Part shown: positions 1 through 64,000 of the stretch, piece by piece
How positions within the stretch are numbered: the stretch's first letter is position 1
Layout: every line of letters starts with the position of its first letter
Assembly (NCBI GenBank): GCA_946411635.1
Contig: CAMKES010000003.1
Coordinates: 1-64,000 of the forward strand
DNA from: an uncultured Clostridia bacterium
Lineage (GTDB): Bacteria > Bacillota > Clostridia > Christensenellales > CAG-138
Length of the DNA: 64,000 nucleotides
Direction of reading: 5' to 3'
Translations under genes and position numbers: made by a program
Notes under the pieces: generated by a model
The model's database searches: none
Told to the model about the DNA's origin: nothing
What the model saw: only the letters and a program-made list of their open reading frames with translations

Positions 1-98
1 CAAGAGGTTCTGGACGCGACGGGAGGAAGGTTCTCTTGACACCCTGCTAAGTATGGAAAGAGACCACCATTAAACATAAGCGATTGGTGACAATATGA

Positions 99-125
99 AA
101 CACAAGGGGACGGTTCCTCTGTGTT
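99..125. repeat. REP-like palindrome
   Basis: An imperfect inverted repeat has arms at 99-110 and 114-125 around a CGG centre. The motif GGGGACGGTTCCTCTGTGTT resembles palindromes that occur near IS200/REP-type Y1 transposases in Bacillota (from memory, not searched). No transposase is in the window. Bases 1-98 hold no gene I can support; an open frame ending near base 40 could be the tail of a gene outside the window. Confidence 0.45.
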
Positions 126-138
126 GAAGCAAAACAGG

Positions 139-167
139 AAAAAAAGACTGCCCGGAGGCAGTCTTTT
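139..167 (-). terminator. Rho-independent terminator
   Basis: A 7-bp stem GACTGCC/GGCAGTC with a 4-nt loop is followed, on the minus strand, by a run of seven T. It lies just past the stop of the leftward Tim44-like gene. Confidence 0.8.
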
Positions 168-177
168 GCATTTCGTC

Positions 178-1113
178 TTATTTCACGGTGCGCTGCGAGA
201 TGCCGCGGATCATGTGCACGGTCCACTCGTGGTCCGAGAAGGTCAGCACCGAATCGCAGTACGGGCACTTGATGCTCTCGTTGACCGAAAGCGGCGCGCC
301 GCAGTTCGGGCAGTGGCGTTCGGAAACGCCCTCGTGCTTCGGGTCGGTGATCTTGCCGCTCGGACGCGACAGCGTGTATTCATAGGTCATGAATTTCTCC
401 GCCGTCTGGCTGCCGGAGAGCAGCTTTTTCGTCTCGTCGTCGAGCGTGTAGTCCGTGATGCGGGTGTAGAGGGAGGCGAGGATCACGTCGCTGCCGTTCT
501 CCTGATACCAGCCCAGAAGGTCCACCGACAGCACCGCGATGCGGTCGACGTAGTTGGTGCGCTTCGCCGCGCGGTACTGCTGCGCCTCGCGGTTGAACCG
601 CTGATAGAGCGCGTCCGCAAAGTACGGGCGCACGGGCTCGTAGTCGCGGCGCGTGCAGCAGTCCTGCACCTTGAAGTACAGATTCTCAAGCCGCTGCTTC
701 ATGTCCTCGGCGGAGAAGTTCGGATCGAGCTGCGTGTAATCCGCGATCGGCCGGAGCGTCGAAACGGCGGTACGTTCCGGACCGGGCGCGGGAGCGCGGC
801 GTTTCCTGATGGAGGTGATCACGCCGAAACCCACCGCGACGAGCACGATCAGAACGATCCAGAACGCAGCGATCTGACCGCCCGAGCACTTGCCGGACGA
901 CGCGGCCGCCTCGCTCGCGCCGCGCGCGCACTGGAACAGGATAAAGAGCCCTTCGCCGGAGCAGCCGTCGCTCGAACTGCTTCCGCCGTAATCGCCGCTG
1001 CCGGAAAAGCCGCCGCCGTCCGCCGCGCCCGCGCGCGGCGCAAGCACCGCGGAGATCACGAGCAGCAGACAGACCGTCAGCGCGGCCATCCACAATACGC
1101 TTCGTTTCTTCAT
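178..1113 (-). CDS. Tim44-like domain membrane protein with C-terminal zinc ribbon
   Basis: A 311-aa protein. A signal peptide or membrane segment (about residues 1-30) is followed by a Gly/Ser-rich stretch with several Cys, then a second hydrophobic segment (IVLIVLVAVGFGVIT). Next comes a Tim44-like domain of about 140 residues containing the conserved-looking VDRIAVLSVDLLGWYQ stretch, and a C-terminal zinc ribbon (CPNCGAPL...CPYCDS). The start at 1113 is chosen because GGGAGG lies 6-7 nt upstream; the frame stays open upstream but without a ribosome site. Family members are membrane-bound with unknown roles in bacteria. It has its own terminator and no operon partners. The Tim44-like assignment is by pattern recognition. 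Confidence 0.75.
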   Translation of the reverse strand: MKKRSVLWMAALTVCLLLVISAVLAPRAGAADGGGFSGSGDYGGSSSSDGCSGEGLFILFQCARGASEAAASSGKCSGGQIAAFWIVLIVLVAVGFGVITSIRKRRAPAPGPERTAVSTLRPIADYTQLDPNFSAEDMKQRLENLYFKVQDCCTRRDYEPVRPYFADALYQRFNREAQQYRAAKRTNYVDRIAVLSVDLLGWYQENGSDVILASLYTRITDYTLDDETKKLLSGSQTAEKFMTYEYTLSRPSGKITDPKHEGVSERHCPNCGAPLSVNESIKCPYCDSVLTFSDHEWTVHMIRGISQRTVK

Positions 1114-1256
1114 AGCGAACCTCCCGGTCAAACCGTTCGTTGTTACCATACAGTATAGCACGGATCCGCCGCGCTGTATAGAGGAAAATCGACGGAATAC
1201 GGCGGCGCAATTCGTCACAAAGATGTAAAATCATTGCAAATATCGGGCGCTTCGCG

Positions 1257-1285
1257 TTGACCGCGCATCCGCGGCGTGATACGAT
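1257..1285 (+). promoter_or_regulatory. Sigma-A-type promoter
   Basis: TTGACC (1257-1262), a 17-nt spacer and TACGAT (1280-1285) lie 34 nt upstream of the zinc-ribbon gene start. Confidence 0.6.
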
Positions 1286-1319
1286 ACGCGTGACCGGATA
1301 ACGAAACGAGGTGTTGGAT

Positions 1320-1976
1320 ATGAAGTGCAGGAACTGCGGCGCGGAGCTGGACGAGGGCGCCCTGTTTTGCCGCAAGTGCGGAACGGCCGTTCCGGAAACG
1401 AAGGAAGCGGCGCCGAAAAAACGCGCGTTCCGGCTGCCGGACGTTTCAAAGCTTCTGAAAAACCGCAGGGCGGCGATCGCGATCGGCGCCGGTGCGGCTC
1501 TGCTTCTGCTGATCCTGATCCTCTGCCTCACCACCTGCGGCGGAACGAAAACGGGATTCCGATCCGCGGACGAGGCGTTTTCCGCCGCGGTTGAAGCGCT
1601 TGAGGCCGGCGACGGCGAGCGGCTTTACCGGATGACGGAAACGTCCGCGGCCTTCCTCGGCACGCATCCGGAGACCTTCGGCGAGGGCGATTCGCCCGAA
1701 GCGGTCATGAAAGACTATTACAAGCGCCTTGCGAACAGCTTCGCGGCGCTGCGGAAGACCTACGGAACCGACGGCGCGGTCGAATCGCGGTTCGAAACGG
1801 AAACGCTGACCGGCTCCGCGATCTACGAATCGAACCGCACGCTCGGTCTCGAAGCGGAGGAATACGCGACGGCGAAAGGTCCGCTCACGGTCAACGGCGA
1901 AACGGTTTCGGACGCGTACCTCGTCGCGGCGAAGCTGAACGGCGAGTGGAAGCTCATCGTGCTGTATCTGTATTGA
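1320..1976 (+). CDS. Zinc-ribbon, single-pass membrane protein
   Basis: A 218-aa protein that begins with a zinc ribbon (CRNCGAELDEGALFCRKCG, residues 3-21). A basic linker and one transmembrane helix (about residues 50-70, ending in LCLTTC) follow. The extracytoplasmic domain of about 145 residues resembles NTF2-like/DUF4878-type folds (FRSADEAFSAAVEALEAGDGERLYRM). The ATG at 1320 is preferred over a GTG at 1311 because GAGGTG sits 6 nt before it. The function is unknown. The layout (cytoplasmic zinc ribbon, helix, outer sensor-like domain) is common in Clostridia. It is a monocistronic gene between its own promoter and terminator. Confidence 0.75.
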   Translation: MKCRNCGAELDEGALFCRKCGTAVPETKEAAPKKRAFRLPDVSKLLKNRRAAIAIGAGAALLLLILILCLTTCGGTKTGFRSADEAFSAAVEALEAGDGERLYRMTETSAAFLGTHPETFGEGDSPEAVMKDYYKRLANSFAALRKTYGTDGAVESRFETETLTGSAIYESNRTLGLEAEEYATAKGPLTVNGETVSDAYLVAAKLNGEWKLIVLYLY

Positions 1977-1991
1977 TTCCGGATTCCGGAC

Positions 1992-2014
1992 AAACGCCCC
2001 GCGGGGCGTTTTTT
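1992..2014 (+). terminator. Rho-independent terminator
   Basis: A perfect palindrome AACGCCCCGCGGGGCGTT (1993-2010) is followed by a T run just after the zinc-ribbon gene. Confidence 0.85.
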
Positions 2015-2028
2015 CTTGCCCGAAATTC

Positions 2029-2057
2029 TTGTGTTCGGAACGCTTTTCGTGTATACT
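2029..2057 (+). promoter_or_regulatory. Sigma-A-type promoter
   Basis: TTGTGT, a 17-nt spacer and TATACT lie about 48 nt upstream of the secreted nuclease gene. Confidence 0.6.
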
Positions 2058-2104
2058 GAATCTATCTTCTACGTACTGCGCGTCCTGCGCGGAAAGGATG
2101 TCCC

Positions 2105-4978
2105 ATGCGGCAACTGAAACGCCCGGTCTCTCTGCTTCTCGCTCTGCTGCTGATCTTTGCGCTCGTTCCGGCGGGCGTCGCGCAGACCGGTACGCTTACG
2201 ACCAATACCGGCACGCGCCACGAGGTCTGTACCGCGCTTTCCGCACAGGCGCAGGCGTACTATACCGCGGGCTATACGTACGACGAGATCGCCGCGCTTT
2301 CCGCGGATCCGAACGACCCGATGCACAGCGCGATGTTTACGAAACTCCATACGCTGATGGATACGACCATGACGAATTCCGTCAGCTACAGTTCGCTGAC
2401 GAGCTACTGGCCGAAGACGGACGCGAACAACGGCTCAAGCGACGCCGTGCTGTTCTATTCCGACGAGGTCAGCTCCAGCTACAACCGCGAGCACGTCTGG
2501 CCGAAATCGCGCGCGAGCTTTTATCAGTCGAACGGCGGCAGCGACCTGCATCACCTGCGCCCGACGAATAAGGATATCAATTCGACCCGCGGCAACATGA
2601 CCATGGGCAACGTCAGGAACGTCTACACCTCCTACACCCCGAAGGCGTACAACGGCAGGATCGTACTGTGGTACAACTCCGCCGCCGACCTCGTCGAGGT
2701 CAACGACAACATCAAGGGCGACGTGGCGCGCATCCTGCTGTACGTCTGGTGCCGATGGGAAGAGAAGAATCTGTACGAGAACGATCCGGATCCGTATTCC
2801 GCGCCCGGGGACACCGGCGGGAACAACGGACTGAAGGTCATCGAATCGCTCGACACGCTGCTCGAATGGATGGAGCTCGATCCGGTCGACACGTGGGAAA
2901 TGTCAAGAAACGATCAGTGCGAAAACGTGCAGGGCAACCGCAACGTGTTCATCGACTATCCCGAGTACGCGTGGCTGCTCTTCGGGCTCGAACCGCCGGC
3001 GGATTATTCAACGCCGAGCGGTGAAGCCGGAAACTATGAAACCTTTTCGATCACCGCGATCGCGAACAACGCTGCGTGGGGCAGCGTTGCCGTCACCGGA
3101 CGTACCGTGAACGCGACGCCGAACGCCGGGTATTATGTGCAGAACGCGACCGTTTCGCCCGCGGGCGCGGCGCTTCTGACGCGCTCCGGTAATTCCTTCC
3201 GCGTGACCAATATGACCGCGGACTGCACCGTGACGGTCGTCTTCGCGGCAAAAACGCCGGTCACCGTCACCTTCACGGATGCGATCGGTCTGAACGCGAC
3301 GACCGTGAGCACCTACGCGGGCGACGCCTTTACGCTGCCCGTCGGCGCGAACGTGACGGTCGGCGGCACGGAATACGTGTTCTTCGGCTGGGCGGACGCG
3401 AGCGTCGCCGACACGACGAACGTTCCGACCGTCCTTACGGGCGGCAGTCAGCACAGCGTGACGGAGGACACGACGCTGTGCGCCGTCTACCGCTACGGCG
3501 TGGAGGGCGGCACCGAAAACGAGTGGACACAGGTCACAAACGCCGCGGAGCTCGCAGACGGCGGCGAGTACGCGTTCATCGGCGTCCCGTTCGACAGTTC
3601 GCGGGAAAGCGGATTCGCGATGAACAACACGCCGATCAAGGAAGGATTCTGGTCCTACAGCGCGCTCGAAGACGTCACCGGTTCGTTCGACGCCGGCACC
3701 GCCGCGGTCAGCGCGGTCCCCGCGATCGCCGTCTGGAGAGCGGGACAGCTCGCGCCGGATACCTTCTCGTTCACGAACGCCGCGGGCGGGGAAGTGCTCG
3801 CGCTGCAGACAGGCAGCAACTCGTCCTATAAGAAATTCAACGTCTCCGCGACGCAGGCGTCGCTTTCGGATACCGCGACCTGCTGGCGCATCCGCAGCAT
3901 CTCGGACAATTACCGGATCAAGCTTTCGACCGACCTGTACAACAGCTTCTTCCTGTGCCTTGCGTATGAATACGACGATTTCGCCGCCTATTCGGGCGAC
4001 AATCAGGGCGCATGGGCGATCGCCGCGTGCTATATGCTGATGCGGACCGGCGGCAAGACCTATCATTACACCTCGTCGATCGGCGATACGCCGACGCCTA
4101 CGCCTACGCCGACGTCCACGCCTACCCCGACCCCGACGCCTACGCCGACGCCCACGCCGACACCCACGCCAACTCCCACGCCTACGCCGACCCCGACGCC
4201 TACGCCTACGCCGACGCCGACGCCGACGCCCACGCCGACTCCGACGCCGACGCCTACGCCGACGCCGACGCCCACACCGACGCCTACGCCGGTTCCCGAA
4301 CCGGTCGATCTGCCGCGGAACGGCGATTACGTCGTCCGCATTCGCGGCGGCTACGTGTCCGAGCATACGGAAACGGTCAACGGCGCGGACTGCCTGCGCG
4401 TGGATGTGTATCTCGAAGGCGTGACGGACGAGAGAATGCTTTCGTCTCTGCAGTTTAAGCTCTTATACGATTCGGAGCAAGTGACGTATGTAAAGCATCA
4501 GATACTGTCGGGGAATGGAGCGTTAGGCGCTTTCAATCCAAAGGTCGATGGATTGATTCAATACGCATATGTTTTTACGACCGGGATTATGATCGACGAG
4601 GATACGCCATTTCTGACGCTTTGGTTCACGGTCGCGGAGGAGCTCGGACCCGGCACGCAGATCGGCTTTGCGTTTTCCGAGCCGATCAAGGCGTATTCGA
4701 TTGTCGCGGGCAGCGACAGCGCGCAGAAGCGCTCCGTCGGCGCACAGCTGAAGCCGTACGGGATCGGGCCGATCTATGGCGACGCGAACTGCGACTGCGA
4801 GGTGACGGCGGCGGACGCGGCGACGATCCTGCGCGCGGCCGTGGGACTGCACGCGCTGTCCGAAGCGGGGCGTGTGAACGCGGACGTGGACGGAAGCGGT
4901 TCCGTGACGGCGGCGGACGCGGCGCTGATCCTGCGGCGCGTGGTGAAGCTGATCGACCGTTTCCCCGCGGAGGAATGA
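2105..4978 (+). CDS. Secreted endonuclease I-family protein with cohesin-like and dockerin modules
   Basis: A 957-aa protein with a signal peptide (residues 1-27, ending at AGVAQT). An endonuclease I (NucM/EndA, beta-beta-alpha-metal) domain follows, with REHVWPKS and [18 protein letters not shown]; the His of HVWPKS is the expected catalytic base. After it come a beta-rich repeat region (residues about 305-460) and an unassigned module (about 470-655). A 68-residue Thr-Pro linker covers residues 662-729. A cohesin-like domain (about 735-880) precedes a C-terminal dockerin with two calcium loops ([13 protein letters not shown] and [13 protein letters not shown]). It probably degrades extracellular DNA or RNA. 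The dockerin suggests attachment to a scaffold or the cell surface. Carrying cohesin and dockerin on one chain is unusual. It is monocistronic. Confidence 0.85.
4088..4291 (+). repeat. Thr-Pro codon repeat (linker)
   Basis: 204 nt encode 34 Thr-Pro dipeptides (one is Thr-Ser), mostly as ACG-CCG/CCT/CCC codons. It is a low-complexity linker inside the nuclease gene and a likely slippage site. Long Arg-rich or Gly-Val-rich open frames on the other strand are by-products of it. Confidence 0.95.
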
Positions 4979-4993
4979 TCCCGAAAACCGGAA

Positions 4994-5021
4994 AGACGGC
5001 GCTTCGGCGCCGTCTTTTTTT
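4994..5021. terminator. Bidirectional terminator
   Basis: GACGGCGC-TTCG-GCGCCGTC with a T run on the right. It separates the convergent nuclease and amidase genes; the T run overlaps the amidase stop region. Confidence 0.85.
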
Positions 5022-5679
5022 ATTTGCCGCCGGTCAGATAGGCGAGCACCCCGTCGGCGATCGCGTCGGCCAGGCGCTGCTGATACGCCGGCTCCTGCAG
5101 GCTTCGTTCGTCCTCCGGATTGCTCAGGAACCCGCATTCGACGAGCACGGACGGCACGGAGGGGATGCGCGTCACGTAGTTGTTGCCGGGGTTCGCAAGC
5201 CGCGCGTCGCGTCCGAGCGCGGCGGTCAGCGCGTCCATCACGCATTGCGCGAGCGCCTTTCCGCTGTCCGCGCCCGCCTGATAATAGCACATCGGCCCTT
5301 TCACGCGGCGGTCCGCAAACTTGTTCATATGGATCGAAACGGTGCAGTCCGCGCCCTCGGAGCAGAGGATCGCGCCGCGCCGCGCCATGTCGTCGCGCTT
5401 CGTATCCGCGAGCGCGTCCGGTCCGGTCCGGGTGCGCAGCACGAAGCAGCCGCGGTCCTCGAGCGCCCTTGCGACGCGTTCGCCGATCAAAAGCGTCAGT
5501 TCGGATTCCCGGACGCCCGTGTCGACGCCGATCGCGCCGCAGTCGCGTCCGCCGTGTCCGTAATCGAGGATCACGAAATACGCCGGCGGCTCCGTCCCGA
5601 GCGTGACGGGGGTGCACGGCGCCGCGGGCGCGCAGTTGAGAAGGAAAAAGGACAGAAGGAGCGTCAGCGTTCGTTTCAT
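5020..5679 (-). CDS. cwlD: N-acetylmuramoyl-L-alanine amidase (Amidase_3), CwlD-like
   Basis: A 219-aa protein with an N-terminal signal peptide (residues 1-20) followed by a single Amidase_3 domain. The zinc and catalytic residues are visible: His in DYGHGGRD, Glu in RESELT, His in SIHMNKF and Glu in VECGFLSNPED. It cleaves the amide bond between muramic acid and the stem peptide. The size and lack of extra domains fit CwlD, which makes muramic-delta-lactam in the spore cortex. That fits the sporulation genes nearby, but a vegetative amidase is not excluded. It is transcribed alone, convergent with the nuclease gene. Confidence 0.8.
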   Translation of the reverse strand: MKRTLTLLLSFFLLNCAPAAPCTPVTLGTEPPAYFVILDYGHGGRDCGAIGVDTGVRESELTLLIGERVARALEDRGCFVLRTRTGPDALADTKRDDMARRGAILCSEGADCTVSIHMNKFADRRVKGPMCYYQAGADSGKALAQCVMDALTAALGRDARLANPGNNYVTRIPSVPSVLVECGFLSNPEDERSLQEPAYQQRLADAIADGVLAYLTGGK

Positions 5680-5724
5680 GGTACAGTTTATGCGAAAAAG
5701 ACGGGCAATTACCGTTTTTATCCG

Positions 5725-5753
5725 TTGACAATTCCGAGAAAAGCAAGTAAAAT
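5725..5753 (+). promoter_or_regulatory. Sigma-A promoter of tRNA-Gly/tuf
   Basis: TTGACA, a 17-nt spacer and TAAAAT lie 22 nt before the tRNA-Gly. No terminator or other clear promoter lies between the tRNA and tuf, so both probably share this promoter. Confidence 0.8.
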
Positions 5754-5775
5754 AGTGGCGTTATCATGGAGGCAT

Positions 5776-5849
5776 GCGGGTGTAGCTCAGTGGCAGAGCA
5801 CCGGCTTCCCAAGCCGGCTATACGGGTTCGATTCCCGCCACCCGCTCCA
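5776..5849 (+). tRNA. tRNA-Gly (anticodon CCC)
   Basis: 74 nt including an encoded CCA. The 7-bp acceptor GCGGGTG pairs with CACCCGC, the anticodon stem CCGGC/GCCGG encloses the loop TTCCCAA, and the T loop is TTCGATT. The outermost T-stem pair looks mismatched (A-C). It lies 108 nt upstream of tuf. Confidence 0.95.
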
Positions 5850-5957
5850 AAAGCCGAGGCATCGGCTTCGGCGCCACCGACATGATAACGGTCGGCCCGC
5901 TGCCATTGCAGGTTCGGCGGGTAAAAATGAAAAAATATTTTTATAAGGAGAACTACA

Positions 5958-7169
<1,212 letters not shown>

Positions 7170-7187
7170 TCGAACCGAAACAAACAA

Positions 7188-7213
7188 GGGAGTCGCAGGA
7201 CTCCCTTTTGTTT
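7188..7213 (+). terminator. Rho-independent terminator of tuf
   Basis: GGGAGTC-GCAG-GACTCCC followed by TTTTGTTTT, 18 nt after the tuf stop. Confidence 0.9.
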
Positions 7214-7234
7214 TGCCGCAAAGACGGCGACAAA

Positions 7235-7260
7235 GAAAAAACCCTCCCGCCCGGGAGGGT
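7235..7260 (-). terminator. Rho-independent terminator of sigH operon
   Basis: The palindrome ACCCTCCCGCCCGGGAGGGT (7241-7260) is followed on the minus strand by six T. It lies just past the sigH stop. Confidence 0.9.
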
Positions 7261-7272
7261 CTTTTGTTCGGT

Positions 7273-7869
7273 TCAGTTCCGGAACGCTTCGAGCTTGTGC
7301 TTGACGCGCTGCATGGCGTTGTCGACGGATTTCAGCGGCTTTTCGATCGCCGCCGCGATCTGCGGATACGAGTATCCGTCGAGATACAGCCCGAGCACGC
7401 GCCGCTCCATGGGGGAGAGCACCTGCTCGAGATAGACCACGAGCCGGTCGAAGTTTTCGCGCCCGATGATGACCTCTTCGGGATCCGCCACACGCAGCGA
7501 GCGCACCGTGTCGAGCAGCGTGAACTCGCCGTTCGCTTCGACGGGGGAGCGGTTCAGCGAGATGTAGTTGTTCAGCGGCGTGTGCTTTTTGCGCGTCGCA
7601 TTCTTGATCGCGGACAGGATCTGCCGCGTGACGCAGACCTCCGCGAAGCTTTTGAACGAGGCCGCCTTGCCCGCGTCGTATTCGCAGACCGCCTTATAGA
7701 GCCCGAGCATGCCTTCCTGCACGAGGTCCTCGTGGTCCGCGCCGATCAGAAAATACGAATGCGCGCGCGAACGCACGAACTGCTTGTACCGTTCGTACAG
7801 GATGCGCTCCGCTTCGCGATCGCCCGCGCGGATGCCTTCGATCAGTTGTTCGTCGGTTCGTTCCGCCAT
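7273..7869 (-). CDS. sigH: RNA polymerase sigma factor SigH
   Basis: A 198-aa sigma-70-family factor. Region 2 contains DHEDLVQEGMLGLYKAV (core binding and -10 recognition), and region 4 ends in SYPQIAAAIEKPLKSVDNAMQRV, a helix-turn-helix for the -35. In spore formers SigH drives early sporulation genes (spo0A, spoIIA and others). The ATG at 7869 lies one base after the rlmB stop (TAACATG), so translation is probably coupled; a TTG at 7899 inside rlmB is possible but has no better ribosome site. The order mrnC-rlmB-sigH matches Bacillus and Clostridium, except that the usual yacP (rae1) gene between rlmB and sigH is missing. Confidence 0.93.
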   Translation of the reverse strand: MAERTDEQLIEGIRAGDREAERILYERYKQFVRSRAHSYFLIGADHEDLVQEGMLGLYKAVCEYDAGKAASFKSFAEVCVTRQILSAIKNATRKKHTPLNNYISLNRSPVEANGEFTLLDTVRSLRVADPEEVIIGRENFDRLVVYLEQVLSPMERRVLGLYLDGYSYPQIAAAIEKPLKSVDNAMQRVKHKLEAFRN

Positions 7870-7870
7870 G

Positions 7871-8950
7871 TTATTCCGCGTCCTGCCGCTTCTTTTCAAA
7901 CATCAGCACCGCCGCCGCAACGCCCGCGTTCAGCGAATCGATGTGTCCCTGCATCGGGATGGAAACGAGGAAGTCGCAGTTCTCGCGAACGAGCTTTGAA
8001 AGCCCTTCGCCCTCGTTGCCGATCACGAGCGCCAGCGGACCCTTCAGCGCCTGCGAACGCATGTCGCCGCCTTCCATATCCGCGCCGGCGACCCATACGC
8101 CCTCGCTCTTGAGCTGCGCGAGCGCCGCGGAGATGTTCACGACGCGCGCGATCTTCACGTATTCGGTCGCGCCCGCGCTCGCCTTGACCGCCGCCGCGGT
8201 GACCGACGCGCTTCTGCGCTTGCCGATGATCACGCCGTGCGCGCCGGCGCAGTCCGCGCTGCGGATGATCGAGCCGAGGTTGTGCGGATCCTCGACGCCG
8301 TCCAGCACGATGACGAACGGCGCTTCGCCGCGCGACTTCGCGTATGCGAGAATGTCGCTTACCTCGCAGTAGGTCACGCCCGCCGCGTATGCGACGACGC
8401 CCTGATGGTTCGCGGTCTTTCCGCCGTGACCGAACGGCATGCACAGCTCGTCCAGCTTTTTGCGGTCGACCTCGCGCACGACGAGCTTGCGTTCGCGCGC
8501 AAGCGTCACGATCTCGCCGAGCGAACCGTCGTGCTCAGCCGTGACGAGGATGCGGTCGATGCTGCGCCCGCTTTTGATCGCCTCGCGCACCGCGTTGCGT
8601 CCGATCAGCAGATACGGCTGTTCGTCGCGCTCGTTTTCGACCGGCGCGGGCGCGTACGGCTTTTTCGGCGCGTCTTCGCGTCTGCGGTCGTACGGCTTGC
8701 GGTCGCCGTCCCTGCGGTCGTACGGCTTTTTCGCGGGATCGCCCTTCGGACCGCCGGCGTTCTTTTTGCGGTGATCGCCTTCGTACGGCTTTCCGTATAC
8801 GGGCTTCGGATACTCGCGCTCGCCGTTCTCATAGCTGCGCTTGTTTCCCTGATACGGCTTCTTGCCGTACGGCTTTTCGTACTGCGTGCGCGTACGCGTG
8901 CCGAGCTCCTTCGAGCCGGGGCGTCTGCCGTATTCGTTTCGTTCGCTCAT
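7871..8950 (-). CDS. rlmB: 23S rRNA 2'-O-methyltransferase RlmB (SpoU/TrmH family)
   Basis: A 359-aa protein. The first 110 or so residues are a disordered basic extension rich in repeated K-P-Y motifs (KPYGKKPYQG, KPYEG, KKPYDRR, RKPYDRR). A substrate-binding domain (YLLIGRNAVREAIKSG) and the SpoU knot domain follow. SAM-site motifs are LDGVEDPHNLGSIIRSAD, VIGNEGEGLS and SIPMQGHIDSLNAGVAAAV. RlmB methylates the ribose of a peptidyl-transferase-loop G in 23S rRNA. The ATG overlaps the mrnC stop (ATGA). The exact rRNA or tRNA target is inferred from synteny. Confidence 0.92.
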   Translation of the reverse strand: MSERNEYGRRPGSKELGTRTRTQYEKPYGKKPYQGNKRSYENGEREYPKPVYGKPYEGDHRKKNAGGPKGDPAKKPYDRRDGDRKPYDRRREDAPKKPYAPAPVENERDEQPYLLIGRNAVREAIKSGRSIDRILVTAEHDGSLGEIVTLARERKLVVREVDRKKLDELCMPFGHGGKTANHQGVVAYAAGVTYCEVSDILAYAKSRGEAPFVIVLDGVEDPHNLGSIIRSADCAGAHGVIIGKRRSASVTAAAVKASAGATEYVKIARVVNISAALAQLKSEGVWVAGADMEGGDMRSQALKGPLALVIGNEGEGLSKLVRENCDFLVSIPMQGHIDSLNAGVAAAVLMFEKKRQDAE

Positions 8951-9393
8951 CGTTCGGTCTCCTTTCCGGATTCATCGGATTGCTCCAGCGCGGCGCGCAT
9001 CAGTTCGCCGATGCGCGCGTCCTCGCCGGTCAGATACAGATATCCGAGCAGCGCTTCGAGCCCGGTCGCCACGCGGTAGTCGCGCACGCGCGCGTTTTTC
9101 GGCACGGTGCCGCTGTGCGCGTTGCGTCCGCGCCGGAACGCGGCCTGCTCCCGCTCGGAAAGCATCGGCGCGATCCTGCGGTACGCCGCCGCCTGTCCCG
9201 CGGCGCAGACGTGCTTCGCCGCGATCAGATGCAGCGCGTGCACCTGCGCCTGTACGGTTTCGGCAAGCAGCGTGCGCACGTACAGGTCGTAGATCGTGTC
9301 GCCGATGTAGGCGAGCGTCAGGGCGGGCAGCGACAGCGGATCGCCGCTGCGTTCGATCCCGAGCGCCGCCGTAATGTCGGAATGAATGCTCAT
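8947..9393 (-). CDS. mrnC: Mini-ribonuclease III (23S rRNA maturation)
   Basis: A 148-aa protein with an RNase III catalytic domain and no dsRNA-binding domain. Visible motifs are LAYIGDTIYDLYVRT (metal-binding Asp) and TGLEALLGYLYLTGED (Glu). Mini-III trims 23S rRNA precursors. The first gene of the mrnC-rlmB-sigH operon. The ATG at 9393 has no Shine-Dalgarno site. The -10 box of the promoter ends only 8 nt upstream, so the mRNA may be leaderless. A TTG at 9399 is in frame but would lie upstream of the predicted transcript start. Confidence 0.92.
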   Translation of the reverse strand: MSIHSDITAALGIERSGDPLSLPALTLAYIGDTIYDLYVRTLLAETVQAQVHALHLIAAKHVCAAGQAAAYRRIAPMLSEREQAAFRRGRNAHSGTVPKNARVRDYRVATGLEALLGYLYLTGEDARIGELMRAALEQSDESGKETER

Positions 9394-9401
9394 ACACAAT
9401 T

Positions 9402-9430
9402 ATGATACCTTTTTTTGCGTCCGAACGCAA
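9402..9430 (-). promoter_or_regulatory. Promoter of mrnC-rlmB-sigH
   Basis: On the minus strand: TTGCGT (9430-9425), a 17-nt spacer and TATCAT (9407-9402). The -35 and spacer form a small inverted repeat TTGCGT-TCGG-ACGCAA. Only 8 nt separate the -10 from the mrnC ATG. Confidence 0.65.
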
Positions 9431-9440
9431 CAGAAATCTG

Positions 9441-9473
9441 AAAAAAAAGGATCCTTCCGCGCAGGCGGAAGGA
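9441..9473 (-). terminator. Rho-independent terminator
   Basis: A 9-bp stem TCCTTCCGC/GCGGAAGGA with GCAG between, followed on the minus strand by eight T. It ends the leftward DUF11 gene and lies just upstream of the mrnC promoter. Confidence 0.85.
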
Positions 9474-9495
9474 CCCGTATCGCCGCTGCGGCGCG

Positions 9496-10347
9496 TTATA
9501 CGGTGCCGGTCACAACGACGGTCAGCGTGCCGGGCGAGACGGTGACGGCGCCGGTTTCGGGATCCTGCGCAAACGTCGCGGCGGGAACGGTCAGCGTCGT
9601 CGCGGCGCTGCCTGCCGCGGGCAGGGTCAGCAGCGCGTCTTCAAACGTGAAGTCCGTCACCGGCGCGCCGTTCACCGTGACGGCGACGTCCGTAAGCGGG
9701 ATCGGAAACGCGTCGGTGAGCTGAAGGCCGGTCGCGGGCTCGTTGCCGCTGTTCTCGACGGTGAACGCCGCCGTGAGCGTGCCGCCCGGGGAAACCGGAT
9801 CCGGCGTCATTTCCTTTTCGATCGTGAGGTGCGCGAACGAATCGACGGGTACGGTCGCGGACACGGTGACCGGATCGGCGCCGATCTCCGCCGTGTTCGT
9901 GATCGCGCCGCCCTGTGCCATCGGCGCAAAGCCATTGACCTGCGCCTTGTAGATCAGCAGCACGTCCGCGCCCGCGGGGATCGCGGGGATCGTGAACCGA
10001 ACGCCGCCCTGCACCGGCTCCGGCGTCAGCGTTTCGCTGAATTCGCCGTCGAGGTACAGCGCCGCCGGATCGACGGCGGTCAGAGGCGCGACGGGATCCG
10101 TTCCGCCTTCCGGAACGTATGCGCCGAGATCGTCCGTCACGGGGACGTTCGTGAGCGCGGTCTCGCTCTCGTTGCGCAGCGAGATCACGTAGGTGAGCGT
10201 CGACGCGGCGCGGTAGCTGCCGTCCAGCGCGCGCTTTTCGGCGTCGAGAGCGGCCGCGAGCTCCGTTGCGGCAACGTTCGATCGCACGGACGCCGTCGTT
10301 GCGCCGTACGTGTATGTCAGGTTCGCCTGATTGGTGATGATAGCCAT
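9496..10347 (-). CDS. DUF11-type repeat protein
   Basis: A 283-aa protein with two DUF11/conserved-repeat-like beta-sandwich units. The markers are TLTYVISLRNESETALTNVPVTDDL at the first and LTIEKEMTPDPVSPGGTLT followed by FTVENSGNEPATGLQLTDAF at the second (each cited in part). There is no signal peptide, membrane segment or sorting motif, which is odd for a family usually found on cell surfaces; the N terminus is MAIITNQANLTYTYG. AAAGGAG precedes the ATG. The function is unknown; a structural role, possibly in the spore coat, would be a guess. Confidence 0.7.
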   Translation of the reverse strand: MAIITNQANLTYTYGATTASVRSNVAATELAAALDAEKRALDGSYRAASTLTYVISLRNESETALTNVPVTDDLGAYVPEGGTDPVAPLTAVDPAALYLDGEFSETLTPEPVQGGVRFTIPAIPAGADVLLIYKAQVNGFAPMAQGGAITNTAEIGADPVTVSATVPVDSFAHLTIEKEMTPDPVSPGGTLTAAFTVENSGNEPATGLQLTDAFPIPLTDVAVTVNGAPVTDFTFEDALLTLPAAGSAATTLTVPAATFAQDPETGAVTVSPGTLTVVVTGTV

Positions 10348-10415
10348 GTTCTTCTCCTTTCCGGACGGCGAAAGCCGCCCTGGGTATTCTATGCAAACCG
10401 GAAAAAAACGGCTAC

Positions 10416-10440
10416 AAAAAGCGGACGCTTTCGCGTCCGC
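10416..10440 (-). terminator. Terminator of pth-mfd-prsA operon
   Basis: GCGGACGC-TTTC-GCGTCCGC followed on the minus strand by five T, 15 nt past the stop of the last gene. Confidence 0.85.
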
Positions 10441-10455
10441 CCGGGGTTCAATTCG

Positions 10456-10848
10456 TTATTTGTCTTTGCATTCCTTTTTCTTCATCTGATACAGTCGCTG
10501 CAGGTACAGGACCGCGTCGGAAAGCAGCCAGATGATCGCGCCGAGCGCGATGCCGGACAGGAGCTTCGTCAGCACCTCGGTAAAGATCATGCCCGCGGAA
10601 ACGCCGCCGGTGATCAGCGTGACGAGGTACACGATCGAAACGAGCAGATAAAACGCCATCACGATCACGGCGAGCGCCTTGGCGATCAGGCAGAACTGCC
10701 CCTGGTCGAGCGCCCATTTGCGAAGCGCGTCCTTCACTTCGGCGGGCTTCTGCTCGGGTTCGGGTTCGGGATAGAGCGGCGCGCCGCACGCGTCGCAGCG
10801 GACCGCGTCGTCAGACAGCGATTTTCCGCATTTCGGACAATACGTCAT
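10456..10848 (-). CDS. Small zinc-ribbon membrane protein
   Basis: A 130-aa protein with an N-terminal zinc ribbon (CPKCGKSLSDDAVRCDACG), a Pro/Glu-rich linker, and two predicted transmembrane helices (about residues 52-78 and 92-112) before a Lys-rich tail. AAGGAGG lies 7 nt before the ATG. It starts 15 nt after prsA and is the last gene of that operon. I do not recognise a function; its position suggests a part in envelope or membrane protein handling, which is only inference. Confidence 0.7.
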   Translation of the reverse strand: MTYCPKCGKSLSDDAVRCDACGAPLYPEPEPEQKPAEVKDALRKWALDQGQFCLIAKALAVIVMAFYLLVSIVYLVTLITGGVSAGMIFTEVLTKLLSGIALGAIIWLLSDAVLYLQRLYQMKKKECKDK

Positions 10849-10863
10849 ATGCGTTCCTCCTTA

Positions 10864-12339
10864 TCAGTACAGATACATATCGCCGATCGATTCATACGTT
10901 TCGGGATGGAACACGGCGATCTCGTTCGCTTCGGCCAGCCACGAATCAAACTGCGCTTCCCACGCGTCGTCCCGGTTCGCGGCGGTCGCGGCGGCGGTCA
11001 CCGCGTCTTCGACGGAAGCGCGGTCCGTTTCGCCCTCCGGAAGCCGTTCGACCATGCGGATGATGTAATAGGCGCCGTCGATCACGATGGGTTCGGAGAT
11101 CTCGCCCGGATTCAGCTTCGCCGCTTCGGTCGCAAGATCGCCGTAGCGCGTGTCCGGACCGGCGAGATAGACCAGCCGTTCGTCCTTGCCGGATTCGCCT
11201 TCCGCGTGTCTGTTGTAGGTATCCATCAGGTCCTCGAACGACGCGCCTTCCTTCACGGCCTTGTCCGCGGCGTTGACGCTGTCGATCACGCCGGCGTAGA
11301 ACGCGTCCTCGAGCATTTTGTTTTCCTTCTGCAGCTCGGCGTAGCGCGCGGCGATCTCCTGCTGCCGTTCTTCGTTTTCACCCTTCAGAACGAGCGCGCC
11401 GTACTCCGCTTCCAGCCGCGTCATCTCGGCGGCGTTGCGTTCGATGTTCTCGTCGGGATCGCCGTCCGGATAAAACTCGAGCACCTGGATGCGCGCAAAG
11501 CCTTCGGGGACGTACAGAACGGGCACGTAGCTGTCGCCGTCGGCATAGTTCTCGGCGGCAGTGCGATACTCGGAGGGCAGCTCGGTAAAGGTTTCGCGCT
11601 GCTTTTCGAGCGTTTCGGCGTACCAGGCGTCGACCGTTTCGGCGTCGACGGCGTCGTCCGTCAGCGTGCGTTCCTTCAGGACCTGCGTCAGACGGTCGAT
11701 CCGCGCGCCCGTGCAGTAGGTCTCCAGCTGCTGATCGAGGTACTGCTCGAACGTGAAGCCCTCGTAGAACACGCCCGCGAGCTCCTCGTTGATCGCGGCC
11801 ATGACCGCGGCCGTTTCCTCCTCGGTCAGGGCGGAGGGGTCTTCGGGATACGTTTCGGTGATGCCGTAATAGTACGCGAACTGGCAGATCACGGCGTCGC
11901 GCTCCTCTGCGACCTGTTCGCGCGCAAGCGCATCGATCTCCGCCTCGTCGGCTTCGGACAGCTCGATGCCGAGCTCCTTCGCCTTCCACATCGGCAGATA
12001 GTATTGCAGAATGTAATCGAGCGACATGTCGAGGCACTGCTCGATCTGCGCTTCTCCGACCGAGCCGGAATAACTGAACAGGCCGATGTACTGATCGAAC
12101 ACGTCGGCGATCTCGCCGGCCTTGATCTGCAGGTCGCCGAGCTCGACGGCAACGGCCTCACGGTCGAACGCGGACGCGTTCGGATTGACGGAGGGCGCGT
12201 CGGTCGCCGCGCCGGATACGGGTTCCGTCGCGTTCGAGCCGTCCGTTTCGGCGTCCTTCGTCGCGACGAGACAGCCCGTCAGCGACAGCGCCAGAAGCGC
12301 GGCGGTCATCAGAGCAAGAATACGTTGATAGAATTTCAT
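10864..12339 (-). CDS. prsA: PrsA/SurA-like peptidyl-prolyl isomerase lipoprotein
   Basis: A 491-aa lipoprotein with lipobox LTGC (about residues 19-22) and a Ser/Ala/Asp-rich tether. A SurA-N-like helical chaperone region comes next. A parvulin (rotamase) domain near the C terminus contains RYGDLATEAAKLNPGEISEP and GAYYIIRMVERLP. It is expected to act outside the membrane, helping secreted proteins fold. The region between (about residues 220-380) is long and helical. It sits downstream of mfd, a gene order seen in many Bacillota. The symbol is used in the family sense; true PrsA orthology is not proven. Confidence 0.8.
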   Translation of the reverse strand: MKFYQRILALMTAALLALSLTGCLVATKDAETDGSNATEPVSGAATDAPSVNPNASAFDREAVAVELGDLQIKAGEIADVFDQYIGLFSYSGSVGEAQIEQCLDMSLDYILQYYLPMWKAKELGIELSEADEAEIDALAREQVAEERDAVICQFAYYYGITETYPEDPSALTEEETAAVMAAINEELAGVFYEGFTFEQYLDQQLETYCTGARIDRLTQVLKERTLTDDAVDAETVDAWYAETLEKQRETFTELPSEYRTAAENYADGDSYVPVLYVPEGFARIQVLEFYPDGDPDENIERNAAEMTRLEAEYGALVLKGENEERQQEIAARYAELQKENKMLEDAFYAGVIDSVNAADKAVKEGASFEDLMDTYNRHAEGESGKDERLVYLAGPDTRYGDLATEAAKLNPGEISEPIVIDGAYYIIRMVERLPEGETDRASVEDAVTAAATAANRDDAWEAQFDSWLAEANEIAVFHPETYESIGDMYLY

Positions 12340-12376
12340 GTATTCGGAATGATTCCTTTCCTGGATTTGTTCTTCA

Positions 12377-15300
12377 TTATACTCCCAGCGCCGGGTCGAC
12401 GCAATGCATCAGTCTGTGAATTAATTGTGGAAGTTTTTTGACAAAACCGGCCGTTGTCATCGATCGGTCGATCCATTCGACGGCGGCGGGCTCGCTTGCG
12501 ACGAGCCGCAGATGCGGGTCCGAGGACAGCACCGCCAGAAGCTGCACGCCGTCCGGCTTCGCGCCCGGGTCGTACGTGAGCGTCGTTTTTCCGTTCCGCA
12601 CGGTGACGGTGCAGAACCCCGCGCGGCTTGCATAGGCGCGGATCAGCGCCAGCTGCATCAGCGTCGTCACGGGCTCCGGCAGATCGCCGTAGCGGTCGTT
12701 GAATTCGTCCAGCAGATCGGTGTACGCGTCGCTGTCGCCGATCTGCGCGATGCGCTTGTACATCGCGAGCCGGTGCAGCTCGGACGGCAGAAACGTCCGC
12801 GGCACGTACGCGTCGACCGGCGCGTCGACCGTCGTCTCGATCTCGGGCGGCAGCGTTTCGCCCTTTGCCTCCGCAACCGCGGAGCGCATCAGCTTGCAGT
12901 AGAATTCATAGCCGACGTCCGCGATGTGCCCGTGCTGCTCGGCGCCCAGAAGACTGCCCGCGCCGCGGATCTCCAGATCGCGCATCGCAAGCCGGAAGCC
13001 CGCGCCGAACTGGGTGAATTCGCGGATCGCAAGGAGCCGCTTCTGCGCCGTTTCGGAGACCGCGCGCGCCTGCGGCACGGTGAAGTACGCGTACGCCATA
13101 CGCGTCGAGCGACCGACCCGGCCGCGCAGCTGATAGAGCTGGGCGAGCCCCAGCTTGTCCGCGTCGAGCACGACGAGCGTGTTCGCGTTCGGAATGTCCA
13201 CGCCGCTTTCGATGATCGTGGAGCAGAGCAGGATATCGATCTCCCGGTTCAGAAACGCCATCATCGTGTTTTCGAGCAGCGCCTCCGGCATCTGTCCGTG
13301 CGCCATCGCGATGCGCGCGTCCGGAAGCAGCGCCTTGAGGTGCGTCAGCTCCGCGCCCATCGTGATCACGCGATTCGACACGACGAACGCCTGCCCGCCG
13401 CGCGAAAGCTCGCGCCGCAGCGCCGCGGTGACGAGCGCGTCGTTGTACTCGGTGACGAACGTCTGCACGGGGAAGCGGTTCTCCGGCGGCGTTTCGATCG
13501 TCGAGATGTCGCGGATGCCCGTCATCGACAGGTTCAGCGTCCGCGGGATCGGCGTCGCGGTCAGCGTCAGCACGTCGATCTCGTTCCGCAGCGCTTTGAT
13601 CTGTTCCTTGTGGTTCACGCCGAAGCGGTGCTCCTCGTCGATGATCAAAAGACCGAGGTTCTTGAATTTCACGGACTTCGCCAGCAGCGCGTGCGTGCCG
13701 ACGACCACGTCGATCTCGCCGCTCTCAAGTCCCTTTTTGACGGCGGCGCACTCCTTCGGCGACTGGAAGCGGCTCAGACACGCCACGCGCACCGGGAAAT
13801 CCGCGAACCGCTGCAGAAGCGTATGGTAATGCTGCTGCGCAAGGATCGTCGTCGGCACCAGAAACGCCGTCTGCTTGCTGTCCTGCGCCGCCTTGAACGC
13901 CGCGCGCATCGCGACCTCGGTCTTTCCGTAGCCGACGTCGCCGCACAGCAGCCGGTCCATCGGCCGCGGCGATTCCATGTCCGCCTTGACGTCTTTGATC
14001 GCCTGCGCCTGATCCGGCGTCTCCTCGTAGGGGAAGGCGTCCTCGAGCCGCTTCTGCCACGCGGAATCCTTCGAGAACGCGAATCCGCCGTTCGCGCTGC
14101 GCGCCGCGTACAGCCGCGCCAGGTCGACCGCGAGCTTTTTCGCGCCCTGCCGCGCCTTTTCCACGCGCTGCTGCCATTCCGCGCCGCCGAGCTTGCTTAG
14201 CTGCGGGGGCACGTCTGCGTCCGCGCCGACGTATTTCTGGATGCGGTCGAGCTGATCGGTCGGGATGTACAGCCGGTCGTCGCCGCGGTAGGCGAACAGC
14301 AGGTAATCCTTCGTGCTGTTGTCGACGGTCAGCTGTTCGACGCCCAAAAACTTTCCGATGCCGTGCGCCTCGTGCACGACGTAGTCGCCCACGGCAAGAT
14401 CGGTGTATTTCAGCGTGCCGCCGCGTTTCCGGATCTGCGCCGACGGCTTTTTGCCGAACAGCTCCTGCGCGGTCAGCACGAACAGATGGATCTCGGGGAA
14501 CGCGAATCCCTGCGGGAGCGTCCGGGAGATCGCGAGCGCTTCGCCGCGCACCGGCGGACGCGTCAGCTCCTTCGCGTACGCAACGGAAAGATCGCTGTCG
14601 CGCAGCACGTCGCGAAGACGCTCCTCCGCTTCGCCGACGTACAGCAGCACCGCCTCGCGCGCCTTCAGAAGGCGGCCGAGCTCGGACACGAACTGTCCGG
14701 CGTCGTTCAGGAACGCCGGCGCGGGCTCGACGGTGAACTGCGCGCGGGCGCGGTGCCGGAAGCCTGCGTACGGCCGGAACAGCGTGTAGAACGCCGCGCT
14801 GTCCTTCGCGTCGAGCAGCCGCATGACCGTGTCGGCGGGAAGCAGAAGCTTCGCCTGCGCCGGATGCCCTTCGCCGCGCTCGAGCGTCGCCGCGACGGTC
14901 TCGGCAAACACGAGCTCCGCGGCCCTCGCCTCGTCCGCGATGCGCGCGGGGTCGTTCAGCAGGATCGCGCGCCGTTCGGGCAGATAGTCCAGAAGCGTTT
15001 CGGTCACGGGGCAGAGAAGCGGCACCAGAACGTCCGCGCCGACGCACGGACGGCGCTCCGCCCACGCTTCCCGCTGCGCGTCGAAACCGGCCGCGTCCCG
15101 GAGAAGCCGCAGCGCTCTCGCCATTGCCGCGTCGGTCTGCGGCGTTTCGAATGCGGGCGGCAGAACGACCGAGGGCGTCTGCTCCACGCTGCGCTGGGTC
15201 AGCGGATCGAACAGGCGCATCTGATCCACGTCGTCGCCGTAAAACTCGATGCGGCACGGATACGCCGCCTGCGGGGGATATACGTCAAGGATGTCGCCGC

Positions 15301-15841
15301 GCATCGTGCACTGGCCCGGGCCCTCGATCTGCTCCGTGCGCTCGTAGCCGGCCTCCGTCAGCCGCCTGAGAAGCAGCCGCGGATCGATCGTGTCGCCCAC
15401 ACGCACCGAAACGATCTGCGACAAAAAAGTCTTATGCGGAACGAGCCGCTCCATCAGCGCTTCGGGGCAGGTGACGATCAGCGACGGCACGGACAGCGCA
15501 AGGCGCGAAAGCACGGCAAGCCGCTGCGAACGCCGTTCGGACGAAACCGCCTCCAGATGAACGAGCGGCAGATCGCGCGGCAAAAACAGCCCCGTATCGG
15601 GCCGGAACGCCCGCTGCAGCTCAAAAAGCCGCATCGCCTCCGCCGGCGTCGGCGCGACCCAGACGACCGTGCGGTCCTCCGCAAGCGCCGCGTTCACCGC
15701 CGGACGGTGCGATTCGCTCAACCCGAAAACGGCGACCGTTCCGTCGCCCGCTTCCAGGGAGGTATGCAGCTGTCGATAACCGGGATCGTTTGCGATCGCC
15801 TGCAATAATGCGTTCATCTGTCGAAGATGGTGCAAAAACAC
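12377..15841 (-). CDS. mfd: Transcription-repair coupling factor Mfd
   Basis: A 1154-aa ATP-dependent translocase that removes stalled RNA polymerase and recruits UvrA. Domains in order: UvrB-like module (residues about 15-400), CarD-like polymerase-interaction domain (GDYVVHEAHGIGKFLG, near 487), helicase with Walker A GDVGYGKTE (near 635), DEEH box (near 735) and VGRSTRMAYAYF motif VI, then a C-terminal TRCF domain. The length is normal. The GTG at 15841 has AAGGAA upstream; an ATG at 15817 has no clear ribosome site but gives the typical MNALLQAI start, so either is possible. It lies 6 nt after pth in the same operon. Confidence 0.97.
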   Translation of the reverse strand: MFLHHLRQMNALLQAIANDPGYRQLHTSLEAGDGTVAVFGLSESHRPAVNAALAEDRTVVWVAPTPAEAMRLFELQRAFRPDTGLFLPRDLPLVHLEAVSSERRSQRLAVLSRLALSVPSLIVTCPEALMERLVPHKTFLSQIVSVRVGDTIDPRLLLRRLTEAGYERTEQIEGPGQCTMRGDILDVYPPQAAYPCRIEFYGDDVDQMRLFDPLTQRSVEQTPSVVLPPAFETPQTDAAMARALRLLRDAAGFDAQREAWAERRPCVGADVLVPLLCPVTETLLDYLPERRAILLNDPARIADEARAAELVFAETVAATLERGEGHPAQAKLLLPADTVMRLLDAKDSAAFYTLFRPYAGFRHRARAQFTVEPAPAFLNDAGQFVSELGRLLKAREAVLLYVGEAEERLRDVLRDSDLSVAYAKELTRPPVRGEALAISRTLPQGFAFPEIHLFVLTAQELFGKKPSAQIRKRGGTLKYTDLAVGDYVVHEAHGIGKFLGVEQLTVDNSTKDYLLFAYRGDDRLYIPTDQLDRIQKYVGADADVPPQLSKLGGAEWQQRVEKARQGAKKLAVDLARLYAARSANGGFAFSKDSAWQKRLEDAFPYEETPDQAQAIKDVKADMESPRPMDRLLCGDVGYGKTEVAMRAAFKAAQDSKQTAFLVPTTILAQQHYHTLLQRFADFPVRVACLSRFQSPKECAAVKKGLESGEIDVVVGTHALLAKSVKFKNLGLLIIDEEHRFGVNHKEQIKALRNEIDVLTLTATPIPRTLNLSMTGIRDISTIETPPENRFPVQTFVTEYNDALVTAALRRELSRGGQAFVVSNRVITMGAELTHLKALLPDARIAMAHGQMPEALLENTMMAFLNREIDILLCSTIIESGVDIPNANTLVVLDADKLGLAQLYQLRGRVGRSTRMAYAYFTVPQARAVSETAQKRLLAIREFTQFGAGFRLAMRDLEIRGAGSLLGAEQHGHIADVGYEFYCKLMRSAVAEAKGETLPPEIETTVDAPVDAYVPRTFLPSELHRLAMYKRIAQIGDSDAYTDLLDEFNDRYGDLPEPVTTLMQLALIRAYASRAGFCTVTVRNGKTTLTYDPGAKPDGVQLLAVLSSDPHLRLVASEPAAVEWIDRSMTTAGFVKKLPQLIHRLMHCVDPALGV

Positions 15842-15847
15842 ACCAAG

Positions 15848-16456
15848 TTATTCCTTGTCCGAACGTCCGTCGATCGAGACGGAGCGGTTCTTTTCGTGTT
15901 TTTTGTTGTACTGCATCTGCGCGTCGCCGATGCGTCCCGCAACGATCAGCTCGGCGGCGTCGGCGGCGTGCTCGAAGACCTCGTTCAGCGCCTGCTGCTC
16001 GGCCTTCGACGGGCGCTTCAGCACGTAATCGCGCAGCAGGATGCTTTCGTCCTTGCCGACGCCGATGCGGATGCGCGCGAAGGCTTCGGACCCGACGCAC
16101 GAAATGACCGAGCGCATGCCGTTGTGACTGCCCGCGGAGCCGTTCGCGCGGATGCGGAGACTGCCGATCGGCAGGTCGATGTCGTCGTACAGCACGATCA
16201 GCCGGTCCGGCGCGAGCTTATAGAAGTGCATGAGGCTCTGCACCGCGTCGCCGCTCAGATTCATATAGGTCTGCGGCTTCATGAGGATCACGCGTTCGGT
16301 CCCGATGCGGCCCTCGCCGTACAGCGCCGAAAAGCCCTTGGTCTTCACGCGTACGCCGTGGCGCGCCGCCAGCACGTCCAGCGCCTGAAAGCCTGCGTTG
16401 TGCCGCGTTTTTTTGTAGCTCAGCCCGGGGTTTCCGAGTCCTGCGATCAGATACAT
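15848..16456 (-). CDS. pth: Peptidyl-tRNA hydrolase
   Basis: A 202-aa enzyme that releases peptides from peptidyl-tRNA lost by the ribosome. Conserved motifs are GLGNPGLSYKKTRHNAGF (with catalytic His), KPQTYMNLSG, DDIDLPIGSLRIR and GSAGSHNGMRSV. The ATG at 16456 has AAGGAA upstream; longer readings add a charged non-homologous leader. It is the first gene of the pth-mfd-prsA operon, a conserved Bacillota order. Confidence 0.96.
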   Translation of the reverse strand: MYLIAGLGNPGLSYKKTRHNAGFQALDVLAARHGVRVKTKGFSALYGEGRIGTERVILMKPQTYMNLSGDAVQSLMHFYKLAPDRLIVLYDDIDLPIGSLRIRANGSAGSHNGMRSVISCVGSEAFARIRIGVGKDESILLRDYVLKRPSKAEQQALNEVFEHAADAAELIVAGRIGDAQMQYNKKHEKNRSVSIDGRSDKE

Positions 16457-16527
16457 ATCCGTTCCTTTCCGAAAAGGGTATTTCCCCACGCCCCGAACGG
16501 GGGAGGGGTAAGCGTTTCGTTTGATTC

Positions 16528-16556
16528 AGTATACCACGGTTTGCGCCGTGATGCAA
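16528..16556 (-). promoter_or_regulatory. Promoter of pth-mfd-prsA
   Basis: On the minus strand: TTGCAT (16556-16551), a 17-nt spacer and TATACT (16533-16528), about 70 nt upstream of pth. Confidence 0.7.
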
Positions 16557-16562
16557 CCGCGT

Positions 16563-17153
16563 TTACAGCGTCGGGACCTCGATCCCGATCGGCGCGGGAT
16601 CCGCTTTTGCCGCGGCGAGGAATCCGTCGACCGGATCGAGCGCGAACCGCAGGACCGGCGTTCGGAAATGCATCGGCACGACGGTCTTCGGCGCGATGCG
16701 CTTCGTGATCTCCCACGCGGCTCTGCCGTCGACGGTATAGACGCCGCCGACCGGGATCATCAGCACGTCCGCGCCCTTCAGCGCGGCGATCGTCGCGTCG
16801 TCCGGCATATGGCCGAGATCGCCGCAGTGCACGATCCGTTCGCCGTCCGCTTCGATCAGAAAGATCACGTTCGGACCGCGCTTTGCGCCCCGCACCTCGT
16901 CGTGAAACGAGGGAAAGCCCGTGATCGCAAAGCCCGCGGCCGTCTCCGGTTCGCAGGTCCGCTTCACGACGGGATCGCCCGTCACGCGCTCGACGGCGCA
17001 GTGATCGTGATGCCCGTGCGACACGGTCACAACGTCGGCGAAAACCGGCGGGAACGCATATCCGCTGCCCTCGTCCACCGGGTCGGTGACGAGGCGCTTG
17101 CCCGCTTCGTTTTCCAGTACAAAGGTCGAATGACCGAGCCACGTCCGTTTCAT
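16563..17153 (-). CDS. Metallo-beta-lactamase-fold hydrolase (UlaG-like)
   Basis: A 196-aa protein that begins MKRTWLGHSTF, typical of the UPF0173/UlaG-like metal-dependent hydrolases. The metal motif HGHHDH (in VSHGHHDHCAVE) is intact, with later ligands in HCGDLGH and VPMHFRTP. The substrate is unknown. The ATG overlaps the stop of the upstream gene (ATGA), so the two are probably translated together. Confidence 0.85.
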   Translation of the reverse strand: MKRTWLGHSTFVLENEAGKRLVTDPVDEGSGYAFPPVFADVVTVSHGHHDHCAVERVTGDPVVKRTCEPETAAGFAITGFPSFHDEVRGAKRGPNVIFLIEADGERIVHCGDLGHMPDDATIAALKGADVLMIPVGGVYTVDGRAAWEITKRIAPKTVVPMHFRTPVLRFALDPVDGFLAAAKADPAPIGIEVPTL

Positions 17154-17680
17154 TTTGCGTTCCTCCGTTCCCATAATAAGAGCTTGCCGACGCGGTGAAG
17201 CCGCTGCTCCAGCGCGACGCGCGCCGTGCCGTCCAGATGCCGCGCGGCGGAAAGCAGCGTTTCCTCCGCGCGCGGCGCGGAAAACAGCACCGCGTAGAAT
17301 CCCTGCAGCACGTACGGATCGTCCGGAACGGGCGCGTCCGCGTGCCGCGTCATGATCTGAAGCCGCCGCTCGAAAAACGATTCGTCCGGTTCGGGCGCGG
17401 GCGGCAGCGTTTCGGCGTACGCGTTCGGTACGTCCGCGGTCAGGAAAAACAGCACCCAGCCGTTCTCTGTGCGGATCGCTTCGATCAGCGGACGGCCGAA
17501 CAGCGCGCAGTCCGCCGCGTGCGCGGAAAGCAGCGCCGCGGCGTGTTCGGCGCCGCCGCGCAGAAACGCGTTCGTCGCAAGATGCGCGCGCTTCGACGGC
17601 TTGAACGCCGGCCGCACGCCGGTATGCCGCTCGACGAAATCGCCGAGCGCCGTTTCGATCAGGGGCTTCAGGGCTTCCAT
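17150..17680 (-). CDS. Hypothetical helical protein
   Basis: A 176-aa protein with no signal peptide or membrane helix. The C-terminal half (about residues 105-176, including DDPYVLQGFYAVLFSAPRA and RVALEQRLHRVGKLLLWERR) loosely resembles the DALR anticodon-binding domain of arginyl-tRNA synthetase. That is a weak impression, and there is no synthetase catalytic domain. The start at 17680 is a best guess without a clear ribosome site; the frame is open up to 17893, but that part overlaps the divergent spoIIR gene. It is coupled to the hydrolase gene downstream. Confidence 0.6.
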   Translation of the reverse strand: MEALKPLIETALGDFVERHTGVRPAFKPSKRAHLATNAFLRGGAEHAAALLSAHAADCALFGRPLIEAIRTENGWVLFFLTADVPNAYAETLPPAPEPDESFFERRLQIMTRHADAPVPDDPYVLQGFYAVLFSAPRAEETLLSAARHLDGTARVALEQRLHRVGKLLLWERRNAK

Positions 17681-17718
17681 ATCTGCATCGTAGCGGAGTT
17701 TTTTGAAAAAGTCAACAG

Positions 17719-17747
17719 GTATGAAGCGGCGGACGAATGGAAATACT
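17719..17747 (+). promoter_or_regulatory. Sigma-F-like promoter of spoIIR
   Basis: GTATG (17719-17723), a 15-nt spacer and GGAAATACT (17739-17747). The -10 matches GGnnAnAnT exactly and the -35 is one base off GTATA, the layout known for SigF promoters. SpoIIR is a classic SigF target. Confidence 0.65.
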
Positions 17748-17760
17748 CTCCGCGAGGTGA

Positions 17761-18300
17761 ATGATGATGAAAAAACGGTTTCTTTGCGGCATGATCCTGC
17801 TGCTTCTCGGCGTCCCGTGCATCCTGAAGGCCGCGCCAGCGGTCGAAACGTCGTCGGTGCACGAGGGGATCCTGCGTCTGCACGTGATCGCAAACAGCGA
17901 TTCGGACGCCGATCAGAGCGCGAAGCTCGCCGTGCGCGACGCGATCCTGCCGCTGTTTGCGGAGGAAACGAGCTATGACGACGCGCGGACGTATCTGCTC
18001 ACGCACGGACGCGAGATCCAGGAAACGGCGGAGCGCGTACTGAACGCGCGCGGCATGGACTACGGCGTCTGCCTTTCGCTCGGCACGGAGACGTTCCCGG
18101 ACCGTACCTACGGCGGACTGACGTTCCCCGCGGGCGATTACGACGCGCTGTGCGTGCGGCTCGGCGCCGCCGAAGGACACAACTGGTGGTGCGTGCTGTT
18201 TCCGCCGCTGTGCATCGTCAGCGAAACGGGCGAGCCGGTCGATCCGGAAGATATCGAGCCGGAAAGCTGGCTTTGGAACTGGCTTTCGTCGCTGTTTTAA
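17761..18300 (+). CDS. spoIIR: Stage II sporulation protein R
   Basis: A 179-aa secreted signalling protein with a signal peptide (residues 1-23). The conserved LRLHVIANSDS and KLAVRDAILPLF motifs are followed by FPAGDYDALCVRLG and the NWWCVLFPPLC box. SpoIIR is made in the forespore and triggers SpoIIGA to process pro-SigE in the mother cell. GAGGTG lies just upstream of three consecutive ATG codons (17761, 17764, 17767); the exact one is uncertain. It is followed 9 nt later by sleB, which suggests one operon. Confidence 0.95.
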   Translation: MMMKKRFLCGMILLLLGVPCILKAAPAVETSSVHEGILRLHVIANSDSDADQSAKLAVRDAILPLFAEETSYDDARTYLLTHGREIQETAERVLNARGMDYGVCLSLGTETFPDRTYGGLTFPAGDYDALCVRLGAAEGHNWWCVLFPPLCIVSETGEPVDPEDIEPESWLWNWLSSLF

Positions 18301-18309
18301 GGAGGGCGC

Positions 18310-18984
18310 ATGATCCGTTCGGCAGTAAAAAAAAGCAAGGCGGCGATCCTCGTGCTGGCGATCCTCTGCATGCTGATCCCGCTTCTCTCCGCGGAGGCGG
18401 CGCTGCGGCGCGGCTCGACCGGCGACGACGTGACCGCCGTGCAGAAGCGGCTGAAGCAGTGGGGCTACTATTCCGGCGCGGTCGACGGCGTTTACGGCTA
18501 CGCGACCGAGCGCGCGGTGCGCTGGTTCCAGCAGAAAAACGGACTGACCGTCGACGGCGTGGTGGGCGAAAAGACCGCCGCGGCGATGGGGCTTTCGCTC
18601 TCGTCCGCGGTCTCCGGCGCGTCGAAGCCCGCGAACGGCGACACGTACCTGCTCGCGCAGTGCATCTACAGCGAAGCGCGCGGCGAGCCGTACAAGGGAC
18701 AGGTCGCGGTCGGCGCGGTCGTGCTGAACCGCGTGAAAAGCAGTTCGTTCCCGAACTCGATCTCGGGCGTGATCTATCAGAAGGGCGCGTTCTCGGCGGT
18801 CGACGACGGGCAGATCAACCTGACGCCGAACGAGACCGCGATCAAAGCCGCGAAGGACGCCCTGAACGGCTGGGATCCGACGGGCGGCTGTCTCTTCTAC
18901 TATAACCCCGCAAAGACCAGCAACCGCTGGATCCGCAGCCGCCCGATCGTGCTGCGGATCGGCAGTCACGTATTCTGCAAATGA
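18310..18984 (+). CDS. sleB: Spore cortex-lytic enzyme SleB
   Basis: A 224-aa protein with an N-terminal signal peptide, a peptidoglycan-binding domain (residues about 30-90; LRRGSTGDDVTAVQKRLKQWGYY) and a SleB/Hydrolase_2 lytic transglycosylase domain. The likely catalytic Glu is in IYSEARGEPYKGQVAVG, near residue 121, and the conserved LFYYNPAKTSNRW lies near the end. It hydrolyses muramic-delta-lactam cortex during germination. AAGGAGGG precedes the ATG. Its stop overlaps the ypeB start (ATGA), as expected for the partner gene. Confidence 0.95.
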   Translation: MIRSAVKKSKAAILVLAILCMLIPLLSAEAALRRGSTGDDVTAVQKRLKQWGYYSGAVDGVYGYATERAVRWFQQKNGLTVDGVVGEKTAAAMGLSLSSAVSGASKPANGDTYLLAQCIYSEARGEPYKGQVAVGAVVLNRVKSSSFPNSISGVIYQKGAFSAVDDGQINLTPNETAIKAAKDALNGWDPTGGCLFYYNPAKTSNRWIRSRPIVLRIGSHVFCK

Positions 18985-20288
18985 TCCGGTTATCCAAGAA
19001 AATCTGGCTGTTCGGCTTTCCCGCGATCCTGCTCGTCGGGCTCGCGGTGATGACCGTTACCTTTTTCCGGCAGCGCGAAACGATCGCGGAACAGCGGCGC
19101 GTCATCGAAGCGCAGACCGAAAGCGCGTACCGCGCGCTTTCGAACGATCTCAACGACCTGTCCGTCGCGCTCGGCAAGCTGGACGCGGCGTCCACGCCCG
19201 CAAGCCTCTCGAAGCGCTTTGCCGAGATCCGCCGTCTCACCGCGGGCGCGACGCGCGCGCTGAGCCTTCTGCCGGTCTCCTATGCCGACGATTCGGGGCT
19301 CATGCAGTTTCTCACGCGCACCGGCGACTATGCCGATACGCTGATGGACCGCGTGCTCTCCGGACAGATGCTCACCGGCGGGCAGCTCGAATCCCTCGGT
19401 GCGCTTCGCACCTGCTGCGCGGACCTGTCCGCGTCGTACGACGGCGGCTGCGTCGACGGCAGCTTTCCGGCCGCGGGCGAAGACGGCTTCTACGCCGAGG
19501 CCGACGAGGAGAACCTTGCGAACTATCCGACGCTCCTGTACGACGGACCGTTCTCCGAAAGCAGCGAGCAGGCGGAGCCGCTGGGTCTTCCGGACGAAAC
19601 GGTCGGCGAGGCGGAGGCGGCGCGCATCGCGCAGGACCTCTTTCCGGACCGCACGCTCGCGTTCGACGGCAAAACGGAATCGACGATCGTGACCTACGAT
19701 TTTTCCGCGGCCGACGAAAAGGGAGAGCTGTGCGTTTCGATCACCGAGCGCGGCGGATTGCTGCTCTATTTCATGGGCACGCCGGCGGGCGCGAACAGCG
19801 ATCCGCCGGGCGACGAAGAAAGCGAACGTCTGCACGCCGCGGCAAGCGCGTGTCTCGAACAGCTCGGCTTCGGCAGAATGGAGCCGTCGTACGCGCAGTA
19901 CTACGCCGGAACGGTCGTGATCAACTACGCCGCCGTGCAGAGCGGCGTGATCCTCTACGCCGATCTCGTCAAGGTGTACGTCGACCGCGAAACGGAGCGG
20001 GTGATCGGGCTCGACGCGACAAACTACCGCTTCTGCCACAGGCCGCGCACGTTCGACCGCCCGATCCTGACCGAAGCGGACGCGAAAAACACCGTGTCCG
20101 ACACGCTGACCGTCGAGCACACCGCGCTCGCGCTGATCCCGAAAAGCCGCACGCTCGAGGTGCTCTGCTACGAATGCAAATGCACGGCGAACGGCACGTT
20201 CTTCCTCGTCTACGTGAACGCCGAGACCGGCGCGGAGGAGGAGATCTTCGAGGTCATCAACAGCGAGGAAGGCGACCTCGTGGTATAG
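18981..20288 (+). CDS. ypeB: Germination protein YpeB
   Basis: A 435-aa protein with an N-terminal membrane anchor (residues about 7-28), a helical region, and PepSY-like repeats in the C-terminal half (for example GEAEAARIAQDLFPD and [18 protein letters not shown]). YpeB localises and stabilises SleB in the spore. It is coupled to sleB by a 4-nt overlap and followed by a strong terminator. Confidence 0.95.
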   Translation: MIRLSKKIWLFGFPAILLVGLAVMTVTFFRQRETIAEQRRVIEAQTESAYRALSNDLNDLSVALGKLDAASTPASLSKRFAEIRRLTAGATRALSLLPVSYADDSGLMQFLTRTGDYADTLMDRVLSGQMLTGGQLESLGALRTCCADLSASYDGGCVDGSFPAAGEDGFYAEADEENLANYPTLLYDGPFSESSEQAEPLGLPDETVGEAEAARIAQDLFPDRTLAFDGKTESTIVTYDFSAADEKGELCVSITERGGLLLYFMGTPAGANSDPPGDEESERLHAAASACLEQLGFGRMEPSYAQYYAGTVVINYAAVQSGVILYADLVKVYVDRETERVIGLDATNYRFCHRPRTFDRPILTEADAKNTVSDTLTVEHTALALIPKSRTLEVLCYECKCTANGTFFLVYVNAETGAEEEIFEVINSEEGDLVV

Positions 20289-20317
20289 AAAAACGCTCCC
20301 GGACGGGAGCGTTTTTT
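20289..20317. terminator. Bidirectional terminator
   Basis: AAACGCTCCC-GGAC-GGGAGCGTTT with a T run on the right and an A run on the left. It lies between convergent ypeB and the glycerophosphodiesterase gene. Confidence 0.88.
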
Positions 20318-20324
20318 TGATTTG

Positions 20325-21164
20325 TTATCGTTTTCGTTCGTACCGCGTTTCAGGGCGGTAATGCTCGAAGATGCGGCAGTCGTACCGCTTCTGAAGCGTC
20401 CCGTGATCGGAATCGGGACGCTCCGTCCAGAAGACGGTCATCGCGCCCGCGGGCCGCGCGAGGAACCAGCAGAGCGGACGGCGGCCCCGGCCGAACGCGA
20501 TGAACTGCGGATGCGTCAGGAAGTTCACGCAGAGCGTGTGCATGAGCAGCGCCTTGTGCAGCGGCGCGCCCGCCTTTCGCCAATACCGGAACGATTCGGT
20601 AAGCTGTCCGCGGACGAGGTCCGGGGCGTTTTTGTAAAACCAGCGCACGATGCGCGGATCGAAGCTTTCGACGCAGAAGGGTCCCTTCCGCGTTCTGAGG
20701 ATCGCGAGCGTCTTTTCACAGAGCTCCGGATAGTTCTCGGTCGATTTCAGCTCCACGATCGTGGGGGAGACGCCGTCGAGCACCGCCATGACGTCGGTGA
20801 ACAGCGGCACGCGGTGCTCCGTTCCCATGAGCGGCATCGCCTGCAGCTCCGCGAGCGTAAAGCCGTCCACGCGGCCCTTGTGTTCCGTCATGCGGTCGAC
20901 CGTGTCGTCGTGAAAGACCACGACCTCGCCGTCGCGCGTCAGCTGCACGTCGAGCTCGACGCCGTACCCGTTTTCCGCGGCGCGGCGAAACGCCTCGAGC
21001 GCGTTCTCGGGGACCGACTGATCCTTTTCATAAAGCCCGCGGTGCGCCGCCATCAGTCCCTGAAACGGGGCTTTTTTTGCCGCGTCCGCGCGGCGTGGGC
21101 TGACGAAAAAGCAATAGAGCGCAAACAAAACGACAAGAACGCCGCCGACGATCGCAAAGACCAT
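20325..21164 (-). CDS. Glycerophosphodiester phosphodiesterase, membrane-anchored
   Basis: A 279-aa protein with one N-terminal transmembrane helix (residues 2-22) and a GDPD TIM-barrel domain. Catalytic motifs are AAHRGLYEKDQSVPENALEAF (cited in part: AHRG, PENALEAF), VELDVQLTRDGEVVVFHDD, and VELKS. It splits glycerophosphodiesters to glycerol-3-phosphate and an alcohol, recycling lipid or teichoic-acid material. GGAGGG precedes the ATG. It diverges from the MFS gene, with overlapping promoters. Confidence 0.9.
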   Translation of the reverse strand: MVFAIVGGVLVVLFALYCFFVSPRRADAAKKAPFQGLMAAHRGLYEKDQSVPENALEAFRRAAENGYGVELDVQLTRDGEVVVFHDDTVDRMTEHKGRVDGFTLAELQAMPLMGTEHRVPLFTDVMAVLDGVSPTIVELKSTENYPELCEKTLAILRTRKGPFCVESFDPRIVRWFYKNAPDLVRGQLTESFRYWRKAGAPLHKALLMHTLCVNFLTHPQFIAFGRGRRPLCWFLARPAGAMTVFWTERPDSDHGTLQKRYDCRIFEHYRPETRYERKR

Positions 21165-21203
21165 GTTCCGTCCCTCCGGGTAATAATATAAGAAATTTTC
21201 CTA

Positions 21204-21232
21204 TTGAGATTATAACACGTTTTCGGTATAAT
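21204..21232 (+). promoter_or_regulatory. Promoter of MFS gene, overlapping a divergent promoter
   Basis: TTGAGA, a 17-nt spacer and TATAAT. The minus-strand -10 of the glycerophosphodiesterase gene (TATAAT, 21214-21209) lies inside this spacer, so the two promoters overlap and may compete. Confidence 0.75.
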
Positions 21233-21275
21233 AAAAGAGGTAATTCTATCGTGATTCGATCGATCGGGGGCAATT

Positions 21276-22826
21276 ATGAAACTCAATTACAAGCGCACGA
21301 TCTTAGTCGGCTTCGCATTCTTTCTCATTTGCGCCTTCTGGCAGGCGTACGACAGCATCATCCCCAAGATTTTGACGGATAAATTCGGCATGGCGCAGGG
21401 CTGGTCCGGCGTGGTCATGGCGCTTGACAACGTGCTTGCGCTGTTCATGCTGCCGATCTTCGGCGCACTGTCCGACAAGACCAAGACCCGCTTCGGCAAA
21501 CGCACGCCGTACATCGTGATCGGCACCGTCATCGCCGTGATCGCGTTCGTCGGGCTCTCGTTCATCGACAACGCGCAGCTCGCCCGCGTGGGCGACGCCG
21601 CGGAGATGTCCGAAACGGGCGTGCACGCCGTCTATGCCGAGACCGATATCGTCAACGGCGAGCTCAAAACGCACGACGGCGACAAATACGTGCTCTCCGA
21701 GAAGTACACCGAAGCGCAGATGACCGAAGTCGCGGTCAAAGCCGCGCAGGGCGACAAGGAAGCCACGGCGGAGTGGGATACCTACTTCGTGCCCGCGCGT
21801 CAGGCGGTCGCCGCCAAGACCACCGCGTCGCACCGCGGGATCCTCGTTCTGTTCATGGCGGTGCTGCTCATCACGCTGATCTCGATGAGCATCTTCCGCT
21901 CGCCGGCCGTCGCGCTGATGCCGGACGTCACGATCAAGCCGCTCCGCTCGAAGGCGAACGCGATCATCAATCTGATGGGCTCCTTCGGCGGCATCCTGGT
22001 GCTCGTGCTCGGCATCGTGTTCGGCACCGGCAAAGCGCCGAAGGCCATGATGAGCTATACACTGTTCTTCACCGTCATCGCGGCGATCATGATGATCGCG
22101 CTCGTCATCTTCATGCTCACCGTGCGCGAGCCGAAGTTCGTTGAGGAGATGGAGGAGGAGAGCAAGCGCTTCGGCATCGACAACGGCGAGGACGACGACG
22201 GCTCCGGCTCCCGGAAGCTCTCGAAGGGCGAGCGCGTGTCGCTCCTGCTGATCCTCGCGTCCGTGGTGCTGTGGTTCTTCGGCTACAACGCCGTCACGAG
22301 CAAGTATTCCGTTTACGCGGGCAAGGTCCTGAACCTCGACTACAACATGACCCTGATCATCGCGCAGGCCGCGGCGATCATCTCGTACCTGCCGGTCGGC
22401 ATTGTTTCGAGCCGCATCGGCCGCAAGAAGGCGATCCTCGCGGGCGTCGTGATGCTCGCGGTGGCGTTCGGCGTCGCGTCGTTCCTGCGCGAGGGCAGCC
22501 CCGCAATGCTGATGAACGCGATGTTCGCACTCGCCGGCATCGGCTGGGCGACGATCAACGTCAACTCGTTCCCGATGGTCGTCGAGCTCGCAAAGGGCGG
22601 CAACGTCGGCAAGTACACCGGCTATTACTACACCGCGTCCATGGCGGCGCAGGTGCTGACGCCGATCCTTTCCGGCTTTCTGATGGACGCCGCGGGACTC
22701 AGCATCCTGTTCCCGTATGCGACGGTATTCGTGATACTCGCATTCTTTACGATGTTCTTCGTCAAACACGGCGACAGCAGGCCGATCCGAAAGAAAGGCC
22801 TCGAGGCGCTGGACGTCGACGACTGA
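21276..22826 (+). CDS. MFS transporter, GPH/SLC45-like sugar carrier
   Basis: A 516-aa protein with about 12 membrane helices. DKTKTRFGKRTPYI after TM2-3 is the typical loop of glycoside-pentoside-hexuronide and SLC45-type carriers, as are IFRSPAVALMPDV and the SRIGRKK loop. A hydrophilic insertion of about 85 residues (about 97-185) between early helices is unusual. A second charged loop (EEMEEESKRFGIDNGEDDDG) separates the halves. The substrate is probably a sugar or glycoside; nothing nearby tells which. GGGGG precedes the ATG. Confidence 0.85.
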   Translation: MKLNYKRTILVGFAFFLICAFWQAYDSIIPKILTDKFGMAQGWSGVVMALDNVLALFMLPIFGALSDKTKTRFGKRTPYIVIGTVIAVIAFVGLSFIDNAQLARVGDAAEMSETGVHAVYAETDIVNGELKTHDGDKYVLSEKYTEAQMTEVAVKAAQGDKEATAEWDTYFVPARQAVAAKTTASHRGILVLFMAVLLITLISMSIFRSPAVALMPDVTIKPLRSKANAIINLMGSFGGILVLVLGIVFGTGKAPKAMMSYTLFFTVIAAIMMIALVIFMLTVREPKFVEEMEEESKRFGIDNGEDDDGSGSRKLSKGERVSLLLILASVVLWFFGYNAVTSKYSVYAGKVLNLDYNMTLIIAQAAAIISYLPVGIVSSRIGRKKAILAGVVMLAVAFGVASFLREGSPAMLMNAMFALAGIGWATINVNSFPMVVELAKGGNVGKYTGYYYTASMAAQVLTPILSGFLMDAAGLSILFPYATVFVILAFFTMFFVKHGDSRPIRKKGLEALDVDD

Positions 22827-22831
22827 TGAGT

Positions 22832-22855
22832 AAGGACAGCTTCGGCTGTCCTTTT
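22832..22855 (+). terminator. Rho-independent terminator
   Basis: AAGGACAGC-TTCG-GCTGTCCTT and a T run just after the MFS stop. Confidence 0.85.
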
Positions 22856-22923
22856 CATATATCATATATTTACAACGAAATCGCCGCGGCAGCGGCAAAA
22901 ACGTAAGAAAGGCGGATAATCAC

Positions 22924-24675
22924 ATGGATCCTGTATTGCTTTCCGGCAACGAAGCGATCGCGCGCGGCGCGTACGAAGCAGGCGTCAAGGTCTGCTCGGC
23001 GTATCCGGGCACGCCCAGCACGGAAATCTTTGAGAACCTCCCGCAGTATAAAGACGCTTTGTACTGCGAATGGGCACCGAACGAGAAGGTCGCGGTCGAG
23101 GTCGCGTACGGCGCGTCGATCGCGGGCGTCCGCTCCCTTTCGGCGATGAAGCACGTCGGCGTCAACGTCGCGGCGGACCCGCTGTTCACGGCGGCGTACA
23201 ACGGCGTCTGCGGCGGCTTCGTCATCGTCTCGGCGGACGACCCCTCCATGCACTCCTCGCAGAACGAGCAGGACAACCGTCATTACGCCCGCGCGGCGAA
23301 GATCGGCATGGTGGAGCCCTCCGATTCGCAGGAATGCCTCGATTTTCTGAAGGAAGCGTACGAGATCTCCGAAAAATTCGACATGCCGGTCATGTACCGC
23401 ATCACGACGCGCGTCGCGCATTCGAAGAGCCTCGTCACCTTCGGCGAGCGCGCGGAACGCGAAGTGCCCGCCTACAAGCGCAACATGAAATACGTTTCGT
23501 CCCCCGCGAACGCGTACGTGAACCACGCGAAGGTCGAAAAGAACCTCAAGGCGCTTGAGGAATACGCGAACACGTCCAAGCTCAACAAAGAAGAGATCAA
23601 CGGCTCCGAGATCGGCGTCATCACCGCCTCGATCGCGTACGAATACGCGAAGGACGCGTTCCCGGAGGGGACGTCGTTCCTGAAGCTCGGTCTCACCAAT
23701 CCGCTTCCGATGGAGCGGATCAAGGCCTTTGCGAAGAAGGTCAAAAAGCTCTACGTCGTCGAGGAGCTCGATCCGTTCATGGAGGAGCAGATCAGGGCGG
23801 CGGGCATCGAATGCATCGGCAAGGAGCTGATCGGCAACCTCTACGAGCTGAATCCGCAGCTTCTCAAAGAGCGCCTGTTCGGGATCAAGCCGGAAACGGT
23901 CGACGTCGGCGTCAAGCCCGTGTCGCGTCCGCCGGCTCTGTGCCCGGGCTGCCCGCACCGCGGCTTCTTCTACACGGTCGGCCGTCATAAGAACTACGTC
24001 GTCGCAGGCGACATCGGCTGCTACACGCTCGGCTTCGCGCCGCCGCTGAACGCACTGGATTCCGTCGTCTGCATGGGCGGCGGCTTCACGGTCGCGATGG
24101 GCATGGCCAAGGCGTTCGAAGCGTCCGGCCAGACCGACAAGAAGGTCTTCGGCGTCGTGGGCGATTCCACGTTCTTCCACTCCGGCATGACCGGCGCGGC
24201 CGAGATCATCTACAACAAGGGCAACGTGATCCCCGTCGTGCTCGACAACTCGATCACCGGCATGACCGGTCATCAGGACAATCCGGGCAGCGGCTTCACG
24301 CTCGAGGGCGAGATCGCCGAGAAGCTGAAGATCGAAGACATCCTTCGTTCCTACGGTTATCAGAACGTGATCATCGTCGATCCGCAGGACCTCAAGGCGA
24401 TGGAAGCGGCGGTCACCGAGGCCGCGAATTCCGAAGTTCCGGCGGCGATCATCACGCGCCGTCCGTGCCTGCTGATCAAGCGCATCAAGCATGACATCGG
24501 CAAGTGCGAGGTCGACACCGAAAAGTGCATCGGCTGCAGGAAATGCCTCTCCGTCGGCTGTCCGTCCGTGATGGTCGAGAACAAGAAAGCGAAGATCGAC
24601 GTCACCACCTGCGTGGGCTGCACGGTCTGCGCGCAGGTCTGCCCGATGGGCGCGATCACCCGAAAGGAGAAATAA
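22924..24675 (+). CDS. iorA: Indolepyruvate ferredoxin oxidoreductase, alpha subunit
   Basis: A 583-aa thiamine-diphosphate enzyme subunit. The N-terminal pyrimidine-binding domain starts MDPVLLSGNEAIARGAYEAG, and the C-terminal part has the ThDP motif GDIGCYTLGFAPP...VVGDSTFFHSGMTG (cited in part). Two [4Fe-4S] clusters follow (CIGCRKCLSVGC and CVGCTVCAQVCP). With IorB it oxidises aryl-pyruvates, or other 2-oxo acids from amino acids, to acyl-CoA and reduces ferredoxin; it is oxygen-sensitive. It is the first gene of a five-gene operon with iorB, buk, ptb and an aminotransferase. Confidence 0.95.
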   Translation: MDPVLLSGNEAIARGAYEAGVKVCSAYPGTPSTEIFENLPQYKDALYCEWAPNEKVAVEVAYGASIAGVRSLSAMKHVGVNVAADPLFTAAYNGVCGGFVIVSADDPSMHSSQNEQDNRHYARAAKIGMVEPSDSQECLDFLKEAYEISEKFDMPVMYRITTRVAHSKSLVTFGERAEREVPAYKRNMKYVSSPANAYVNHAKVEKNLKALEEYANTSKLNKEEINGSEIGVITASIAYEYAKDAFPEGTSFLKLGLTNPLPMERIKAFAKKVKKLYVVEELDPFMEEQIRAAGIECIGKELIGNLYELNPQLLKERLFGIKPETVDVGVKPVSRPPALCPGCPHRGFFYTVGRHKNYVVAGDIGCYTLGFAPPLNALDSVVCMGGGFTVAMGMAKAFEASGQTDKKVFGVVGDSTFFHSGMTGAAEIIYNKGNVIPVVLDNSITGMTGHQDNPGSGFTLEGEIAEKLKIEDILRSYGYQNVIIVDPQDLKAMEAAVTEAANSEVPAAIITRRPCLLIKRIKHDIGKCEVDTEKCIGCRKCLSVGCPSVMVENKKAKIDVTTCVGCTVCAQVCPMGAITRKEK

Positions 24676-24678
24676 GCA

Positions 24679-25251
24679 ATGGAAAACAAGAGTGCTCTTT
24701 TGGTAGGCGTCGGCGGTCAGGGCGCGATCCTCACCGCGAAGGTTCTCGTTACGGGGCTCATGCGCGCGGGCTATGACGTGAAGATGAGCGAAGTCCACGG
24801 CATGTCGCAGCGCGGCGGCAGCGTTTCGACGCAGGTGCACTGGGGCGAAAAGGTCAACTCTCCGGTCATCGGCGACGGCGCGGCGGACATCATCGTCGCG
24901 TTCGAAAAGATGGAAGCGGTGCGCTATTCGAACTATCTGAAGCCGAACGGCGTCGCGATCATCAACGATTACGAAATGGCGTCCTCGACGATCGCGGCGG
25001 GCATGGCGCAGTATCCCGCGGGCTGCCTCGAAGCGATGCAGGCGCACTTTAAGGTGTTCCCGCTGAACGCGGAAAAGATCGCCGCCGAACTCGGCAACGT
25101 CAAGTGCGCGAACATCGTGCTGTTCGGCAGCATGGTCAAGGCGCTTCAGATGACGGATATCGACTGGGAAGCGGTCATTTCGGACGTCGTTCCCGCGAAG
25201 TTCCGCGAGCTGAACCTCAAGGCGTATCACGCCGGCTTCAACGCGGTATAA
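24679..25251 (+). CDS. iorB: Indolepyruvate ferredoxin oxidoreductase, beta subunit
   Basis: A 190-aa gamma-type POR domain subunit beginning SALLVGVGGQGAILTAKVL, with EVHGMSQRGGSVSTQVH. It partners IorA. The gene starts 3 nt after iorA and ends 5 nt before buk. The normal length for this subunit. Confidence 0.95.
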   Translation: MENKSALLVGVGGQGAILTAKVLVTGLMRAGYDVKMSEVHGMSQRGGSVSTQVHWGEKVNSPVIGDGAADIIVAFEKMEAVRYSNYLKPNGVAIINDYEMASSTIAAGMAQYPAGCLEAMQAHFKVFPLNAEKIAAELGNVKCANIVLFGSMVKALQMTDIDWEAVISDVVPAKFRELNLKAYHAGFNAV

Positions 25252-25256
25252 CCGAT

Positions 25257-26327
25257 ATGAAGGTACTTGTCATCAACCCCGGCGCAACGTCGACGAAGAT
25301 CGCGGTGTTCGAGGAGGAAACCGAACAGTTCCGCGTGTCCATCGACCACAGCGCCGCCGAACTCAAAGACTTTGAACGGGTCGCGGATCAGATGCCGTAC
25401 CGCAAGGCGCTGATCCTCGACGCGCTCGCAAAGAACGGCGTCGACCTGAAAACGCTCGACGCGGTCTGCGGCAGGGGCGGTCTGTTCCGCCACATCCCGT
25501 CCGGCACGTACGCGGTCAACGACCTCGCGATACAGGACATCCTGCATCCGTTCTACGGCGAGCACGCGGCGAACCTCGGCGCGTACATCGCGCGCGAGAT
25601 CGCGGATCCCCTGGGCATCCCGGCGTTCTTCGTCGATCCCGTGTGCGTCGACGAGTTAAGCGATCTCGCCCGCGTTTCGGGTCTCAAGGGCATGGTGCGC
25701 GAAAGCTTTTTCCATGCGCTGAACCAGAAATCCGTCGCGCGCAAGGCCGCGAAGCAGCTCGGAAAGCCGTACGAGGAGCTGAACCTGATCGTGCTGCATC
25801 TCGGCGGCGGCGTTTCCGTCGCGGCGCACGAAAAGGGCATGGTCGTCGACAACTTCAACGTGAAGGACGACGGCGCGATGGGTCTCGACCGCGGCGGCGC
25901 GCTGCCGGTCAACGCGGTCGTGAACCTGTGCTTCTCGGGCAAAACGAAGCAGGAGATCAAAAAGCTCATCAGCGGCGAAGCGGGCGTGTATTCGTATCTC
26001 GGCACGAAGGATTTCCGCGAGATCGAGCGCCGGGCGCTCTCCGGCGACGATCCGGAGGCGACGCTGATCTTCAAGGCGCTGGCGTATCAGCTTGCGAAGG
26101 ACGCGGGCGCGCTCGCGGCGGTCATGAAGTTCAGGGTCGACGCGATCGTCTATACGGGCGGCATGGCGTACAGTAAGCCGTTCTGCGACGAGCTCGATTC
26201 CTACCTTGCGCCGCTTGCGCCGGTGCTGCGCTTCCCGGGCGAGGAGGAAATGAAGAGCCTCGCGGAGGGCGCGCTGCGCGTGCTGCACGGAGGGGAATGC
26301 AAAACGTATCTGGGGGAAAACACATGA
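25257..26327 (+). CDS. buk: Butyrate kinase
   Basis: A 356-aa ASKHA-fold kinase that converts acyl phosphate and ADP to acid and ATP. Motifs: VLVINPGATSTKIAVFEEE at the N terminus, GRGGLFRHIPSGTYAVN and LIVLHLGGGVSVAAHEKG, and VYTGGMAY. The ATG at 25257 gives the family N terminus; a longer frame reading back into iorB is not credible. It forms an acyl-CoA-to-ATP route with ptb. In this operon the acyl group probably comes from IorAB, so the kinase may act on branched or aromatic acyl phosphates as well as butyryl phosphate. Confidence 0.94.
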   Translation: MKVLVINPGATSTKIAVFEEETEQFRVSIDHSAAELKDFERVADQMPYRKALILDALAKNGVDLKTLDAVCGRGGLFRHIPSGTYAVNDLAIQDILHPFYGEHAANLGAYIAREIADPLGIPAFFVDPVCVDELSDLARVSGLKGMVRESFFHALNQKSVARKAAKQLGKPYEELNLIVLHLGGGVSVAAHEKGMVVDNFNVKDDGAMGLDRGGALPVNAVVNLCFSGKTKQEIKKLISGEAGVYSYLGTKDFREIERRALSGDDPEATLIFKALAYQLAKDAGALAAVMKFRVDAIVYTGGMAYSKPFCDELDSYLAPLAPVLRFPGEEEMKSLAEGALRVLHGGECKTYLGENT

Positions 26328-27229
26328 TAACGATTCGTGAGATCATTGCAAAGGCGGAGGGGTACGCCTCCGGGCGCATCGCCGTCGCCGCCGCGCACGA
26401 CAGGGACGTCCTGTCGGCGGTCGCGGAAGCGAAAAAGAGAAAGATCGCGGAGCCGATCCTGGTCGGTCACGAGGAAACGATCGCGTCGATCCTTAAAGAG
26501 ATCGGCGAGGATCCCGCTTCCTACGAGATCATCCATGCGGATTCCGACGTGGACTGCGCGGAGAAGGCGGTCAGGTGCGTGTCCGAGGGCAGGGCGAACT
26601 TCCTGATGAAGGGGCTTCTGAACACGCCGGACATCATGCGCGCGGTTTTAAAGCCCGAAGCGGGACTCCGCACCGGCAAGCTCATCAGCCACGTCATGAT
26701 GTACGAGCCGAAGGGCCATCGCATGATGGGTCTCACCGACGGCGGCATGAACACGTTCCCCGATCTCGACAAGAAGGCCGAGATCCTCGAGAACGCCGCA
26801 AAGGTGTTCAGGGCGCTGGGCTACGACGAGATCAACGCGGCGTGCATCTGCGGCGCGGAGGTCGTGAACCCGAAGATCCAGTCGACCGTCGACGCGCAGA
26901 CGCTTTCGGAGATGACCGAGCGCTGGGCGCCGTACAACATGAACGTGTACGGTCCGGTCGGTCTCGATCTCGCGGTCAGCGAGGCGGCGTGCCGTCACAA
27001 GCATTACGAAGCGAAGGGTGCGGGGCAGGCGGACATCCTGCTCGTGCCGTCGTATGAAACGGGCAACGGGATCGGCAAGGCGATGTCGATCTTCGGCGGC
27101 GCCATGAACGCCGGCATCGTCGTCGGCGCGAAGGTGCCGATCGTACTGGTTTCCCGCGCGGACAGCGCGGAGGTCAAGCTTGCGTCCATCGCGCTCGGCG
27201 CGGTCGTCGCTCGCGGTTTGCAGCTTTAA
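26324..27229 (+). CDS. ptb: Phosphate butyryltransferase
   Basis: A 301-aa phosphotransacylase-family enzyme (acyl-CoA + Pi to acyl phosphate + CoA). Motifs: NFLMKGLLNTPDIMRAVL, GLTDGGMNTFPDLDKK and DILLVPSYETGNGIGKAM. The ATG overlaps the buk stop (ATGA) and has a GGGGG site. The order buk-ptb is reversed from the ptb-buk order of solventogenic clostridia but is common in amino-acid fermenters. Confidence 0.93.
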   Translation: MITIREIIAKAEGYASGRIAVAAAHDRDVLSAVAEAKKRKIAEPILVGHEETIASILKEIGEDPASYEIIHADSDVDCAEKAVRCVSEGRANFLMKGLLNTPDIMRAVLKPEAGLRTGKLISHVMMYEPKGHRMMGLTDGGMNTFPDLDKKAEILENAAKVFRALGYDEINAACICGAEVVNPKIQSTVDAQTLSEMTERWAPYNMNVYGPVGLDLAVSEAACRHKHYEAKGAGQADILLVPSYETGNGIGKAMSIFGGAMNAGIVVGAKVPIVLVSRADSAEVKLASIALGAVVARGLQL

Positions 27230-27241
27230 AGGAGGATCATC

Positions 27242-28426
27242 ATGCTGGTAAACGAAATGGTACAGCTCGGCGCAAAGCGCTCGGGCATCCGGGAACTGTT
27301 TGAGTACGGTCTGAGGCGCAAGGCGGAGGTCGGTGCGGAAAACGTGTTCGACTTCTCGATCGGCAACCCGTCCGTTCCGGCGCCGGAAGCGGTGCAGGAC
27401 GTGTATCGGGAAATCGCCGCGCGCAAGGACACCGTCAAGGTCCACGGCTATACGTCCGCGACCGGCGCCATGAGCGTGCGCGAAGCGGTCGCAAAGAACC
27501 TGAACGAGCGCTTCCACGCGAACGCCCGTCCGCAGAACCTGTTCTTCACCTGCGGCGCGGCGCCCGCGCTGATGAGCACGATGAAGGCGATGTGCGTGCC
27601 CGGCGCGGAATATATCGTCCTCGCGCCGTATTTCCCGGAGTATCCGACGTTCATCAAGGCGATCGGCGGCAAGATCGTCGTCGTGCCCGCCAACACGGCC
27701 GACTTCGACCTGCACGTGGAGGAGATCGAGCCGTATTTTTCGGAGCACACGCAGGCGATCCTCGTGAACTCGCCGAACAATCCCTCCGGCGTCGTCTACA
27801 CGAAGGAAGCGCTCGAAGCGCTCGCCGCGCTGCTGCGGAAAATGAGCGTAAAATTCGGTCATCCGATCTACCTGATCGCCGACGAGCCGTACCGCGAGCT
27901 GGTCTTCGACGGACGCGAAGCGCCGTTCATCCCGAACATCTATGAGAACACGGTCGTCTGCTATTCGTGGTCGAAGTCGCTGAGCCTGCCCGGCGAGCGT
28001 ATCGGCTACGTCTTCGTGCCGGACCGCTGCGCGGACAGCGTCGATCTGTTCCACGCGGTCGCGGGCTCCGCACGCGCGCTCGGTCACATCTGCGCGCCGA
28101 CGACCTCGCAGTACGTCGTCGAACGCTGCTGCGGCGTGATGCCGGACATCGCGGCGTACGACGAGAACCGCAAAACGCTCTATCAGGGTCTGACCGAAAT
28201 GGGCTATACCTGCGTTTATCCGCACGGCGCGTTCTATATGCTTTTGAAGGCGCCGTTCGGCACCGCGCTCGAGTTCTCCGAGCGGGCGAAGGACTTCAAC
28301 ATCCTCGTGCCGCCGTGCGAACCGTTCGGCTGCTCCGGGTATCTCAGGCTGTCCACCTGCGTCAGCCACGACATGATCCTGCGTTCGCTGCCCGCCTTCA
28401 AGGCGCTGATCGAAGCGGGTCTGTAA
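27242..28426 (+). CDS. PLP-dependent aminotransferase, class I/II
   Basis: A 394-aa aminotransferase. Conserved motifs: FSIGNPSVPAPEAV, CGAAPALMSTMKAM, ILVNSPNNPSGVVY, ADEPYRELVFDG, and SWSKSLSLPGERIGYVF, in which the Lys (near residue 243) binds PLP. It probably supplies the 2-oxo acids used by IorAB. Aromatic or branched-chain amino acids are likely substrates from context, but specificity cannot be read from the sequence. AAGGAGG precedes the ATG. It is the last gene of the operon before a strong terminator. Confidence 0.9.
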   Translation: MLVNEMVQLGAKRSGIRELFEYGLRRKAEVGAENVFDFSIGNPSVPAPEAVQDVYREIAARKDTVKVHGYTSATGAMSVREAVAKNLNERFHANARPQNLFFTCGAAPALMSTMKAMCVPGAEYIVLAPYFPEYPTFIKAIGGKIVVVPANTADFDLHVEEIEPYFSEHTQAILVNSPNNPSGVVYTKEALEALAALLRKMSVKFGHPIYLIADEPYRELVFDGREAPFIPNIYENTVVCYSWSKSLSLPGERIGYVFVPDRCADSVDLFHAVAGSARALGHICAPTTSQYVVERCCGVMPDIAAYDENRKTLYQGLTEMGYTCVYPHGAFYMLLKAPFGTALEFSERAKDFNILVPPCEPFGCSGYLRLSTCVSHDMILRSLPAFKALIEAGL

Positions 28427-28433
28427 ACGAATC

Positions 28434-28466
28434 AAAAAAAGGACTTCCGCAGGGAAGTCCTTTTTT
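28434..28466. terminator. Bidirectional terminator
   Basis: AAAAAAAGGACTTCC-GCAG-GGAAGTCCTTTTTT, with A and T runs on both sides, between convergent operons. Confidence 0.92.
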
Positions 28467-28476
28467 GTTTGCTCCG

Positions 28477-29811
28477 TTATTTGCCGGAAACGACCAGCTT
28501 GCCGATCAGAAGACTCGGACAGCCGATCCTTCCGCTCATCGGCGGACCGAACCGGAGATCGCTTCCGACCGCTTCGATGCCCTGCATCAGGGCGAGGAAG
28601 TTGCCCGCGACCGTGATCTGGTCGACCGAGCGCACGATCTCGCCGTTTTCCGCGAGCTGCCCCTTCGCGATCAGCGAGAAGTCGCCGCTGATCGGGTTCA
28701 GACCCGCGTGCAGACCGCTCAGCTCCGTAATGATCAGCCCGTTGCCGAGCGCCGTTCTGAGTTCGTCGAAGCTCTTTTCGCCCTTGCCGATATAGAAGTT
28801 GCTCGGCGCGGTGGTAACGGCGCCCGCGGGACCCATGCGGCCCGCGTTGGACGTGGACGCCACGCCGTCCTTCCGTGCGGATTTCAGGTTATAGAGGTAG
28901 CTCTTCAGCACGCCCTTTTCCACAACGCTCGTCAGGACCGACGGAACGCCCTCCGCGTCGAACGCGCGCGGATTGTCCGCCTCGAACGGGTCGTCGACGA
29001 TCGTCACGGCTTCCGACGCGATCGGCTGACCGAGCTTGCCGCCGAGAAGCGACAGTCCCTTCTGCACGCGCTCCGCAAAGAACATGGACGAGAACGCGGA
29101 CAAAAGATCGCCCGCCGCGTCGTTGCGCAGCAGGATCCGGTATTCGCCGGAATCAACGGCGGACGCGTTGAACTGCATCAGCGCGTTTTCGATGCTCTCC
29201 TTGATGATGCCGGCGTACTCCGTCATCTCCGGTCCGAACTTGAACGAATAGCTTTCATGCTCCTCTTCGCCGTCCCGGAGAATGGGCGCGAGCACGGCGT
29301 AGGAGACCCGTTCCGTGCTGTCCGCGTTGAGTCCGAGCGTGTTGCTGATATGCGTTTCGATGACGCCGGTGTCGACCGAGCAGTATCCCATGCGGTTGAC
29401 GCGCGCGTCGGCCGCAAGCGTGTCGCGTTCCATCGCCAGCGCGAGATCGATCTTTTCCTCCTCGGAAAGGTCGACGACGGGATTCGGCTTTTTCGTGATC
29501 TCCGGGTATTCGCACGCGCCCTGCATCGGGCTTTCGTCCGTGTTCTCGATCGCCTTCGCGTTGTCGATCGCGTGCGCGACGAGGCTTTCCGGATCCTCGA
29601 ACACCTCGGTATAGGCGTAGCCGGTCTTGCCGTCGAACAGCACGCGCAGATTCAGCCCCTTGCTGCGCTCGACCGCGTACTTGATGATCTCCGCGTTCAG
29701 CACGTTGACGGAGAATCCGTCGGACGAGGCGGTATAGACCTCGGCGCTTTCGCAGCCGTTTTCCAGAGCGCACCGGAAGCAGGCGTCCTTGAACTGTTCA
29801 TACGTCATCAT
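28477..29811 (-). CDS. pmbA: TldE/PmbA-family metalloprotease partner
   Basis: A 444-aa TldD/PmbA-family protein lacking the HExxxH motif, as usual for the TldE (PmbA) subunit. Motifs: AEVYTASSDGFSVNVLNAEI, GRMGPAGAVTTAPSNFYI and GDFSLIAKGQLAENGEIV. AGGAGG precedes ATG-ATG at 29811. The frame stays open far upstream inside tldD, but that extension is an artefact. With TldD it forms a protease that degrades unfolded or leader peptides. Stop and start codons of tldD and this gene overlap (ATGA). Confidence 0.93.
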   Translation of the reverse strand: MMTYEQFKDACFRCALENGCESAEVYTASSDGFSVNVLNAEIIKYAVERSKGLNLRVLFDGKTGYAYTEVFEDPESLVAHAIDNAKAIENTDESPMQGACEYPEITKKPNPVVDLSEEEKIDLALAMERDTLAADARVNRMGYCSVDTGVIETHISNTLGLNADSTERVSYAVLAPILRDGEEEHESYSFKFGPEMTEYAGIIKESIENALMQFNASAVDSGEYRILLRNDAAGDLLSAFSSMFFAERVQKGLSLLGGKLGQPIASEAVTIVDDPFEADNPRAFDAEGVPSVLTSVVEKGVLKSYLYNLKSARKDGVASTSNAGRMGPAGAVTTAPSNFYIGKGEKSFDELRTALGNGLIITELSGLHAGLNPISGDFSLIAKGQLAENGEIVRSVDQITVAGNFLALMQGIEAVGSDLRFGPPMSGRIGCPSLLIGKLVVSGK

Positions 29812-31199
29812 AACGCACCTCCTTTGCCGCCGACGACGATCTCGCTCACGCGGATGCGCGGCTGACCGACGTTCGTGGGAATGCTGCCGGACTGCGAACC
29901 GCACATGCCGGGCGCCATCCACATGTTCTTTCCGATCCGGTCGATCTTCATCAGCACCTCGGCGCCCTTGCCGATCAGCGTTGCACCGCGGACGGGGCAG
30001 AGGATCTTGCCGTCCTTGACCCAGTAGCCCTCGCCGACCGCGAAGTTGAATTCGCCGGTCAGCGGGTTTACGGAGCCGCCGCCCATCTTCGCCGCGAACA
30101 GACCGTCGCCCATCGTGCGGAGCATTTCCTCCTCGTCGTCCTTGCCCGGCGCGAAGAACGTGTTCGTCATGCGCGAGGTCGGGGCGTAGGTGTAATCCTG
30201 CCGTCTGCCGCTGCCGGTCACCGGATGGTTCATCAGCCGCGAACCGAGGATATCGACGAGGTAGGATTTTAAGATGCCGTTCTCGATCAGCAGATTCCGC
30301 TGCGCGGGATTGCCCTCGTCGTCGTAATGCATCGAGCCCCATTCGCCGGGGAGCGTGCCGTCGTCCACCGCGTTCACGACCGGGCTTGCGATCTGCTGAT
30401 TCAGCTTGCCGCAGAACACGGAATTGCCGCGGCCGACGCTCGTCGCTTCCAGACCGTGCACGCACGCTTCGTGCAGGATGACCCCGCCGAATCCGCCGTC
30501 GATCACGACCGGGACCGTGCCCGCGGGGCATTCCGGCGCGTGCAGCATGGTCACCGCGGTCTTCGCCGCTTCTTTGCCGACGTTCTCGATGTCGATCTTG
30601 TCGGTATACGCTTCAAAGCCCATCCCGTAGCCGGGGGAGGAACTGCCGGTCTGCGCTTCGCCGTTTGCCATCGCGACGGCCTGGATCGCCGTGCGTACGC
30701 GCGGACGCCGGTCCTCGGCGTGCACGCCTTCGCTGTTGTAGACCCGGGTGCGGTGGTCGCAGTCCATGTAGTTCGCCACGACCTGCGTGATCTCGTCCGA
30801 ATACGCCTTTGCGGCGTTCGTGCCCTTGCGCATCAGCTCGATGCGCTTCGCGTTGTCGATCTCGGAGAACGGGATCTTCGCCCACGACGTGCCGATCCGG
30901 TCGACGCAGATCTTTTTCGCTTCAAATTCCTTCGTGCCCTTCAGCGCGGACGCCGCGGCTTTCGCGCAGGCGAGCAGCGCGGCTTCGTCCGTGTCGGCGG
31001 AATACGCGTATGCGCTGCGGGTGCCTTTCAGCACGCGAACGCCGGCGCCGACCTTGCGCTGATAGTTCGCGTTCTCCACCTTTCCGTCGATCATGGTCAC
31101 GGTGTTGGTTTCGGTGTCCTGCAGATACAGTTCCGAAAAATCGCCGCCGGTTTTGAGCGCTTCGTTCAAAACGGCGTCCACGATACTGCTTTTGATCAA
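29808..31199 (-). CDS. tldD: TldD-family metalloprotease, catalytic subunit
   Basis: A 463-aa protein with the zinc motif HEACVH (HExxxH) in GGVILHEACVHGLEATSVG. It also has YTYAPTSRMTNTFFAPG, GDGLFAAKMGGGSVNPLTG and the C-terminal GIGKNM-like segment. I choose a TTG start at 31199 because GGAGGTG lies 6 nt upstream, matching the site of the next gene. An in-frame ATG at 31232 lies inside the -10 box and cannot be in the transcript. It forms the active subunit of TldD-TldE. Confidence 0.92.
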   Translation of the reverse strand: MIKSSIVDAVLNEALKTGGDFSELYLQDTETNTVTMIDGKVENANYQRKVGAGVRVLKGTRSAYAYSADTDEAALLACAKAAASALKGTKEFEAKKICVDRIGTSWAKIPFSEIDNAKRIELMRKGTNAAKAYSDEITQVVANYMDCDHRTRVYNSEGVHAEDRRPRVRTAIQAVAMANGEAQTGSSSPGYGMGFEAYTDKIDIENVGKEAAKTAVTMLHAPECPAGTVPVVIDGGFGGVILHEACVHGLEATSVGRGNSVFCGKLNQQIASPVVNAVDDGTLPGEWGSMHYDDEGNPAQRNLLIENGILKSYLVDILGSRLMNHPVTGSGRRQDYTYAPTSRMTNTFFAPGKDDEEEMLRTMGDGLFAAKMGGGSVNPLTGEFNFAVGEGYWVKDGKILCPVRGATLIGKGAEVLMKIDRIGKNMWMAPGMCGSQSGSIPTNVGQPRIRVSEIVVGGKGGAL

Positions 31200-31227
31200 G
31201 TGACGCACCTCCGTTTTCTTTTTGTCT

Positions 31228-31257
31228 ATCATACCACGCGCCCCGTGCCCCGCGCAA
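31228..31257 (-). promoter_or_regulatory. Promoter of tldD-pmbA
   Basis: On the minus strand: TTGCGC (31257-31252), an 18-nt spacer and TATGAT (31233-31228). It decides the TTG start of tldD. Confidence 0.6.
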
Positions 31258-31280
31258 GCACCAAACGCCCGGATCACGCA

Positions 31281-31310
31281 AAAAGGACCGCGCCGGATGC
31301 GTCGGTCCTT
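31281..31310 (-). terminator. Rho-independent terminator of ygeW operon
   Basis: The stem AAGGACCG/CGGTCCTT (31283-31290 with 31303-31310) is followed on the minus strand by a T run, about 70 nt past the ygeW stop. Confidence 0.7.
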
Positions 31311-31380
31311 GTTCAATACGGTTTTGATCCGTCAGATTCAGCGGCATGCGCGGCGCATTCGACGCCTTAGGCCGAAGCCC

Positions 31381-32604
31381 TTACGCTTCGCCGCCCTCCC
31401 AGCGCTTTTTCGCGTCGGCTTCCAGCTTCAGCAGCGTCGCCTGCGGGTTTTTGACCTTCGCAAGGAAGATCATCGCCGCGATGATGTACGGCTTGAAGGA
31501 CGCCTGCTTGTACAGCGGATCGCGATAGCGGTCGAACACGCTCGCGGCGACCTCGCCCGCTTCGCAGCTCACGTCGGTGATGTCGGCGGGCAGGCAGTGC
31601 AGATACAGCGCCTTGCCGTCCTTCGTCAGCTGCATCATTTCCTCGGTGCACTCCCAGTCCTTGTGCTCCGCGTTCTGCGCGAGCAGCCGCTTTTCGAGCG
31701 CCTTGATGCCCTCGAGATCGCCGTTGCCGTACAGCTCGGTGCGCTCTTCCATCGCCTGATAGGGCGCCCAGGACTTCGGATACACGATGTCCGCGTCTTG
31801 GAACGCTTCTTTCATGTCGTGCGTGATCCTGAATTTCGCGCCGGACTTTTTGCAGTTCTCTTCCGCGACCTTGACCACGCCGTCCATGATCTCGTAGCCC
31901 TCGGGATACGCGAGCGTGACGTCCATGCCGAACCGCGTGAACAGCCCCGCCACGCCCTGCGGCACGGACAGCGGCTTGCCGTACGACGGGCTGTACGCCC
32001 AGGTCATCGCGACCTTCTTGCCCTTGAGGTTCTTGATCGCCTCGTCGAGATCGTCCGATCCGCCGAGCGTGTGGATGACGTGCAGCATGTCCGCCATGCA
32101 CTGCGTCGGATGGTCGATGTCGCACTGCAGGTTCACGAGCGTCGGCTTCTGCTCGAGCACGCCCGCCTTGTTGCCCTCGGTCACGGCGTTGACGACGTTG
32201 TGCATGTAGGTGTTGCCCTTGCCGATGTACATGTCGTCGCGGATGCCGATGACGTCCGCCATGAACGAGATCATGTTCGCGGTCTCGCGCACCGTTTCGC
32301 CGTGCGCGATCTGGCTCTTGCCCTCGTCGAGGTCCTGCACCTCAAGACCCAGGAGGTTGCACGCCGACGCGAAGCTGAAGCGCGTGCGCGTCGAGTTGTC
32401 GCGGAACAGCGAGATGCCGAGTCCGGAATCGAAGATCTTCGTGGAAATGTTGTTCTCGCGCAGATGCCGCAGCGCGTCCGCCACGGTGAACACCGCCGCG
32501 ATCTCGTCGTCGGTCTTTTCCCAGGTCAGGAAAAAGTCGCCGTTGTACATCCGGTCGAATTTCAGCTCGTTGAGCTTGTCGGTGTATTTCTTTACGTTGC
32601 TCAT
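31381..32604 (-). CDS. ygeW: Knotted carbamoyltransferase YgeW
   Basis: A 407-aa aspartate/ornithine carbamoyltransferase-family protein of the YgeW type. The carbamoyl-phosphate motif STRTR (RDNSTRTRFSF), HPTQ (DIDHPTQCMAD) and HCLP (LYLHCLPADI) are all intact. Family work links YgeW, YgeX and YgeY to anaerobic purine/urate breakdown, where the enzyme handles a ureido compound; the precise substrate is not settled. GAGGAGG precedes the ATG at 32604. It is the last gene of the regulator-ygeY-ygeW operon. Confidence 0.88.
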   Translation of the reverse strand: MSNVKKYTDKLNELKFDRMYNGDFFLTWEKTDDEIAAVFTVADALRHLRENNISTKIFDSGLGISLFRDNSTRTRFSFASACNLLGLEVQDLDEGKSQIAHGETVRETANMISFMADVIGIRDDMYIGKGNTYMHNVVNAVTEGNKAGVLEQKPTLVNLQCDIDHPTQCMADMLHVIHTLGGSDDLDEAIKNLKGKKVAMTWAYSPSYGKPLSVPQGVAGLFTRFGMDVTLAYPEGYEIMDGVVKVAEENCKKSGAKFRITHDMKEAFQDADIVYPKSWAPYQAMEERTELYGNGDLEGIKALEKRLLAQNAEHKDWECTEEMMQLTKDGKALYLHCLPADITDVSCEAGEVAASVFDRYRDPLYKQASFKPYIIAAMIFLAKVKNPQATLLKLEADAKKRWEGGEA

Positions 32605-32617
32605 GGGATCCTCCTCG

Positions 32618-33994
32618 TCAATCGTCTGCAAATCGGGTGTCGGTCTTGCCCGCGCGGTAAACGGTCACGTCGTCCGTGCGGTTTTCGGGTTTATAGCACA
32701 TCGGGACCGCCGCGTACAGCGCCGCGCAGGTCACGAGGTCCTGCTTCCAGGTGATCTCGTTCGGCGCGTGCGCCTGCGACTCCGCGCCGGGGCCGAAGCC
32801 CACGCACGGGATGCCGTAGCGTCCCTGGATCGAAACGCCGTTGGTCGAGAACGTCCACTTGTCGATCAGCGGACGGTCGCGCTTGTCCATCGCGGAGGGA
32901 TGCCCGATGCGCTTGTCACCGAACAGTCCCTTGTGCGCGTCCACGAGCGCCTGCACGTGCGCCGCGCTCTCCTTGTTGATCCAGGTGGGGAAGTAGCACT
33001 CGGTCTCGTACTTGAGACCCGTCCACGCCGGACGGTCGTACATATACATCGAGACCTTCACGTCGTCGCCGTACTTTTTGCACGACGGGAGGTTCCGGAT
33101 CTCCTCAAGGCACGAATCCCACGTTTCACCCGCGGTCATGCGGCGGTCCAGAGACACCGCGCACGAATCCGCCACCGCGCAGCGCGACGGCGAGGTGTAA
33201 AAGATCTGCGAGCAGGTGATCGTGCCGCGGCCCAGGAAGCGCGCGTCCTCCCAGTGCTCGGGATTGTACTTCGGATCGAGCATCTTGACGAGTCCCTTGA
33301 TCTCGTCCTGCTCGGTTGCCGTATTCTCGTTCAGCGCGCGGACCTCATTGAGGATGTCCGCCATTTTGTAGATCGCGTTGTCGCCGCGTTCCGGCGCGGA
33401 GCCGTGGCACGAAACGCCCTTCACGTCCACGCGGATCTCCATGCGTCCGCGGTGTCCGCGATAGATGCCGCCGTCGGTCGGCTCGGTGGAAACGACGAAT
33501 TCCGGCGTGATGCCGTCTTCCTTATGGATGTACTGCCAGCACAGACCGTCGCAATCCTCCTCCTGCACGGAAGCGACGACGAGGATCCGCGTGTCTTCGG
33601 GAATAAGGCCGAGATCCTTCATGATCTTCGCGCCGTACACCGCCGAAACCACGCCGCCCTCCTGATCGGAGCCGCCGCGGCCGTAGATGACGTCGTCGGT
33701 CTCGTAGCCCTCGTAGGGATCGTGCTCCCAGTTTACGATGTTGCCGATGCCGACCGTGTCGATGTGTCCGTCGAACGCGATGATGCGCCGGCCTCTGCCC
33801 ATCCAGCCGAGCGCGTTGCCCTCGGGATCGATCTCCGCCTTGTCGAAGCCGAGCGCCTTCATCTCGGCGATCGTGCGGCGGATCACGCCTTCCTCGTCGC
33901 AGCTCTCGCTGGGAATGGCGATCAGGTCGCGCAGGAACTTCGTCATCTGCGGAAGATAGCCTTGCGCCGCTTGCTTGATTGCTTCAAAATCCAT
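32618..33994 (-). CDS. ygeY: YgeY-family M20 metallo-hydrolase
   Basis: A 458-aa M20-family amidohydrolase/peptidase. Metal ligands and the catalytic Glu are visible in [23 protein letters not shown] and [13 protein letters not shown], with a dimerisation domain between. YgeY is usually encoded next to ygeW and ygeX (diaminopropionate ammonia-lyase); ygeX is absent here. The ATG at 33994 has GAAAGGA upstream. Open frame continues to 34384 but overlaps the regulator. Confidence 0.88.
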
Positions 33995-34011
33995 ACTGCT
34001 TTTCCTTTCTG

Positions 34012-34641
34012 TCAATTGGAATTCTTTGCGTCGATATAGGAATACAGGGTATATTTGCTGATGCCGAAATACTTCGACACCTTGTCGCCGCTGCGGGTAA
34101 TAAGAAACGCGCCGGCCTTGTTGAGGAACGCGATCGCTTCGATCTTGTCCTCCTTCGTCATGACGGCGACGGGCTTGCCGATCCGCTGCACGGACTGCTC
34201 GATCAGATCGTCCAGAAGATCGTTGACCGACAACGGGATACGGTCCGGGATCTTCTTTTCCTCCTTGTGGTGCAGGATCGAGCCGATCGCGCGCTCCGCC
34301 ATCAGAAGCTCGGTCACGTCGTAATTGATCGAGAACACGCCCTCCGGCACGCCGTTTTCGTCGCGGACGTAGACCGTGGAGCATTTCAGGATCCGCCCGT
34401 CGTGCGTCTTCATCAGATAGCCGGACGCGTCCCGGAGCGAATCCGGATCCTCCTTCAGCGCCTCCAGCACGACGCGGCTCGGCCCGTCGCCCGCCTTCCG
34501 GTGCGAGACGTGCCCGTTTTCGATCAGCGCGACCGTGTGCTCGGGATCGCCGCTTTTGAGGTCGTGCACGACCACCTCGCAGTTCTCGCCGAACTGCTCC
34601 GCGATCGCCTTCGCAAGACGTTCCATAAATGCAAGGTCCAT
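34012..34641 (-). CDS. YheO/DauR-like transcriptional regulator (PAS-like + HTH)
   Basis: A 209-aa protein. The N-terminal two-thirds is a YheO-like PAS domain ([36 protein letters not shown], cited in part). The C terminus is an HTH_22-type domain ([29 protein letters not shown], cited as its ends [11 protein letters not shown] and [14 protein letters not shown]). These regulators sense small metabolites. As the first gene of the ygeY-ygeW operon it probably controls that operon. GAGGGCG lies upstream of the ATG at 34641. Confidence 0.85.
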
Positions 34642-34671
34642 ACGCGCCCTCCGTCGGTTTATTCCATTTCT

Positions 34672-34699
34672 ATTATAAACCTTTCTCACCCGAATACAA
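34672..34699 (-). promoter_or_regulatory. Promoter of regulator-ygeY-ygeW
   Basis: On the minus strand: TTGTAT (34699-34694), a 16-nt spacer and TATAAT (34677-34672). Confidence 0.6.
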
Positions 34700-34774
34700 G
34701 AGGGAATCAAAATTTGATTTAGATTTGCAAAAAGTTTTTTCGCCCGCGCCCGCGCGGTTTTTCCGTTCTTTTCC

Positions 34775-34803
34775 TTGCATTGCGGCGCGAAATGCGGTAC
34801 AAT
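34775..34803 (+). promoter_or_regulatory. Promoter of DUF1292 gene
   Basis: TTGCAT, a 17-nt spacer and TACAAT, about 31 nt upstream of the start. Confidence 0.65.
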
Positions 34804-34834
34804 AAACAGGAAGTAAAGCAAAGGAGATTCACCA

Positions 34835-35149
34835 ATGGAAGACGAAAGAGATCTTGTCACCTTTACCGATGAGGAAGGCAACGAGTTTGACCTTGAGGTC
34901 ATTGATTATTTTGAACATGAAGGCAAGGAGTACGCGGTGCTCGTAGACGCAGAGCTTCCCGAGGAGCCCGAGGAGGACTTCGAGGTCTGCATCATGGAGA
35001 TCATCGTCAACGAGGAAGAGGACATCGAGGAATTCGTGCCCGTCGCCGACGACAAACTCGACGAGCTGTTCGCGATCGCGGAAAAGCGCATGGAGTGCTG
35101 GGACTGCGAAGCGGAGACCTGCGAAGGCTGCGAAAACGCAGACGACTGA
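34835..35149 (+). CDS. DUF1292 (YrzB-like) acidic protein
   Basis: A 104-aa strongly acidic protein. The DUF1292 core is ITFTDEEGNEFDLEVIDYFEHEGKEYAVL (start VTFTDEEGNEFDLEV). A Cys cluster at the C terminus (CWDCEAETCEGCE) may bind metal and is not present in typical YrzB. The function is unknown. In many Bacillota this family sits near ruvX/yqgF and alaS; those are not here. AAGGAG precedes the ATG. Confidence 0.85.
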   Translation: MEDERDLVTFTDEEGNEFDLEVIDYFEHEGKEYAVLVDAELPEEPEEDFEVCIMEIIVNEEEDIEEFVPVADDKLDELFAIAEKRMECWDCEAETCEGCENADD

Positions 35150-35160
35150 CCGACGCACAA

Positions 35161-35191
35161 AAAGAGCTTCCCGCACATGGGAAGCTCTTTT
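35161..35191 (+). terminator. Rho-independent terminator
   Basis: A 12-bp stem AAAGAGCTTCCC/GGGAAGCTCTTT with a 6-nt loop, 11 nt after the DUF1292 stop. Confidence 0.88.
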
Positions 35192-35254
35192 ATGTATACC
35201 GAATGGAGTGACACCTCCGTAACGCAACATCTAACAAAAATCAGGAGATGAACA

Positions 35255-35674
35255 ATGCTGCAAAATAGACGATTCCGGTTAGTTATTTTTCTATTGTTTT
35301 GTGCGATGCTTTTCGGTGGCTTAGGAGGTATTGCCTGCAATGTCAGGCACGAGGAGCATACGGTGCAGGACCGTACTCCGATCCCCGAACGAACGCCAAT
35401 CCCCAGTTTCCGTCGAATTGCCATCGCGGAGGATTTTGCGGAACTGTGCGAAAGTATGCTGGATTGGAACGCCCCCTACGGCGTGGATCACTTCAGCACA
35501 ATATCCTATGGCTCATCTTCCGTCAACAGTGCAGGAAACGTCATAGTAAAGGGTCTTTGTTACGGACGGGATGAATACGGCCGTTCCGTCGGCAGATACA
35601 CGTTCGATTGGGAAATATCCGTCGATGAATGGGGTGTAGCGGATTCCGTTCGGATTACGTTCAAAAAGGACTGA
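35255..35674 (+). CDS. Small predicted lipoprotein, unknown function
   Basis: A 139-aa protein with a signal peptide and a possible lipobox (GGIAC, Cys near residue 28). A short linker with a doubled TPIP motif (RTPIPERTPIP) leads to a domain of about 90 residues (VDHFSTISYGSSSVNS, GRYTFDWEISVDEWG). AGGAGA precedes the ATG. The base composition is visibly less GC-rich than its neighbours, which suggests recent acquisition. No family recognised. Confidence 0.65.
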   Translation: MLQNRRFRLVIFLLFCAMLFGGLGGIACNVRHEEHTVQDRTPIPERTPIPSFRRIAIAEDFAELCESMLDWNAPYGVDHFSTISYGSSSVNSAGNVIVKGLCYGRDEYGRSVGRYTFDWEISVDEWGVADSVRITFKKD

Positions 35675-35731
35675 TTGCTGCCGGCATATCGATGGAGCGA
35701 TTCTGCTGACACATGGGATCGCATAAAAATC

Positions 35732-35761
35732 GAAACCGCCCCGGGGTGAGGGCGGTTTCTT
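35732..35761 (+). terminator. Hairpin, probable terminator
   Basis: GAAACCGCCC/GGGCGGTTTC (10-bp stem, 8-nt loop), 57 nt after the small lipoprotein stop, with only a short T-rich tail. The rest of 35675-36006 holds the apt promoter and nothing else I can identify. Confidence 0.65.
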
Positions 35762-35937
35762 CAAGGATAGAGGGGGGTAATGATAAGGAGGAGTCAGTTC
35801 CTTAGTCTAATCGGATCGCGGAAGGGGTAAACCGCTTTCCTTTTGACACTGTCAGTATAACCCGCAAATGCGTCAAAAATTCGTTATCCGTGTGAAAGAA
35901 GCGTCACAAGAATGTGAAGAAAATGCAAACCGGGGCA

Positions 35938-35966
35938 TTGCCTGCGCCATATCCGCGTGGTATAAT
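35938..35966 (+). promoter_or_regulatory. Promoter of apt
   Basis: TTGCCT, a 17-nt spacer and TATAAT, 40 nt upstream of the apt ATG. Confidence 0.7.
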
Positions 35967-36006
35967 GAACCGTAAATCGTTCGGCATACGCCGCAAGGAG
36001 GGTTCT

Positions 36007-36519
36007 ATGGATCTCAAGGCTCTGGTACGCAACATTCCCGATTTTCCGAAGCCGGGCATTCTGTTCCGCGACATCACGCCGCTGATCGGCGACGCGGACG
36101 GCTTTGAAACGCTGGTCGGCGAGATGGCGAAGCCGCTGTCCGGGCAGGACGTCGATCTGGTCGTCGGTCCCGAGGCGCGCGGATTCATCTTCGGCGCGGC
36201 GCTGGCGAACGCGCTGCACGCGGGCTTCGTTCCCGCCAGAAAGCCGGGCAAGCTTCCGTATGAAACGATCGGGTACACCTACGGCCTCGAATACGGCACG
36301 GACGAGCTGCAGATCCACGTGGACGCGATCCGTCCCGGAAGCCGCGTCGCGATCGTCGACGATCTGCTGGCCACCGGCGGCACGGCGCTTGCGTGCGCGA
36401 AGCTCGTCGAGCAGGCGGGCGGCGTCGTGGTCGGCTGCGTGTTCGCGATCGAGCTCTGCGATCTTCCGGGCCGCGAAACGCTGAAGGACTATCCGGTCGA
36501 AACGGTCCTGAAATACTGA
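36007..36519 (+). CDS. apt: Adenine phosphoribosyltransferase
   Basis: A 170-aa type I phosphoribosyltransferase that salvages adenine to AMP. Motifs: IPDFPKPGILFRDITPL at the N terminus, VVGPEARGFIFG, and the PRPP loop VAIVDDLLATGGTALA. AAGGAGGG lies 6 nt before the ATG. A long GC stem (36537-36560) after the stop lacks a T run. It is the last ordinary chromosomal gene before the tRNA-Leu insertion site. Confidence 0.96.
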   Translation: MDLKALVRNIPDFPKPGILFRDITPLIGDADGFETLVGEMAKPLSGQDVDLVVGPEARGFIFGAALANALHAGFVPARKPGKLPYETIGYTYGLEYGTDELQIHVDAIRPGSRVAIVDDLLATGGTALACAKLVEQAGGVVVGCVFAIELCDLPGRETLKDYPVETVLKY

Positions 36520-36585
36520 GGTTTTTTCGAACGATCCGCGCTCCGGACGACCGGAGCGCGTGCTCGTTTCCGGATGAAATAATCC

Positions 36586-36614
36586 TTGCGTTTTCGGATT
36601 ACTTGTGCTATAAA
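36586..36614 (+). promoter_or_regulatory. Promoter of the interrupted tRNA-Leu
   Basis: TTGCGT, a 17-nt spacer and TATAAA, ending 13 nt before the 5' half of the split tRNA-Leu. With no strong terminator before 36818 it may now drive the island's intact tRNA-Leu. Confidence 0.65.
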
Positions 36615-36627
36615 TAGAAAAGCACTT

Positions 36628-36669
36628 GCCGGTGTGATGGAATTGGCAGACGTGACGGACTCAAAATCC
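36628..36669 (+). pseudogene. 5' half of host tRNA-Leu(CAA), split by island insertion
   Basis: 42 nt match the first part of the intact tRNA-Leu at 36818 exactly, up to and including ACTCAAAATCC of the anticodon arm, and then diverge. The missing 3' half is at 61728-61783. Joined at ACTCAAAATCC (36659-36669 with 61728-61738) the two make an 87-nt tRNA-Leu whose acceptor (GCCGGTG/CACCGGC), anticodon stem and variable arm (GATG-GCGA-CATC) all pair. Confidence 0.88.
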
Positions 36670-36817
36670 CCTTCGCTGTCTGTCGTACCAAAGCCCGGAA
36701 ACGCCCTAAAACAGGGCACTTTGAAAATTCAAAAAACGCGAAATTGGACGTTTGGCCTCCACTTTGGCCTCCGATTTCCGTGTTGTCCGCTTTAACGGAC
36801 AGGAAATAAAGTCTCAT

Positions 36818-36905
36818 GCCGGTGTGATGGAATTGGCAGACGTGACGGACTCAAAATCCGTTGGGCTAATCACCCGTGTGGGTTCGAGTCCCACCACCGG
36901 CACCA
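36818..36905 (+). tRNA. tRNA-Leu (anticodon CAA), carried by the island
   Basis: 88 nt with encoded CCA. Acceptor GCCGGTG/CACCGGC, anticodon stem ACGGA/TCCGT with loop CTCAAAA, long variable arm closed by GGG/CCC, T loop TTCGAGT. It lies inside the element, about 150 nt from its left end. Its variable arm differs from that of the split host gene, so it is a separate tRNA lineage, not a duplicate made by the insertion. Confidence 0.95.
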
Positions 36906-36942
36906 CGAAACCCCAGTATTTACTGGGGTTTCGAGCTTTTTG
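36906..36942. terminator. Terminator of tRNA-Leu, overlapping integrase 3' end
   Basis: CGAAACCCCAG/CTGGGGTTTCG hairpin followed by AGCTTTTT directly after the tRNA CCA. The leftward integrase gene ends inside the hairpin. Confidence 0.8.
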
Positions 36943-38299
36943 GAACCCCGTTTTTGTCCTTCAAATCCGTTGCGTTTGCCATTGTCCGAGCCCTTGTTTT
37001 TGCTTTTTTCAAATCCGATTCATTAGATGCCGCGCCGCTTTCCGGGTTTTCGGAGGTCTTTTCGGGAGGCGCCGAAATCCGTTGCGTTTGCTCCTGTTGC
37101 CCGTCTTTTTGGGATAAAATGCCCATGATCGCGTTTGCCGAAGCCACCTTGGACGAGTAATCGAGGTGCGTATAGATGTTGCTCGTCGTCGCGATATCGC
37201 TGTGACCGAGCCACTCCTGAATGTCCTTCAGCGCCACTCCGTTCGCGTACAGCAGCGTTGCGCAGCTGTGCCTGAGATCGTGAAAGCGAATTTTCCGAAG
37301 CCCGTGCTTTTCCAGAAATACCGGAAACGCCTGCGTGAGGTAATTCGGCTTCATCAGCTCTCCCAGTTCGTTCACATAGATGTAGTCAAGATTCTCCGTG
37401 TTGTAGCTGCTGCCGCAGAGCCGCCGATTGATCTCCTGCTTGTCGCGGATCGTCAGAAGAAAATCCTCGAACGGCTTCACAAGGGGCAGCGTCCGATGCG
37501 AAGATTTCGTTTTTGTACGATCCTTCCTGACAAGCATCGTTGAGCCGTCCACCTTCGTCTGCACGACGGTGTGGCGGATCGTGATCGTTTTTCGCTCGAA
37601 GTCGATCGCATCCCATTTCAGTCCGCAGACCTCGCCCCGCCTCAAGCCGTAGAACGCGGCAAGCATCACGCCGAGTTCGAGGTTCGTTCCCTTGACGAGA
37701 CGCAGCAGCGTGTCCAGCTCGTCCGCAGTGTAGGGATGGGTTTCGAAGCGGAGCTTTTTCGGACGCTGTACCTTGGCGGCAGGGTTGCTGTCGATCAGGC
37801 TTGTTTGAAACGCATACTTCAACGCCTTGTGGATGTTTGCGTGGCGATGAATGACCGTGTTCGGGCTTACCTTTTCGACCTCCAGTTCATAGGTGTAGTA
37901 GTCCTGGATGTGCTTTGGCGTGACGTCGCGGAGCTTCAGCTTCGGATGTCGCTTGTTGAAATACGGAATGATTTTGCCCTTGATGCTCTTTTCGTAATTC
38001 GAGTAGGTGGAAAGCTCCACGCTGTTTTTCATCATCTTGAGCCAGTCCGAAAGGAAGTCCGTGAATTTCAGTTCGTCCGGTACGACCGTCATGCCGGCGC
38101 TTGCCGCAAGCTTTCGATATTTCAGTTCCTGTTCTTTCTTCTGACGCGCCTCCTGCAGCAATTCTTCGGCGCGCTTCTTGTTACCCTTGACGGGCAGTCC
38201 CGTGGACTGCGACGGCGTTTTGCGGACGCCGTATTCGTCCGTATAGCTCAGAACGAGATAGTAGATCCCGTTCTTTTCTCTCAGATGTCCTGCTACCAT
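36920..38299 (-). CDS. int: Tyrosine-recombinase integrase of the island
   Basis: A 459-aa phage/ICE-type integrase. An N-terminal arm-binding region (residues about 1-60), a SAM-like core-binding domain (about 80-185) and the catalytic domain are visible. Catalytic residues: Arg in GLRRGEVCGLKWD, HDLRHS, GHSD and the Tyr in SNIYTHLD. It would act at the anticodon-arm core shared by 36659-36669 and 61728-61738. It reads towards the tRNA-Leu. Its C-terminal 60 residues after the Tyr are a hydrophilic, poorly conserved tail. Confidence 0.95.
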   Translation of the reverse strand: MVAGHLREKNGIYYLVLSYTDEYGVRKTPSQSTGLPVKGNKKRAEELLQEARQKKEQELKYRKLAASAGMTVVPDELKFTDFLSDWLKMMKNSVELSTYSNYEKSIKGKIIPYFNKRHPKLKLRDVTPKHIQDYYTYELEVEKVSPNTVIHRHANIHKALKYAFQTSLIDSNPAAKVQRPKKLRFETHPYTADELDTLLRLVKGTNLELGVMLAAFYGLRRGEVCGLKWDAIDFERKTITIRHTVVQTKVDGSTMLVRKDRTKTKSSHRTLPLVKPFEDFLLTIRDKQEINRRLCGSSYNTENLDYIYVNELGELMKPNYLTQAFPVFLEKHGLRKIRFHDLRHSCATLLYANGVALKDIQEWLGHSDIATTSNIYTHLDYSSKVASANAIMGILSQKDGQQEQTQRISAPPEKTSENPESGAASNESDLKKAKTRARTMANATDLKDKNGVPKSSKPQ

Positions 38300-38340
38300 T
38301 TGTTGCTCCTTTCCTGTAGCGTGTATTCACCTGCCATTGA

Positions 38341-38366
38341 CACGGACAGGATACCGCCTGTCCGTG
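38341..38366. repeat. Perfect dyad between xis and int
   Basis: CACGGACAGG/CCTGTCCGTG (10-bp arms, 6-nt centre) in the 88-nt gap upstream of int. It could be an int/xis binding site or an attenuator; there is no T run. Confidence 0.6.
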
Positions 38367-38388
38367 CCGATGACAAATGTGTGAGAGT

Positions 38389-38616
38389 TTACGAAACGGA
38401 TTTTTGAAGGCCGGTCAGATACTCAATGACCGAAACCTTCGGTATCCGGTATCGCTTTCCGATTATGTAGCTCTGGATCTCGCCGCTTTTCAGCAGGCGG
38501 TAGATGCTTTTATTGCTTGTCCCGCCGAGCATCGCGGAAAGCTGTTCGACGCTCACCACGTCCGGGTATTCCGTAAACATGACCTTGTAATAGTCCGTAA
38601 GGTTTTGCTTTCGCAT
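38389..38616 (-). CDS. Excisionase-like HTH protein
   Basis: A 75-aa protein with an HTH_17/MerR-like winged helix (DVVSVEQLSAMLGGTSNKSIYRLL... then GKRYRIPKVSVIEYL; cited in part). Directly upstream of int, in the classic xis position. It resembles the 80-aa HTH protein at 61228-61470, at the other end of the island. Confidence 0.82.
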   Translation of the reverse strand: MRKQNLTDYYKVMFTEYPDVVSVEQLSAMLGGTSNKSIYRLLKSGEIQSYIIGKRYRIPKVSVIEYLTGLQKSVS

Positions 38617-38627
38617 ATCGCTTCACC

Positions 38628-39515
38628 TCATCTTTCTTCCTCGCGATTGCGCGTTCTGCGCTGTTCGCGGGATTGCTCCCGTGCTTCCAGCATCCGCACA
38701 ATCGACCGTTCCATGTCGCGCGTGGTATAGTCGATGGGAAAGAACCGACGGATGTCCTGCGCCGGGATGCTCACACGCTCCCGCTGATTGGCTTTCTGCT
38801 CCTGCATCACCGCCATGATGCTCTCCTCGGTCAGATCGCCGCAGCGGAACAGGTTCTTCAGCCGGACGGCTTGGGAGTAGGAGGGCGTGCAGTCCTCCGC
38901 TTCCATGGCGTCCAGCACAGCGTATTGTTTTTCTTCGTCGAGATACGACAGCTCCACGCCGACCGACAGCGCCATCTCATCCCGATCGAGATACTCCAAC
39001 AGCTCCGGGATCAGGTTCGTCAGGCGAATATAGCGCTGTACCGTCTTGTAGCTTTCGCCGTACTCCTCACCGATCTGCGCCGTGGTACGGTTGTCGTCCG
39101 ACTTTGGGACAATTTGTCCCGAAGTGATAAGATCGGTTCGCTGCCCCTGTCGGTTCAACGCATCCGCTTTCAGCTTGTACGCAAACGCCTTTTCACTCGG
39201 CAGCAGATGCTCCCGGTGCAGATTGCTATCCACGAGCAGGATCGCCGCCTCGTTGCGGCTCAGATCGCAGACGATCGCGGGCACGGTCTTGAGCCCGACC
39301 GCTTTTGCCGCATGACAGCGCCGGTGACCGGAGATGATCTCGTACCCGTCCTTTTCGGGACACACCAGCACCGGTGACAGAATGCCGTGCGCGTCAATGC
39401 TGTCCATCAGCGCGAACATCGCTTCGTCGTCGGTGACCTTGTACGGATGGTTCGGAAACGGATGCAGCGCGGAGAGCGGCAGCTCCGCAGAGGTCGGTTT
39501 ATCGTTCCGGGACAT
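38628..39515 (-). CDS. ParB/Srx-domain partition-like protein
   Basis: A 295-aa ParB/RepB/Spo0J-family protein. ParB N domain: LPLSALHPFPNHPYKV, DSIDAHGILSPVLV, ISGHRRCHAAKAVG. An HTH core follows (TTAQIGEEYGESYKTVQRYI). There is no ParA in the island, so it may regulate element genes or aid maintenance and may not partition. The start at 39515 removes an arginine-rich leader; it overlaps the relaxase 3' end by 17 nt. Confidence 0.88.
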   Translation of the reverse strand: MSRNDKPTSAELPLSALHPFPNHPYKVTDDEAMFALMDSIDAHGILSPVLVCPEKDGYEIISGHRRCHAAKAVGLKTVPAIVCDLSRNEAAILLVDSNLHREHLLPSEKAFAYKLKADALNRQGQRTDLITSGQIVPKSDDNRTTAQIGEEYGESYKTVQRYIRLTNLIPELLEYLDRDEMALSVGVELSYLDEEKQYAVLDAMEAEDCTPSYSQAVRLKNLFRCGDLTEESIMAVMQEQKANQRERVSIPAQDIRRFFPIDYTTRDMERSIVRMLEAREQSREQRRTRNREEER

Positions 39516-40488
39516 AGCGCGGTTTCTCCTTCCGGTCGAGCGTTTTCCGAACATCGTCCGGGAGGCGGTCGAGAAGGCCCTGCGCGCGGCGCTGCCATTC
39601 CTGCAGCTCGCTTGCGCGGATCGCCGTTTCCTCCAAAAGCTCGCTCATCTTTACATACTCGTCGTCCTGCTGTGCGATCGTTTTGCTCTGCTCCGCAACC
39701 TCCGTTTCCAGTTCCCGTTTTGCTTTTTCCAGTTCACGGACGTAGGTTTCTGTGCTTTGCATCTGTCCCGCAAGCGAATAGCAGACCGGCAGCATCTGCC
39801 CGATCAGCTTCAGCGCGTCGTCGCGTTTCTTTCCGGCGTTGAACACCGTGACCGTTTTCAGCGCTTCCTCCAGCCGACCGTAGCTTTTCGAGAGATCCTT
39901 CGCCATGCGGAACTGGTATGCAGGGATGTGTTTTCGGTGCGTGATCCGGCGCGGCAGTCCGCGCGACAGGGTGGGGTAGCGCTCCGCCATCCATGCGTGA
40001 AACTCGTCCTGCCACTTGGAAAGCTCCTGCGCGTTGCCGAGAATGTCCTTTGCACTCAGCCGTCCGTTCTTCGTGATCGGCACAAAACAGAGGTGCATGT
40101 GCGGCGTTGTTTCGTCCATGTGAACGACCGCCGAGATCACGTTTTCCTTGCCGATCCGTTCGTACAGAAACGCGGTGGCGCGCTCAAAGAACTGTCGCTG
40201 TGCGTCCGGCGTCATGCCGTTCAGAATCTCCGGCGTTGCCGTGATCAGCGTTTCGACCAGCACCGTGCTGTTGGATCGCGTCCGGCAGCCGACCGCTTGA
40301 ACGCGGCTTTCGTATGCCTCCTTGTAGGTTCCCTCCGGCTCAACCAGATGGTAATTCAGATGCGATTTGCTCCGGTCGATGTTCGGATTGCTCTTGTATT
40401 CCAATTTCTTGCGCTCGTTGTGCCGGTTCCGCGCGGCGACACCGCCTGCCTTGCATTTCTGAAATCGCATGATTGCGTATTGGCTCAT
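39499..40488 (-). CDS. MobV-family relaxase (Pre/Mob)
   Basis: A 329-aa relaxase. MobV markers: N-terminal MSQYAIMRFQKCKAGGVAARNRHNER, here cited as YAIMRFQKCK and NRHNER, and the metal-binding HMDETTPHMHLCFVP. The C-terminal third is coiled coil (residues about 225-290). It should nick the oriT found just upstream (40764-40793) for transfer by a helper conjugation apparatus. No type IV secretion genes are present, so the element is mobilizable, not self-transmissible. Confidence 0.92.
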   Translation of the reverse strand: MSQYAIMRFQKCKAGGVAARNRHNERKKLEYKSNPNIDRSKSHLNYHLVEPEGTYKEAYESRVQAVGCRTRSNSTVLVETLITATPEILNGMTPDAQRQFFERATAFLYERIGKENVISAVVHMDETTPHMHLCFVPITKNGRLSAKDILGNAQELSKWQDEFHAWMAERYPTLSRGLPRRITHRKHIPAYQFRMAKDLSKSYGRLEEALKTVTVFNAGKKRDDALKLIGQMLPVCYSLAGQMQSTETYVRELEKAKRELETEVAEQSKTIAQQDDEYVKMSELLEETAIRASELQEWQRRAQGLLDRLPDDVRKTLDRKEKPRYVPER

Positions 40489-40535
40489 CCGGTCTCACCT
40501 CTTTCTTGTTTTGCTGTGATTCTCGTCTTTTTCAT
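40485..40535 (-). CDS. Short leader ORF coupled to relaxase
   Basis: A 16-codon ORF (MKKTRITAKQERGETG) with AAAGGAA upstream; its stop overlaps the relaxase ATG (GGATGA). It could set the translation level of the relaxase. Too short to judge by composition. Confidence 0.4.
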   Translation of the reverse strand: MKKTRITAKQERGETG

Positions 40536-40763
40536 AATCCTGTTCCTTTCGTTTGATGGGTGCGGAAGGAAGAACGCCGCATCGAAAACAATGTGAATTG
40601 CGGACTTCCTTCCGTTGGGTAATTCATAGAATCCTGCATCGCCGCAGGGTCGAGCCCTGTCGGATCGCGGTGCGCTCCTTCGGGCTCTCTGTGCCGTCGC
40701 TTTTCCCGAAAACCGACTGCACAGGGCAGGCAAAAGCGCCCGCTTTTCCTGCCGCGGCGGTGC

Positions 40764-40793
40764 AGTATAACACACTACACCTGCAAGCAGGTG
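40764..40793 (-). other. oriT of pMV158/MobV type
   Basis: On the minus strand a hairpin CACCTG-CTTG-CAGGTG (40793-40778) is followed at once by TAGTGTGTTATACT (40777-40764). The pMV158 oriT has the same arrangement, with its nick inside TAGTGTG/TTA (recalled, not searched). It lies about 280 nt upstream of the relaxase start on the same strand. The rest of the 40536-41019 gap is GC-rich with small inverted repeats and no gene I can support. Confidence 0.8.
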
Positions 40794-41019
40794 GTGTGCC
40801 CTTGCAGGGGGCTTTTCGACCGCCGTATAACGGTGTTTGACCGTTCCCGTCGGCCTCAGCGGACGGCGTCGAAGTGTCCTTCTTCCGTCCGTGGGCGGCG
40901 GCAGCGGGGGCTTGCCAATGGCAAACCACCGATTCTGCCTGCCGCAGGTGTCGCAAGGAAGGTCGTATAAACCGCAGTTTTCCTTGCGGCGTTCTTCCTT
41001 CCTTGCTCTCGTGGTGCGG

Positions 41020-42003
41020 TCACAGCCGTTCCCGCAAAGGACGCAGATCAAAGCACCAGCCCTTGCCGCGCTTCACGGAGGGCAGCCCAAGCTCCCGCTT
41101 TGCGTTCTCGACGGTCTTCTGGCTGAACCCCTTTTGCGCGAACAGGCGGTATGCGTCGGCGGACGGGATTTCGTCGCGCGTTGCAGCAAGCTCCTCAAAG
41201 TAATCGATCGCCTGCATGACCTTGGTCGGCAAATCGCCTTCGCCTTTCTCCCCGCCGTGCAGAAGCTCCTCCGCGCAGATGTCGCAAGCGCCGACATATT
41301 CCATTCGGTTGTTCCGCACCGTAAACTGCAGCGTCTGCCCAAGCGCTGCAAGGTTCGATTTGATGTGCGCCAGACACAGCACATCCGATCCGTCCGCCAG
41401 CCGCCGTACCAGAAGAATGCTTCGCGCCGCGCCCGCGATGTCGATCGAGCCGAGCCCGCGGTAGAGACCGCCCTGTCCCTTCGTCTTGTTCATGTGCCCG
41501 ATCAGCACGATTGCGCAGCCGGTGCGCTGGGCGATCCCGCCGAGCGCATGGAACGCCGGACGCACCTCGTTTGCGCGGTGCATATCGACCGCCGCGCCGA
41601 GATACGCCTGCAGGGGATCAAGGATCAGAAGCTTTGCGTTCGTTTTTACGATCGCCTGCTCGATGCGGTCATCCGTAAATGACAGAGACGACTTTGATTC
41701 GTCGATCACAAAGACCCGGCTGCAATCCGCGCCCGCGTCCTCCAGCCGCGGCTTGATCGTGTCCGCCAGCCCGTCCTCCGCGGTCTGATAGATGCAAGTC
41801 ATCGGCTCCCGCGCGTCCTCCTGCCCGAACACCGGCTCGCCGTTCGACAGCCGTGCAATCAGCGACATTAAAAGCATCGTCTTGCCCTCGCCCGGATCGC
41901 CCTGCACGATCGTCACCTTGCCGAAGGGGATGTACGGATACCACAGCCAGTCCACCTCCTGCCGCATGATCTCGCTCATGTTGATCAATTCCAGTTTACG
42001 CAT
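41020..42003 (-). CDS. RepA-like AAA ATPase (AAA_25)
   Basis: A 327-aa RecA-fold hexameric-helicase-type ATPase. Walker A GDPGEGKT (about residues 35-42), Walker B LLILDPLQAYLG and the sensor stretch GCAIVLIGHMNKTKG are present. A C-terminal winged-helix follows (SAYRLFAQKGFSQKTVENAKRELG, seen as DAYRLFAQKGFSQKTVENAK). Such proteins act in element replication or excision control. It is encoded upstream of mob in the backbone operon. Confidence 0.88.
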   Translation of the reverse strand: MRKLELINMSEIMRQEVDWLWYPYIPFGKVTIVQGDPGEGKTMLLMSLIARLSNGEPVFGQEDAREPMTCIYQTAEDGLADTIKPRLEDAGADCSRVFVIDESKSSLSFTDDRIEQAIVKTNAKLLILDPLQAYLGAAVDMHRANEVRPAFHALGGIAQRTGCAIVLIGHMNKTKGQGGLYRGLGSIDIAGAARSILLVRRLADGSDVLCLAHIKSNLAALGQTLQFTVRNNRMEYVGACDICAEELLHGGEKGEGDLPTKVMQAIDYFEELAATRDEIPSADAYRLFAQKGFSQKTVENAKRELGLPSVKRGKGWCFDLRPLRERL

Positions 42004-42057
42004 GGTTCCTCCTATCCGGCAGGGGAGCGACCTTGCCGCCCCCGCGCCATACCATCC

Positions 42058-42495
42058 TTATTCGTTTCGAATGCGATCCGCCTCGAGCAGCGTCGTAATC
42101 ATCAGATCAATCACTTCCGCCGGGGTGTCCTCGTCGAAGTACGGGGCAAGATCCTCGCGCCGGAGGATCACAAACGCGTCCGGGTCCGCCGCAACCTCCG
42201 CCGCCGTTGGCTGCGCTGTCGGTTTAAGCAGCGTTCCCATGGAGGCAAGCACTTCGTCGAGCACCGCGTCCTGCTCGTCCTCGTCCTCAGAAAGCTCCAG
42301 GAACATCTGCGGTTCCCGTTCCGCTTTCTCCTCATCCCCCAGCAGCGGCACCGTCATTACGGGGTCGGTTGCCATTGCGTTCAGTTCTTCCTCCGTGATG
42401 TTCGGGTTCTCAGCCATTGCCTGCCGCATGCACCGGCAAAAATCGGCAAAGCTGATCACATCCATCGTTTTGCAGTTCTCGTTTGTCTGTTTCAT
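42058..42495 (-). CDS. Acidic hypothetical protein of the element backbone
   Basis: A 145-aa very acidic protein (ELSEDEDEQDAVLDEVL) without recognised domains. AAGGAG lies upstream of the ATG at 42495; the frame is open further but lacks a start signal. It is the first gene of the leftward backbone operon. The 447-nt gap up to 42942 contains AT-rich promoter-like sequence near 42720-42800 but no other feature I can name. Confidence 0.65.
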   Translation of the reverse strand: MKQTNENCKTMDVISFADFCRCMRQAMAENPNITEEELNAMATDPVMTVPLLGDEEKAEREPQMFLELSEDEDEQDAVLDEVLASMGTLLKPTAQPTAAEVAADPDAFVILRREDLAPYFDEDTPAEVIDLMITTLLEADRIRNE

Positions 42496-42942
42496 GTTGT
42501 TTTTCTCCTTCTGAAATGAATTTGTTGTCCGGAAGGGACAAAGAAGGTTTTGAAGAAAACCCCTTCCGCATATTTCTTGCTTGCTCGTTCTCATGACCGC
42601 CTGCGTTCCTGCGCTGCCTTGCACCGCGTTGCCGCAGCGGGCTGTGCCCGCGACCTTGCCGAATGGCCCGGTTGTTTGCCGTATCCTCGGCGGCAGAACG
42701 ATATGAAGTTGTCAAGGTGCTGAAAGCTTGAAGTGTTTTTCTTTTTTGGCTTTCACCTACTACTCTTATTTACGGGGCTATTGAAATGAACAATTTGTGA
42801 ACATTTCATAGACGGTCAGATTTTGCAGATATTTAGGGAAAAATCAGAAAGGAGCAGGGATAGAATAATTGCCGAAATATGTTGATTAATAGGGCTATTT
42901 CTGATAAAATGACAAAAAGATCATATCGGGATTGGATAATTT

Positions 42943-44292
42943 ATGGAATTTGATTTGACAGAACAACGAAAGAGCTTCCATACGTTATGGAACAATGTAG
43001 CGTTTCATATCAATACAGACTCGGAACGCTTCTCACAGCCGATCATTAAAATGATCGGACCGAAAGACAGCGGAAAAACGCGGCTTGCGCAGGAGATTGC
43101 TCGTACATATCCAAATGTGCTGTATCTGTCCTTTGAGGGGCAAACAAGGGAAGATGCGCTTGCGCTGTTTCAGCAAATGTATCTCAAGAATCATGCGCCT
43201 ATCTCGGATTGGGAGCAGGCGGCTGATGCATATATGAAAGAACATGAAATCGGCTACAAGCTGTTGATCTGGGAGGATGAACATAACCCTGTTCAAAATG
43301 AATGCTATCATGCATTTTCCAAGTATTTAAGGGAAGACTCTGCATTCGTGGTATTTTGCATGATAGAAGAAGGGGACATTGAAATCTATGAAAGCATCTT
43401 TTCGGTACGGTATCGGACGCTTGCGGAATACTGCAAGCTGTTTGCTGCGTATGAGAAAAAAGATATTGTACGTTTGTTCGGATTGACCGAGGGCATTCCT
43501 GCCGTTGCAAAAGAACTGGATACAGAAAAGAATTACGAGGAGAACCTACGAACGCTCCTTGCATTCGATTCTGCTTTTTCGACCTATTTGCCGCAGCTGC
43601 TTCGTGAAACCTTCCGCGCCCCCGAAAGCTATTATCCGATCATTGCAAGCATCGCCTGTGGGAAGCACCGATTAAGCGAAATTGCAAAGGATGTCGGATT
43701 CCCGAATAACAAATGCGGGACCTATCTGGACGCCTTGATCAAGCATGGATTTGTAAGGGAAGAGAAGAGCGAGCCCGGCGCTTGGGCGCGGTACTATCTT
43801 GCAAACAGCTATTATATTGCTTGGGGCAGGTATGTATACGGAATGCAGAACCTGCAGATAGCGACGCCGGACTTGCTGATGCAGATGGTAAAAGAAAGCA
43901 TTGACGAGGCAGTCGCGCTCCCTGCGCTGCATGCCGCTTGCATACGCTATATCCAGCAGAAACCAAAGTTTGAGTACTGGCTTCGATCCCCCGATTCAAA
44001 CAGAATTAAAAAAGCCGTTCCGGTAAAGCTTTGGAACGGCACAACGGTGATTTTGGATTATTATGACTCGGACGATAGTGACTCTCTGATCGGGATCTTT
44101 CCGCATGGACTGGATAAACGCTATACGATTGACGATTATGAGCAAATCACGGAAGCGATCAGCCAACATGAAGGGCTCGATAGCGCACAAATCCTTTTGT
44201 TCAGTCTATATCGGTTCAGCGATTGGATCGTTCATAAGGCGGCACGAAACGCCCTGCTGTATGCGGTGACCATAGAGCGGTTGAAGTATTAG
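42943..44292 (+). CDS. AAA ATPase of the archaeal-ATPase/DUF234 type
   Basis: A 449-aa protein. Walker A is GPKDSGKT (about residues 39-46) and Walker B LLIWEDEHN. A winged-helix region (HRLSEIAKDVGFPNNKCGTYL) and a C-terminal DUF234-like, possibly nuclease-related, domain follow. Members are common in mobile islands, with unclear roles. It is monocistronic and AT-richer than the backbone, so it may be separate cargo. The ribosome site is weak. Confidence 0.72.
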   Translation: MEFDLTEQRKSFHTLWNNVAFHINTDSERFSQPIIKMIGPKDSGKTRLAQEIARTYPNVLYLSFEGQTREDALALFQQMYLKNHAPISDWEQAADAYMKEHEIGYKLLIWEDEHNPVQNECYHAFSKYLREDSAFVVFCMIEEGDIEIYESIFSVRYRTLAEYCKLFAAYEKKDIVRLFGLTEGIPAVAKELDTEKNYEENLRTLLAFDSAFSTYLPQLLRETFRAPESYYPIIASIACGKHRLSEIAKDVGFPNNKCGTYLDALIKHGFVREEKSEPGAWARYYLANSYYIAWGRYVYGMQNLQIATPDLLMQMVKESIDEAVALPALHAACIRYIQQKPKFEYWLRSPDSNRIKKAVPVKLWNGTTVILDYYDSDDSDSLIGIFPHGLDKRYTIDDYEQITEAISQHEGLDSAQILLFSLYRFSDWIVHKAARNALLYAVTIERLKY

Positions 44293-44295
44293 AAC

Positions 44296-44339
44296 AATAA
44301 CATTTTGGTAACTTTTTTTCTTATCGTTCATGGTACAAT
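44296..44339 (+). promoter_or_regulatory. Putative response-regulator box and promoter
   Basis: AATAAC (44296) and GGTAAC (44307-44312) are 11 nt apart, and TACAAT (44334-44339) lies 21 nt further on. The same geometry occurs upstream of the first lipoprotein gene. Confidence 0.5.
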
Positions 44340-44366
44340 GAGATTTGGAAAGAGGTGCTTTTCGTT

Positions 44367-45032
44367 ATGAATAGAATCTTGTTGGTAGAAGATGATCATG
44401 CGATTGCGGATGCAGTTGCATTGAACCTGCGGACGGTCGGCTATGAAGTTGCTGCATTTGACGACGGCAATGAAGCAGCCGCTTCGCTTGAGAAGGATCA
44501 TTCTTTTGATCTTGCACTCTTGGATATCATGCTGCCCGGTCTCGACGGCTTCTCGCTGTTTTCGCTAATGCAGAAATACAACATTCCCGTCATCTATATG
44601 ACCGCCAAAACAGACAGCGAATCGGAGGTGCGCGGGCTCAAGGAAGGTGCGGAGGATTATATCGTCAAGCCGTTTGAAATCGTGACGCTGCTCGTGCGGA
44701 TCGAAAAGGTGTTGGCAAGAACCGGACGGCTAAACCAAATCTATCGCTTTAAGGAGTTTACATTGGACGCAGAAAACCGGATTCTGACGCGTGCCGGTGA
44801 GCCAATTGAACTGACGCCGATGGAGTTTGATGTGCTGACGGTGCTGATGAAAAACAAGAACCGCACGGTTTCACGCGACCGCATCTTGAACGAAATCTGG
44901 GGTGAATGCTATTATGGTGATACACGTACTGTCGATGTTCGTGTGGCGAACCTCAGAAAAAAGCTAGGGCTGACCGATGAGATCCGCACCATTTCCAAGG
45001 TCGGATACCGATTGGAGGAGCGGCGGAAATGA
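44367..45032 (+). CDS. OmpR/PhoB-family response regulator
   Basis: A 221-aa protein: receiver domain with acidic pair DD (residues 9-10), phospho-acceptor Asp in LALLDIMLPGLDG (near 52) and Lys in YMTAKTDSE. A winged-helix output domain follows (ELTPMEFDVLTVLMKNKNRTVSRD, seen as ELTPMEFDVLTVLM, then DVRVANLRKKLG). AGAGGTG precedes the ATG at 44367. It is coupled to the kinase gene by ATGA. The likely targets are its own promoter and the two lipoprotein genes. Confidence 0.93.
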   Translation: MNRILLVEDDHAIADAVALNLRTVGYEVAAFDDGNEAAASLEKDHSFDLALLDIMLPGLDGFSLFSLMQKYNIPVIYMTAKTDSESEVRGLKEGAEDYIVKPFEIVTLLVRIEKVLARTGRLNQIYRFKEFTLDAENRILTRAGEPIELTPMEFDVLTVLMKNKNRTVSRDRILNEIWGECYYGDTRTVDVRVANLRKKLGLTDEIRTISKVGYRLEERRK

Positions 45033-46474
45033 AGCTTTGGAAAAAAGTATCCCTGCTTTGCGGTACGGTGTTGATTCTTGTTGCGGGCATTTGCCTGACG
45101 CTTTTGATCGTTAGGTCTGGAGAGAAAGTATTAGGCTTGACTTATAGCTATGCCGAGCAAAAGCAGCAAGCACTTGTGACATCTTTTCAAAATATGTTGC
45201 GCTATTATCATGAAGAGCATGACAGCGAGGTTGCCACGCGTTCCTTGGTGAAGTACTGCTTTTCTCAGTACGCAGATGACGAAGCCGTCCTGATCTATCG
45301 GGATGAAACAATAAGCTCCAATCTGACATTTGACCCCTCGGACTATCTTTCCATAGATAACACGAACGATCTTCCCTACAATGATACGGACGATGTTTGG
45401 ATCGACGAGGACGAGAAACCGCAGCACTTTGTCGGTACGGTGAATGGAAAGCGGCTTCTGATCGTCGGGAGCAGCGTCGACCTGCCTTCCGAGTTTTCTC
45501 ATTCCTACAGCGGCAATTCCTTGTGCCGAATCTATATCGTACAGGAAATTTCGCCGGTATATACACAGATTCGCTTGATGACCGGACAGTTTCTTGCGAT
45601 CGGTGCGGCGTGCATTATCATAGGATTGATTTGTATTGCACTCCTCGTTCGACGAGCATTGCGTCCCTTGCAAACGCTGCAAAACGCGGCGTCGCGGATT
45701 GCGGCAGGCAGTTACGGCGAGCGAGCTTCCGTTTCGTCCAATGACGAGATCGGCGCGCTTGCACGAGATTTCAATGCAATGGCGGCGTCTGTGGAACAGC
45801 GGATTGACGAGCTCACCGAAACGACGGAACGGCAGCGGCTCTTTATCGGCGGTGTGACGCACGAGTTCAAGACCCCTCTGACCGCGCTTTTGCTGAACGC
45901 GGATTCGCTGCAGAATACCTACATGGAAGAGGACGAACAGATCGCAGCGCTTTCCCGAATCCGGCATCAGGCGCATTGGCTCGAGCGGCTGGTGCAGAAG
46001 CTTCTGAAGCTGATCACACTAAATGAAAAGCCGAAAAAGGAACCGGTTTCCGTTCCGCTGCTCTTGGAGCGCGTGCGGGAGAGTACATCCGATACGCTTG
46101 CCGCACGCGGCGTCTCCTTGGAAACGGATTGCCGTGTGGCGCAATTGGAGTTGGATGCCGATCTTATGCAATCGGTCTTGATCAACCTGATCGACAATTC
46201 TTCAAAAGCATCCAAGGAGGGACAGACCGTAACTGTCACGGCGGATGCGGAGGGTTTTGCCGTTTCCGATAGCGGCTGTGGCATTCCGCAGGCGGAAATC
46301 GATCGGATCACCGAACCGTTCTACATGGTAGATCGTTCCCGCAGCAAAAAGCTCGGCGGTGTCGGGCTCGGGCTTGCGCTTGTCAAGGAGATCGTCAAGG
46401 CGCATAGTGGACATCTTACGATCGAAAGCACGGTTGGCAAAGGAACGATTGTGCGGGTAATTCTCAAACGGTAA
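45029..46474 (+). CDS. Sensor histidine kinase
   Basis: A 481-aa protein: TM1 (about 6-28), an extracytoplasmic sensor of about 155 residues, TM2 (about 188-208), HAMP, a HisKA domain with the phospho-acceptor in GGVTHEFKTPLTALLLNAD, and HATPase with NLIDNSSKAS, DSGCGIP and GGVGLGLALVKEIV. The sensor domain is unassigned. It partners the response regulator; with lipoproteins downstream, an envelope or antimicrobial stress signal is plausible. Confidence 0.93.
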   Translation: MKLWKKVSLLCGTVLILVAGICLTLLIVRSGEKVLGLTYSYAEQKQQALVTSFQNMLRYYHEEHDSEVATRSLVKYCFSQYADDEAVLIYRDETISSNLTFDPSDYLSIDNTNDLPYNDTDDVWIDEDEKPQHFVGTVNGKRLLIVGSSVDLPSEFSHSYSGNSLCRIYIVQEISPVYTQIRLMTGQFLAIGAACIIIGLICIALLVRRALRPLQTLQNAASRIAAGSYGERASVSSNDEIGALARDFNAMAASVEQRIDELTETTERQRLFIGGVTHEFKTPLTALLLNADSLQNTYMEEDEQIAALSRIRHQAHWLERLVQKLLKLITLNEKPKKEPVSVPLLLERVRESTSDTLAARGVSLETDCRVAQLELDADLMQSVLINLIDNSSKASKEGQTVTVTADAEGFAVSDSGCGIPQAEIDRITEPFYMVDRSRSKKLGGVGLGLALVKEIVKAHSGHLTIESTVGKGTIVRVILKR

Positions 46475-46524
46475 TAATTCCGTAATCTTTCGGTAACGAC
46501 ATTACTTTTTGAAAGGGCTATGAT
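46470..46524 (+). promoter_or_regulatory. Three-copy direct-repeat operator and promoter
   Basis: GGTAAT (46470), CGTAAT (46481) and GGTAAC (46492-46497) recur every 11 nt, one helical turn, with TATGAT (46519-46524) 21 nt after the last. The pattern fits activation by an OmpR-type dimer or tandem dimers. TTTAGA-TAAAG-TCTAAA, an inverted repeat, overlaps the start point region (46524-46540). Confidence 0.55.
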
Positions 46525-46555
46525 TTAGATAAAGTCTAAAGCGTGAGGTAGCTAA

Positions 46556-47794
46556 ATGAAAAAAACAGTTCTGGTTTTATTGATAATCACAGCTTTGCTG
46601 TCTTTGTTTTTGGGGTGTCAACCGACGCCGGACGAGCCGTTTGTCGTTTCAAAGGATCAGCAGGAAATGATCGGAAAAGCACAGGAGACCGCTGCGCCGA
46701 ATGCAGCCGAACCGGTGACGGAGCATGTACAGGAATCCTTTTCGGAACACGGGGTGTCTGTTGAGGTCGACGCGAACGTGACGATTCCGTATGGGGAAAT
46801 GCCGATCATTCGCGTCCACGGTATCAATTTTGCACAGGAGACGGTTGATCGATTTTGGGACGTTCTGATCGGTGACACGACAATGTATGATTTGCTCGAC
46901 GAAGCCGGAAAAGAAACGAACGCGGCGCTGAATACCCGGGACGACGGTGTAACGCTGCTGATTGCAGCAGAGCATCCCAACGGCGAGTGGTGGAAAAAGG
47001 ACGGCAAGTATTTCAATGTTCTGAATAACCGGGAAACCCCGTACGGAAAGGGCAAGCCGTTGAATTATGATGCAACGCTGTGTTACCGTTTTGCTTATTC
47101 CTTCGAGGAGTTTTTTGAGGACGCCTCTGATCGTCAGCCGATTACAGAACGTTCTGCGGTCTCGAACGGCGTGAATCTCAATATGACGCCGGACGAAGCG
47201 ATGCGGCGGGCGACGGAATGGATCGAACGGTTGGATGTCCCGTTTACGCCGATGCGTGTGACGGCGGTGCGGGACGAAGCAAAGCAGGACGCATATCTGA
47301 TCGAGTGTGCGCGTGTCGTCAACGGGGTGCCGATCGCCGTCACGGACGGTTACAGCCGATTGGATCCGAAGACCTCGGTTACGGTTGACTGGTATTATGA
47401 AAGCTTCAAAATCCTGCTTTCCGATGAAGACCTGTTGGCGCTGCAATGGGAATCCCCAATCGAGAAAGAGGATACGGTCGTTGAAAACAGCAGTCTTCTG
47501 CCGTTCGACAAAGTGATGGATGTTTTTCGCACCATGATGCCGATTCGATATGCCGCCTCCTATGAGGATCGGTCGGAGGTCTACGCAATCGGCGATATTC
47601 GATTGGAGCTTGTGCGCGTATTGGAGCAGAATGTTCAGAATTCCGGTCTGTTGGTTCCTGTATGGTGCTTTTACGGAACGAATCGAGAAAAAGCGAAGAA
47701 CGGTTCGAATTATCAGGGCGTCGAAATCTACGGATGCTGGCTGATGATCAACGCGATCGACGGCAGCATCATCGATCCGCAGAAAGGGTATTGA
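46556..47794 (+). CDS. Lipoprotein, DUF6034-like (copy 1)
   Basis: A 412-aa lipoprotein with lipobox LFLGC (Cys near residue 21) followed by QPTPDEPFVVSKDQQEM. There are no catalytic motifs. The C-terminal domain ends in GCWLMINAIDGSIIDPQKGY, matching the end of copy 2. It is probably a DUF6034-type protein (from memory). Predicted surface-bound, and under the adjacent two-component system. Confidence 0.7.
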   Translation: MKKTVLVLLIITALLSLFLGCQPTPDEPFVVSKDQQEMIGKAQETAAPNAAEPVTEHVQESFSEHGVSVEVDANVTIPYGEMPIIRVHGINFAQETVDRFWDVLIGDTTMYDLLDEAGKETNAALNTRDDGVTLLIAAEHPNGEWWKKDGKYFNVLNNRETPYGKGKPLNYDATLCYRFAYSFEEFFEDASDRQPITERSAVSNGVNLNMTPDEAMRRATEWIERLDVPFTPMRVTAVRDEAKQDAYLIECARVVNGVPIAVTDGYSRLDPKTSVTVDWYYESFKILLSDEDLLALQWESPIEKEDTVVENSSLLPFDKVMDVFRTMMPIRYAASYEDRSEVYAIGDIRLELVRVLEQNVQNSGLLVPVWCFYGTNREKAKNGSNYQGVEIYGCWLMINAIDGSIIDPQKGY

Positions 47795-47797
47795 AAC

Positions 47798-49177
47798 ATG
47801 AAAAAGTATGTATGTTTGATACTGCTTGCACTGCTCTTTCTCTGTGCCTGTCAACCGACGCCGGACGAGCCGTTTGTCGTTTCAAAGGATCAGCAGGAAA
47901 TGCTGGAAGCTGCAAAGGACGGCAAGGACAATTCTGCATTGCTTGCCGCGCTGGAGGTGCCGGATCGTTTTTCGGGCGATTGGAAAGGCGTAAACGACAT
48001 TGTTCATGTCATAGCCGATGCAGAGATTCTATTGCCCGATACAGAGCAGATTCCCGCTGGCAAGATCACGCGGAGGGAGTTTTTACAGAGCGATTTGGAT
48101 ATCTTTCTGCGCGTCTTTCTAAAGGGCAATCCCTTCTATGAGGAAGTAACTGTCACGAAGCAGGAAGCACTGGAACGCTTAAAAACCTATCAAGCGATGC
48201 AAAGCGGCGAGCTTCCGCTTTCGGGCGACACGACCATGGAGAAGCTTCCGGGGCTGATCTCCTACTATGAAGAACTTGCCCGCACTGCACCGGACGAAGG
48301 CGAGCTGCGGCTTGCGCCGACAAGCTTCGTGTCGGATTCGATGATGTCGAAAATGACCGGATGGTCGAATGTGAACGGGAAAAAGGTGCATCTGTGCGTG
48401 CAGAACTTTGATATTTGGAATACCGCTGTTTTTTATCAGGATGGATATGGCGATACAAATTACAGCTATACGCAAGCTGCGTCTTCCGCGCCGGAATTCT
48501 TTGAAACGCAGGCGATTGAAATGGGGAATGCATTGATCGCCGAGCTTGGACTTACAGACGTCGTTTGCGATCAGATCATGCCGGTCATGTTTTCGGATGC
48601 GCAGTATATTGTCTCCGAAAGAAGCGATGCGGACGGGGCAAATGAAATTACACAGGAAAACATAGCCGGATATCGGATGCAGTATGTTCGAACATTGGAT
48701 GGATGTCCGATCGGATATACAGGTGTGATGGGTGCGGCTGTCGATGAATCCTACAGCAAAGCATGGCCGTATGAAACAATTGAGATTTGTGTAACAAAAG
48801 AAGGCGTTGTTTATTTCAGATGGAGCGCACCGACCGATGAACCGGAATTGACGCTTAAGGATACGCAACTCATGCGCTTTGATGAAATTGCGTCTGTTTT
48901 TGAGCGTATGATCATGGTCAAATACGCCTATTTTCAGAACGCGCTTGCAGATGGCGTAGACATTCATGCCACGATCCGAATGGATCAGGTGAAACTCACG
49001 CTCATGCGAATCCGGGCAAAGAACAGTCAGGAAGATGGGCTGTTGATTCCGGTTTGGGATTTCTACGGAACTGTGACGATCGTGAATAACGGGGATGAAA
49101 CGACAATGAAACGTACGATCCTTCTAACACTGAATGCAATCGACGGCAGTCTGATCGACCGCGAATTAGGATATTAA
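47798..49177 (+). CDS. Lipoprotein, DUF6034-like (copy 2)
   Basis: A 459-aa lipoprotein (lipobox LFLCAC) and paralogue of the preceding gene, 3 nt downstream in the same operon. The stretch after the lipid Cys is identical in protein and in DNA to copy 1, while most of the middle has diverged. The C terminus NAIDGSLIDRELGY again matches. The function is unknown. Confidence 0.7.
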   Translation: MKKYVCLILLALLFLCACQPTPDEPFVVSKDQQEMLEAAKDGKDNSALLAALEVPDRFSGDWKGVNDIVHVIADAEILLPDTEQIPAGKITRREFLQSDLDIFLRVFLKGNPFYEEVTVTKQEALERLKTYQAMQSGELPLSGDTTMEKLPGLISYYEELARTAPDEGELRLAPTSFVSDSMMSKMTGWSNVNGKKVHLCVQNFDIWNTAVFYQDGYGDTNYSYTQAASSAPEFFETQAIEMGNALIAELGLTDVVCDQIMPVMFSDAQYIVSERSDADGANEITQENIAGYRMQYVRTLDGCPIGYTGVMGAAVDESYSKAWPYETIEICVTKEGVVYFRWSAPTDEPELTLKDTQLMRFDEIASVFERMIMVKYAYFQNALADGVDIHATIRMDQVKLTLMRIRAKNSQEDGLLIPVWDFYGTVTIVNNGDETTMKRTILLTLNAIDGSLIDRELGY

Positions 49178-49191
49178 GCTTTTTATACAAT

Positions 49192-49216
49192 AGCCGTCGG
49201 GATCATCCCGACGGCT
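49192..49216. terminator. Hairpin between convergent operons
   Basis: AGCCGTCGGGA-TCA-TCCCGACGGCT, an 11-bp perfect stem 14 nt past the lipoprotein stop. There is no T run, so termination is likely but not certain. Confidence 0.5.
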
Positions 49217-49228
49217 GTAGCTGATTTC

Positions 49229-49684
49229 TTATGCGATGGAAACGATCAGCTTTGCATCCAACGCCTGCGCAATGCGATTTAGGGTGTTCACGGACGGATT
49301 CGCAATGCCGCGCTCAATCTTCGATAGGTCGGACTGATCGATGCCGGTCATTTCAGAAAGCTCCTTCTGTGAAAGCCCTTTCTTCGCTCGTGCGGCGGCG
49401 ACTGCATTGCCGACCATTACAAATGCAGCGGGCTTCTCCTCACGAACGGTTTCGCCGTCCTCATAGATCGTCTCTGCTTCGATGTCAAGATCGTCGTTCC
49501 AGACAATGCCGTACGGACCTAAAAGCTGACCAGAAGTGAATAGAGCTCGATCCTTCAATGCTTCCAACTGCGGGTACTTCGGGAAAAGGGCAGACATATC
49601 ATAGCGCTTGACCTTACCGTCCTGAAACGTCAGTTCAAGTGTTGTGCCTTCCCGGTATTCCAATTTGATTGCCTTGTGAAACAT
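49229..49684 (-). CDS. DUF2442 + XRE-HTH fusion, antitoxin-like
   Basis: A 151-aa protein: a DUF2442 domain (residues 1-75; LEYREGTTLELTFQDGKVKRYD) fused to a C-terminal XRE/HTH_3 DNA-binding domain (ARAKKGLSQKELSEMTGIDQ; DLSKIERGIANPSV). Start ATG at 49684 directly follows the TAA of the upstream DUF4160 gene. The pair looks like a toxin-antitoxin-type operon in which this protein binds the palindrome at 49974-49985. Toxicity of either protein is not established here. Confidence 0.8.
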   Translation of the reverse strand: MFHKAIKLEYREGTTLELTFQDGKVKRYDMSALFPKYPQLEALKDRALFTSGQLLGPYGIVWNDDLDIEAETIYEDGETVREEKPAAFVMVGNAVAAARAKKGLSQKELSEMTGIDQSDLSKIERGIANPSVNTLNRIAQALDAKLIVSIA

Positions 49685-49939
49685 TTAGATCAGCGGCGGG
49701 AGCTTTCGATACTGTTCGGTCTCCCACATTTCCTCCAGTTCTTTTTGATAGGTCATGATGAATTCCTTCACCAGTTCCTTTGCCTTCGGCGGGAATTCTC
49801 CCTCCATGATCTCGCCGGTCGCGATCAGAAACGGCGCATCGAAATCCTGTGTGATTGCATGAACGTGCGGCGGGTTGTGCTCCTTGTTGCGCAGGTACAT
49901 CACAATAATGATTCCGTAAAAATGACAAATGGTCGGCAT
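49685..49939 (-). CDS. DUF4160 protein
   Basis: An 84-aa DUF4160 protein (TICHFYGIIIVMYL, then EHNPPHVHA). The family is regularly found beside DUF2442 genes in mobile and toxin-antitoxin-like contexts. AGGTGA precedes the ATG at 49939. It is the first gene of the pair. Confidence 0.85.
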   Translation of the reverse strand: MPTICHFYGIIIVMYLRNKEHNPPHVHAITQDFDAPFLIATGEIMEGEFPPKAKELVKEFIMTYQKELEEMWETEQYRKLPPLI

Positions 49940-49966
49940 GTTCCGTTCACCTTTCCTTTCAGCTAC

Positions 49967-49996
49967 AGTATAGGGGATATATCCCATATTTGTCAA
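49967..49996 (-). promoter_or_regulatory. Promoter with palindromic operator
   Basis: On the minus strand: TTGACA (49996-49991), an 18-nt spacer and TATACT (49972-49967). The perfect palindrome GGGATATATCCC (49974-49985) fills the spacer, an ideal place for autorepression by the HTH protein. Confidence 0.75.
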
Positions 49997-50002
49997 GAGG
50001 AT

Positions 50003-50021
50003 TCCTAGAATTATTATATCG
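50003..50021. repeat. Direct repeat, left copy, flanking RES gene
   Basis: TCCTAGAATTATTATATCG; one mismatch to the copy at 51124-51142. The two copies enclose the RES gene. Confidence 0.75.
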
Positions 50022-50082
50022 CAGCACCATGGTAAATAATCATTAAAAGCACTGTATCCAGTGTGTAGGCGCAGGACTACTC

Positions 50083-51066
50083 CTACTTTGTACTGGCATC
50101 CTGCCCAATCTGATAAATCGGGGCATCAACTATGTCAAGTGAGATCCCATTCACTAGTCGCAAATCAGAAGATACGGCTTTACATAACTCGGGATTGAAC
50201 AAAACTACATTAACACCCCCTTTATGCAGAGAACTGTTAAAGCGTAATCCATCGAAACCCATTCGCTTGATTTCTTCCGCTAAAAACTGAGTTGGCAAAT
50301 AATGCTGCACTTCGCCGTTAAAGGGCTTTGAAAACATTTTACCAATCATATCGTATAAACTTGACCATTGATTGTCTGTAATACGCATCTGATCTTGAAT
50401 ATCCAATGTTAAGTCATAAACAATAATATCTTTCAGAAGACGAAACTCTGCGACGCTTACTATATCACCAATAATAGGTCTTATTTCATATACTGGGGTT
50501 CTATCGTCTTCACACAAATATAGATACCGGATATGATCCGGATTTGCCCGCCCATTTCCCACCAAATTTGATTTTGGCGCGGTTGATTCTATTGCCGAGT
50601 ACCCTTTAAATCTCACATTCTTCTTCCACTTTTGCTGAAGATTACTTGCGGTTTTGCTGCTTGAAGCTTTGCATGCATCTAAATTGCTATAATACTGTGA
50701 TTGAAGTGACAGCAATTTCTCTGAATCTGAAAGGCTTTTAGTGAACTCATCTATTTCCTTTGAACTGTGTCCCGTCGACTTCATGTAATACCGCAAAAGC
50801 TTATCATAGCTATTATACGGATAAACACGAGCACGATAAAAGACCGAATTGCTTGGGATCTTTTTTGCAGCTCTTTCAGCGCAATCATGCAGTTCTGCTA
50901 CAACAGGGCTTTTTGAGGAAAAGCGATTTGTATAAATCAAATCCTTTTCGAACTGATCCCACTTTTCTTTTTGTTGTCTTTCGTCTTCTTCCAAAAGAAG
51001 CAAAAGAGCAAGAAAATACTCTTCGTTAGTCAGATCATTCGTCTTTTCGTTTTTCGGAGTCTCCAT
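50083..51066 (-). CDS. RES-domain protein
   Basis: A 327-aa protein. The N-terminal 60 residues are helical and charged. The RES fold follows, with Arg/Glu/Ser residues of the family in FYRARVYP, YLYLCEDDRTPVYEIRP and LPTQFLAEEIKRMGFDGLRF, ending in GGVNVVLFNPE. RES toxins degrade NAD+; no Xre/MbcA-type antitoxin is directly adjacent, so this may be an orphan effector or part of a defence device. Clearly AT-rich. Confidence 0.78.
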   Translation of the reverse strand: METPKNEKTNDLTNEEYFLALLLLLEEDERQQKEKWDQFEKDLIYTNRFSSKSPVVAELHDCAERAAKKIPSNSVFYRARVYPYNSYDKLLRYYMKSTGHSSKEIDEFTKSLSDSEKLLSLQSQYYSNLDACKASSSKTASNLQQKWKKNVRFKGYSAIESTAPKSNLVGNGRANPDHIRYLYLCEDDRTPVYEIRPIIGDIVSVAEFRLLKDIIVYDLTLDIQDQMRITDNQWSSLYDMIGKMFSKPFNGEVQHYLPTQFLAEEIKRMGFDGLRFNSSLHKGGVNVVLFNPELCKAVSSDLRLVNGISLDIVDAPIYQIGQDASTK

Positions 51067-51123
51067 TCCTTTATCCCTTCACAAAGTACTAGTATTCCTA
51101 ACTGGTGAACCATTAATCAAGTA

Positions 51124-51142
51124 TCCTAGTATTATTATATCG
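51124..51142. repeat. Direct repeat, right copy, flanking RES gene
   Basis: TCCTAGTATTATTATATCG, matching 50003-50021 at 18 of 19 positions. It contains the -10 of the RES promoter. Confidence 0.75.
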
Positions 51143-51161
51143 ACTTTTTTCGTTATTTCAA
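51134..51161 (-). promoter_or_regulatory. Promoter of RES gene
   Basis: On the minus strand: TTGAAA (51161-51156), a 16-nt spacer and TATAAT (51139-51134). The rest of the 51067-51387 gap has a decayed-looking open stretch near 51262-51330 that I cannot assign. Confidence 0.6.
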
Positions 51162-51352
51162 CAGACTAGTCTTCATTTCGTGGTAAAAGCAAGCTGATAA
51201 TACGAATAGACTAACGGACGCCTTATTCATACGCTTGAACTTCAAACAAATTAGGGAACAAATTAGCGTTTGACAAAGGAAAGAATTCCCTGATTTGCGC
51301 TGCGAGAGAAGTGCTGGAGGCGGTTCTGACGTGCTAATATATTCGCAATTCA

Positions 51353-51381
51353 TTGACATAAGAAAAGGAATTTGCTAAAAT
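51353..51381 (+). promoter_or_regulatory. Promoter of hipB-like/hipA-like genes
   Basis: TTGACA, a 17-nt spacer and TAAAAT. It ends 6 nt before the first ATG of the HTH gene, leaving no room for a ribosome site ahead of it. Confidence 0.8.
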
Positions 51382-51387
51382 ATAAGC

Positions 51388-51660
51388 ATGAATATGATGA
51401 AAACACCGAAAGAGCTCGGCATGGAAATTGCCGCGAATCTGAAGAAGCTGCGAAAGCAGAGGAAGCTTTCGCAAAAAGCGCTTGCCGAAAAGGCGGGTAT
51501 CAGCTACGGCTCGATGAAGCGGTTCGAGCAGACCGGGGAGATTTCGCTCGAATCGCTGCTGAAGATCGCCGTCGTGCTTGGCGAAACTGCGTCGTTTGAA
51601 GCGATCTTCAAACCGACCGAAATCAAGTCCATTCAGGAGATCATCGATGGAAACCTTTAA
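51388..51660 (+). CDS. HipB-like XRE-family antitoxin
   Basis: A 90-aa DNA-binding protein with an HTH_3 domain (residues about 14-65; RKQRKLSQKALAEKAGISYG). It overlaps the hipA-like gene by 14 nt, the usual antitoxin-toxin layout. Start choice is open: the first ATG (51388) sits at the predicted transcript start, so either the mRNA is leaderless or translation starts at a downstream ATG such as 51421. Confidence 0.85.
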   Translation: MNMMKTPKELGMEIAANLKKLRKQRKLSQKALAEKAGISYGSMKRFEQTGEISLESLLKIAVVLGETASFEAIFKPTEIKSIQEIIDGNL

Positions 51661-52771
51661 GTCGTTGGATGTGCTCTATCACGGGCGAAAGGTCGGCACG
51701 CTCGCGCTGTATCAGAGATGGCTCGGCGCCTTCCAGTACGACGCGGATTGGCTTCTGGACGGCTTTTCGATCAGCCCGTTCACGCTGCCGCTGGACGGTC
51801 GCGTGTTCATTCCGAAATACGACCCGTTCGAGGGCTTGTTCGGCGTGTTCGCGGACAGCTTACCGGACGGCTGGGGACGGCTTTTAGTGGATCGGATGCT
51901 CCTCAAAGAGCACGAGGACCCGAATGCGATCAATGCGCTCCAGCGGCTGGTGATCGTCGGTGAGTCCGGCATGGGTGCGCTGACCTACCGCCCGTCCGTG
52001 CAGTGGCAGAGCGAGACCACGCAGAAGGAGCTGGACTACTATGCCGAGGAGTGCAGCCGCATTCTGAAATCCGCGTATTCCGAGAATCTGGACGAGCTGT
52101 TCCGGCTCGGCGGCTCCTCCGGCGGCGCGCGACCGAAGATCATGACGGAGGTCGACGGCGAGGATTGGATCATCAAGTTCCCGTCCGCGATCGACGGACC
52201 GGACATCGGACGCATCGAATATGAATACAGCCAATGCGCAAAGAAGTGCGGCATCGAAATTAGCGAAACGCGCCTGTTCCCGTCCAAGACCTGCGACGGG
52301 TATTTCGGCACAAAGCGCTTTGACCGGCGCGGAACCGAGCGCATTCACATGCTGTCCGCGTCGGCGCTGTTGGAGCATTCACATCGCCTGCCGACACTGG
52401 ACTACCATACGCTCATGAAGCTCACGCTTGCGCTGACGCAAAGCTACAAGGAGGTCGAGAAGCTGTACCGCCTGATGTGCTTCAACGTCTTTGCCCACAA
52501 CCGCGACGATCATGCCAAGAACTTTGCGTTCTTGTACGAACCGGAAACCGGCTGGCGTCTCGCCCCGGCATACGATCTAAACTACAGCAACAGCACCGGC
52601 GGCGAACACGCAACAATGATTAACGGCAACAGCGCGAATCCCTCGATTAAGGATCTCTACGCTGTCGCCGAAGCAATCGGGCTGTCGAAGGAAAGCTACA
52701 AACACATTACGGAGCAGGTGCAGGATGCGGTTGAGACGGATTTGAGCGATATTTACAAGAGAATCAGATAG
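51647..52771 (+). CDS. HipA-domain serine/threonine kinase-like toxin
   Basis: A 374-aa HipA-family protein. Couple-HipA N-terminal domain: GTLALYQRWLGAFQYD, FADSLPDGWG. HipA_C kinase part: GGSSGGARPKI (P-loop-like), DWIIKFPS, then FNVFAHNRDDHAKNFAFLYE with the catalytic NRDDHxKN motif and APAYDLNYS as the metal-binding Asp. HipA kinases phosphorylate aminoacyl-tRNA synthetases and cause dormancy. Base use is GC-rich, like the backbone, unlike the AT-rich operon that follows. Confidence 0.9.
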   Translation: METFKSLDVLYHGRKVGTLALYQRWLGAFQYDADWLLDGFSISPFTLPLDGRVFIPKYDPFEGLFGVFADSLPDGWGRLLVDRMLLKEHEDPNAINALQRLVIVGESGMGALTYRPSVQWQSETTQKELDYYAEECSRILKSAYSENLDELFRLGGSSGGARPKIMTEVDGEDWIIKFPSAIDGPDIGRIEYEYSQCAKKCGIEISETRLFPSKTCDGYFGTKRFDRRGTERIHMLSASALLEHSHRLPTLDYHTLMKLTLALTQSYKEVEKLYRLMCFNVFAHNRDDHAKNFAFLYEPETGWRLAPAYDLNYSNSTGGEHATMINGNSANPSIKDLYAVAEAIGLSKESYKHITEQVQDAVETDLSDIYKRIR

Positions 52772-52802
52772 GTAGAAAGCGACAAAAAGAGGAAAATATT
52801 CT

Positions 52803-52831
52803 TTGCTTATTATACGGTAGCATGCTATAAT
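52803..52831 (+). promoter_or_regulatory. Promoter of the nurA-like/herA-like operon
   Basis: TTGCTT, a 17-nt spacer and TATAAT, 42 nt upstream of the first gene. It is the only clear promoter before the radical SAM gene ends. Confidence 0.7.
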
Positions 52832-52873
52832 ATACATTAGTTCACTATATTCTGTCGAATAGTGAGGATAAAG

Positions 52874-53995
52874 ATGAGTACACTGCAAAGTTTATTTAAA
52901 AGGAGCGGCATCACTTTATACCAAAACGAGAGCCTGGATCTTGATCATTATTATCAAGATCCATATCAAGATGCAGAGGATACTTTTCCTGATCAATATC
53001 AAATGGGAGAACCGTTTGAAAAAAAGAAACTCCCAAAACAGCAGAGAAAGATAGATGTTATCCGTGAAAGAGAATCAAATTTTAGCTATTTCATGGATGG
53101 TTCTCGTCGCACATATAAAATCGGTGATATTGTTTTAGAGAAGTCTAAAATTTATCCGGTTGTCGTTGCACAGGTTCGAGCAGGATGTGGCTTTAGAGGC
53201 AGTGATCGAAGAATCCATAAGCACTTAATCGAGCAAAAGAACCTTTTGCTCGTTACAAGTCGCTTTAACAATAGTGATTTCCAAGAACTGAAATATCGAA
53301 TCAAGAAAGGGAATCTTGCTCAAGAACTCAATTTGGATGTTATTCAGTATTCCTTTGATAAAACGAAAGATTTGGCCCCAACAAACGCTGCGATTGCAAA
53401 AGCCAATAGCATAATGCATGAAATGGAAATATCTATCCTGCAGCAGATGGTTAATTCAAAAGATCTTGATACCGAACACTTGTTGATTGTTGATGGACCA
53501 TTACAGTTTTTAAAGGAAGATACGGGAAAGAAATCATTCGCGGATTTGTTTTACAATGTTGTTGGCGTCTCAAAAACATTTGACCCAATGTTACCGATTT
53601 CTGAGCGGTCGCGCGGAGGCGCACAAGTTGGGTCACAATTATTGAGGTTGGAGTATGGGGAACGAACTCCTGTCTTCCATAAAAAGAATAGTAGAGGACG
53701 AGAATTTGGCTGCTGGTATTTGAGAATTCGTCCCAAATCTCAAGTAAGTAGTCCTCTTGAAGGAATCATTAAAGTTGAAAAGATGGCATGTGAAGAGGAT
53801 TTAGAGGATGGATTTGATTCAGATATTATTGACAATATTTCACACTGGCTAATAGAGGAAGGATGTCCAACCTGTCATGGAAAAGACGATAGATGGGCGG
53901 CGCATTTATATCCTGTTTATCTTACCGAAAAGATGGTGAAGGCAACTTTTATGGGCGATTTATCATTTATCCATCAGTTTAAAAAGGAGTTTTAG
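52874..53995 (+). CDS. NurA-like nuclease
   Basis: A 373-aa protein with features of the RNase H-like NurA fold. There is an acidic D-G-S site in FSYFMDGSRRTYKIGD and a second Asp in LLIVDGPLQFL. GVSKTF precedes a C-terminal stretch WAAHLYPVYLTEKMVKATF. NurA is the 5'-3' nuclease that works with HerA in archaeal end resection. The first 55 residues are acidic and unrelated. GAGG precedes the ATG at 52874. It is followed 11 nt later by the HerA-like gene, which supports the call. Fold assignment is by motif only. Confidence 0.68.
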   Translation: MSTLQSLFKRSGITLYQNESLDLDHYYQDPYQDAEDTFPDQYQMGEPFEKKKLPKQQRKIDVIRERESNFSYFMDGSRRTYKIGDIVLEKSKIYPVVVAQVRAGCGFRGSDRRIHKHLIEQKNLLLVTSRFNNSDFQELKYRIKKGNLAQELNLDVIQYSFDKTKDLAPTNAAIAKANSIMHEMEISILQQMVNSKDLDTEHLLIVDGPLQFLKEDTGKKSFADLFYNVVGVSKTFDPMLPISERSRGGAQVGSQLLRLEYGERTPVFHKKNSRGREFGCWYLRIRPKSQVSSPLEGIIKVEKMACEEDLEDGFDSDIIDNISHWLIEEGCPTCHGKDDRWAAHLYPVYLTEKMVKATFMGDLSFIHQFKKEF

Positions 53996-54006
53996 GGGGA
54001 ATCGCA

Positions 54007-55680
54007 ATGAAACAGATTATCGGGAAAGTATCCGCAACGGAAAAGAGCCCTTCAACTTGTGACGACTTTTCGTTTTGGTTGACAGATGAAACTATATTGA
54101 GTCCCTTTGATATTGTCCGTGTAACAAATCCGATTGATCAATCGGATACATATGGCGTTGTTCAAGATATCTTACATATTACAGATAGCCCTAGTCATAT
54201 TAGCAATTTTATCTCTTCCGATTTTGGAGATGCAACCGCTGAGTCAATGACAAGGAAACTCGGCCTATCTTATGCAAAGTGCTCTGTTATACATAATACA
54301 AAAGAAAATTATATGCCATTACCTGATGGGGCAATGGTTTCTACAACAGATGAAAACGACATCATGATTGCTTTAGGATTGGATTCGATCCCAGAAGAAT
54401 CTGCGATTCCTGCAGGATTGATGAAAGCATCGAATGATGTTATCGTTCCGATCAAATATAATGGTGATTTTATTGTAGGACCTGAAGGCGCACACGTTAA
54501 TGTTTCCGGCATTTCTGGTCTTGCAACAAAAACAAGTTACATAATGTTTCTGCTGAAGGCAATTCAGTATAAACTGGATAATGACGTAGCGATGATTATA
54601 ATGAACGTGAAAGGAGACGATCTGCTTCATATCCATCAGTCAAATGACGTTATTACAGATTCACAAAAAGCAGAGTGGGAAGCTTTGGGAGTTCCTTGTG
54701 AGCCGTTTGATAATGTGCGGTATTTCTATCCTTATTCTGGAAGAAGAGACTCTCTTTTTACAAATTCAGCGATTTCTCAAGAAGATCTTGCAGAACAATT
54801 CAATGATGGCATAGCTTCAACTTTTGCATATACGTTTGAGCACGATGTGGACAAGATCTCTATGCTTTTCTCAAACGTGGACGATCCCAATTGGACGATT
54901 GAATCTATTCTCAATTTTATTGAAACAAACCCGGAATTTAAGAGCATTTCTGATTGGGATGGGTTTAAGGAAAAGCTTAAGAGTTATGTTAACAAGGCAA
55001 ATGGGAAATCAACCGGCAGTGCTGAAATACCGGTGCAATCGTGGAGAAGGTTTAGCAGATTGATAAACAATTCAATCAACGACCCTCTATTTCAAAACTC
55101 CATTTCAGAGAAAAAAGAGCGTCATCAAGGATACCTATCTGATGCAATCATGAATATTGAAGGAGGGAGTGCTTTTGTAGTTGATATAGCCGGGCTAAAT
55201 GAGCAACTCCAATGCTTGGTCTTTGGAGATGTCATTCAATCAGTTTATGAATTGAAACATGGAGATTTTGATGATCTTTCGAGAAAGACGAGAAAGCAGA
55301 TTCCGAAGCGTATTATTATATTTGTTGATGAATTGAATAAATATGCCCCGTCGACTTCGGGAAAGAATTCGCCTTTGCTGTCAAATCTGCTTGATATTAC
55401 TGAGAGAGGTCGTTCAGAAGGAGTTATACTGTTTTCTGCAGAGCAGTTTAGAAGTGCAGTCCATGAAAGAATAAAAGGGAATTGTGGGACAAATGTTTAT
55501 GGCCGATCAAATGCAATTGAGATTTCAAGACCTGACTACAAGTTTGTTCCAAATGTTTATGCGAATATGATGACAAGGCTCAAAAAAGGAGATCTGATTG
55601 TCCAGCATCCCGTATTCAAGACTTTGTTGAAAATCACGTTCCCCTTCCCCTCATACAATCAAGGAGGTAGTAAAAAATGA
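54007..55680 (+). CDS. HerA-like ATPase
   Basis: A 557-aa protein. The N-terminal 60 residues look like a HAS barrel (FDIVRVTNPI, YGVVQDIL), followed by a DUF87/HerA-type motor. The Walker A position holds GISGLATKTS (residues 168-177), a variant without the usual GK[ST]. Walker B is RIIIFVDELNKYAP, with ILFSAEQFRSAVHERI as sensor/arginine region. HerA hexamers translocate DNA for NurA. GGGGG precedes the ATG. The stop overlaps the next start (ATGA). Confidence 0.75.
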   Translation: MKQIIGKVSATEKSPSTCDDFSFWLTDETILSPFDIVRVTNPIDQSDTYGVVQDILHITDSPSHISNFISSDFGDATAESMTRKLGLSYAKCSVIHNTKENYMPLPDGAMVSTTDENDIMIALGLDSIPEESAIPAGLMKASNDVIVPIKYNGDFIVGPEGAHVNVSGISGLATKTSYIMFLLKAIQYKLDNDVAMIIMNVKGDDLLHIHQSNDVITDSQKAEWEALGVPCEPFDNVRYFYPYSGRRDSLFTNSAISQEDLAEQFNDGIASTFAYTFEHDVDKISMLFSNVDDPNWTIESILNFIETNPEFKSISDWDGFKEKLKSYVNKANGKSTGSAEIPVQSWRRFSRLINNSINDPLFQNSISEKKERHQGYLSDAIMNIEGGSAFVVDIAGLNEQLQCLVFGDVIQSVYELKHGDFDDLSRKTRKQIPKRIIIFVDELNKYAPSTSGKNSPLLSNLLDITERGRSEGVILFSAEQFRSAVHERIKGNCGTNVYGRSNAIEISRPDYKFVPNVYANMMTRLKKGDLIVQHPVFKTLLKITFPFPSYNQGGSKK

Positions 55681-57275
55681 GCGACATCGTTGTAGGTAAG
55701 AATACTCTGGAAACCTTATCCACAGGCATGTATGTAGATCCTCGTACTATATACAGAGAGTACATTCAAAACGCTACAGACTCTATAGATTCTGCTGTAA
55801 GACAGGGAATTATAACCAAAGAGGAAGGCGAGATTCACATAAAGATAAATACGAAGTCCCGCGTCATTTCCATCAGAGATAATGGTGTTGGTATTCCTTG
55901 TGAAAAAGTATTAAATACACTTTCTGATGTTGGTAATTCCAGCAAGGATTATACAGAGAATCGTGGATTCCGGGGAATTGGTAGATTAGCTGGGCTAGCT
56001 TATTGTAAAACGCTCTATTTCATCACTTCAGCGAAAGGTGAATCTGTTGAAACAGTAATGAAATGGGACTGCAAAAAAATGAAAGAGCTGCTTTCACCCA
56101 GCAACAATTCTGCGGAGACACTGGTTGATGTGATTAAAGCCATTTCCGATATTTGCCCTCCCAGACCTGCAGAGGCAGACAAGCACTATTTTGAAGTACG
56201 CATGGAAGATGTGGACGATGATGAAAAAGGCAACATTTTAATAGACGAAAGTGATATCCGAAACTATCTTGCGATTGTTGCCCCTGTGGATTTTGATGGA
56301 CAAAAGTTTAGGCAGGCAAAAAAGATAAAAGAGTTTTATAAGGAAAAAGGTCAAATGATCTCAACTTATAGAATTTTCTTCGGAGATAGAAAACAGCCGG
56401 TTTATAAGCTCTACACGCAAAGATTAGATACCAACGTAGGCAGGGGAAAACAAAAAGAGGATGAGCATATAAAGGATGTCGAATTGCTTTATAAGACTAC
56501 TGAAAACGACGAACCGCTTTACATTGGTTGGCTCGCAATTACTGGCTTCTCTGGACAGATTAGAGATCCGAATTTAAGGGGAATCAGGTTGCGAAAGAGT
56601 AATATACAAATTGGTGACTCGCAAACTTTTGACAGCTACTTTCCTGCAGAAGGAAATAACGCAAATAAAATGTTTGCCGGAGAGATACATGTTCTTGACA
56701 GAGAGGTGATACCTAATTCGCAACGCGATGATTTTGAACCAAATGATTCTTTGTACGAATTAAAAAGAGCACTTTCTCAATGGGCAGGGGACATTAATAA
56801 ACAGTATCGTCGCGGGACTTCTCAAGCATCTTCTTCAATGAGAAAGATTGAAGAAGGTCTCAGGCAGCAACAGGAGATTGCTCAAAAAATAGAACGCGGC
56901 GGAGTGTCGTCAGATGCAAAAAAGGAAGAGCTGGCAAAAGAACTTGAAAAAGTTCAGAGAACAATTAAACGGGAAAGTGGAACGCTTCAAAGAGCGATAA
57001 AGAATAGCGGAGCGGACGAGAATCGACAAGAAAAGGTTAACGCTTTATTAGAGAAAGCTAGAAAATCCTCGACGGAAGCGGTTTCACTATCTAATAAAAT
57101 TGTTCAAGCAAAGTACGCAACGAAGGAAGATTTGCCTACAAGTTACTCAAGAGAAGAAAGGAAACTATATCAAAGAATCATTAGCGTAATAGATTCCTAT
57201 TTTGCAAATGATCCAAAGATTGCGGAAAACCTCCGTGAAAAGATTAAGCAAGAGCTAAGTGTAAAGAAAAAATGA
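55677..57275 (+). CDS. GHKL (Hsp90/MutL-like) ATPase with coiled coil
   Basis: A 532-aa protein. Bergerat-fold ATP site: N box REYIQNATDSID (Glu28, Asn32, Asp35), G1 box IRDNGVGIP (Asp68) and lid/G2 GFRGIGRLAG. A middle domain resembles the Hsp90/MutL transducer (GEIHVLDREVIPNSQRDDF). A C-terminal charged coiled coil follows (about 375-480). AAGGAGG precedes the ATG. Overlaps of 4 nt on both sides bind it tightly to the HerA-like and radical SAM genes. The role is unknown; an ATP-driven clamp or switch is the usual action of this fold. Confidence 0.85.
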   Translation: MSDIVVGKNTLETLSTGMYVDPRTIYREYIQNATDSIDSAVRQGIITKEEGEIHIKINTKSRVISIRDNGVGIPCEKVLNTLSDVGNSSKDYTENRGFRGIGRLAGLAYCKTLYFITSAKGESVETVMKWDCKKMKELLSPSNNSAETLVDVIKAISDICPPRPAEADKHYFEVRMEDVDDDEKGNILIDESDIRNYLAIVAPVDFDGQKFRQAKKIKEFYKEKGQMISTYRIFFGDRKQPVYKLYTQRLDTNVGRGKQKEDEHIKDVELLYKTTENDEPLYIGWLAITGFSGQIRDPNLRGIRLRKSNIQIGDSQTFDSYFPAEGNNANKMFAGEIHVLDREVIPNSQRDDFEPNDSLYELKRALSQWAGDINKQYRRGTSQASSSMRKIEEGLRQQQEIAQKIERGGVSSDAKKEELAKELEKVQRTIKRESGTLQRAIKNSGADENRQEKVNALLEKARKSSTEAVSLSNKIVQAKYATKEDLPTSYSREERKLYQRIISVIDSYFANDPKIAENLREKIKQELSVKKK

Positions 57276-58960
57276 GGAAGATTCTTCTTGTAGAACCTGC
57301 ATATAAAAACAAATATCCGCCGATGGGGCTTATGAAAATAAGCACCTATCATAAAATGCTGGGTGATGATGTTACTTTTGTCAAAGGGATAGATGCTGTT
57401 CTCGCAATGAAAGCATGGGATAGGATATATATCACCACTCTATTTACTTTTGACTTTGATATAACGGTTGATACAATAAATCATTACAAAATGTATGCTG
57501 ATGATTTAGATAGCATTTTTGTCGGCGGAATAATGTCATCATTGATGCCAGAAAAAGTAATGGCAGCAACCGGGCTCCATAAAAAGAACATTTTGATAGG
57601 TTTATTTACCGATACTTCAGTTGTTGGGGACGATAATGATATAAATGTAGATCTATTACCGCTGGATTATGATCTTTTAGAACAAATATCATATAAATAT
57701 CCCGCTGGAGATAATTATTTCGCTTATACTTCAAGGGGATGCCCAAATCATTGTAAGTTCTGTGCGGTTCCGATATTGGAACCTCAGTTTACTGTTACAA
57801 ATAATATCGTACAGCAAATTGAAAAGATTAATCAAAAATATGGGCCGAAGCAAAACCTGTTGATGTTGGACAACAATATTTTGAATGCCCCGAATCTGTC
57901 GGAGATTATTGATTCTCTTTGTCAAGCAGGGTTTTATCGAGGAGCAAAATATGAGAATCCTGGCGATTATAACATTGTGTTGATGCGTTATCACAATGGA
58001 GATAGAGGCGCATTTTTAGATAAGCGGTTGCAGGATTATTTGATATCGTTTAAGAAGAGAATTAAATCTGAGAGCACACTGGAAACTTATCTACAGATTG
58101 TAATAGATGCTGAAGATGCTAAAGATTATGCACAGTATATGCTTGATCATGAAGCTCAGCTAAGACCTATTATAGAAAAATATCGTAGTAAAGCAACCAG
58201 CAACAGATATATTGATTTTAATCAAGGTGTTGACGGTAGGCGGATAAATGATGATACAATGGCTCAATTGGCAAGACTTGCAATTCGTCCTCTGAGGATT
58301 GCTTTTGATGACATTGCCTATGAGAAAATATATGTGAATGCAGTACATACTGCATTCAATCATGGGATAAAGGAGCTGTCAAACTATATCCTTTTTAACT
58401 TCAATGATTACCCGGAGGATCTCTATAAGCGATTGGAGATTAATATTAAGCTTAACGTAGAGCTAGGAATTCAGATTTTTTCTTTCCCTATGAGATTTGC
58501 TCCAATAAACAGAACGGATAGATCCTATGTTGGCAAGCATTGGAAAAGGAAGTATTTACAGGCTATCTCTGCCATTTTACATGTAACAAAAGGCGTTGTT
58601 GCTGCTGGATCTGATTTTTTCTACAAAGCCTTTGGCAAGGACGAGAACGAATACAGGGAGATCCTTGCAATGCCGAGAGATATGATCATGTACAGGTCCC
58701 ACTATGAGGAGACTGGTGAGACAAATGAATGGCGAGAACTATATCATAGTTTAACTGCAGAACAAAAAGAAGCTTTGGTTGATTTTGTATCGTTATCAAA
58801 TGAGGAGATCAAAGAAAAACCTTCTCCAAAGGGGTTAGAAAGCATCATTCCCTTTTATCTGCTAAAGTTCCGACCGAGCGCAAAAGTAAAAGAAAAAAGG
58901 GATAGGGTTAGCGAAAATGATGCTTATGCTTTTATAGCTGATAGCATAGAGATAGAGTAA
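57272..58960 (+). CDS. Cobalamin-type radical SAM protein
   Basis: A 562-aa protein. The N-terminal 130 residues form a B12-binding-like Rossmann domain (KILLVEPAYKNKYPPMGLMK). The radical SAM cluster motif is CPNHCKFC (Cys157, 161, 164). A long C-terminal region (about 330-562) is unassigned. The B12-ligand DxHxxG motif is not evident, so cobalamin may not bind. A radical SAM enzyme in a nuclease/ATPase operon suggests modification of DNA, RNA, a nucleotide or a peptide. Confidence 0.85.
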   Translation: MRKILLVEPAYKNKYPPMGLMKISTYHKMLGDDVTFVKGIDAVLAMKAWDRIYITTLFTFDFDITVDTINHYKMYADDLDSIFVGGIMSSLMPEKVMAATGLHKKNILIGLFTDTSVVGDDNDINVDLLPLDYDLLEQISYKYPAGDNYFAYTSRGCPNHCKFCAVPILEPQFTVTNNIVQQIEKINQKYGPKQNLLMLDNNILNAPNLSEIIDSLCQAGFYRGAKYENPGDYNIVLMRYHNGDRGAFLDKRLQDYLISFKKRIKSESTLETYLQIVIDAEDAKDYAQYMLDHEAQLRPIIEKYRSKATSNRYIDFNQGVDGRRINDDTMAQLARLAIRPLRIAFDDIAYEKIYVNAVHTAFNHGIKELSNYILFNFNDYPEDLYKRLEINIKLNVELGIQIFSFPMRFAPINRTDRSYVGKHWKRKYLQAISAILHVTKGVVAAGSDFFYKAFGKDENEYREILAMPRDMIMYRSHYEETGETNEWRELYHSLTAEQKEALVDFVSLSNEEIKEKPSPKGLESIIPFYLLKFRPSAKVKEKRDRVSENDAYAFIADSIEIE

Positions 58961-58980
58961 AAGAAAGGGATTTAGCACCA

Positions 58981-59049
58981 ATGTCATTTTTGATTGCAGT
59001 CCACGTTAATGAAGGAATAGTGTTGGCAAGTGATCGGCGCATCACATAA
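58981..59049 (+). pseudogene. Decayed proteasome-like (Ntn hydrolase) fragment
   Basis: A 22-codon ORF 20 nt after the radical SAM stop, with AAAGGGA upstream. It reads like the N terminus of a proteasome beta/HslV-type Ntn hydrolase, with Ser2 in place of the usual Thr nucleophile and GIVLASDRRIT. It then stops. The next bases in another frame (HNDAYFIERLYV) could be the continuation after a frameshift. The remainder is gone by the TIGR04255 gene at 59152. Confidence 0.6.
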
Positions 59050-59151
59050 TGATGCATATTTTATTGAGCGATTGTATGTGTGACTTGACAACAAGGGCAA
59101 AGAGAGAGCATATTAGTTTTATGGATTCTTTTAATAATGGGAGGATACGAA

Positions 59152-59937
59152 ATGGCCAGATACGATAATGTAAAATATACGAATTCTTTTCTCAATCAAG
59201 TAATTCTGCGGTTTGATTTTTTACAATTTGCTTCTACCAACCGTGTCTTTACAGATGATATTGAAAAGAGTATTCTTCGTTTCTTTCCTCGGAGAGGGAT
59301 GGATCAAATAATGAGGTTTAACTCTATTAATGTCGTTTTTGATTCCAATAATCCTTCCACTCCGAATGCGCAGAGAGAGATTCAAGAGGGGATTCAAAGG
59401 GAGTACTATTCTCTTAACCAGAAAAACAAGTTGGTGCTATCTAATAAGTATCTGATTATTGAGATAAACGAATATTCAAATTTTGAAGAGTTACAGCAGT
59501 GGCTCCAGGGAATTGTTATACCTTTTTATTTAGAAAATCAGCTGACCGTTATCCGAGCAGGGATTCGCTATATCAATATTTTGAAACCAGACAGAGTAAA
59601 AATCAGAAAGAATTTGTTTTCTCCAGAAATCGCAGCGACTATTAATGTAAATGAGTTTCAAGAAAGCGGAGAAATATCCTTAATTCGATCGATGCATATG
59701 ACAGAATACCTTGTAAATGGGATGCGACTAAACTTTAGATATGGTCTTTTTAACCCGCAATATCCGAATAGGCTTCTAGATAATAGTTTCGCGTTAGATT
59801 ATGATTGCTATAGTGAAGAGCCGATCGAAGTTGCAGATGGATTGCTTCGTTGCGTAGAAAAGGGGCATAATGCAATACAATTGCTCTTTGAATCCTCAAT
59901 TACAGAAGCACTCCGGAAGGTGATGCGTAATGAATGA
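59152..59937 (+). CDS. TIGR04255-family protein
   Basis: A 261-aa protein. The N terminus MARYDNVKYTNSFLNQVILR and the pattern IRAGIRYINIL resemble the sporadically distributed TIGR04255 family, which has no known function. GGGAGG lies 6-7 nt before the ATG at 59152; an ATG at 59137 would include the ribosome site. It probably belongs to the operon that starts at 52874, though a weak TTGACA-type promoter may exist at 59098. Confidence 0.7.
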   Translation: MARYDNVKYTNSFLNQVILRFDFLQFASTNRVFTDDIEKSILRFFPRRGMDQIMRFNSINVVFDSNNPSTPNAQREIQEGIQREYYSLNQKNKLVLSNKYLIIEINEYSNFEELQQWLQGIVIPFYLENQLTVIRAGIRYINILKPDRVKIRKNLFSPEIAATINVNEFQESGEISLIRSMHMTEYLVNGMRLNFRYGLFNPQYPNRLLDNSFALDYDCYSEEPIEVADGLLRCVEKGHNAIQLLFESSITEALRKVMRNE

Positions 59938-60157
59938 TTATCTTAAAAGCATTAGCAATTTGGAAAAGGGTATTACAGCATTAAAAGTTGAATCCTCAGA
60001 TATTATTGAGGGAACCCCGATTGTATCGGCACCTTTAACTCCGCCATTGATTACAGATGCGGATACTATTGGAGTGCAAAACCAAAACAATGAGCTCCCT
60101 GCTGAGTATCTGACCCCACGAACAATAAAAGTGAGAAAATACCGACTAAAGAAGTAA
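59930..60157 (+). CDS. Small hypothetical protein
   Basis: A 75-aa protein that overlaps the TIGR04255 gene by 8 nt. It is Pro/Thr-rich in the middle (PIVSAPLTPPLITDAD) with a basic tail (IKVRKYRLKK). No family recognised. The overlap and spacing argue that it is a real member of the operon. Confidence 0.6.
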   Translation: MNDYLKSISNLEKGITALKVESSDIIEGTPIVSAPLTPPLITDADTIGVQNQNNELPAEYLTPRTIKVRKYRLKK

Positions 60158-60161
60158 TAAA

Positions 60162-60743
60162 ATGTCTACTTATTCAAAAGCCATTGTTCCTGAAAACGCA
60201 AGGCCAATTATGCAGGGGGATATATATAAAAACGTCAAATACAGCTACATCGATTCTGAAGACGATGCAGGAGTAAATGTAGTCGAGTTTGAGTTCCCTC
60301 TTGCAGTGATAATCAGCCAAGCATGTGATGCTATCTCTATGGAGCAAATAATCACAGAACAAAAAGGAAAGCCTGCCAAGTTTATGCCATCAATTTTGCT
60401 CTGCCCTATATATGATAGGACAGTTGCGAAAAATGGGGATCACCTTATTGATGCGTTTAGCAAGCTGGATTTAGTTCTGGTAAAGGAAGATATATATCAT
60501 AGCGACGATTATAAAGTTGCTCAACGGGATTGGCACTATAGATTACATGCCTTAGAAGTCGTTATAGATGGTAAAGGAGTAATCAATAATGCTATCATTG
60601 ATTTCAAACATTACTTTACGGTCCCCATGTCATATCTTGTGAAGCACAAAGAAGATCGTCTTTTCCATCTTGATGACTTGTATGCAGAGCAACTGTCTTT
60701 GAAATTTGCAACTTTTATTTCTAGAGTTGCAATTCCAGATTGA
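60162..60743 (+). CDS. Hypothetical protein with SQxCD motif
   Basis: A 193-aa protein. MQGDIYKNVKYSYID and FPLAVIISQACDAISMEQII suggest a small family with a G-D-I-x and S-Q-x-C-D signature that I have seen near defence-type genes but cannot name. Cys and Asp of SQACD could be catalytic or metal-binding. It starts 4 nt after the small gene and is followed by the operon terminator. Confidence 0.6.
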   Translation: MSTYSKAIVPENARPIMQGDIYKNVKYSYIDSEDDAGVNVVEFEFPLAVIISQACDAISMEQIITEQKGKPAKFMPSILLCPIYDRTVAKNGDHLIDAFSKLDLVLVKEDIYHSDDYKVAQRDWHYRLHALEVVIDGKGVINNAIIDFKHYFTVPMSYLVKHKEDRLFHLDDLYAEQLSLKFATFISRVAIPD

Positions 60744-60807
60744 AATTCATCATGGACAATTTCTTCAGCATTCTCGAAGTGTAAGACAGTTTATTCTATC
60801 ATGAAGC

Positions 60808-60833
60808 AACAGCCGCCGGATTCGGCGGCTGTT
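60808..60833. terminator. Hairpin terminator at operon end
   Basis: AACAGCCGCCG-GATT-CGGCGGCTGTT, between the convergent SQxCD gene and the TnpV-like gene. T content after it is low on the plus strand. Confidence 0.65.
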
Positions 60834-60844
60834 GGCGTTTGGAC

Positions 60845-61213
60845 TTATGTGTATATCAGCTCGTGGTTGACGGTTTCCGTCACGCGGTTGCGGATGCTGT
60901 TCATCCGTCCGACCCAGACCATCGGATCGGCGGCTTTCAGAGCTTCGGTCACGCCTTCGGTGCGGGCGAGTTGAGCGGTCAGATGGGAGGCCATTTCGGA
61001 AGCGTCGGCGTCGATCGAGGAGAGATGTTCTTCCAGCTTACCCGAAAGCAATAGGTCGGCGTACAGATCGCGGCGGTGGGCTTTGAGATAGGCGAGCCGA
61101 CGGCAGCCCCAGATTCCGAGAGGCGGCAGATCGTCCTCACCGGCAGGCAGGTAAAAGTCTCCGACCAGCTCGTAGGCGAGACCGGTGCGTTCGTCTTTGA
61201 TATGTGGCTTCAT
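60845..61213 (-). CDS. TnpV-like transposon-encoded protein
   Basis: A 122-aa protein of the TnpV type (GLAYELVGDFYLP, GIWGCRRLAYLKAHRRDLYADLLL seen as WGCRRLAYLKAHR). These small proteins are encoded by many clostridial transposons and integrative elements, with unknown function. AAGGAGG precedes the ATG at 61213. Composition returns to GC-rich here. Confidence 0.75.
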   Translation of the reverse strand: MKPHIKDERTGLAYELVGDFYLPAGEDDLPPLGIWGCRRLAYLKAHRRDLYADLLLSGKLEEHLSSIDADASEMASHLTAQLARTEGVTEALKAADPMVWVGRMNSIRNRVTETVNHELIYT

Positions 61214-61227
61214 GAGCGGTTCCTCCT

Positions 61228-61470
61228 TCACTTGATGCGGTGCTTCAGCTTGCGGCGATAGAAACGGTAGTGCTGGCTGCAGATGTAATCGATCGCCTTG
61301 ATCTTTGGAATGTAATAGGTTGTGTTGACCGTGAAATGCTCAACGCGGTTCTCGCGCATGAGCTTGCGCGCGGTGCCGTCGGCGATACCGCCGAGCATGG
61401 CGCGGAACTGTTCGAGAGTCAAAAGATCGGGATAGGATTCGAACTTGCGTTCGTACTCAAATCGTGTCAT
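61228..61470 (-). CDS. Second excisionase-like HTH protein
   Basis: An 80-aa winged-helix protein (YPDLLTLEQFRAMLGGIADG, then YYIPKIKAIDYI) clearly related to the 75-aa protein at 38389-38616. It lies near the right end of the island, just before TnpV on the same strand. It may be a leftover of a second element that used the same tRNA. Confidence 0.75.
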   Translation of the reverse strand: MTRFEYERKFESYPDLLTLEQFRAMLGGIADGTARKLMRENRVEHFTVNTTYYIPKIKAIDYICSQHYRFYRRKLKHRIK

Positions 61471-61727
61471 GGGTTCATCTCCTGTGCGTATTTGTCAATG
61501 GCAGGCGATGAATGGATCGAAATCGGAGAATTTTTGGGCGGGTGGCCTCCTGAAGACCTCCGATTTCTTTGTGATTCTGCATCGGTCCGGAAAAACCGCA
61601 AAGGCCGACGCTGCCTACATTTTTGCACTTTTGCGGTCGAAAGTGCCGATTCTTCGGGACTTTTCGGAACTTCCCCAGACCTCCTCGACGGGATTTGAAG
61701 GGTGTTACCGTCCGAACGTGAGGGAAA

Positions 61728-61783
61728 ACTCAAAATCCGTTGATGGCGACATCGTGTGGGTTCGAGTCCCACCACCGGCACCA
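61728..61783 (+). pseudogene. 3' half of host tRNA-Leu(CAA) and right attachment site
   Basis: ACTCAAAATCC (61728-61738) repeats the core at 36659-36669. The following 45 nt complete the anticodon stem, variable arm, T arm, acceptor and CCA of the split host tRNA. Upstream bases differ from the tRNA, placing the right element border at or near 61728-61738. Confidence 0.85.
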
Positions 61784-61820
61784 AATCAAAACCACCCCTT
61801 GCGGGTGGTTTTTGATTTGG
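61781..61820. terminator. Large hairpin after tRNA 3' half
   Basis: A nearly perfect stem of about 17 bp (61781-61797 with 61803-61820) with TTTTTG on the right arm. It starts inside the tRNA CCA. It is probably the tRNA terminator. Confidence 0.7.
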
Positions 61821-61965
61821 TATCTGAAGACTGGGACTCGACCGCGTGCGGCTTCTCTGAAGCCGTACGGAAGGCCGCAGTGCGGCGTTCCGTAGCGGGG
61901 GGCTTGCGGCGTAAGACCGGCTGCGAAGTTCGGAGAACGAGCAGACGCGTCTGAAACGCCGGAAG

Positions 61966-61985
61966 GAGTCCCACCACCGGCACCA
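61966..61985 (+). repeat. Extra tRNA-Leu 3'-end copy
   Basis: 20 nt equal to the T-arm/acceptor/CCA end of tRNA-Leu, 200 nt after the first copy. The segment between starts with the inverse of the T arm (61833-61841), so this is a tRNA-derived scar or repeat. A terminator-like hairpin (CGCCGCG/CGCGGCG plus T run, 61989-62024) follows. Confidence 0.7.
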
Positions 61986-62182
61986 CGTCGCCGCGGACGT
62001 CGCATCGTTCGCGGCGGTTTTTTATCCTTACGGATCAAAACCACCGTTCACCCGCTCCGTCGCGGCTCCTTTCCGCAAGCGATCCCGCTTGCTTCGTCTG
62101 CTCGGTTGTAAACGCCCTCGCAACGCCTCCGCTGCGCTACCAATCGCTTGCGGGCAAGTCCGTTATCAACACTCGCACCATA

Positions 62183-62223
62183 GAAGGACTCTGATTTGGA
62201 TACCATCAGGGTCCTTCTTTTTT
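62183..62223 (+). terminator. Hairpin with T run
   Basis: GAAGGAC (62183-62189) pairs with GTCCTTC (62211-62217) with further partial pairing inside, then TTTTTT. Nothing upstream in 62025-62182 looks like a gene; this stretch may be a leftover of an element end. Confidence 0.55.
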
Positions 62224-62370
62224 GCACCCCTCCCATGTGAAAAAGTCCTTATATTATGGGCTTTTTCGGCTTCTCGCACACGAATACCTGCTCGAGCCGT
62301 CTCTTCATTCATGCTCATCCAGTCGATTTTCGACCATTTACAGTAAAAGCCCCATCCCGACCGACTCTGA

Positions 62371-62470
62371 AATCGTGTGCGAGATGGGGGTAATCGTGTG
62401 CGAGATGGGAGTAATCGTGTGCGAGATGGGGTAATCGTGCGCGAGATGGGGTAATCGTGTGCGAGATGGG
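62371..62470. repeat. Five-copy tandem repeat, about 20 bp
   Basis: Five head-to-tail units of AATCGTGTGCGAGATGGGGT (20-21 nt, one to two changes each) lie 22 nt beyond the stop of the leftward MFS gene. There are no spacers, so it is not CRISPR. It is iteron-like, function unknown. Confidence 0.9.
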
Positions 62471-62492
62471 TTGTAACTACAAACGGGAATTT

Positions 62493-63695
62493 TTAGCGTT
62501 CTATCCTGTTGCAGCGAAGGCACATGGCATAAAACGCAATTGCCAGAAGCTGTGATGCTACAGATACGACAACAAGATACATTGGATTCAAATCATACAG
62601 GGCACCGAGGAGCCAACTTCCCAGAAACCACGCAATACCGAAGCCTGTTTCAAAAATACCGAAGCCCGTACTTCGCATGGAACGGGGGACCATTCCGCTG
62701 ACAGCTGCCTTCATAATACTTTCCTGCGCGCCTATTCCGATTCCCCACAGGATAATCCCGATTCCGATTATCCGGGCATTTCCGGTCATGAAAATAAAAC
62801 AGGAGAAGAAGGTGCTGCACAGCGTGGAAATGATCAGTGCTTTCAGCCCGATTTTATCGAAAAGCCAGCCGAAGAACAGCGCAGCAAAGGCATCCACCGC
62901 CATTGCTGCTGCATAGAGCAGACTCAGCGTGGATTCTGGAAACGCTCCCGTATTGGCTGCATGAAGTGTGATCAAGGTGAAGTCGGCAAAGCCGAAGGCA
63001 AAAAAGCAGATGGACGCCATGAATAGAGCAAATGACTTCCCAAACCGAAAGTTCTCCGGTTTATCTTCCTGCTTTTCAAACATCTCCGGATCGGGATACT
63101 TAATCTTTGCCGCCAAAACAAGCGCTATGGTAATCAATGCAGGAACGAGCAGTACCGCAAAGGAGATCCTGTATGTTTGAAAGAGGTCGTCCGAACCTTT
63201 TACAAGAGCCGTTACGAAGAGCAGTATCGGCCCGAGAAATGCGCCGAGCTGGTCCAGAAATTCCTGATAGGCAAAGCCTTTTCCGGTTCCGATCTCGCTT
63301 GCCGCAAAGCTGACCAGCGTGTTTTTGGCAGGCTTCTTAACTGCTTTTCCGACCCGCTCCAGAATCACAAGGCCGCAGGCCCAAACCCACCCATGTTCCG
63401 GTACAAGAGCCAGTGCGGGGATTGCCAGTACTTGAATGACATAGCCCGCGATAACAAGTGTCCAGTATTTCTTCGTCTTATCGGCTATCAATCCGGAAAT
63501 CAGCCGCAGCGAATACCCGCATAATTCGCCTATACCGGATACGAATCCGATGGCAGCGGCGGATGCGCCCGCAAGGTTTAAGTATTCGCCCAATATGCTT
63601 CTGGCGCCTTCATGGGTTAAGTCTGAAAACAGACTCACGATCCCCATCAGGGTTATAAATGCGATCGCTCCGGATATAGTCCTTTTCTTATTCAT
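62493..63695 (-). CDS. MFS transporter
   Basis: A 400-aa protein with about 12 membrane helices. FSDLTHEGARSILGEYL at the N terminus and LRLISGLIADKTKKYW at the TM2-3 loop mark the MFS_1 superfamily, similar to drug- or metabolite-efflux members. GIGIGAQESIMKAAVSGMVP lies in the second half. The substrate is unknown. Composition is less GC-rich than the core chromosome, which suggests further accessory DNA. Confidence 0.82.
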   Translation of the reverse strand: MNKKRTISGAIAFITLMGIVSLFSDLTHEGARSILGEYLNLAGASAAAIGFVSGIGELCGYSLRLISGLIADKTKKYWTLVIAGYVIQVLAIPALALVPEHGWVWACGLVILERVGKAVKKPAKNTLVSFAASEIGTGKGFAYQEFLDQLGAFLGPILLFVTALVKGSDDLFQTYRISFAVLLVPALITIALVLAAKIKYPDPEMFEKQEDKPENFRFGKSFALFMASICFFAFGFADFTLITLHAANTGAFPESTLSLLYAAAMAVDAFAALFFGWLFDKIGLKALIISTLCSTFFSCFIFMTGNARIIGIGIILWGIGIGAQESIMKAAVSGMVPRSMRSTGFGIFETGFGIAWFLGSWLLGALYDLNPMYLVVVSVASQLLAIAFYAMCLRCNRIER

Positions 63696-63748
63696 GTTTC
63701 ATGCCTTTATCTTCTCAAACAGGAATTCGTTGATCTCTGTGCGTCGGA

Positions 63749-64000
63749 TCACAATTCCTTCACCATGTATGTTCCGCCTTCTTCACGGTTATCAGGCTTA
63801 TACCCGCATTTTTCATACAAGCTCATCCCTTCCGGATTGTGATCCCACACGAAGAGCACGCTTGATGAACAGCCGTCCTGCCGTGCCAGTGTATTCATCT
63901 CATGGATTGCCGCAGACGCAAAACCCCTTCTTCTTTCCGACTCGAATATCAGCAGGTCTTCGAGGAACACATAGTATTGGCCGTCGCCTTCGCGCGAATA
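63749..64000 (-). CDS. GNAT-family acetyltransferase (partial)
   Basis: The C-terminal 83 residues of a GNAT protein; the gene continues past the window end. VFLEDLLIFESERRRGFASA is the end of the beta-4/acetyl-CoA-binding motif (R-R-G-F-A), followed by SSVLFVWDHNPEGMSLYEKCGYKP, typical of motif B. The substrate is unknown. Confidence 0.8.
   Translation of the reverse strand, partial: YSREGDGQYYVFLEDLLIFESERRRGFASAAIHEMNTLARQDGCSSSVLFVWDHNPEGMSLYEKCGYKPDNREEGGTYMVKEL

Follow-up and report, generated by a model that had tools for sequence, protein, structure and literature searches.

Between two clusters of genes that resemble anti-virus defence genes, a contig of an uncultured Clostridia bacterium (CAMKES010000003.1, positions 1 to 64,000, the whole 64,000-nucleotide stretch analysed here and referred to as the window) carries a short reading frame that looks like the start of a proteasome-type peptidase. 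This raises the question, “is this the remains of a real peptidase gene, and did that gene belong to the system beside which it lies?” The original prediction answered yes to both parts. Our comparisons support the first answer and speak against the second.

The gap and the gene clusters on either side of it

The gap measures 191 nt (58961-59151), between the radical SAM stop at 58960 and the TIGR04255 gene, which starts at 59152. Its sole open reading frame with a plausible start lies on the forward strand at 58981-59049, begins 20 nt past the radical SAM stop, and encodes 22 residues, MSFLIAVHVNEGIVLASDRRIT, followed by TAA. A 22-codon frame with its own ribosome site had been predicted and is present, with the sequence AAAGGGA about 10 nt 5' of the ATG as a moderate site; the intact relatives described below have stronger sites of the AAGGAG type. 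That the frame lies inside an operon, as was also proposed, is doubtful: it stands at the junction of two modules and is followed by hairpin-like and then promoter-like sequence (Table 1). The hairpin is a consensus match that carries no evidence of function (one found in the pattern scan versus 0.3 expected in shuffles), and the promoter-like sites of the region, six found versus 1.9 expected, are likewise consensus matches only.

Table 1. Features of the window around the peptidase remnant (window coordinates)
Feature	Position	Strand	Evidence
NurA-like protein, first of four core genes	52862..53995	+	Collinear with L002; homologues precede HerA in L014, L017, L124, L125
HerA-like ATPase, core	54007..55680	+	Collinear in L002, L014, L017, L124, L125; weak PADLOC mad8 match
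HSP90-like ATPase, core	55677..57275	+	Pfam HATPase_c_3, E 1.2e-10
Radical SAM protein, core, C-terminus complete	57272..58960	+	Pfam Radical_SAM, E 1.6e-6
22-codon remnant, N-terminal end of a proteasome-like Ntn hydrolase (by sequence comparison)	58981..59049	+	Family HMM columns 1-22
Second frame, ...NDAYFIERLYV*	59021..59083	+	No homology found
Terminator-like hairpin GCATCA-CATAA-TGATGC with T-rich tail; spans the break, stop codon in loop	59039..59055	+	Pattern scan
Promoter-like site TTGACA, 18 nt, CATATT, 5' of TIGR04255 gene	59085..59114	+	Consensus match 10/12
TIGR04255 protein, first cassette gene	59152..59937	+	NCBIfam TIGR04255, E 1.9e-16
Small linker protein of cassette	59930..60157	+	Small ORF at same place in L022-L025
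193-aa cassette protein	60162..60743	+	Homologues in same order in phages and plasmid

On the 5' side lies a core of four genes (52862-58960), in which the HerA-like gene overlaps the HSP90-like gene, and the latter the radical SAM gene, at their ends. The core is collinear with a second locus, L002, at 69% DNA identity and ends, as there, in the radical SAM gene, whose L002 homologue is 74% identical and of nearly equal length. The same four-gene order was found in four further loci (L014, L017, L124, and L125), and its spread takes in several Clostridia-type genomes and one phage scaffold. The first gene, whose product had no Pfam match, was named NurA from its position and from the annotation of a Marinitoga phage, in which a radical SAM relative adjoins genes annotated as HerA and nuclease. 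No PADLOC model fits the core apart from the weak match of the HerA-like protein, and a literature search for a four-gene NurA-HerA-HSP90-like-radical SAM system found nothing; the set has the appearance of a defence or mobile system not described before. A HipA-like gene (51578-52771, Pfam HipA_C) stands directly 5' of the core. In a degenerate copy, L016:5187-6978, a shortened NurA-like frame runs into a shortened radical SAM frame, and the HerA-like and HSP90-like genes are missing. On alphaproteobacterial plasmids (L012 and L013) the radical SAM family of the core occurs in another arrangement, where its member is accompanied by a DGQHR-domain protein, a PIN-like protein and two HSP90-like ATPases.

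The three genes on the 3' side (59152-60743) form an independently mobile cassette, which recurs alone in genomes (L022-L024, with a more divergent version in L035), in phage contigs (L036-L040) and on a plasmid of Methylocystis (L025). Negative results for TIGR04255 from the family-model search are weak because that search did not list the window's own copy, and relatives were afterwards searched for with an alignment. Nothing was found in the literature on TIGR04255 in defence. About 1 kb 3' of the cassette, an exact 20-base direct repeat resembling a tRNA 3' end, GAGTCCCACCACCGGCACCA, occurs at 61764-61783 and 61966-61985, 202 bases apart; these may be remnants of attachment sites, and ARAGORN found no tRNA there. 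Further on, at 62366-62470, a 20-21-base unit (ATCGTGTGCGAGATGGGGTA) is present in five tandem copies.

Homology to proteasome-like Ntn hydrolases

Intact relatives were reached by scanning 2.9 million viral contigs with a degenerate DNA pattern based on the fragment. The matches were two overlapping phage contigs, L041 and L042, which encode an intact protein of 237 residues, P0009, with the N terminus MSFIIAVYVNEGMVLASDSRVSYNN. Of the 103 genomes searched from the bacterial family to which the window belongs, 26 contained relatives of P0009; none was found in the window's own genome. Against a profile of 20 full-length relatives, built with the window left out, the fragment scored 24.3 bits (E = 1.2e-6 over the six-frame window), covering profile columns 1-22 with start methionine on start methionine, while the best of 20 shuffled windows reached 6.4 bits. 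The reading of the frame as the first strand of a proteasome-type Ntn hydrolase is borne out by this result. Because P0009 had been found with a pattern derived from the fragment, it was left out of a control profile, against which the fragment scored 21.3 bits (E = 1.1e-5); leaving out the two closest relatives gave a modest 15.4 bits (E = 6.8e-4).

The DNA agrees with the protein comparison. Homology to Ntn genes spans the fragment, with none of 300 shuffles as good, and the phage gene has the same base at 47 of 66 positions. Codon positions 1, 2, and 3 account for 6, 0, and 13 of the differences, which indicates that the fragment and the phage gene diverged as coding genes. At the protein level the fragment is most like the mobile copies, sharing 16 of 22 residues with P0009 and 14 with the protein of a type I restriction operon (L095), though one chromosomal copy also reaches 14. 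A two-sequence profile, run over the whole of the window's own genome, matched at 58981-59049 only (E = 4.6e-5) and found nothing beyond that match among 245 genomes of the class.

Chance similarity has next to no probability as an explanation. Twenty-two residues are very short; the Pfam score taken alone is weak (for the 22-mer Pfam lists a single family, Proteasome, at E = 0.11, and NCBIfam a single model, archaeal proteasome beta, at E = 0.084); and searches with the 22-mer yield chance matches in other genomes at E of about 0.03-0.07. One such match from a direct search of 391 genomes, L028, was inspected closely and set aside as chance, lying in a ferredoxin-reductase-like frame. Searches of plasmid and phage collections gave no match to either the 22-mer or P0009. 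The family profile, the shuffle controls, the uniqueness of the match in its own genome and the pattern of divergence by codon position all contradict a chance origin. As judged from sequence comparison, 58981-59049 is confirmed as the N-terminal end of a proteasome-like Ntn-hydrolase gene, and as a genuine remnant.

Proteasome homologues share an active site made up of Thr1 or Ser1, Asp17, Lys33, and Gly47, the last forming the oxyanion hole (Fuchs, Alva, Lupas 2021, PMC8665760). Across the alignment of the P0009 family Met1, Ser2, Asp18, Lys47, and Gly61 are invariant; with the initiator methionine removed from the count, Ser1 and Asp17 are numbered as in the proteasome, and in P0009 Lys and Gly lie 14 apart, as Lys33 and Gly47 do. 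In the intact protein, these conserved positions suggest, removal of the initiator methionine would make serine residue 1 and the N-terminal nucleophile, working with Asp17, the Lys33 equivalent, and the Gly47 equivalent of the oxyanion hole. Ser2 and Asp18 of the remnant fall on the catalytic Ser1 and Asp17 positions. Ser2, which had been proposed as a possible nucleophile, is the expected one, with a Met-Ser start in all 20 aligned relatives; two phage relatives (L127:8510-9163 and L128:5532-6176) begin with Met-Thr, making a threonine nucleophile likely in them. The Lys33 and Gly47 equivalents and the complete fold are missing from the remnant, so it cannot be an enzyme.

The wider family membership of P0009 points the same way. 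It matches Pfam Proteasome at E 1.3e-4 with 22.1 bits, just under the curated cut-off of 22.4, and a seven-sequence family profile retrieved proteasome beta chains from the PDB (E = 1.8e-4); a single-sequence AlphaFold model (pLDDT 34) was too poor to read the fold. On these matches and the conserved positions, we regard the P0009 family as proteasome-like Ntn hydrolases. It resembles HslV and the 20S proteasome beta subunit (Pfam PF00227) in remote sequence similarity and in its catalytic positions. It differs in that the remnant's relatives score at or under the Pfam cut-off, and the window's own genome has a separate, intact gene of the HslV type (G000:C2:326815-327336). When HslV and the P0009 family were compared profile to profile, only the first 22 columns, the N-terminal strand, aligned, at low probability. 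The family also shares features with the 22 further proteasome homologues described by Fuchs, Alva, Lupas (2021, PMC8665760), some of them phage-borne and some forming Firmicute clusters, with cluster names such as FC1-FC5, PPH, and AAH: the remnant's family has the Ntn signature, the Ser/Thr1, Asp17, Lys33, and Gly47 positions filled, no propeptide, and an occurrence in Clostridia-type bacteria and their phages. The window differs from them in keeping 22 codons only.

The break and the neighbouring system

Ntn homology ends abruptly at codon 22. Neither profile nor DNA comparison found a 3' remainder in the 105 bases at 59047-59151 or in the rest of the window, and a search of the window's own genome turned up none elsewhere. 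The gene is broken, as had been stated, but the second frame that was proposed as its continuation (NDAYFIERLYV, with its stop at 59083), although it exists, has no homologue or profile support and gave no match beyond chance to the Ntn family or to anything else. A candidate duplication of the radical SAM tail past the break (AATGATGC...TTTTAT, like the gene's own 3' end) was rejected, being equalled in 188 of 2000 shuffles.

The sharp end of homology adjoining a small hairpin, in a draft assembly of 26 contigs, might suggest that the gene is intact in the cell and that a piece of the contig is missing or misjoined. We consider such an artefact improbable, given that the TIGR04255 cassette follows the break complete and in its normal order and that the search of the own genome yielded no separate Ntn 3' part. 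A functional small peptide or leader, acting for example in coupling or attenuation ahead of the TIGR04255 genes, is less probable again. The ribosome site of the 22-codon frame, the hairpin over its stop codon, and the promoter-like site 3' of the hairpin would suit that role; however, peptidase ancestry accounts for the sequence of the frame, and the other TIGR04255 cassettes have no equivalent frame 5' of them. A reading as an RNA element was rejected, since folding is unremarkable (z = -0.30) and no Rfam family matched at threshold. The remnant is almost certainly a dead fragment, which would give rise to at most a 22-residue by-product peptide.

Did the peptidase belong as a rule to the NurA-HerA-HSP90-like-radical SAM system, and has this strain alone lost it? 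The original prediction held that an intact version of the system would have a peptidase gene at this place. The remnant has a plausible ribosome site and begins 20 nt past the radical SAM stop, as expected of a co-transcribed gene, and an intact relative in L095 is placed in the same way 3' of hsdM. Homologous loci argue against it: no Ntn gene is present in four complete core loci (L014, L017, L124, and L125), in the degenerate L016, or in other radical SAM loci, nor is there Ntn sequence in L002 up to the end of its contig, a partial test only because that contig ends about 190 bases past the radical SAM gene. The ten TIGR04255 cassettes (L022-L025 and L035-L040) also have no Ntn gene, and a search of the entire bacterial family with both queries found the core and an Ntn gene nowhere adjoining. 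Homologous loci with no peptidase had been named beforehand as grounds for refuting the prediction; they contradict the claim about the system, and we judge regular membership unlikely. The other ground named, a fragment unlike Ntn hydrolases, does not apply.

Intact relatives as passengers and the origin of the remnant

Intact copies of the gene are passengers in other contexts. The closest intact relative in the bacterial family, L095, is 49% identical to P0009 and lies within a type I restriction operon, flanked by hsdM and hsdS; this is a different operon from that of the window, in the same bacterial family. No function-suggesting genomic context was reported for the proteasome homologues described earlier (Fuchs, Alva, Lupas 2021, PMC8665760), a result from which the placement of L095 departs. 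The order at L095:6826-16806 is SoFic-type Fic, HsdM, Ntn hydrolase, HsdS, PDC-M37A, PDC-M37B, HsdR. PDC-M37A and PDC-M37B are a PADLOC candidate pair, the latter being an AAA+ protein, and the Ntn protein itself matched no PADLOC model. In the phage contig L041 the Ntn gene lies between terminase and portal genes, adjoining a DUF4238 gene on the opposite strand (L041:8714-10891, a cargo pair). Other copies from the bacterial family are further removed, with about 26-35% identity to P0009; in the five contexts that were read, the gene lies on the chromosome, close 3' of a uvrC-like gene and phosphatase- or kinase-like genes (uvrC-Cof-ROK, names taken from sequence starts only).

The explanation that we consider highly probable is that what survives at 58981-59049 is the 5' end of a proteasome-like Ntn-hydrolase gene, which encoded about 240 residues and was truncated at codon 22 by rearrangement. 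Genes of this type travel as phage cargo, and at least one type I restriction operon carries one too. A mobile copy may have landed behind the radical SAM gene and once stood directly 3' of it, placed so that it could be translated. Rearrangement at codon 22 would then have removed about 90% of the gene and left it truncated at the junction with the TIGR04255 cassette; the simplest such events are a deletion or the cassette's own arrival. The ancestral order is an inference because no locus was found with an intact peptidase behind this radical SAM gene. Against this explanation stand the remnant's length of only 22 residues, the origin of the contig in a 26-contig assembly, and the discovery of the phage homologue through a pattern written from the fragment, though the profile without P0009 still matches.

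The remnant itself is ordinary gene decay. Its value is as a pointer, having led to phage copies and to an intact gene in a type I restriction operon where an AAA+ ATPase is also encoded. We tentatively suggest that this mobile proteasome-like branch could consist of peptidases associated with defence, which are added to anti-phage operons as accessory effectors. Candidate cases, put forward with the same reserve, would be the copy between hsdM and hsdS (with an AAA+ gene), the phage copy beside DUF4238, and the copy formerly behind the window's core. The presence of intact relatives in a restriction operon and in phages makes a role in phage-host conflict testable. In L127 and L128, the two phage relatives with a Met-Thr start, the Ntn genes lie near tail or lysis genes.
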